IMG/VR virus record: IMGVR_UViG_3300031612_000077 | Location: 1 to 23,367 of that record | Length of the DNA: 23,367 bases | Direction: 5' to 3' (one strand) | DNA from: a virus | In this document: positions 1 through 23,367 of the stretch, piece by piece | Numbering within the stretch: the stretch's first letter is position 1 | Layout: each line of letters begins with the position of its first letter | Notes under the pieces: generated by a model | What the model was told of the DNA's origin: nothing | Seen by the model: only the letters and a program-made list of their open reading frames with translations | Databases searched by the model: none | Program-made: the position numbers and the translations under genes

Positions 1-49
1 ATATTCCCTCTCATGTGCCCCTTTTCTCTCATATTCCCTCTCATGTGCC
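1..49. repeat. 19-bp direct repeat, 30-bp period, at window edge
   Basis: The 19-mer ATATTCCCTCTCATGTGCC occurs exactly at 1-19 and 31-49, a period of 30 bp. The spacer between the copies is pyrimidine-rich. Because the first copy begins at the first base of the window, the array may continue to the left or mark a genome or contig end. Confidence 0.85.
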
Positions 50-95
50 TATGAGTCTATATACATTTTATTACTTATGCCATAAGGGGCCCCCC

Positions 96-254
96 TGACC
101 CGCCAGTCATTCCGTGACTCCAGACACTCTTTCAGTCACATTATGACTCCTGAGTCCACCTGAGTCACCTTATGACTACACGGTCAGAGTGTGACCAGAG
201 GGCTCTTGATAGTCACGGGCTGACTGATGAGTCACAAGTGGTGCTAGAGTTGAC
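96..254. repeat. Phased array of GTCA/TGAC sites with five GTCA-N5-TGAC palindromes
   Basis: TGAC occurs at 96, 115, 144, 173, 192, 221 and 251, and its reverse complement GTCA at 106, 135, 164, 183, 212 and 231. All 13 fall on a grid of about 9.7 bp, and the empty grid slots (for example GTCC at 154 and GTGC at 241) hold partial matches. Five 15-bp palindromes stand out: AGTCA-N5-TGACT at 105-119, 134-148, 163-177 and 211-225, and GGTCA-N5-TGACC at 182-196, where both arms change symmetrically. Their centres are 29, 29, 19 and 29 bp apart. This looks like a cooperative binding array for a dimeric protein, such as an operator, origin or partition-like site. The binding protein is unknown. Confidence 0.8.
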
Positions 255-289
255 AAGAGTAAGAGGGCGTGAGCGTGGTATTCTTAGGT

Positions 290-411
290 ACACTAGGGTA
301 TACATTGTACACACTGGTATACACATTAGCATACACTGGTATACATCTACTGAATGGTTATTGAGTGTCGCATACTGGTATGGTTGGCGTGTATAGAACA
401 GTAAGGTATGG
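290..411. repeat. GGTATACA-type repeats
   Basis: The 13-mer ACACTGGTATACA occurs at 311-323 and 333-345. A version with one extra base precedes it at 290-304, and the weaker core GGTATGG follows at 377-383 and 405-411. The core contains the palindrome GTATAC. The first three copies start about 21-22 bp apart, close to two helical turns, which suggests protein binding on one face. This family is distinct from the GTCA/TGAC array just upstream. Function is unknown; iterons or regulator sites are possible. Confidence 0.6.
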
Positions 412-765
412 CATAGGGTAGCAATAGCCTTGTGAGCTCCAACGTGCGCTTGTGTGGGCTTTAGGCTATAGGCTTATACATTGTATAGACTAACCATAGA
501 TCGTACAGTACAGGGCAAATGTCTCACCTAAGCAAGTACGTGTCGTGTCTGAGTAAGTATTGTCTGGTTGTCTATGTTACTCGCATGCGTTCCTCTTTAT
601 GCGCTGGAGTGAATTAGGTGTAGTTTAGGTGGTGTCGTGTATTAGTTTGTATGTGTCGTGTTTAGGTACGTTTGGATTCATAGTGTCGGTATACTTAACC
701 CAACAACAACGCAAAGGGGCCATATGGGCGCTAATGCGAACCATTATCAATAAGGATTACATATC

Positions 766-987
766 ATGTTTGAAGATAACAACAGAGCCTATGCCAAGAC
801 CTACAGTGATAGCAGCCACGTTTGGCTAGATAGTGCTTATGACTACGCCTTAGCCATGTTTCGTGCCGACTGTTCATTTGAGCAGCTATTGATTGAACGT
901 CCTCATATGGCTAAATCTGAATGGGGAACCGATGTTGCACTTGAGCTCGACTATATAACTAAATCAATGAAAGGCCCAGCACAATGA
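766..987 (+). CDS. Small early phage protein, unknown function
   Basis: This is the first convincing gene of the rightward early block and encodes 73 residues. AAGGA lies about nine bases before the ATG, and the stop overlaps the next gene's start as ATGA (984-987), so the two are probably translationally coupled. The protein is soluble, acidic and rich in aromatic residues, with a hydrophobic stretch near its middle (YDYALAMF) but no membrane segment or metal-binding pattern. I do not recognise a family. Its position immediately after the repeat-rich leader suggests expression early in infection, where phages commonly encode host-takeover or anti-defence proteins. That role is inferred from position only. 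Confidence 0.7.
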   Translation: MFEDNNRAYAKTYSDSSHVWLDSAYDYALAMFRADCSFEQLLIERPHMAKSEWGTDVALELDYITKSMKGPAQ

Positions 988-1193
988 AAACATATACAAG
1001 AATCTTAACTAAACCAGCAGTACAAAACTTACTTAAGCTTATGCGCAGAGAAGAAGATCTAGAGGTGACAAAGGTCAATTCAGGATATGAGGTGGTCGAT
1101 ATCATGCGAGAAGATGAATTCGTATTCAAGGCCATGATAGGAACAATGGGATATCTATGCCGCATTAATGCAGCCTACTTACCCGAAGCTTAA
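984..1193 (+). CDS. Small basic early protein, unknown function
   Basis: This gene encodes 69 residues and starts within the stop of the preceding gene (ATGA overlap), with a weak AAGG upstream. The protein has a basic N-terminal half (KTYTRILTKP...KLMRREE) that could form an amphipathic helix, then an acidic segment with two Met-rich stretches. No known domain, membrane segment or cysteine motif is visible. The coupling indicates that it is made together with the upstream 73-residue protein, so the two may act as a pair. The function is not known. Confidence 0.7.
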   Translation: MKTYTRILTKPAVQNLLKLMRREEDLEVTKVNSGYEVVDIMREDEFVFKAMIGTMGYLCRINAAYLPEA

Positions 1194-1209
1194 CTCTAAT
1201 CAAGTTAAC

Positions 1210-1237
1210 ATAGGGCCTTAAACAATAGGGCCTTAAA
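1210..1237. repeat. 13-bp tandem direct repeat in a short intergenic gap
   Basis: ATAGGGCCTTAAA occurs at 1210-1222 and 1225-1237 (15-bp period). It lies in the 86-bp gap between the two-gene early pair and the 239-residue gene. It could be a regulator site or a duplication; no promoter hexamers of good quality were seen next to it. Confidence 0.7.
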
Positions 1238-1279
1238 TTAAACTGATTAACCAACGCACGACTATAGGATACCAGCACC

Positions 1280-1999
1280 ATGAAATTACTTGATACTAAC
1301 GGCGGCAATACTAAATTGTCTAAGAATAATAAAGACATTAAAATCAGGGTTGCGGGCTTGTCTCTATTCCCTAACGATACTATTTGCACAATGCGCCATA
1401 TCGCAGAGTGCGCTAAGCCCTGTCTAAAGGCGTCAGGTCGTGGGGTATTCGATAACGTAGAGCAAGCGAGGCAAGCTAAAACAGACTTCTATATGAATGA
1501 TCGGCCCGCGTTTATCGCTCAGTTGATTAAAGAAATAGTATTGTTTGAACGTCTATGTATTAAACAGGGCGTAGAGTGTTATATTCGCTTGAATGTTATT
1601 AGTGATATACGATGGGAATTAGCACAAAACGGCTCAATACCGCAGCTATTCCCCGATGTTAACTTTTATGACTATACAAAGATTGCCAAGCGGTTAACCA
1701 GTTTACCTGATAACTATCAATTGATGTTTAGCTATAGCCGCGCAGCGGGATACCAGAAGCAAGTTGATATGGCCCTAAAAACTAGCGTCCCTATGTCGGT
1801 AGTATTCTATGGGCCTATGCCTGATACGTTCATGGGTAAAAAGGTTATCAATGGCGATGGCTCAGATATTGAGAATCTAGCATATACTAATTGTATTATT
1901 GGATTAAAATATAAAACTGCTAAAGGGCAAGGCGTAGATCCTGCAGATAGCATATTTATAATTAATACTAACTTGATTGAATTAAAAGAGGTAGCATAA
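1280..1999 (+). CDS. Conserved phage protein, GP88/DUF7227-like (from memory)
   Basis: This 239-residue protein is the only sizeable one in the early block. It carries a cysteine cluster Cys36-x7-Cys44-x3-Cys48 followed by a GRG motif (residues 53-55). Then come NVEQARQAKT, a DR-x-AF segment, and RLNVISDIRWE near residues 103-113. From memory, this layout (clustered Cys, GRG, N-V-x-x-A-R, then RLN-x-x-SDI-x-WE) belongs to a widespread phage family related to mycobacteriophage gene product 88 and named DUF7227 or similar. Its biochemical activity is not established. The conserved cysteines suggest metal or cluster binding. The start ATG has AGGA about ten bases upstream. The assignment is moderately sure; the function is unknown. 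Confidence 0.75.
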   Translation: MKLLDTNGGNTKLSKNNKDIKIRVAGLSLFPNDTICTMRHIAECAKPCLKASGRGVFDNVEQARQAKTDFYMNDRPAFIAQLIKEIVLFERLCIKQGVECYIRLNVISDIRWELAQNGSIPQLFPDVNFYDYTKIAKRLTSLPDNYQLMFSYSRAAGYQKQVDMALKTSVPMSVVFYGPMPDTFMGKKVINGDGSDIENLAYTNCIIGLKYKTAKGQGVDPADSIFIINTNLIELKEVA

Positions 2000-2000
2000 G

Positions 2001-2117
2001 ATGGATAACCAACAGATTATAGAGCTATACGATCAAAACCCTAATATGCTTCTGAGCCAATTGGCGGCTATTACGGGTAAGTCTATCAAACAATTAAAAG
2101 CTATATTAATGGGGTAA
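2001..2117 (+). CDS. 38-residue HTH-like small protein
   Basis: This very short gene starts just after the preceding stop, with GAGGT upstream inside the previous gene's end. The protein begins MDNQQIIELYDQNPNM and ends with a run resembling a helix-turn-helix (LSQLAAITGKSIKQLKAILM). That is the sort of sequence seen in minimal phage HTH peptides, where an Asn-Pro turn is followed by Leu-Thr-Gly-x-Ser. It may be a small DNA-binding regulator or a partner of a larger protein. The next gene follows after three bases. The coding call rests on the ribosome binding site, tight spacing and the HTH-like pattern. Confidence 0.6.
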   Translation: MDNQQIIELYDQNPNMLLSQLAAITGKSIKQLKAILMG

Positions 2118-2120
2118 TGT

Positions 2121-2408
2121 ATGGATAACTTAGAAAGGTTAGCGGTTAAAAGGGACGCGGCACTAATGGCGTATACTGCAGTAATTAAGGCCAACAGACT
2201 AACGGGCCATATTGATATGGGCGCATTAGTAAGCGCAAGTAATGCGAGCACAAGCGCCCATATGGCGTGGTCTAACGCCTACGATTTGGAGCTAGGCAGT
2301 CGATACGATTTAGAAGAATGCAGTGCCTGTTGTGGCGCTGGAATATTAGAAGAGGGTATATGTGCAGAGTGTTTCGAGCACTGCGATATCCATAACGATG
2401 ATGATTAA
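2121..2408 (+). CDS. Small protein with C-terminal zinc-finger-like motif
   Basis: This gene encodes 95 residues, three bases after the preceding small gene, with GGGGT upstream of its ATG. The N-terminal two thirds is an Ala-rich, helical-looking segment. The C-terminus carries CSACCGAGILEEGICAEC followed by FEHC, a paired CxxC / CxxC arrangement typical of a zinc ribbon or DnaJ-like zinc motif, and ends in an acidic DDD tail. Small zinc-binding proteins in phage early regions often bind host proteins or nucleic acid, but no specific role can be claimed here. Confidence 0.7.
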   Translation: MDNLERLAVKRDAALMAYTAVIKANRLTGHIDMGALVSASNASTSAHMAWSNAYDLELGSRYDLEECSACCGAGILEEGICAECFEHCDIHNDDD

Positions 2409-2422
2409 AGGAACTACTAACA

Positions 2423-2608
2423 ATGAATATTAAAGATACAATTAAAACAGCAAGGCGCGTGTTGCGCTTAGGTAACGCGATAGAGTATGAAACAATAATG
2501 ATACAAGCCCTGCGCCTGTTAACGTCTAACGACGATATAGAGGCCATGATTAAGGCCGGTAAACAGGACGGGTACAGTTTTAGGCAGTATGGTCTTAGAA
2601 CTAAATAG
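2423..2608 (+). CDS. Small helical early protein, unknown function
   Basis: This gene encodes 61 residues with AAAGGA about ten bases before the ATG. The protein is predicted from composition to be helical and basic at both ends, with no cysteine motif or membrane segment. The sequence includes a repeated hydrophobic heptad-like pattern (IEYETIMIQALRLL). It continues the train of tiny early genes with short gaps and good ribosome binding sites. I do not recognise a family. Confidence 0.65.
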   Translation: MNIKDTIKTARRVLRLGNAIEYETIMIQALRLLTSNDDIEAMIKAGKQDGYSFRQYGLRTK

Positions 2609-2626
2609 AATAAGGAGTAAACTAAA

Positions 2627-2830
2627 ATGAATATAGAAGCATATGAACAGTTAACCGGTGCCCTAGTGGTAGATAATAAAGGTGATGTCTACATTAAGGT
2701 ACAATCTAGCGACAGTGTAGGGCAGTGGTACGGCCTAGAACCAGTGTCTAGCGACTTGAGGTGGATAGGTTCCGAAGTAGATCAGGCGGCCTTAGACGTC
2801 GCCCTAGAAACGTACAAAGGAGGTGTATAG
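2627..2830 (+). CDS. Small early protein, unknown function
   Basis: This gene encodes 67 residues with AAGGAG upstream of the ATG. The protein looks like a compact beta-rich domain: a central VYIKVQSSDSVGQWYGLEPV segment with alternating hydrophobic residues, followed by a helix (DQAALDVALETYK). Its last codons (AAAGGAGGTG) double as the very strong ribosome binding site of the next gene. No known family was recognised. Confidence 0.65.
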   Translation: MNIEAYEQLTGALVVDNKGDVYIKVQSSDSVGQWYGLEPVSSDLRWIGSEVDQAALDVALETYKGGV

Positions 2831-2832
2831 TT

Positions 2833-3003
2833 ATGTTACATAATTTAAGAGATTATAAGGTAGGTGGTGTGGTTAGATTGCAATATGGTTTGCAGCCTTA
2901 TGGTATCATCGCAAGCATTAATCAAGATAATGGGCAATGTCTAGTCAAGATGGCTGCAGGGCCAAGAGTATATAAATTCACTAGCCTACAGGTGCTATTA
3001 TGA
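2833..3003 (+). CDS. Small early protein with perfect Shine-Dalgarno, unknown function
   Basis: The chosen start (ATG at 2833, MLHNLRDYKV) is preceded by AAAGGAGGTG at 2817-2826, a near-perfect Shine-Dalgarno. The same frame extends upstream to 2761, but that extension overlaps the previous gene and reads as Arg-rich out-of-frame sequence. The 56-residue protein looks like a small beta-barrel (VGGVVRLQYGLQPYGIIAS...CLVKMAAGPRVYKF), somewhat KOW/SH3-like, though this is only a pattern impression. The stop overlaps the next start (ATGA). The strong site suggests it is made in large amounts. Confidence 0.7.
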   Translation: MLHNLRDYKVGGVVRLQYGLQPYGIIASINQDNGQCLVKMAAGPRVYKFTSLQVLL

Positions 3004-3167
3004 GTGTTATAAGAGAGACAAGAATGGTAGAAGTAGAATCGGCCTATCTAGAATCGATAGAGAGGGATAGTTATTTCCTACAGTGTCTGGATGCCTGCGG
3101 TGCTCCTTTTACTGACGTATGGGCAGAAGCTCAAGAGATGTTTAACTTTGAATTAGATGAGGGTTAA
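3000..3167 (+). CDS. 55-residue acidic small protein, unknown function
   Basis: This small gene begins within the stop of the preceding gene (ATGA) and so is probably translationally coupled. It encodes an acidic protein starting MSVIRETRMVEVESAYLES, with two cysteines in the middle (LQCLDACGAPF) and an acidic C-terminus. Its end carries the ribosome binding site GAGGG used by the next gene. No family was recognised. The acidity and size fit a host-binding inhibitor, but that is speculation. Confidence 0.6.
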   Translation: MSVIRETRMVEVESAYLESIERDSYFLQCLDACGAPFTDVWAEAQEMFNFELDEG

Positions 3168-3171
3168 AGCG

Positions 3172-3423
3172 ATGGATAACAAGAGTAAGGTAAACTTTAG
3201 TTGGTTAGATGAATTTAAGGATAATGATGATTATAAAGAGGAGGACAGGCTAAGCGATATCGTAAAGAAGGCTAATATGTTTAAAGCTAATGTATTGACT
3301 AACAAGAAGGCTAACAGGTACAAGCTAATTAAGAAGGCCTGCGAGAAGCTAAAAGCTCACAAGCAGATTGAACTTAGGCGTACATTAGAAGATAAACAAA
3401 GAGTGGGGTTAGATTATGCGTAA
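3172..3423 (+). CDS. Small highly charged early protein, unknown function
   Basis: The start chosen is ATG 3172 (MDNKSKVNFSW), which has GAGGG eight bases upstream. An in-frame ATG at 3157 lies inside the previous gene and lacks a good site. The 83-residue protein is very rich in Lys, Asp and Glu: an acidic N-terminal third (FKDNDDYKEEDR) is followed by a basic helical region (RYKLIKKACEKLKAHKQIELRR). Such a basic helix could bind nucleic acid. The stop overlaps the next start. Confidence 0.65.
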   Translation: MDNKSKVNFSWLDEFKDNDDYKEEDRLSDIVKKANMFKANVLTNKKANRYKLIKKACEKLKAHKQIELRRTLEDKQRVGLDYA

Positions 3424-3523
3424 GTGGTTAGAGGGTATAGACTGGGATTATGTATTGCTCATAATGGTAGGTATAGTGTTATGGGTGAGTTTAATATTAG
3501 GAGTATTTGTAGATGGCTATTAA
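3416..3523 (+). CDS. 35-residue single-pass membrane peptide
   Basis: This tiny gene overlaps both neighbours (by 8 bases upstream and 11 downstream). It encodes MRKWLEGIDWDYVLLIMVGI, continuing to VLWVSLILGVFVDGY. A short charged N-terminus is followed by about 20 hydrophobic residues (residues 13-32), a clear transmembrane helix, and a two-residue-scale polar end. GTGGGG lies upstream as a plausible ribosome binding site. The downstream gene's AGGAG lies inside it. Small membrane peptides in phage early regions can affect the host envelope or act in superinfection exclusion, but nothing here decides between these roles. Confidence 0.55.
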   Translation: MRKWLEGIDWDYVLLIMVGIVLWVSLILGVFVDGY

Positions 3524-3707
3524 AGTAAAGAGTATATTAAAGGATAGGGAGTTTAAGAGGGCTATTAAGCCTTCTGACGCCTTTTCATTCTACTGGTATA
3601 TAACGGGGTTACTACATTCTAAAGGCTTCTCAGAAGGCGATTCTGAAGCTCTGAGGAGGTATCGTAGTATTGGGCACGATGTGAGGTTAAAACGAGGAGG
3701 GCATTAA
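3513..3707 (+). CDS. Small basic early protein, unknown function
   Basis: This gene encodes 64 residues and starts inside the end of the membrane-peptide gene with AGGAG about eight bases upstream. The protein is strongly basic (MAIKVKSILKDREFKRAIKP... and a C-terminal RYRSIGHDVRLKRGG), with an aromatic-rich centre (FSFYWYITGLLH). This composition fits nucleic-acid or membrane-surface binding, but no family was recognised. The next gene follows immediately, its ribosome binding site GAGGAGG being formed by this gene's last codons. Confidence 0.65.
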   Translation: MAIKVKSILKDREFKRAIKPSDAFSFYWYITGLLHSKGFSEGDSEALRRYRSIGHDVRLKRGGH

Positions 3708-3708
3708 C

Positions 3709-4053
3709 ATGAATAAGCGTAGGAAGTTAGAAGTACAATTAGAACAAGAAACAGGTGATCTAGTAATCTTCTATAAGAGTGATGATGCAGCAGAGTTATT
3801 CCTATTAGATGAACAAGATAGGGATGAATTACAAGACACACTCCAGTATCTTAGATGGGATGAACAAAAGCAAAATAAAGGGGGTAGACTGTCATTATTT
3901 GAGTTACAGCAGGATCAAGAGTACTGGAAGGCTAAGTTTGAGTTAACCCATAGGAAGGATATGTTAGACTACATTAACTTCCACACTGCCGATAGTGCAA
4001 GGGAAGCGGCAATACTGTCTAATTTAGACCTAGATGATTTATTAATGAGGTAG
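3709..4053 (+). CDS. Acidic early protein, unknown function
   Basis: This gene encodes 114 residues with an excellent GAGGAGG site upstream. The protein is Glu/Asp/Gln-rich, starting with a basic N-terminus (MNKRRKLEVQLEQETGDL) followed by a beta-like segment (DLVIFYKSDDAAELFLLDE) and then helical stretches with many Gln and Asp residues. It ends LSNLDLDDLLMR, a possible protein-docking helix. No cysteine motif or membrane segment is present. The family is not recognised. Confidence 0.7.
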   Translation: MNKRRKLEVQLEQETGDLVIFYKSDDAAELFLLDEQDRDELQDTLQYLRWDEQKQNKGGRLSLFELQQDQEYWKAKFELTHRKDMLDYINFHTADSAREAAILSNLDLDDLLMR

Positions 4054-4069
4054 AGGTAGAGGTAAGATT

Positions 4070-4258
4070 ATGAGATGTAAATCGTGTGATAGACTATTAG
4101 AAGTAGAGATAGACAACACTAGTTTATGTGGTGCTTGTTTAACTGTATCTATGGATACTTCACTAACTACTAATTTAGAAGAACAAGAGGAGACCCTAAA
4201 CGAGCAATTAGAGTTTATTACAGACATAACAGAAGAGGACTATATACTATTGGAGTGA
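4070..4258 (+). CDS. Small zinc-ribbon protein
   Basis: This gene encodes 62 residues with AGAGGT upstream of the start. The N-terminus contains two CxxC knuckles: MRCKSCDRLLEVEI, then LCGACL about 15 residues later. This is a classic four-cysteine zinc ribbon (Cys3, Cys6, Cys21, Cys24). The rest is a long acidic tail rich in Glu (EEQEETLNEQLEFITDITEED). It is the last gene of the early small-gene block, before a 244-bp gap. Similar zinc-ribbon plus acidic-tail proteins occur in many phages without assigned function. Confidence 0.75.
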   Translation: MRCKSCDRLLEVEIDNTSLCGACLTVSMDTSLTTNLEEQEETLNEQLEFITDITEEDYILLE

Positions 4259-4502
4259 TATGTGCTAAACTCACTTAAGTTTCTTAGGCACTTAGGAACA
4301 TCCTTTAGAGTTAACATTAAGATTAACACTTAAAGGTTAAGACTAAAGAGCACTAAGCGGCCATAGCTGTAACTCTTATTTGAGTTAGTCTGAAATTAAG
4401 GTTGTCTTAGATTGATGTCTGAGTTACACTAATACACATAGGGTAAACAATAAGGTTTGTTCCTATAAGCGTACTAAAGCGAATACAAAAGGATAATTAA
4501 TT
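4259..4502 (+). promoter_or_regulatory. Intergenic control region ahead of the replication operon
   Basis: This gap holds no gene. Its first part contains a nested inverted repeat: CCTTTA 4302-4307 pairs with TAAAGG 4331-4336, and inside it GTTAA 4310-4314 pairs with TTAAC 4323-4327. No T-run follows, so it is not an ordinary terminator. The similar strings CACTTAAG, CACTTAGG and CACTTAAAGG recur across 4271-4336. A candidate promoter lies further downstream (4402-4430). The gap separates the early small-gene block from the SSB-to-DUF3310 operon, so it is the natural place for a middle promoter. Confidence 0.5.
4402..4430 (+). promoter_or_regulatory. Possible sigma70-type promoter
   Basis: TTGTCT (4402-4407) and TACACT (4425-4430) are separated by 17 bases. 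Each matches four of six bases of the sigma70 consensus. The position, about 70 bases upstream of the SSB gene and just after a structured gap, fits the start of the replication operon. The match is modest and untested. Confidence 0.35.
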
Positions 4503-4907
4503 ATGAGTCTATCAGTTTCTGAAGGTTATGTTGCATTCTGTCACGTTCTAACAGAAGACCAATATCAAGGTCAAGATGTAGGATATAACGTAACTATCTG
4601 TATGGATAAAGGGGAAGCTTGTCAGCTATCTAATATGGGTGTTAATGTAAAAGACTACAAAGGTGTAGGCCAACGTAAGTTTAAGTCTGGATATAGTATC
4701 GATGTCTTAGATGATAATGGTCAGCCTCTAATGTTGAAGGAAGAATTACCCCGAGGTGCTAAGATCAAAGTACAGTGGAAACAAGGTAATGTACACCCTC
4801 AGCATGGTCTAGGTACTTACGCCAACCGTATCAAGGTATTAGATATGGGTGATGGTGGTATTCCGTTAGACTTTGAAGGTAGCGAAGAGGACTCCACAGA
4901 CTTCTAA
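4503..4907 (+). CDS. Single-stranded DNA-binding protein, T7 gp2.5-like
   Basis: This 134-residue protein probably coats single-stranded DNA during replication and recombination. It reads as a compact OB-fold-like protein: beta-rich segments with basic and aromatic residues (YKGVGQRKFKSGY, KIKVQWKQGNVHPQHG, TYANRIKVLDMG). It ends in an acidic tail with a terminal phenylalanine (EGSEEDSTDF). In T7 gp2.5 and bacterial SSBs, the acidic tail with a terminal Phe contacts the other replication proteins. It is shorter than T7 gp2.5 (about 230 residues). The ATG is preceded by AAAGGA. It is first in the replication operon, after a possible promoter and before a terminator-like hairpin, so it may be the most abundant product. 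Confidence 0.7.
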   Translation: MSLSVSEGYVAFCHVLTEDQYQGQDVGYNVTICMDKGEACQLSNMGVNVKDYKGVGQRKFKSGYSIDVLDDNGQPLMLKEELPRGAKIKVQWKQGNVHPQHGLGTYANRIKVLDMGDGGIPLDFEGSEEDSTDF

Positions 4908-4908
4908 C

Positions 4909-4967
4909 TACCTTATGTAAGGTATAAGTAAACTTCCTGAGCACTGAAGTAAAACTGCTCTTTTTTT
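4909..4967 (+). terminator. Inverted repeat and terminator-like hairpin with T-run after the SSB gene
   Basis: A perfect inverted repeat TACCTTA-TG-TAAGGTA sits at 4909-4924, directly after the SSB stop. It is followed by GAGCA (4939-4943) pairing with TGCTC (4956-4960) and seven T residues (4961-4967). The 5-bp stem is short, so this is probably a leaky terminator that raises SSB transcript relative to the downstream genes. Confidence 0.55.
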
Positions 4968-4988
4968 ATGCCTAAAGGAAAAGTTAAT

Positions 4989-5477
4989 ATGTGTACTATA
5001 CTAGAATTAAAGCCTACGGATGCTCAGGTAATAAAGGCACAGATGATGTCTGATGAAATGGGTATCTTAAAGAATTCAATCACTAAAGGTAAGGGTAATG
5101 TCATAGGTTTCTTAGGTGAGATTGTCCTCTCAGACCACTTTAAGTGGCCACAGGCTAATACCTACGACTATGATCTAATCACTGCAGAAGGTAAGACAGT
5201 GGATGTTAAGTCTAAACAATGTAGGTCTATACCTCAGCCTCATTATGAGTGCTCTATCTCATCTTACAACACAAAGCAACAGTGTGACTATTATGCCTTC
5301 ACCCGTATTAAGAGTGACTACTCAGTTTTATGGTTTGCCGGACTAATGCCTAAAGAGTTATACTTTACACAAGCTACAAAGAAACACAAAGGGGAAGTAG
5401 ATCCCTCTAACGGTTTTACGTTTAAGAGTGATTGCTTTAACTTACCACTATCAGCACTACAGGAATACAACGAATGA
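4989..5477 (+). CDS. Putative PD-(D/E)XK-type nuclease
   Basis: The start chosen is ATG 4989 (MCTILELKPTD), with AAAGGAA upstream. An in-frame ATG at 4968 overlaps the terminator T-run and is less likely. The 162-residue protein has a GEIVLSDHF helix followed by TYDYDLITAEGKTVDVKSKQ. This is the layout of the PD-(D/E)XK nuclease core: an acidic residue in the first helix, an Asp after a strand, then (D/E)-x-K in VDVK. It contains several cysteines but no obvious zinc motif. The stop overlaps the glutaredoxin-like gene (ATGA), so the two are coupled. The nuclease call is based on this motif only; the substrate is unknown. Confidence 0.5.
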   Translation: MCTILELKPTDAQVIKAQMMSDEMGILKNSITKGKGNVIGFLGEIVLSDHFKWPQANTYDYDLITAEGKTVDVKSKQCRSIPQPHYECSISSYNTKQQCDYYAFTRIKSDYSVLWFAGLMPKELYFTQATKKHKGEVDPSNGFTFKSDCFNLPLSALQEYNE

Positions 5478-5734
5478 TTACATTATTTACAGGGGATACA
5501 TGCGTAGCTTGTAAGGCCCTCAAAGGACGCCTAGAAGGGATGGGGCTTACAGGCTACCAAGAGGCTAACGTGTCTAATATGACACATAAGAACACTGTTA
5601 TAGATCTAGGGTTTAGAGGTATTCCATTGTTGGTACGGTACAACCACGAAGGTGAGGTAGCGGATACCCTATTAGGTAATACAGCAAGCGACTCGGCATA
5701 TCATGATTTCTTTATCCAGTCATATGGGGAGTAA
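5474..5734 (+). CDS. Glutaredoxin/thioredoxin-like protein
   Basis: This 86-residue protein has a thioredoxin-fold pattern: an N-terminal beta strand (MITLFTG), the redox motif CVAC at residues 11-14, a helix (KALKGRLEGMGL), then the conserved cis-proline segment (GFRGIPLLV) and a C-terminal helix. Family members reduce disulfides, for example to supply ribonucleotide reductase. Phage T7 recruits host thioredoxin as a DNA polymerase processivity factor. No reductase gene is in this window. The start overlaps the upstream nuclease-like gene. The fold assignment is fairly sure; the partner is not known. Confidence 0.8.
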   Translation: MITLFTGDTCVACKALKGRLEGMGLTGYQEANVSNMTHKNTVIDLGFRGIPLLVRYNHEGEVADTLLGNTASDSAYHDFFIQSYGE

Positions 5735-5736
5735 CT

Positions 5737-5922
5737 ATGAGTAATAAAGCAGAAGCACGTTACAAAGCAAAAGAAGTAGCTAGGTTGACTAAAGAGTATA
5801 ATACCTACATCGAAGGGTCTAAGATGAAAGAACCTTTTGGGGCTTATAACCTAGCCAAAGCTACCCTTATTTCAGCCATGTTAGTTAAGTTAGAGGGGAC
5901 ACTCAGTGAGTATCATATTTAA
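5737..5922 (+). CDS. Small basic helical protein, unknown function
   Basis: This gene encodes 61 residues with GGGGAG just before the ATG and starts two bases after the glutaredoxin-like gene. The protein is Lys/Ala/Glu-rich and probably one or two helices (MSNKAEARYKAKEVARLTKE). No motif was recognised. Its 3' end contains AGAGGGG, the ribosome binding site for the next gene, which starts inside it. Confidence 0.65.
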   Translation: MSNKAEARYKAKEVARLTKEYNTYIEGSKMKEPFGAYNLAKATLISAMLVKLEGTLSEYHI

Positions 5923-6250
5923 ACCTAAGATCCCTGAACGCTTTCAAGGGGAAGTACAGAAAAAGAAAGTAGTAATTAAGCCACCTGAGCCACCTAAGAA
6001 GGTTATTAGGAACTCGTGGATCTCAGACACAGTAGCTGTAAAGGTAAAGAAGCGTAAGTCCCCAGATTGGACACCTAGAGACCTGAACCTACTAGTAGAC
6101 TTAAGAGCAATGAATGTCCCTATCTATGATTGTAGTAGGATACTGAGACGCGCTGAGTCATCCGTTAGGGCCTGTATACACGTTTATGATCTATATGCAG
6201 GGATAAAGCACCAGAAGTTAGTAAACATAGAGAGGTTATTAAATGATTAA
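5906..6250 (+). CDS. Myb/SANT-like HTH DNA-binding protein, GTG start
   Basis: This gene encodes 114 residues and starts with GTG, justified by AGAGGGG seven bases upstream and overlap with the previous gene. The N-terminal half is basic and proline-rich (KKKVVIKPPEPPKK), a likely flexible linker. The C-terminal half, from SPDWTPRDLNLLVDLRAM through RRAESSVRACIHVYDLY, resembles a Myb/SANT-type helix-turn-helix: a Trp-initiated first helix, then a second helix and a recognition helix with Arg/Ser/Val. It probably binds DNA as a regulator of replication or middle transcription, or as an accessory to the neighbouring replication proteins. The stop overlaps the next start. Confidence 0.6.
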   Translation: MSIIFKPKIPERFQGEVQKKKVVIKPPEPPKKVIRNSWISDTVAVKVKKRKSPDWTPRDLNLLVDLRAMNVPIYDCSRILRRAESSVRACIHVYDLYAGIKHQKLVNIERLLND

Positions 6251-6470
6251 TGTAGCACTAACGGAAGAAACAGTAGATGGTATAGTCATCACAGAGTTGA
6301 AGTCTTTTTATAGTGTCTTAGATGAAGTATCTGATGACTGGTACTCTAAAGAAGAGGACAAGCAGAAAGACAGGCTCTGTCAATATGCTATCATTAATGT
6401 ATTATCACACTACCTAACAAGCGAGGAACATAAGAAATGGCTTCTTACACTAGAGAGAACGCAGAAGTAG
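6243..6470 (+). CDS. Small acidic protein, unknown function
   Basis: This gene encodes 75 residues, starts 8 bases inside the end of the HTH-like gene and overlaps the primase-helicase start by 34 bases. The protein is acidic and helical, with a DWYSKEEDKQKDRLCQYAII core and a C-terminal LTSEEHKKWLL segment. The extensive overlaps indicate tight translational coupling to the primase-helicase. The family is not recognised. Confidence 0.65.
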   Translation: MINVALTEETVDGIVITELKSFYSVLDEVSDDWYSKEEDKQKDRLCQYAIINVLSHYLTSEEHKKWLLTLERTQK

Positions 6471-8098
6471 AGAGTAGAGGGCCTTGCCCACGATGTAACT
6501 CTAAAGATAACTTAGTTAAGTATAAAGATGGTCACTCTAGCTGTTACTCAGTAGGATGCAATCACTTCGTAAACAGTAATACTAACACGACTACAGCGGA
6601 ACATAGGACAATGACCCCATCCCAAGTAAAGAAACCAACAGTAGACTTAGAGAAGGGCACTAGAGGAGCTATTCCAGACCGTAAGATCTCTGCAGACATT
6701 GCAGCTAAGTATGGTGTAACGATTGAGTATGATGCTAAAGGTCAGATCACTAAACATTACTATCCTTTCTTCAATAATGATACAAAGGTAGCACTTAAGA
6801 CCAGAGTAGTTAAAGACAAGCAATTCTATTGCAGTGGAGATCTAGGTTCCGCAGGTCTATTTGGTCAGCACCTCTTTGAAGGCAGCAACAGTCGGTTCAT
6901 TACAGTCACTGAAGGCGAGTTAGATTGTCTAGCAGTGTCAGAGATGTTTCACGGTAAGTGGCCTGTAGTAAGCCTAAAGAATGGCTCAGGCTCGGCTGTA
7001 AAGGGCATTAAGGAATCGCTTGAGTTCTTGGAGGGGTTCGAGTCTGTCATCCTATGTATGGATCAAGATCAGGCAGGTGAGGAGGCAGTAAAGAATGTAG
7101 TAGATCTGTTTAGCCCTAATAAGGTTAAGGTTATGTCTATGCCTCTTAAGGATGCCTGTGAGATGCTTAAGGCTGGTAAGGTTAAGGAGTTCACCCAGCA
7201 GTGGTGGTCTGCTCGCCCTCACCGTCCTGTAGGCGTTATCTCTCTATCAGATCCAGACAACTGGGATGTATTCATTAAGCGAGGTACTGAGGAGGTGACT
7301 CCTTTTCCCCATGCCTTCGGTACGCTTAATGCCATGATGAACGGAGGTATCGCTGCAGGAGAGGTGACAGTCGTAGGAGCTCTAACGTCAGTAGGTAAGA
7401 GTACAGTAGTCTATAACTTAGTCTATGGTATGTTGATGGAATCTAATAAACGTATTGGTTGTATCTTCTTAGAGTCCGATAGAGGTGAAACGATAGAGAA
7501 GCTCTTGTCTGTACACATAGGCAATAACATATCTAACATCCCTCAACCTGACCGAGACTACGATATGCTCCACAAGAAGTATTTGGAGTTAGCAGACACG
7601 GATAAGTTACACGTACTAGATCACTTAGGCAGTACAGACGCAGATGAACTCTTCAGTAAGATGCGCTACATGGTTAAGGGTTTAGACTGTGATGTACTTG
7701 TACTAGACCCCCTACAGGCTGCTGTGACCTCTAACGATAATGGTATTATTGATGAGTTCATGGATAGATGTTTGAAGTTATCTAAAGAGACTGGCGTCAG
7801 TATCATCATTATTTCTCACATGCGTAAACCTTCAGGTAAGGAAGCACATGATGTGAATGAGTATGATATGAAAGGTTCAGGATCTATCAACCAGATAGCA
7901 TTCAATACTATCCTACTTAGCCGTGATAAGATGTCAGAAGATGAGTATGCCCGTAACTGTACTAAGATACAGCTCGTTAAGTGTAGACGTACAGGTAATA
8001 CAGGTACTGCAGGGTGGTTATATTATAATCAATCTACGAGTCGCCTAGAGGCTGGGCTAGAGCCTATTATAAAGGAGACAGAAGGGTATGACTTCTAG
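6437..8098 (+). CDS. Primase-helicase, T7 gp4-like
   Basis: This 553-residue bifunctional replication protein would unwind DNA and synthesise primers at the fork. The N-terminal zinc domain has Cys17, Cys20, Cys36 and Cys41. A TOPRIM primase domain follows, with TEGELD (Glu159, Asp163) and MDQDQAGEEA (Asp209, Asp211). The C-terminal RecA-like helicase has the Walker A motif GALTSVGKST (Lys321), the Walker B motif VLVLDPLQ (Asp424) and an ISHMRKP segment (His461) typical of ring helicases. The length matches T7 gp4 (566). ATG 6437 has GAGGAA upstream. An internal Met59 after the zinc domain could start a helicase-only form, as in T7. It overlaps the DNA polymerase gene by 11 bases. Confidence 0.95.
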   Translation: MASYTRENAEVESRGPCPRCNSKDNLVKYKDGHSSCYSVGCNHFVNSNTNTTTAEHRTMTPSQVKKPTVDLEKGTRGAIPDRKISADIAAKYGVTIEYDAKGQITKHYYPFFNNDTKVALKTRVVKDKQFYCSGDLGSAGLFGQHLFEGSNSRFITVTEGELDCLAVSEMFHGKWPVVSLKNGSGSAVKGIKESLEFLEGFESVILCMDQDQAGEEAVKNVVDLFSPNKVKVMSMPLKDACEMLKAGKVKEFTQQWWSARPHRPVGVISLSDPDNWDVFIKRGTEEVTPFPHAFGTLNAMMNGGIAAGEVTVVGALTSVGKSTVVYNLVYGMLMESNKRIGCIFLESDRGETIEKLLSVHIGNNISNIPQPDRDYDMLHKKYLELADTDKLHVLDHLGSTDADELFSKMRYMVKGLDCDVLVLDPLQAAVTSNDNGIIDEFMDRCLKLSKETGVSIIIISHMRKPSGKEAHDVNEYDMKGSGSINQIAFNTILLSRDKMSEDEYARNCTKIQLVKCRRTGNTGTAGWLYYNQSTSRLEAGLEPIIKETEGYDF

Positions 8099-9818
8099 AA
8101 GAGTAGTATTAGATATTGAGGCTAATGGGTTCACTCCTGATAAGATCTGGTGTATCGTCTGTCAGGATGCGGATACTAATGAGGTAACTTACTACACTCC
8201 TCGTAATGTAAGAGAGTTCAGCCTAGAGGGTATCACAGAGATTATAGGCCACAATATCTTAGGCTATGACATTCCTGTGCTAGAGAGGTTACTCAATCTA
8301 GACTTTACAGGAATACAATTAACGGATACGTTAGTTATGTCTAGGTTGTTTAAACCTACTCGTGAAGGAGGTCACTCACTTAAGGTATGGGGAGAGAGGC
8401 TAGGTAATCTCAAAGGTGACTTCACAGAGTTTACCTACTACTCAGATGAGATGTTAGAGTACTGTATTAATGACGTAGCTGTAAACGTCAAGGTCTATAA
8501 CCATCTACTAGTAGAGGCTAAAGGATTCTCCCCTAAGTCAATACAGTTAGAGATGGACGTACACGCCATTATCTCTGAACAAGTTAAGAATGGTTGGCTG
8601 TTAGATGAACAGAAAGCCTTCATGCTCTTAGCTGAACTTAAAGAGAAGATGATAGAGGCAGAGGACACTGTACGTGAGCGGTTTACTCCACTTCCTATCT
8701 GGGTAGAGAAGAACTACCCTAAGAACCCTACTAAGAAGGATGGCACGGAAGCAGCCATTATGGTTAAACACAGGGAGAAGGGATACCACTATGATGATGA
8801 CTTCAGCTATGGTGTGTTTGAACACCCTATCTTTAACTTAGGTAGCCGACAGCAGATAGGACGTTACCTTATCCACTATGGCTGGACACCTCTAGAGTTT
8901 ACAGAGACAGGGAAGCCTAAGATAGATGAGCAGGTGCTAGAAGGAGTGGACATCCCTGAAGCTGTTATGATTAAAGACTACCTACTCCTACAGAAGCGTG
9001 TAGGAATGGTATCAAGCTGGATTGAATCGGTAGCAGATGACGGTAGAGTACATGGTTACGTTAACCCTATAGGCGCTCAGACAAACCGGATGAGTCACAG
9101 CAGCCCTAACGTAGCTCAAGTACCTGCCTCCTATAGTCCCTACGGTAAGGAATGCAGAGAATGTTGGATTGTACCTAAAGGGTATAAGCTAGTTGGTTGT
9201 GATGCTTCTGGTTTAGAATTAAGAATGTTAGCCTCTTACCTAAAGGATGAGGAGTACACTAAGCAGATCTTAGATGGTGACATTCATACCTACAACATGA
9301 ATATGGCAGGACTAACCAGCAGAGATCAAGCGAAGACTTTCATATACGCTTTTCTGTATGGCGGAGGTGACGTTAAGATAGGAGAGATCGTAGGCGGAGG
9401 AGCTAAAGACGGTAAGAAGATCAAGAAGACATTCTTTGATAGTATCCCAGCCCTAGAGAAGCTAATCACTCAAGTGAAGAGAGCATCTAACAGAGGATTC
9501 TTGAAGGGGTTGGATGGTCGTAAGATATGGGTTAAATCAGAGCACTCAGCCCCTAATTACCTCTTACAGTCTGCAGGTGCAATTGTTATGAAGCAAGCAC
9601 TTGTGTTATTATATGCTGCAGCTAAGAAGGAAAAGCTTGACTTTAAGTTTGTAGGCAATATACACGATGAATACCAAACACAAGTTCTAGAGGAGCACTC
9701 TGAACGATTCGGTGTACTAGCAGTAGAAGCCATCATCAATGCTGGTGTTGAGCTAAAGATGAACTGCCCCTTAGACGGGGAATCAAAGATAGGAAATAAC
9801 TGGTATGACTGCCACTAA
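8088..9818 (+). CDS. Family A DNA polymerase with proofreading exonuclease, T7 gp5-like
   Basis: This is the replicative polymerase, 576 residues. The 3'-5' exonuclease motifs are intact: Asp9/Glu11 (VLDIEANG), Asp61 (GHNILGYDIP) and Tyr125-Asp129 (YCIND). Polymerase motif A is CDASGLELR (Asp372), motif B is RDQAKTFIYAFLYGGG (Lys416, Tyr424) and motif C is IHDEY (Asp527, Glu528). The residue equivalent to E. coli Pol I Phe762 is Tyr420, as in T7. The C-terminus (GESKIGNNWYDCH) closely resembles that of T7 gp5. It is about 130 residues shorter than T7 gp5, and the thumb segment that in T7 binds thioredoxin is reduced. It overlaps the HNH gene downstream by 14 bases. Confidence 0.97.
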   Translation: MTSRRVVLDIEANGFTPDKIWCIVCQDADTNEVTYYTPRNVREFSLEGITEIIGHNILGYDIPVLERLLNLDFTGIQLTDTLVMSRLFKPTREGGHSLKVWGERLGNLKGDFTEFTYYSDEMLEYCINDVAVNVKVYNHLLVEAKGFSPKSIQLEMDVHAIISEQVKNGWLLDEQKAFMLLAELKEKMIEAEDTVRERFTPLPIWVEKNYPKNPTKKDGTEAAIMVKHREKGYHYDDDFSYGVFEHPIFNLGSRQQIGRYLIHYGWTPLEFTETGKPKIDEQVLEGVDIPEAVMIKDYLLLQKRVGMVSSWIESVADDGRVHGYVNPIGAQTNRMSHSSPNVAQVPASYSPYGKECRECWIVPKGYKLVGCDASGLELRMLASYLKDEEYTKQILDGDIHTYNMNMAGLTSRDQAKTFIYAFLYGGGDVKIGEIVGGGAKDGKKIKKTFFDSIPALEKLITQVKRASNRGFLKGLDGRKIWVKSEHSAPNYLLQSAGAIVMKQALVLLYAAAKKEKLDFKFVGNIHDEYQTQVLEEHSERFGVLAVEAIINAGVELKMNCPLDGESKIGNNWYDCH

Positions 9819-10188
9819 GAAGTGTGTCAAGTGTTATGCGGAGAAGGGAAGGGAGTTTTACTATGACCATTACTCAAATACAGATGGTAAGCAGGGAACT
9901 TGTATCCCTTGTAATAAGGCTAAGAGGAGAGCTAGGTGGTTCGAGGTCTTTAAATACAAAGGATCTAAATGTGAGCACTGTGGGATTAGTGATCTACACC
10001 ACCCTGAAATCTATGAGTATCATCACGTTGACCCTGCACTCAAGAGAGGTGTCATAGGTGCTATGTTAGGTACTGCTAGTGATACCACTCTCTACATTGA
10101 AGTCGATAAGTGTATTCTAGTGTGTGCTAACTGTCATAGTATTGAACATAAACGAATCAGTGATAAGGAATTAGAACAAGATGACTAA
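9805..10188 (+). CDS. HNH endonuclease with zinc fingers
   Basis: This gene encodes 127 residues. The N-terminus has a CVKC ... CIPC zinc knuckle pair with a basic follow-on (NKAKRRAR), and the centre has CEHCG. The HNH core is YEYHHVDP (catalytic His pair), followed by the CILVCANCHSIEH motif with its CxxC metal site and final His. HNH proteins nick or cut DNA; in phages they serve as homing endonucleases, recombination or packaging nucleases. It overlaps both the polymerase gene (14 bases) and the exonuclease gene (8 bases), so it is integrated in the operon and does not look like a recent insertion. The exact target is unknown. Confidence 0.85.
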   Translation: MTATKKCVKCYAEKGREFYYDHYSNTDGKQGTCIPCNKAKRRARWFEVFKYKGSKCEHCGISDLHHPEIYEYHHVDPALKRGVIGAMLGTASDTTLYIEVDKCILVCANCHSIEHKRISDKELEQDD

Positions 10189-11020
10189 GACATTAGACAC
10201 GTTAGTAGATGATATATATAGTGTACTCAGTACCAGTAAAGTAGACCCAGACGTAGACATAGATAAGATCTTCCAACTCTTCGGAGAGAATGTAAAGGAA
10301 GCAGTCTTTAAGTCTATGTTCGATAATAGAGGAGACACCACACGCTTGCGTATGTCGTCCGTAGGCAAACCCGATAGACAGGTATGGCTTAACTCTAAGA
10401 ACTACCCACGCGAGGAGCTAGAGCCCTCTACGTTGATTAAGTTCCTCTACGGGCACGTTATAGAGGAGCTGGTGCTCTTATTAGTACGTCTGAGTGGTCA
10501 CACTGTAGAGAATGAACAGGCTAAGGTAGAGATCAATGGCGTTAAAGGCTCAATGGACTGTACGATTGATGGTAAGTTGATTGACGTTAAGTCTGCCTCT
10601 AGCTTTGCCTTCAAGAAGTTCAAGGATAACACTGTAGAGTTCGATGACCCCTTCGGGTATGTAGACCAACTCAAGGGCTATGGTGCAGGCTTAGGGGTTA
10701 CAGAAGGGGGTTGGTTAGCTATGGACAAAGGTAATGGACACCTCGCCCTAGCAATGATAGACTTGACAGAAGGTAAGAGCATTGAGGACAGGATCACTCA
10801 CTTACAGGATATAACCTCTAAAGATGAAATGCCTGAGCCCTGTAGCCACCCAGTACCAGACGGTAAGAGTGGGAACATGAAGTTATCTACACAATGCTCC
10901 TATTGTCCTTATAAGCACACCTGCTACCCTGAATTAAGAACATTCTTGTATAGTACAGGCCCTAAGTTTCTAACCGAAGTGTGGAACCTACCACGCGTAA
11001 ACGAACTAAAGAAGACATAG
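10181..11020 (+). CDS. Cas4/RecB-like PD-(D/E)XK exonuclease
   Basis: This 279-residue protein is a probable exonuclease filling the role of T7 gp6 (5'-3' exonuclease for primer removal and host DNA degradation). The RecB-type motifs are visible: an acidic helix GHVIEELV (Glu95), Asp126 in GSMDCTIDG, IDVKSAS (Asp135, Lys137) and the QxxxY motif DQLKGY (Gln163, Tyr167). The C-terminus has Cys221, then CSYCPYKHTC (Cys239, Cys242, Cys248), which resembles the iron-sulfur cysteine cluster of Cas4/AddB proteins. It follows the HNH gene with 8 bases of overlap. The family is fairly sure; polarity and cofactor are inferred. Confidence 0.85.
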   Translation: MTKTLDTLVDDIYSVLSTSKVDPDVDIDKIFQLFGENVKEAVFKSMFDNRGDTTRLRMSSVGKPDRQVWLNSKNYPREELEPSTLIKFLYGHVIEELVLLLVRLSGHTVENEQAKVEINGVKGSMDCTIDGKLIDVKSASSFAFKKFKDNTVEFDDPFGYVDQLKGYGAGLGVTEGGWLAMDKGNGHLALAMIDLTEGKSIEDRITHLQDITSKDEMPEPCSHPVPDGKSGNMKLSTQCSYCPYKHTCYPELRTFLYSTGPKFLTEVWNLPRVNELKKT

Positions 11021-11023
11021 CAC

Positions 11024-11212
11024 ATGACCAAGATTGAATTTAAAGTAGTACAAACCCCTAGATCAGAACGCTTTGAAGAGGCTATTAATACTCTCTTGAA
11101 TGAAGGCTGGTCACTTCACGGTAGTCCTTTCATCGACAGTACAGGTCAAATGGTACAGGCTCTATTGAAGGAAACGACTAATGTCAAAGCAACTTCCAAA
11201 GTATCGAAGTAA
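11024..11212 (+). CDS. DUF1737-like small protein
   Basis: This gene encodes 62 residues, starting four bases after the exonuclease stop with only a weak ribosome binding site, so reinitiation is likely. The pattern KIEFKVVQTPRSERFEEAIN, then LLNEGWSLHG and a final beta strand (MVQALLKE) matches the short beta-alpha-beta-beta DUF1737 type as I remember it (a hydrophobic strand, a helix, then E-G-W). Function is unknown in the family. It overlaps the endonuclease I gene by 32 bases. Confidence 0.6.
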   Translation: MTKIEFKVVQTPRSERFEEAINTLLNEGWSLHGSPFIDSTGQMVQALLKETTNVKATSKVSK

Positions 11213-11552
11213 GCTAGAAGCAAGAGTAGCTATAGGACTTGCGGATTGGGGGTATGAGTCTGAGAAGATGAAGTACACCATCCACAGGACTTATAATCCA
11301 GACTTCATAAAGGGTAATATCTACATTGAAGTCAAAGGATTCTTTAGATCAGGGGATACTCAGAAGTATAAGGCTATCAATGAGCAGATGCTCAAAGAGG
11401 GTAAGATCCTTGCCTTCGTATGGTCTAAGCCTCACCAGAAGCTACGTAAAGGCTCTAAGCTAACTAATGCGGGCTGGTGTGAGAAGCACGGCATTAAGTG
11501 GTTCTGTCAGGACAGTATGAAAGCTCTTAACACATGGAGTGCTAATGTCTAA
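11181..11552 (+). CDS. Endonuclease I, T7 gp3-like Holliday junction resolvase
   Basis: This 123-residue protein cleaves branched DNA such as Holliday junctions and, in T7, helps degrade host DNA. It matches the phage endonuclease I family: YRSKLEARVA contains the first acidic residue (Glu13), then YNPDF (Asp41) and IYIEVKGFFRSGD (Glu50, Lys52) give the rest of the catalytic set. The later KLRKGSKLTNAGWCEKHGIK segment parallels the end of T7 gp3. The size is slightly smaller than T7 gp3 (149). AAGGAA precedes the ATG within the upstream gene. It overlaps the following small gene by eight bases. Confidence 0.92.
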   Translation: MSKQLPKYRSKLEARVAIGLADWGYESEKMKYTIHRTYNPDFIKGNIYIEVKGFFRSGDTQKYKAINEQMLKEGKILAFVWSKPHQKLRKGSKLTNAGWCEKHGIKWFCQDSMKALNTWSANV

Positions 11553-11703
11553 AACAGTAGAAGAACTAATAGAAGACATCGTTAGAGACTATGATACAGA
11601 CCTCTTAGTGGAGATACTCAATATCTCTACGGAGGACTTACTCGAAAGGTTTGACGATAAACTAATGATAGCAATAGATAAAGGAGACTTTGAGGATGGA
11701 TAG
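11545..11703 (+). CDS. Small acidic conserved phage protein
   Basis: This 52-residue protein begins MSKTVEELIEDIVRDYDTDL and continues with an ILNISTEDLLERFDDKL segment. The pattern (R-D-Y-D, then LLVEIL-x-I-S-x-E-x-LLERF) is one I have seen in small uncharacterised proteins of many phages, but no function is known. The gene overlaps endonuclease I at its start and the DUF3310 gene at its end. Its last part carries AAAGGAG, the next gene's ribosome binding site. Confidence 0.65.
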   Translation: MSKTVEELIEDIVRDYDTDLLVEILNISTEDLLERFDDKLMIAIDKGDFEDG

Positions 11704-11917
11704 CGCATTAAGCCGTCAGGTAGGCGGGGATCACTATATGAATTCAACTATCCAACCTATTGAGTATATACATGCCAATGGTCTTGGATTCATTGAAGGG
11801 TGTATAGTAAAGTATATATCCAGATGGCGAGATAAGAACGGCATAGAGGACTTAGAGAAGATCAAACAGTACGTTGATTTACTCATAGAGTTAGAAGATA
11901 AGAACGGTAATAAGTAG
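11696..11917 (+). CDS. DUF3310-family protein
   Basis: The start chosen is ATG 11696 (MDSALSRQVGGDHY), with AAGGAG nine bases upstream. A TTG two codons earlier is in frame but less likely. The 73-residue protein carries the DUF3310 hallmark: QVGGDHY, then IQPIEYIHANGLGFIEG and IVKYISRWRDKNGIEDLEKI. In T7, gene 1.7, a nucleotide kinase, contains this domain, but small stand-alone versions like this one have no demonstrated activity. It is the last gene of the rightward operon, and the terminator begins seven bases after its stop. Confidence 0.85.
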   Translation: MDSALSRQVGGDHYMNSTIQPIEYIHANGLGFIEGCIVKYISRWRDKNGIEDLEKIKQYVDLLIELEDKNGNK

Positions 11918-11923
11918 ACAAAC

Positions 11924-11958
11924 AAAAGCCCCCAAAGAGTGATCTAAGGGGGCTTTTT
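11924..11958. terminator. Strong bidirectional rho-independent terminator
   Basis: AAAAGCCCCC (11924-11933) pairs perfectly with GGGGGCTTTT (11948-11957) around a 14-base loop. It gives a GC stem followed by a T-run on both strands. It lies between the convergent DUF3310 gene (stop at 11917) and the transglycosylase gene (stop at 11972), and so ends both the rightward replication and the leftward late transcripts. Confidence 0.93.
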
Positions 11959-11971
11959 ACTGCCTGAAGGT

Positions 11972-12745
11972 TTACTTGTTAGAGTCTTTAAAGTGCTCTA
12001 CAGTACCTTTACCTGCTACAGTGTTATAGTACTTCTTCCAATAAGCTGCCCTTCCAGCCTTCGTAGTAGGGATAGGATCATCTACATTTAGTAGTTTCAA
12101 ACGTGCTGCGATGGCGCTATTCAAAGGATCAGTCATATCTTGCCAAGTCATGGAAGGCCAGTCCTTACCGAACTCCTTCTTAATCTTAGCAAACTGCTTC
12201 TTTAGCTTAGGGTGTGAGCCTACATCTTGAGTATCCTCAAAGCCTACCTCGTCCACCTGCATCATTCCTCCATAATATCCTTCCCTATAGGTATTTGGAT
12301 CTTCTCCTGTTAGAGACTCCGCCTGAGCTATCTCACTCAGAATACCATTAGAAGGGAATACAGCTTCTACTTTATTTATGATTGAAGTATTACTCTCTAC
12401 CTCTACTACAGGCTCAGGTGTTTCACCTTGAGGAGCTAAAGCAGGTGCTTCCTCAGTAGGTACAATACTGTTGTCTGTAGCAGTGTCTTCAAACAAGTCC
12501 AACTCTTGAGTAGGGACAGGCTCAGGAGCTACAGGAGTAGGAGCAGGGGCAGGAGCCAATACTACAGGCTCTGCTCCTTTCCTAGACTTCTCTATAGCAG
12601 CAACCATAGTAGCATTCTCAGGAGTACCTGCAAAACGCTTAATGGCATCAGAGGCTTGGGCTGCAGACTTAGTTGTGTCTAATGAAGCCCACATACCCTC
12701 TAGCTCATCTTTAGCCTGTTCCCACATTCCTATGAAATCAAACAT
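11972..12745 (-). CDS. Virion-associated lytic transglycosylase-like protein
   Basis: This 257-residue protein probably cuts peptidoglycan. An N-terminal helical segment is followed by a long Pro/Ala/Glu-rich linker (about residues 58-115; PAPAPTPVAPEPVP). A C-terminal domain then reads ILSEIAQAESLTG (likely catalytic Glu143), YYGGMMQV (residues 158-164, resembling the GxMQ motif of SLT/lysozyme-fold transglycosylases) and later SAIAARLKLL. It is the last gene of the late operon, its ATG immediately following the stop of the 946-residue ejection protein (TAA-ATG). Encoding with the ejection proteins suggests it acts during DNA entry, although a lysis role is possible. Confidence 0.7.
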   Translation of the reverse strand: MFDFIGMWEQAKDELEGMWASLDTTKSAAQASDAIKRFAGTPENATMVAAIEKSRKGAEPVVLAPAPAPTPVAPEPVPTQELDLFEDTATDNSIVPTEEAPALAPQGETPEPVVEVESNTSIINKVEAVFPSNGILSEIAQAESLTGEDPNTYREGYYGGMMQVDEVGFEDTQDVGSHPKLKKQFAKIKKEFGKDWPSMTWQDMTDPLNSAIAARLKLLNVDDPIPTTKAGRAAYWKKYYNTVAGKGTVEHFKDSNK

Positions 12746-15586
12746 TTACTTTTCCTCTTCCTTTAGTTTATCGAGAACAGCCTCTCGTCCTCCTATATAA
12801 GAACCCCTGAGTGAATTACGCAGTATTACATTACCCGCTCCTTTAAGAGCAGCCTTGAGCTTCTCAGTCTTAGTGGCAGCTTTATAGTTCTTATACTCCC
12901 TAGCTAGTTCTGACACTATAGAGGGGTTAAAGAGTAGATCCATTAACTTACCAGATCGCTTAGCATCCAACTTAGACTGGGCCATTCTAGAGCCTAATCC
13001 AGTTGCTGCATGGGCAGGTGATACAACACCCCCTACTGTTCTACGATATGCTGATGTTATTCCTGATACACCCACGCCTAACTCTTTCTGAAGTAGCTCA
13101 GTGGAGAGAGAGCTCGTTCTAAATGGAACATTAGAAGTCTGTAGAGTAGACACTATATCAAACATCTCCATAGCTCCTTCTATATTCTTCATATAATCCC
13201 CTCCAAAGAACTCAGTGTATACCTCACGATTAGCATTAATATAATCTACTGCTGCGTGTTTAGAGCCTCCTTCTATGTGGTTAGGTTTTTTAAAGTTCAA
13301 TGCTCTGTCTACAAGCTTTAAACGTATGCCTGTTTTAAACATCTCCGTACTCTCAGCGTCCATATGCTTAAATAGCGGAAGAATAGTATCCATACTAGCC
13401 CCATCACTCTTTAAGAGAGAAGCTACGGTGGAGTCTAGTCCTGAACGACCTACAGCCTCAAGGAAGTCATCAGTAGCTTGGAAGGCATTACGCCTGTAGT
13501 CTACTTCTAAACGTGCCTTTAAAGCCCGAGCGTTAGATAAGGCAGTAGCTCCATCTGTTAACTCATCTCGTAAGTTAGGAACCAAATCGACTAAAGCTGC
13601 ATTGTCTTCATCAGCAAGCCAGTCCATAATGGACTTCTCATTGGCAATGTCATTACTCTTAATTGCTTTTGAATGAATACGGGTGTATATGGCATCCTTT
13701 AGTACGGGAACACCATCTTCCCCTGCAGCTCCTAAGAAGTCTCTTGCGTTTTGTAGCTTAGTAAGATCCTGAGCTACTGTAGAGGTAAACTTATTAACAG
13801 ACATCTTAGACACGCCTGCGCTATTGAAAGGGATTCCCATTTCAGTATAGTAGGCTAGGTCTATGTTACGCAATGAAGTACCATATCCGTTAGGCATCTC
13901 ATCAATTGCTTGGTTCAACACGCCTTTAAAATCATTCAATAAACGAAGTTGTACCTTACCTTTGGAATCTAGAGTCCCTGTTAGATCACGTATACGCCCG
14001 TTAACAGTGTTCTTTAAATTCAGGACATCAGCAGGGGTATACTCATCAACAACACTAGTAGTTGTTACATCAGGCTTTTGACTTATGTTCCCTTCTTTGT
14101 CAAAGACAAATAAGCCTTGCTCCGTTGTTGTCTTTGTCTTTGTCTTTGTCTTAACTTCTAATAGAGGACTGAAGTTCTTTAAGAAACGGCCCTCGTCAGT
14201 GGGTAAGTTATTAACCCAATCTAACAGACCAGATACCTGTTCAGAAGGCATTGTGACCCCTGAATCGGTAGCAGTTTTCTTCCACTCAGCATACATAGGA
14301 TTAAACCGCTGCCTGACTAAGGCTCTCTTTTTATCTAAAAGCCCTTTAGCTGCCATTCCTATGTCAGTCTTAGATCCATTCTTAGTCAAGGCAGTAGTTA
14401 GTTTACTCATCTGCTCATCTATAATCTGAATCTTACCCTCAATATGAGCCTGCCTCTTTTCCTCAAAGACTAATCTCTTTTCCTGCTCTTTAGCTATTAT
14501 CTTAGGTAACTTAACATTCTCCATTTCAGGAGACACAGCTAGTTGTTTAAGATATGCGTCTTGTCGTGTAACAAACTCACTAACAGCCTCATCAATCTTA
14601 GCCCTGAATACAGGATCTCTACCATCAGAATAGTACTCAAGGAACTTACCCTTCATTATATCATTCTGAAGAGCAGCTACTATCGGTACTATTTTAAGAG
14701 GCTCACCTCCCATCTTTGTTTGGAGGACTTGAGCTCTTTCCATAATGTTATAGAAATCACCTTGAGACTCAACTACAGCGTCTGCAAACCTCTTCTGCTC
14801 TCCTTTGAGGTATTTAGATACTTCACCTTTACCGTTAATGTTCTTTACACTTTTATATGCTTGATACCCTGCTGTAATAGGAGACTGAGCTACTCCCGTA
14901 GCAACACCAGACAATACGCCTAATGAGATTAATACATTCTGTTTCGTGCTAGAACTTAGGTCAGAACTAGCAATCGCATCAGAGGTGTGTAGTATTACAG
15001 TATCTGCCACAGCAGCTGGTAATATAGACTGAGCCATGTTGTATGCTATACGAGGCGCTGTATTCGCTAAGTTAGTCATATCACTAGCTGCTTCAGTGCC
15101 TGCTGACACAAAGCGAACTACCTGCTCTGTAGGAGAGAGGTCATCAGATGTAGGGGGTAAAGGCTCGTCACCGCTAAAGAAGAAGTTACGTATGTAGTTA
15201 CGGTGTCCTTTTAACTCCTGAGCATCCATAAACCTAGTAGGATTCTGGTGAAGGTATGGTTGGTTAACATCCATGCCCCTAGTGCTTTCTCCTCTGATTT
15301 TATCTAGAAGATCGTCAGGAACAGCAAAGTCAACAGAGCTCACAACCCCCCGTTCAAAAGAGTCAGCGAGATGCCTAGAAGTAAAAGCCATCCACCCTTC
15401 TCCTTCTTGCTGTTGAGAAGCTTTAACTCTCTGCCCCTCCTCATCCTCAAAGGTAGAGGAACGGACAGAGCTTAGAGCATCCTCGAAGTCCTCTTGGGAG
15501 ACTCCTTTATCTTTTGCGGTAGTAGCAGTACTCGCTGAACTAGCTTTAAGAGCCTCTTCAAACTCTTCCTGTGTTATTCCTGTCAT
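12746..15586 (-). CDS. Large internal virion (DNA ejection) protein
   Basis: This 946-residue protein is the largest in the window and lies in the place where T7-like phages encode their large ejection proteins. The N-terminus has a duplicated motif: GITQEEFEEALKA (from residue 3) and GVSQEDFEDALSS (from residue 28). A hydrophobic stretch around residues 218-245 (VLISLGVLSGVATGVA) could cross or insert in a membrane. The middle and C-terminal parts are long helical, Lys/Glu-rich segments, with a KTKTKTKTTT run encoded by a hexanucleotide repeat (14130-14152). It is not similar enough to T7 gp15/gp16 to name by eye. Its start overlaps the preceding gene's stop by four bases. Confidence 0.7.
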   Translation of the reverse strand: MTGITQEEFEEALKASSASTATTAKDKGVSQEDFEDALSSVRSSTFEDEEGQRVKASQQQEGEGWMAFTSRHLADSFERGVVSSVDFAVPDDLLDKIRGESTRGMDVNQPYLHQNPTRFMDAQELKGHRNYIRNFFFSGDEPLPPTSDDLSPTEQVVRFVSAGTEAASDMTNLANTAPRIAYNMAQSILPAAVADTVILHTSDAIASSDLSSSTKQNVLISLGVLSGVATGVAQSPITAGYQAYKSVKNINGKGEVSKYLKGEQKRFADAVVESQGDFYNIMERAQVLQTKMGGEPLKIVPIVAALQNDIMKGKFLEYYSDGRDPVFRAKIDEAVSEFVTRQDAYLKQLAVSPEMENVKLPKIIAKEQEKRLVFEEKRQAHIEGKIQIIDEQMSKLTTALTKNGSKTDIGMAAKGLLDKKRALVRQRFNPMYAEWKKTATDSGVTMPSEQVSGLLDWVNNLPTDEGRFLKNFSPLLEVKTKTKTKTTTEQGLFVFDKEGNISQKPDVTTTSVVDEYTPADVLNLKNTVNGRIRDLTGTLDSKGKVQLRLLNDFKGVLNQAIDEMPNGYGTSLRNIDLAYYTEMGIPFNSAGVSKMSVNKFTSTVAQDLTKLQNARDFLGAAGEDGVPVLKDAIYTRIHSKAIKSNDIANEKSIMDWLADEDNAALVDLVPNLRDELTDGATALSNARALKARLEVDYRRNAFQATDDFLEAVGRSGLDSTVASLLKSDGASMDTILPLFKHMDAESTEMFKTGIRLKLVDRALNFKKPNHIEGGSKHAAVDYINANREVYTEFFGGDYMKNIEGAMEMFDIVSTLQTSNVPFRTSSLSTELLQKELGVGVSGITSAYRRTVGGVVSPAHAATGLGSRMAQSKLDAKRSGKLMDLLFNPSIVSELAREYKNYKAATKTEKLKAALKGAGNVILRNSLRGSYIGGREAVLDKLKEEEK
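14130..14152. repeat. Hexanucleotide microsatellite inside the 946-residue gene
   Basis: The hexamer GTCTTT (plus strand) is repeated almost four times in tandem, encoding alternating Lys-Thr residues. Slippage would add or remove two residues without breaking the frame. Confidence 0.85.
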
Positions 15587-16824
15587 TTAGTCACCCAATT
15601 ACTTAAGTCTAAGTGATTACCACCAACATACGTAAGAGTTACTCCTTTAACAACTAAGGTATCTCCTTTAGTGGGTTGAGGTATTTTGCTACTCTTTTGC
15701 ATAGCTTCCCCTAGAATAGTACCAACCTGCTCTGCGTTCATGTTCTTAGATAGAGCATACGAATCAGTCGCTTGCTTAAGTTTTTTATTGTACGATACAA
15801 CATTCCTATTCTTAGTGAATTCTGCTAGCTTCTTAAAACCTTCAAAAGTCTCTTTAGTATAACTACCAGAAAGAAAGTTAATTGCAGCATCAGCAATGTT
15901 CTTACTGAAAGAACCTGAGTCACGGAATGCCTTCATCTCTGACTGAGCCTTAGAATCAGACCCTCCAAACATACGTGAAACAAGACGGTCTACAACTACA
16001 GAGATCTGTTCTGGGTCATTACTTAACTGGCTAAGAGTAGCTAAGTCTATTACCTCATCTGCAGTCTTAATAGCCTCCCGTTCGGTTTCTGTTACTTTAT
16101 TCCAGTCAGTCCTAACTGCTTTTATCTCAGTAACAGTAATACTAGGGTCTACGTCTAAGATAGACTGCATCACTTTCTTGTGAGGCTCCGATCCTGCTTT
16201 AAACCCATAAGCTTCCGTTACTTCTTTTGAGGTAGTTGTTTCTCCTTTAACCTCAACAGGCTTTCCTGTCTTACCTACAGAAGAGATAACTCCTGTAGAT
16301 CCATTGACGTTATACATTACATCAGGCGTATAATTATTAGTTTTATGTTGTAGATTTAGGTCTGCCCCTGATACTTGCTTGCTTACTTTACTACCTGTTG
16401 CCTTACCTGTGCCGCCAGCAGATGTCCATACTCCTGTTGTCTTATTCATAGCTCCTTGAAATTCTACATCATCAGTTATTCTGGACTGTGTGATATACTC
16501 TTGCTTCTCAGTCTTAGGAGCCTGAGAGGCCTGTAGCTGCATACCGTTCTGAGCCATGCTCATAGCACCACTAGGATCAAAGGCACTGATGAACTTACTA
16601 GCCTCAAAGTATGTATTTGGGTTAGTCCAGTCTGCTTCTGCAAACTGTTTCTTGAACTTCTTCATACCGATAGTCTTAGGGTCTATGGCCTGCCCAAAGG
16701 CTCCCATAGCTTCACGCATTGCTACGCCCTTCTGCTTCTCAGCATCGAGCATACCCGCATAGGAAGACTGTACTGTCTGTAAGATGTTTGATTGTGGGCC
16801 TGAGCCGAATAATCCACTAGCCAT
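15583..16824 (-). CDS. Internal virion (ejection) protein, medium size
   Basis: This 413-residue protein has AAGGAG upstream of the ATG. The N-terminus (MASGLFGSGPQSNILQTVQS) is Gly/Ser-rich, followed by a helical region with Gln-rich stretches and a Gly/Thr-rich central part (TTGVWTSAGGTGKATGSK). The second half is Lys/Glu-rich and helical. It ends with a compact beta-like segment (GDTLVVKGVTLTYVGGNHLD). The composition and its location between two other ejection-type genes support a DNA ejection role, but I cannot name a specific homologue. Confidence 0.6.
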   Translation of the reverse strand: MASGLFGSGPQSNILQTVQSSYAGMLDAEKQKGVAMREAMGAFGQAIDPKTIGMKKFKKQFAEADWTNPNTYFEASKFISAFDPSGAMSMAQNGMQLQASQAPKTEKQEYITQSRITDDVEFQGAMNKTTGVWTSAGGTGKATGSKVSKQVSGADLNLQHKTNNYTPDVMYNVNGSTGVISSVGKTGKPVEVKGETTTSKEVTEAYGFKAGSEPHKKVMQSILDVDPSITVTEIKAVRTDWNKVTETEREAIKTADEVIDLATLSQLSNDPEQISVVVDRLVSRMFGGSDSKAQSEMKAFRDSGSFSKNIADAAINFLSGSYTKETFEGFKKLAEFTKNRNVVSYNKKLKQATDSYALSKNMNAEQVGTILGEAMQKSSKIPQPTKGDTLVVKGVTLTYVGGNHLDLSNWVTK

Positions 16825-16839
16825 TACTTATACTCCTTA

Positions 16840-17958
16840 TTAACCTAGACCAATGATAGTCTTGAATATATCACCAAACATACTTGTGTTATTAGCACTC
16901 TTCTGAGCATCTATGCCCATCTGAGCCAAGTCACGTTGGAAGGCAGGTTCTTCAGCAAAAGAGTTAATCTCTTGTAGTAGAGGTACAGCACCTAGAGCTT
17001 GCTGTTGTCCAGCGAACTGCTGTTGAGCTACATTACCAGCTAGACCAAATAGACCTGCTTGGTTCTGTAACATACGATCCTGCATCTGTGTACCATACTG
17101 AGTAGCCTGTACACCTTCTTGGAATCGTTGGTTCTCTTGTTCAGACTCTAATTGAGCTAAAGCCTGAGTACCTGCAGTAGCACCTAGTTTACCAGACTGA
17201 ACTAGACGACTCAAGGCAGACTGTGTCTGTCCCGCTCTGAGAGGCTCTCTAATGGCGTTTACACCACGTAGGTACTCTGAGGCTGCATCTTGAGGATTAA
17301 AGTTCTGATAGGCCTCCTGAGAGCTCTGCATCTGCCCTAGTAGTCCCTGCTGGAACTGAGCATACTCATCACTATCTGTTTGCTCGAACTGACCAGTCTC
17401 AGGGTTATAACCAGTACTGCCAAATAGATTGCTGAATGTAAGTCCACGAGGAGCTCTGGCTGCTGCAAGACGGGATACTGCATCACCGCCAGCTCCTTCT
17501 TGATTGGCTTCGCTATTAGCACCTTGACTCCCATTACCTCCTGATCCTACTAGACCTCCTGTAGGGTTTACAGTGCCATTAGCTACTGCAGCACGTTGAG
17601 CGTCAGTAGTTGGACTACCAATGAAGGCATGAGGGAGCTGTTCCTTCATTTGCTGTGACCGAGCAGCTTGTACTTTCTCCTGTCTAGACATCTGATCCCA
17701 CTGTGAGGAGGGATGCCCTGACGCTTCCATACTTGCATAGTTAGCCTTAGCCTGATCATTCATGCCATACTGTACTTCATCTACTAAAGCAGATCCTACA
17801 GACTTAGCTATATTAGGGATGCTCGGTATTGAACCGACTGATGACATAACTGCCTCCCATAAGGACTGATCTACTTTAGGGGCTGCACCTTTATTAGAAA
17901 GGTTACCAGCATTATATGCTACCGCTTGCTCTCTTGTACCGCTATGTGGGCCGCCCAT
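16840..17958 (-). CDS. Internal virion (ejection) protein, Gln/Ala-rich
   Basis: This 372-residue protein has AGAGGA upstream of the ATG. It is unusually rich in Gln, Ala, Gly and Ser. A Gly/Asn/Ser-rich low-complexity segment (about residues 134-158) separates the N-terminal part from a helical C-terminal half containing LGATAGTQALAQLESEQENQ and the repeated QQ-rich run NVAQQQFAGQQQALG. Such Gln/Ala-rich helical proteins are typical of small ejection proteins of podoviruses. It is first of the three ejection genes after the adhesin gene. A TATAAT hexamer on this strand (17995-18000) lies just upstream. Confidence 0.6.
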   Translation of the reverse strand: MGGPHSGTREQAVAYNAGNLSNKGAAPKVDQSLWEAVMSSVGSIPSIPNIAKSVGSALVDEVQYGMNDQAKANYASMEASGHPSSQWDQMSRQEKVQAARSQQMKEQLPHAFIGSPTTDAQRAAVANGTVNPTGGLVGSGGNGSQGANSEANQEGAGGDAVSRLAAARAPRGLTFSNLFGSTGYNPETGQFEQTDSDEYAQFQQGLLGQMQSSQEAYQNFNPQDAASEYLRGVNAIREPLRAGQTQSALSRLVQSGKLGATAGTQALAQLESEQENQRFQEGVQATQYGTQMQDRMLQNQAGLFGLAGNVAQQQFAGQQQALGAVPLLQEINSFAEEPAFQRDLAQMGIDAQKSANNTSMFGDIFKTIIGLG

Positions 17959-18021
17959 TATACTGTCCTCTTCTGTTCTTTAATATTGTGTGTCATTATA
18001 TGTCTCTATGTTTAGGTTAGC
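17959..18021 (-). promoter_or_regulatory. Short gap with a possible -10 element
   Basis: This 63-bp gap between the Gly-rich adhesin gene and the ejection genes contains a perfect TATAAT on the minus strand (17995-18000). No acceptable -35 lies 16-18 bases upstream of it. It is offered only as a weak candidate internal promoter that could boost ejection-protein transcription. Confidence 0.2.
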
Positions 18022-18849
18022 TTATGATATAGTGAAGGAGCTAGGGTTGTAGTACGTTGCGCCTGCAGCACCTCCTATCCCTTTATTGGATTCTACAACA
18101 TGACCGTGGTCGCCTGTAATCTCGCCACCTTGGCTACCTGCTGAACCTTCAGCACCACCAGAGCCGCCTATGCCTCCACGTACTGTACCATCGTAGCCCC
18201 CAGTGCCTCCAGTGCCTTCACTTGCAAGAGTGCCTGCAGAGCCTGCAGTACCACTGTGAGTAGTGGAGCCACCATTACCGCCAGCGCCATAAGGCCTACC
18301 GCCACCACCGCCACCACCGCCACCATAGGCAGTACCTGTGTGTACATAACCTTCAGCACCACCACCGCCACCACCGCCTCCTGAGAGAGTACCATTGTTT
18401 ATTAGTGTGATGTCAGACTCTAGATGTACTGCAACACCGCCAACAGTGCCGTCAGTTGCATGGGCAATTGCATTATATGAGTAGCCTAAACCACCGTTGC
18501 CTCCATCACCGCCACGCCCTAAGATAGCACCATTGTTTTCTATGGTCAACTTAGCAGTATGACTAGTGCCTGTCTTAAGCGCATAGACGCTAGTGGATGA
18601 GGCAACCAAAGTAGCACCACTAGGAATAACTACACGGACATTATGGTAGCGATCTAATCCTAAAGAGTCCAAGTCTACATCAGTGTGCTCAGTAGCAGCG
18701 AAGGTGTAGACTGATTCATATTCATAGGTCTGTTCCCAGCCCGTGTCTACCTTACTATAAGCTTTCTTAACTTTAGTCCAACCACCTGCTAGCTTAACCT
18801 GAGGCTTAGCAGCTACCCAACCACTACCTGTTTTAGTTTTAATATTCAA
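18022..18849 (-). CDS. Glycine-rich adhesin-like tail protein, TTG start
   Basis: This 275-residue protein probably sits at the tail or fibre tip and binds the host. The N-terminal third is an ordinary beta-rich domain (a WVAAKPQVKLAGGWTKVKKAY segment that may attach to its carrier). Two similar units follow: TIENNGAILGRGGDGG and TLINNGTLSGGGG. The C-terminal half is dominated by glycine, with uninterrupted runs of eight (157-164) and nine (176-184) Gly separated by short variable loops. This resembles the polyglycine-helix sandwich of gp38-type adhesins in T-even-like phages. The start is TTG, with AGGAG nine bases upstream inside the preceding gene; no ATG is near. The start overlaps the upstream stop by 11 bases. 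Confidence 0.75.
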   Translation of the reverse strand: MNIKTKTGSGWVAAKPQVKLAGGWTKVKKAYSKVDTGWEQTYEYESVYTFAATEHTDVDLDSLGLDRYHNVRVVIPSGATLVASSTSVYALKTGTSHTAKLTIENNGAILGRGGDGGNGGLGYSYNAIAHATDGTVGGVAVHLESDITLINNGTLSGGGGGGGGAEGYVHTGTAYGGGGGGGGGRPYGAGGNGGSTTHSGTAGSAGTLASEGTGGTGGYDGTVRGGIGGSGGAEGSAGSQGGEITGDHGHVVESNKGIGGAAGATYYNPSSFTIS

Positions 18850-19204
18850 ACCAAATATCTCCTATATTACCCTCGGATGCAGGAGCATTGTCATTAATAT
18901 ATATGTCTTTACCCGTAGCGCCCGTAGCAGCATCAATGATCACCGTGTTAATACCCATAGCAGGGCTAGCAGCCGCTACGAAGGCTGTGGTGGCTACTTG
19001 TGTACTACTGTTACCTGAGGCTGCTGTAGGTGCTGTAGGCGTCCCTGTGAGCGCAGGGGAGCTTGTGTTGGCTTTAGTTGTTATAGCTGTTGCAATGTTA
19101 GTAAATTCATCATCAATCTCAGTACCACTGACGGTCTTAAGAGGGTTACCTGTAGTCAGTGCATCCTTTGATGCAAAGTTTGTTGCTTTGATATAATTAG
19201 ACAT
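18839..19204 (-). CDS. Short tail-fibre-type protein
   Basis: This 121-residue protein contains the phage tail-fibre repeat pattern SPALTGTPTAPTAASGNS followed by STQVATTAFV, and ends with GNIGDIWFEY, a motif common at fibre domain ends. The N-terminus (MSNYIKATNFASKDALTTGN) may attach to the tail, as it is like virion-anchor segments. It is far shorter than a typical fibre, so it may be an adaptor carrying the Gly-rich adhesin encoded immediately downstream, which overlaps its last codons. It is encoded three bases after the nozzle-like gene. Confidence 0.7.
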   Translation of the reverse strand: MSNYIKATNFASKDALTTGNPLKTVSGTEIDDEFTNIATAITTKANTSSPALTGTPTAPTAASGNSSTQVATTAFVAAASPAMGINTVIIDAATGATGKDIYINDNAPASEGNIGDIWFEY

Positions 19205-19206
19205 AG

Positions 19207-20742
19207 TTAAAGTACCTTACCTTGTTTGGCATAAATTGAGATCTTCTGGAGTGACATAGCAGTACCGTCAATGTCAGTAGTGAAACCTATTTGGATGATA
19301 TTACCTGCTCCCTGTGTGGGTGCTGACTGTTCATTGATGAGTACTGACCCAGCAAACTCTGCTACACCATACTCTGCTACACCGTACTCAAACACTGTTC
19401 CTGCCTCTAAAGCAAAGGTCTGAGAGAAGTAAATAGGGCTATACTCGTAGCCTACCTTAAGTGCAAAGGTCTGACCTGTAGCTCCTACCGTAGTGGCTGA
19501 TAGCTTCTTAACTATCTTGTTTACGTTGGGCATGTCCAAGTCGAAGTAGTTGCTATAGTAAGCCATCTCATACTTCTCACCATCATCTTGGTAACCTCTG
19601 TACTGAGCAATACCATCAGGCTGTGCAAAGAACAGGTCTGACCCTAGCGATAGGAGACCCTTAGGTGTCAACTTAGGCCAGATGGTTACCCTGAAGCTAC
19701 CGTCCTCTAGAGCTTGTCTAGTGTCAAAACAGAAGGTCTGCTTAGTGGCTGGGAAGGTAAGTAAGTAGAAAGCATTGGTAGGTGAGTAGACTGACTTAAC
19801 ATTAGCTAAGACTTCACCATTGATAGCCTGAATCATGTCATCACGGACATTCTTAGAGATGTCTCGCATAGGCTGAGATTTCTCTTGTACTGTACGGTTA
19901 AGTGAACGTACACCTGTGTTACTTAGGAATAAGATATCCTCACCAGTGTTCTGTACACTATCACGAGCAATACAACCGACACCTTCGATTACTTCAACTA
20001 AGGTTAGGTTAGAAGTTGTCATGCCGCCTTGGAAGTTATCACCATCGCTATAGATGATAATGTTATCCTTACAGAAGATAATCAAGTAGCCGTTGTGTGC
20101 GCCTACCGCCACTATCTCATCAGCACCTTGAGTAAGAACACTTGAGATATCAAGAGAACCTGCTGTGCCCGATTGGAAGTTAGAGCCATCAAGAAGCTTA
20201 GTAAAGTATACTGTTGTTTTATTATCTGTGGTGTCTGCTACCCATAAACGACCATAAGCTGCTAATACAGTATTGCCATGAGGTACGCTATTGTGGTGAT
20301 GAGGATGATTACTGAACGAATCAAACTCTTCTGCCCCTGTTTCATTAGTGTAGACTAAGGGTTCATAACCACGTTGGAAGAAGTAATGATGGTCGTTCAA
20401 CGTAGCTGCTTGCCAGTTACCTTCTGTGATAGTATCATCAGTGTCAGGTGTTATTGTAGTAAGCGTCTGTGTTCCTTTAAAGAATGTAGTGTCATTCCAA
20501 GATAGCCTAACGTCAGTGCCTGCAATATCCTTAAAGTTGGACAAGCCCTTTAGGTTTACTCCTGTACTTCCCGTAGTCAATGTCTGCCAGCCCTTACGTG
20601 ACCCTAGACGACCATACTTGTCTATGATGCAGTTGTCTGCGTGTAGTGCAAAACCTTCCTGTAGCGTAACACCTGACTCCTGAGTGTTTAATCCAAAGAA
20701 CGCTGGTGCTGCTATGGAGGCTGCGAGTAGTTGTTTAGCCAT
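19207..20742 (-). CDS. Tail tubular protein B-like (nozzle)
   Basis: This 511-residue protein follows the tail adaptor gene as tail nozzle genes do in T7-like phages. It is beta-rich throughout. Its N-terminus has the pattern GLNTQESGVTLQEGFALHAD, then IIDKYGRLGSRKGWQTL, which I associate with nozzle-type tail proteins (an N-T-Q-x-S ... L-x-x-N-x-x-x-D-x-x-G-R-x-x-x-R-K-G-W layout). It is shorter than T7 gp12 (794). It probably forms the tail tube end and provides the docking platform for fibres. The role is assigned from position and this pattern. Confidence 0.7.
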   Translation of the reverse strand: MAKQLLAASIAAPAFFGLNTQESGVTLQEGFALHADNCIIDKYGRLGSRKGWQTLTTGSTGVNLKGLSNFKDIAGTDVRLSWNDTTFFKGTQTLTTITPDTDDTITEGNWQAATLNDHHYFFQRGYEPLVYTNETGAEEFDSFSNHPHHHNSVPHGNTVLAAYGRLWVADTTDNKTTVYFTKLLDGSNFQSGTAGSLDISSVLTQGADEIVAVGAHNGYLIIFCKDNIIIYSDGDNFQGGMTTSNLTLVEVIEGVGCIARDSVQNTGEDILFLSNTGVRSLNRTVQEKSQPMRDISKNVRDDMIQAINGEVLANVKSVYSPTNAFYLLTFPATKQTFCFDTRQALEDGSFRVTIWPKLTPKGLLSLGSDLFFAQPDGIAQYRGYQDDGEKYEMAYYSNYFDLDMPNVNKIVKKLSATTVGATGQTFALKVGYEYSPIYFSQTFALEAGTVFEYGVAEYGVAEFAGSVLINEQSAPTQGAGNIIQIGFTTDIDGTAMSLQKISIYAKQGKVL

Positions 20743-20745
20743 GAC

Positions 20746-21396
20746 TTACACCGCCTCCCAGATAAGTTCCTCAGGATGCTTACTGGCATCTATAGCAATA
20801 GCATCCGATAAGAAGTTAGACGCAAGTGCCTTGGCTGATACTGAAGACATACCACCATCTTCACCACGCTCCTCAAGAGCCATAGCGTAGGCTAACGCCT
20901 GCACTGGTAAGAAAGGTACTTGTACTTTATCATCATCATTAATTACATCAGGTGACCGCTTGAGTACATTAAAGAATAACTGATAAGAAGCATCAGGGAT
21001 AGGGTATATATCTATAGCCGTGTCACCATTAGCATCTAAGCCATTGAAGACATAGTGCTGTGGTGCTCCTGTTGCTGGTGTATTCGTAAGGTAGGCAGTG
21101 TTGAACCATTGTGGTGTCTTGTAGGACATGAAGCTATTACTTGTATTATTCACTACGTCAAGAACAGAGGACTTATCACCTGAGTTCACTAGTACATAGT
21201 TAAAGACACCTGCTTGTGTGTCTACGGTCATGGTGTCACGTAAGTTAGACCAGTTCCATGCGCTCTCCACCATCTCTATGGCATCATGTACAAACAGACC
21301 CACAAGCTTGGAGTAGCTATTCTCGGAAACAGAGTTAACTTCACGCTCACGTAGCCGTATAAGTATGTTGTTTACCATTTGCTTATATGTTTTCAT
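20746..21396 (-). CDS. Tail adaptor, tail tubular protein A-like (gp11-like)
   Basis: This 216-residue protein links the portal to the tail nozzle in T7-type virions. It starts MKTYKQMVNNILIRLRERE with a helix and continues with ESAWNWSNLRDTMTV, a Trp-rich helix-strand segment. A beta domain follows (IDIYPIPDASYQLFFNV), then a helical C-terminus with ALAYAMALEERGEDGG. This layout and the length (T7 gp11 is about 196) fit the gp11 family. It lies immediately upstream of the nozzle-like gene, which starts after three bases. AAGGA lies upstream of its ATG. The family call is fairly sure. Confidence 0.85.
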   Translation of the reverse strand: MKTYKQMVNNILIRLREREVNSVSENSYSKLVGLFVHDAIEMVESAWNWSNLRDTMTVDTQAGVFNYVLVNSGDKSSVLDVVNNTSNSFMSYKTPQWFNTAYLTNTPATGAPQHYVFNGLDANGDTAIDIYPIPDASYQLFFNVLKRSPDVINDDDKVQVPFLPVQALAYAMALEERGEDGGMSSVSAKALASNFLSDAIAIDASKHPEELIWEAV

Positions 21397-21414
21397 CTTC
21401 TGTTGAATCCTTTG

Positions 21415-21825
21415 TTATTTCTTCCAAGTCTTGACTGCTTTCTCTACGCTACGCCCTACGACATAACCACCTAGACCTATCTCAATTAATGTCCATAAGT
21501 GATTGTAATCCTCAGGTGTCATGTTAGGAGAAGAGTAACCTAAGAACTTAGCAACTACGATAGCTACGAAAGTAAGCATGGTGATTGGGCGCCAACTAGC
21601 AGCTAACCAATTACCACTGACAGCCTCTGAGTTTACAATCTTAGCTTGACCCTCAAAGATAGCTTGGTTGTACTCAGTAGCGCTGTCTACAGCAGAGGCC
21701 TGTATCTCCAGTAGCCTAGCTTTCTGTACTAACTTCTCTTCATCGGAAGTATGTAAGTTATCTATAAGGGCAGCGGCAGGCTTAAAGATGTCCGTGACCA
21801 TACTAAGTACGCTGAATGCGCCCAT
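21415..21825 (-). CDS. Holin, 3-TM type
   Basis: This 136-residue protein carries a Holin_3TM pattern: a polar N-terminal half with coiled-coil tendency (EEKLVQKARLLEIQASAV), then GNWLAASWRPITMLTFVAIV (residues 71-90) and WTLIEIGLGGYVVGRSV (residues 111-127). The WRPITM segment directly before the first membrane helix is characteristic. Holins form membrane lesions at the end of infection to let the lysis enzyme reach the cell wall. GAGAGG lies before the ATG. It follows a coiled-coil/TM protein by one base. No endolysin is next to it; the transglycosylase-like gene lies far downstream. Confidence 0.85.
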   Translation of the reverse strand: MGAFSVLSMVTDIFKPAAALIDNLHTSDEEKLVQKARLLEIQASAVDSATEYNQAIFEGQAKIVNSEAVSGNWLAASWRPITMLTFVAIVVAKFLGYSSPNMTPEDYNHLWTLIEIGLGGYVVGRSVEKAVKTWKK

Positions 21826-21826
21826 A

Positions 21827-22108
21827 TTAACCTCTCATCATAATAGCTACACCTGTTACTAAGGCAGCTATAAGTAAACGGATGAACCACTCGTTAGCAC
21901 TGCTTGACTTAGTTGCTAGAGCCAGCTTAATAGCATGGCCGTCAATCTCTTTACTGTGGTTGTTCAAACGTATATCCTGTGTGTTGTTATGTGACATTAG
22001 ACCGTCTATCTTGGTGTCTATCTCTACAAGCTTAACCATAGCATCAGCTAGTTTATCTATCTTAGCTTCCAGTCTATCAAATCTAGCATTAACTTCCATA
22101 TCACTCAT
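21827..22108 (-). CDS. Coiled-coil protein with C-terminal membrane anchor, XhlA/holin-like
   Basis: This 93-residue protein has an N-terminal two thirds that is a coiled coil with regularly spaced hydrophobics (MSDMEVNARFDRLEAKIDKL, then DTKIDGLM). A single membrane helix (about residues 74-91) ends in a short Met-Arg tail. It resembles the XhlA-type haemolysin family that cooperates with holins. The start has a weak site (GAG six bases upstream), following a terminator hairpin, so this may be the first gene of a separate transcript. It is one base upstream of the 3-TM holin gene, supporting a lysis function. Confidence 0.6.
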   Translation of the reverse strand: MSDMEVNARFDRLEAKIDKLADAMVKLVEIDTKIDGLMSHNNTQDIRLNNHSKEIDGHAIKLALATKSSSANEWFIRLLIAALVTGVAIMMRG

Positions 22109-22118
22109 CTCTAGTAGT

Positions 22119-22151
22119 AAAAGAGCCTACAAGAGAATCTCAAGTAGGCTC
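22119..22151 (-). terminator. Rho-independent terminator on the minus strand
   Basis: GAGCCTAC (22123-22130) pairs perfectly with GTAGGCTC (22144-22151). Minus-strand transcription then runs into TTTT (22119-22122). The loop holds a further GAG/CTC inner pairing. It separates the fibre-assembly-like gene from the lysis genes and would reduce read-through from the upstream late genes. Confidence 0.75.
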
Positions 22152-22158
22152 GTTAGCT

Positions 22159-22782
22159 TTACGCATCCTTAACGTCTTTAGGGTTATCTAACTTAACTTT
22201 CAAACACTTGGCTACATAGGCAACCATATCTTCATCGTCACCGTCTTGAGCCTTAACATAAGCATCAGCAAAGTTAGCAAGGCTTGGGTATTGTGAAGCT
22301 CTACGCTCAGACCATTTAGCTGCTAAGGCATCGTAAGCCACTGGCTTAACTGGTGCTGTAGGTAGCTCTTTAGGCTCGGCTAGAGTCTCAACACCTTCCT
22401 CATCTGTAGAGACTACAGGTAGGTCAGCGTTAAACTCTTCAACTGCTAAGGTGTCCGCTAAGAACTCAGTGTAAGCATCAAAGAATGCCCACTGCTCACC
22501 TAAAGCCACCATAGCCGAGAAGCTATCCTGTACAGCCTTTGGCTTACCTAGAGCAATAACACGCTCCAAGTCAGCCGTAGATTTAGTCTCAGGACGCGCT
22601 ACCTGCTCAACGTAAGTTACATCAGCATACTCAGCGACTTGCCTTTCACCAGATTGTTCAGCACCTTCTTCATCCATGTAAGTGTACGCCTCAGCCACGG
22701 TGTTACCCGTAGCCTCCGACTTAACAACTTCTTCATAGAACTCAGCGATAACGCTAGGCACGTCTGTTAATAATGTGTACAT
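22159..22782 (-). CDS. Tail-fibre assembly-like protein
   Basis: The start chosen is ATG 22782 (MYTLLTDVPSVIAEF) with GAGG nine bases upstream. An in-frame TTG five codons earlier lies inside the upstream gene. The 207-residue protein is acidic, with a helical N-terminus and a Pro/Val-rich middle. The C-terminal segment WSERRASQYPSLANFADAYV resembles the Y-P-S-L-x-x-x-x-D motif seen at the end of many phage tail-fibre assembly or chaperone proteins. It follows the partial fibre-like gene directly, the usual place for an assembly chaperone. The assignment is tentative. Confidence 0.5.
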   Translation of the reverse strand: MYTLLTDVPSVIAEFYEEVVKSEATGNTVAEAYTYMDEEGAEQSGERQVAEYADVTYVEQVARPETKSTADLERVIALGKPKAVQDSFSAMVALGEQWAFFDAYTEFLADTLAVEEFNADLPVVSTDEEGVETLAEPKELPTAPVKPVAYDALAAKWSERRASQYPSLANFADAYVKAQDGDDEDMVAYVAKCLKVKLDNPKDVKDA

Positions 22783-22786
22783 AGGG

Positions 22787-23367
22787 TTATTCCTCAATTA
22801 CGAAGTGTTGTGTGTTGAACGATGCAGTTCCGTATAGGACTGTGTTGCCGTTGTCATCAGTTAGGGTTGATTGGTTGTTAGTGATTTCAAACTTATTGTT
22901 ATCACCGAAGCCATTGCCGTCCCACGGAGATAACAATGGTTCTGCTACACCGCTAACTGTAATGTATATAACGCCATTAGCATCTTGAGAACCTAGCGCT
23001 ATTTCACTGGCATTTCTTGTCAGTGTACGTACCGCTTTGTAAACAACCCCATAAGACTTACCAAAATCAAGATGTTTTAGGTGATATAGAACCCCTTTCA
23101 CATAACTTGTGTCCGTTGCTATCGTTACTTGAGTGAAATTAGCCGCATCATCCTTACCACTATCGAACACCATCTCTTTGTACGCATAGCATAACTTAGC
23201 TACGTTGTTCTCAGAGGATAGGTAGTCTAGGGTTTTGACGGCAGCACCTGTTCCAGCGAGATTCATTACTGAATGCTCTGGGAGAACAGTGGAGCTGGTG
23301 TGTAGTTTAAATGTATCAAGAGTAAAACCTAGAACAGGCTTGTATTTCTTAGTATCCGCGCCAGAAA
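22787..23367 (-). CDS. C-terminal part of an unidentified virion (fibre-like) protein, truncated by window
   Basis: The reading frame is open from the stop at 22787 to the right edge of the window with no stop. The ATG at 23266 is therefore probably internal and the true start lies beyond the window. The visible 193 residues include TFKLHTSSTVLPEHSV upstream of that ATG, then a beta-rich region (VTIATDTSYVKGVLYHLKHL, VYKAVRTLTRN) and a Gly/Asn-rich tail (NGFGDNNKFEITNN, SFNTQHFVIEE). No known domain was recognised. Its position, directly before a fibre-assembly-like gene and late in the structural block, suggests a tail fibre or related virion protein. Confidence 0.65.
   Translation of the reverse strand, partial: SGADTKKYKPVLGFTLDTFKLHTSSTVLPEHSVMNLAGTGAAVKTLDYLSSENNVAKLCYAYKEMVFDSGKDDAANFTQVTIATDTSYVKGVLYHLKHLDFGKSYGVVYKAVRTLTRNASEIALGSQDANGVIYITVSGVAEPLLSPWDGNGFGDNNKFEITNNQSTLTDDNGNTVLYGTASFNTQHFVIEE

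Follow-up and report, generated by a model that had tools for sequence, protein, structure and literature searches.

What does a dense cluster of GTCA and TGAC tetramers do between two divergent operons of a marine phage? The window (the whole stretch of 23,367 nucleotides that was analysed) is a fragment of an uncultured marine phage genome, and a near-identical contig (L001/G001) extends it leftward. The leftward genes encode a DUF5681 protein, TerL, portal and capsid, while the replication operon runs rightward, and the cluster sits in the divergent gap with terS/terL on its left and the replication operon on its right. The DUF5681 protein (L217:5838-6320, minus strand, Pfam E 1e-6) was taken as TerS on the basis of its position beside terL. 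On the plus strand, the operon encodes three replisome proteins: a gp2.5-like ssDNA-binding protein (4503..4907; PHROG 112, E 1.3e-4), a primase-helicase with Toprim and DnaB_C domains (6437..8098; Pfam) and a family-A (T7-type) DNA polymerase (8088..9818; tblastn to phage DNA polymerases). The last two are the largest early ORFs (553 and 576 aa, respectively), and no RNA-polymerase-sized ORF was found in the early region of the window, which belongs to an incomplete genome. A T7-type origin consists of a phage RNA-polymerase promoter and an AT-rich region, and to the best of our knowledge the way in which replication starts in T7-like phages showing no RNA polymerase of their own is an open question.

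The array comprises 13 exact half-sites, without strand assignment, on a 9.65-bp grid at 96..254. Their starts are 96, 106, 115, 135, 144, 164, 173, 183, 192, 212, 221, 231 and 251, so that neighbours lie 9, 10 or 20 bp apart, and they build five GTCA-N5-TGAC palindromes, also unstranded: GTCATTCCGTGAC (106..118), GTCACATTATGAC (135..147), GTCACCTTATGAC (164..176), GTCAGAGTGTGAC (183..195) and GTCACGGGCTGAC (212..224). Dinucleotide shuffles of the whole window contained a mean of 0.31 such palindromes and a maximum of 2, and local shuffles of positions 71-270 a mean of 0.01; the local shuffles held a mean of 3.3 tetramers (maximum 9), none of 2000 reaching 13. Elsewhere in the window the best 156-bp stretch has 5 tetramers at most. 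The thirteen tetramers and five palindromes reported by the first-pass annotation are thus all present and exceed every whole-window or local shuffle, none of which gives a similar set of sites, and this confirms that the array is real. Within it, the linkers vary while the tetramers stay exact.

The same annotation had described the array as helically phased on a grid of about 9.7 bp. The regular grid holds, with a period of 9.6-9.8 bp (best 9.65) and a vector strength of 0.97 in the window, but the phasing does not, as the vector strength drops to 0.25 at 10.5 bp, the helical repeat of B-DNA; the relatives give the same behaviour. Palindrome centres are 29 or 19 bp apart on a lattice of 29 bp (3 x 9.65), so on relaxed B-DNA each palindrome is turned relative to the next. 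The array is a regular 29-bp lattice whose sites would not share one face of relaxed B-DNA, and its period implies either that the complex wraps or overwinds the DNA or that the lattice reflects a 29-bp unit. Selection for dyad symmetry, proposed because both outer bases change together in one of the five window sites, was not borne out in the relatives: among 25 distinct sites drawn from 13 contigs, 10 have complementary outer bases, against 12.3 expected. Just inside the half-sites, complementary bases occur in only 3 of the 25 (8.8 expected; p ~0.003), which suggests a polar site form, GTCAC-N3-ATGAC.

The array occupies a slot bounded on the left by a conserved element and a G/C-rich box (42-95) and on the right by a TTGACA tail (250-288). 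The left element, CATGTGCCTATGAGTCTATATACAT (42..66, plus strand; alignment A4), follows the pattern CATGTG..TATGAG..TATATACAT and has related forms in distant lineages. The box, GGGGCCCCCC (86..95, no strand assigned), may be a genome end or another landmark and takes the forms GGGGGCCCCCC, GGGGGTCCCCC or CCCCC-N-CCCCC in relatives. The tail, TTGACAAGAGTAAGAGGGCGTGAGCGTGGTATTCTTAGG (250..288, plus strand), is conserved in alignment A4, and a related tail also follows the array in L118, L179, L333 and L335. The slot adjoins the replication operon and lies away from both promoters. A near-perfect sigma-70 promoter (TTGACT-17-TATAAT) located 204 bp left of the array points at terS and is kept in L003, L009, L013, L118, L179, L333, L335, L371 and L364; at the threshold used for these relatives it was not found in L007 or L018. 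About 440 bp right of the array, the early leader TATACTTAACCCAACAACAACGCAAA (690..715, plus strand), present in L001, L003 and L203 and with one change in L007, is likely the start region of the early operon. The AT-rich sequence (64-69%) does not adjoin the repeats but is found 200-400 bp to their left. An Rfam search of positions 1-1300 matched no RNA element. Just right of the slot, a 64-bp stretch of GTATACA-type repeats (288-351) is missing from L001, L148, L198 and L082, L001 being otherwise identical to the window over 8-800, and this suggests repeat turnover there.

The position and spacing of the array are kept in many related phages. These relatives are all IMG/VR metagenome contigs, fragments in which the absence of a gene is weak evidence, and three contigs from the pattern scan whose repeats are coding (L126, L160 and L192) were left out. 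Arrays of three to six palindromes are present in L003 (polymerase 80% identical), L008, L009, L013 (76%) and many further contigs, one example of their spacing series being 10,9,20,9,20,9,20,9,10,9,20,9,10,20. At greater distance, three palindromes spaced 29 bp apart remain in L118 and L179 (TerL 48-49% identical) and two in L203 (polymerase 53%). The array is partly decayed in L312-L314. Partly decayed arrays were also seen in L007 (30 kb) and L018, at ~2018-2200 and ~4098-4280, where more sequence separates the G/C box from the array; the polymerases of these two contigs are 78-79% identical. The cultured relatives HTVC115P and HTVC103P have a matching gap with neither the array nor a DnaA-box cluster. 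A search of a phage collection gave no DNA match, and among the isolates listed TerL is at most ~28% identical. A search for the host through genome contigs led to mixed MAG bins, and no host was assigned.

The most informative relatives are those in which the slot contains something else. In L333, L334 and L335 it holds TTATCCACA (DnaA) boxes, after the same C box and before the same tail. Flanking sequence, C box and tail can be aligned with those of the GTCA type, but the array itself cannot. The eight slot boxes of L333 lie on one strand with spacings of 19, 33, 27, 11, 28, 11 and 11 bp, two near-boxes occupying the 33-bp gap, and L335 has both GTCA and DnaA sites. At the level of the longer contigs, G018 (which holds L333) has eight perfect same-strand DnaA boxes where G017 (which holds L118) has the GTCA array, and all nine exact TTATCCACA copies of G018 fall in this one region on one strand. 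The two phages are otherwise close, with identities of 91% for the primase-helicase, 81% for the polymerase, 88% for TerL, 82% for TerS, 87% for the capsid and 84% for the portal protein. In the 65 regions upstream of terL, which are non-independent loci including several near-duplicates, TTATCCACA occurs 41 times in 14 loci, compared with a mean of 1.2 and a maximum of 8 for 500 permuted words, while 279 kb of downstream sequence contain 3 copies. DnaA-box clusters are a feature of the sister contigs G018 and G019 and not of the window lineage, where reading the sequence of the slot revealed no DnaA box and the G017 contig has no cluster. The first-pass annotation had stated that relatives with the same gene order and no palindromes would speak against its interpretation; G018 is such a relative, but its slot is filled by DnaA boxes. 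Other lineages carry different short repeats after the C box, 10-12 or ~20 bp apart, and in several lineages no significant slot repeat was found. Upstream of terL in L344, L346, L364, L371, L391 and L412-L414, a C-rich box is followed by lineage-specific repeats such as ACCTATG, GCTTTAA, GGGACTA or AGTGTTG, an arrangement that recurs across a large uncultured group.

We consider it fairly probable that the array is the initiator-binding part of an iteron-type replication origin, in which the initiator array is exchangeable and the phage replisome is kept. The annotation had offered an operator or a replication-initiation array; the latter is best supported because close relatives carry DnaA boxes in the same slot. 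Since sisters with near-identical primase-helicase, polymerase and TerS carry DnaA boxes or other repeats there, the replisome appears to be kept while the initiator is exchanged. According to this, a putative dimeric DNA-binding protein would occupy each GTCA-N5-TGAC palindrome, and several dimers on the 29-bp lattice would form a single nucleoprotein complex that distorts or opens nearby DNA, allowing the phage primase-helicase, presumed to be loaded at the origin, to enter; the phage T7-type polymerase would then copy the genome. The slot would be modular, with the initiator that marks the start being exchanged and the replisome retained. The sites, their conservation, their position and their swap for DnaA boxes are seen directly in the contigs, and protein binding, strand opening and helicase loading are what we infer. 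Several specific, regularly spaced repeats, conserved in relatives, are what is expected of iterons. An origin is also favoured by the place of the slot next to the replication operon and apart from the promoters, and by GTCA-N5-TGAC repeats that unrelated contigs carry within putative HTH initiator genes. The points against an origin are that the AT-rich stretch does not adjoin the repeats, that the lattice is off 10.5 bp, that some slots lack repeats, that DnaA boxes may have regulatory or titrating roles as well and that no initiator protein was found; repeats in phase with the B-DNA helix, which the window lacks, are usual in plasmid iterons but not strictly required.

Iterons of lambda lie inside the initiator gene, whereas the window array is intergenic beside terS, has 29/19-bp spacing and comes with no initiator gene that we could find. 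The likeness to the lambda origin resides in the serial inverted-repeat sites within a phage replication region, which in lambda are bound by dimers of the initiator, the O protein (PMC5043065). The tandem TTATCCACA boxes of L333 and L334, some of them 11 bp apart and in the same slot, resemble a bacterial oriC, but the slot of the window lineage has no DnaA boxes and its half-site is GTCA. Regular arrays of initiator sites are also shared with iteron plasmids and RepA_N-type origins, including that of the Vibrio cholerae satellite PLE, which contain iterons (PMC7145576); however, those replicons encode their cognate Rep, and here no phage gene was found that tracks the array. Furthermore, the iterons of plasmids as a rule follow the B-DNA helical repeat (PMC5043065), which the window lattice does not. 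Literature searches about DUF5681 and about phage origins with DnaA boxes returned nothing that bears directly on this case.

Which protein could read the GTCA sites? Neither of the HTH-like proteins suggested earlier as binders can be upheld. The one encoded at 2001-2117 is missing from the array-bearing L003, L009, L013 and L007, and the one at 5906-6250 is missing from L003 and only ~30% identical in other array-bearing relatives, its putative recognition helix being unconserved while the half-sites stay exact. The model of the latter has four confident helices (mean pLDDT 73.5) and gave no match in the PDB at E <=0.001. Members of its family all begin with MSLIFKPKIP and have a four-helix C-terminus that evolves fast, and the gene adjoins that of the primase. 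A 99-aa winged-HTH-like protein of L118 is 50-54% identical in GTCA-type and DnaA-type phages and is not array-specific. TerS is disfavoured by its 82% identity across different arrays and by L318. Recognition of the half-sites as T7-primase GTC sites was also discarded: an A mostly precedes the half-sites, and the DnaA lineage does without them despite a 91% identical primase. When G017 and G018 were compared, the sole sizeable gene common to the GTCA-type L003 and L203 yet not found in G018 was ThyX-like; by sequence it looks like a ThyX thymidylate synthase and is not a candidate binder. We favour a binder encoded by the host, since in the contigs compared we found no phage gene whose distribution follows that of the GTCA arrays; fast-evolving small genes remain, and one of their products is a possible binder.

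The position of the array directly upstream of terS-terL brings to mind a packaging site, in which the G/C box would be the terminase cut (cos or pac) and the array the TerS binding site, like the R sites of lambda cosB or the pac boxes of SPP1. Repeats upstream of terminase genes are common to those systems and, here, they stand beside a conserved G/C-rich box; the ends of contigs L307, L295 and L008 lie -7, +5 and +10 bp from it. However, two of these three clustered ends (L307 and L008) come from one sample, contig ends are for the most part scattered and many contigs continue across the box. Moreover, the array changes completely between L118 and L333-L335 while TerS stays 82% identical, so that array and TerS are not seen to co-evolve, and in L318, whose TerS is 67% identical over the conserved domain, neither array nor C box occurs in the 4.5 kb upstream. 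We therefore regard a packaging site as unlikely, although the genome may end at the G/C box, an arrangement that could coexist with an adjoining origin.

An operator or enhancer through which a dimeric regulator serves the two divergent operons would fit the place of the array between them, and serial palindromes are typical of cooperative repressors. This is improbable because the terS promoter is 204 bp to the left and the early leader ~440 bp to the right, with no overlap with either; in addition, no phage regulator was seen to follow the array. That DnaA boxes replace the array is more easily explained by replication, even if DnaA is also a regulator. Decoy sites soaking up a host DNA-binding protein (DnaA in the sister phages), and thereby stopping host replication, would account for the dense, consensus boxes of those phages and for a motif that switches between lineages with no matching change in phage genes; a fixed place between conserved flanks would not be needed for this, and we find it very improbable. 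Finally, similar linkers between units in L118 and L013 could speak for tandem duplication of a 29-bp unit with no binding function, but this is hardly credible given that the window linkers differ around exact tetramers and that the array persists across lineages.

Returning to the exchangeable origin, we tentatively propose a broader generalization: these uncultured marine podoviruses, a broad group, may keep one replisome and swap the origin recognition cassette in place, some having host DnaA boxes and others the sites of a different protein that is probably also of the host. If this were true, the capacity to hijack one host initiator or another would be an evolvable plug-in, and a replication factor so far unrecognised would have GTCA-N5-TGAC as its site. 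Phages with near-identical primase-helicase, polymerase and TerS and different start-site arrays amount to a natural exchange experiment, which makes both host-driven initiation and the reader of GTCA-N5-TGAC directly testable. The motif is also found in other contexts, as unrelated contigs (L177:2410-3408, L206:3199-4470, L169:5126-5974 and L113:5233-6114) carry GTCA-N5-TGAC repeats at 22-24 bp within genes. These genes look like HTH replication initiators, and their repeats resemble lambda-O-type origins with the same half-site as the window array.
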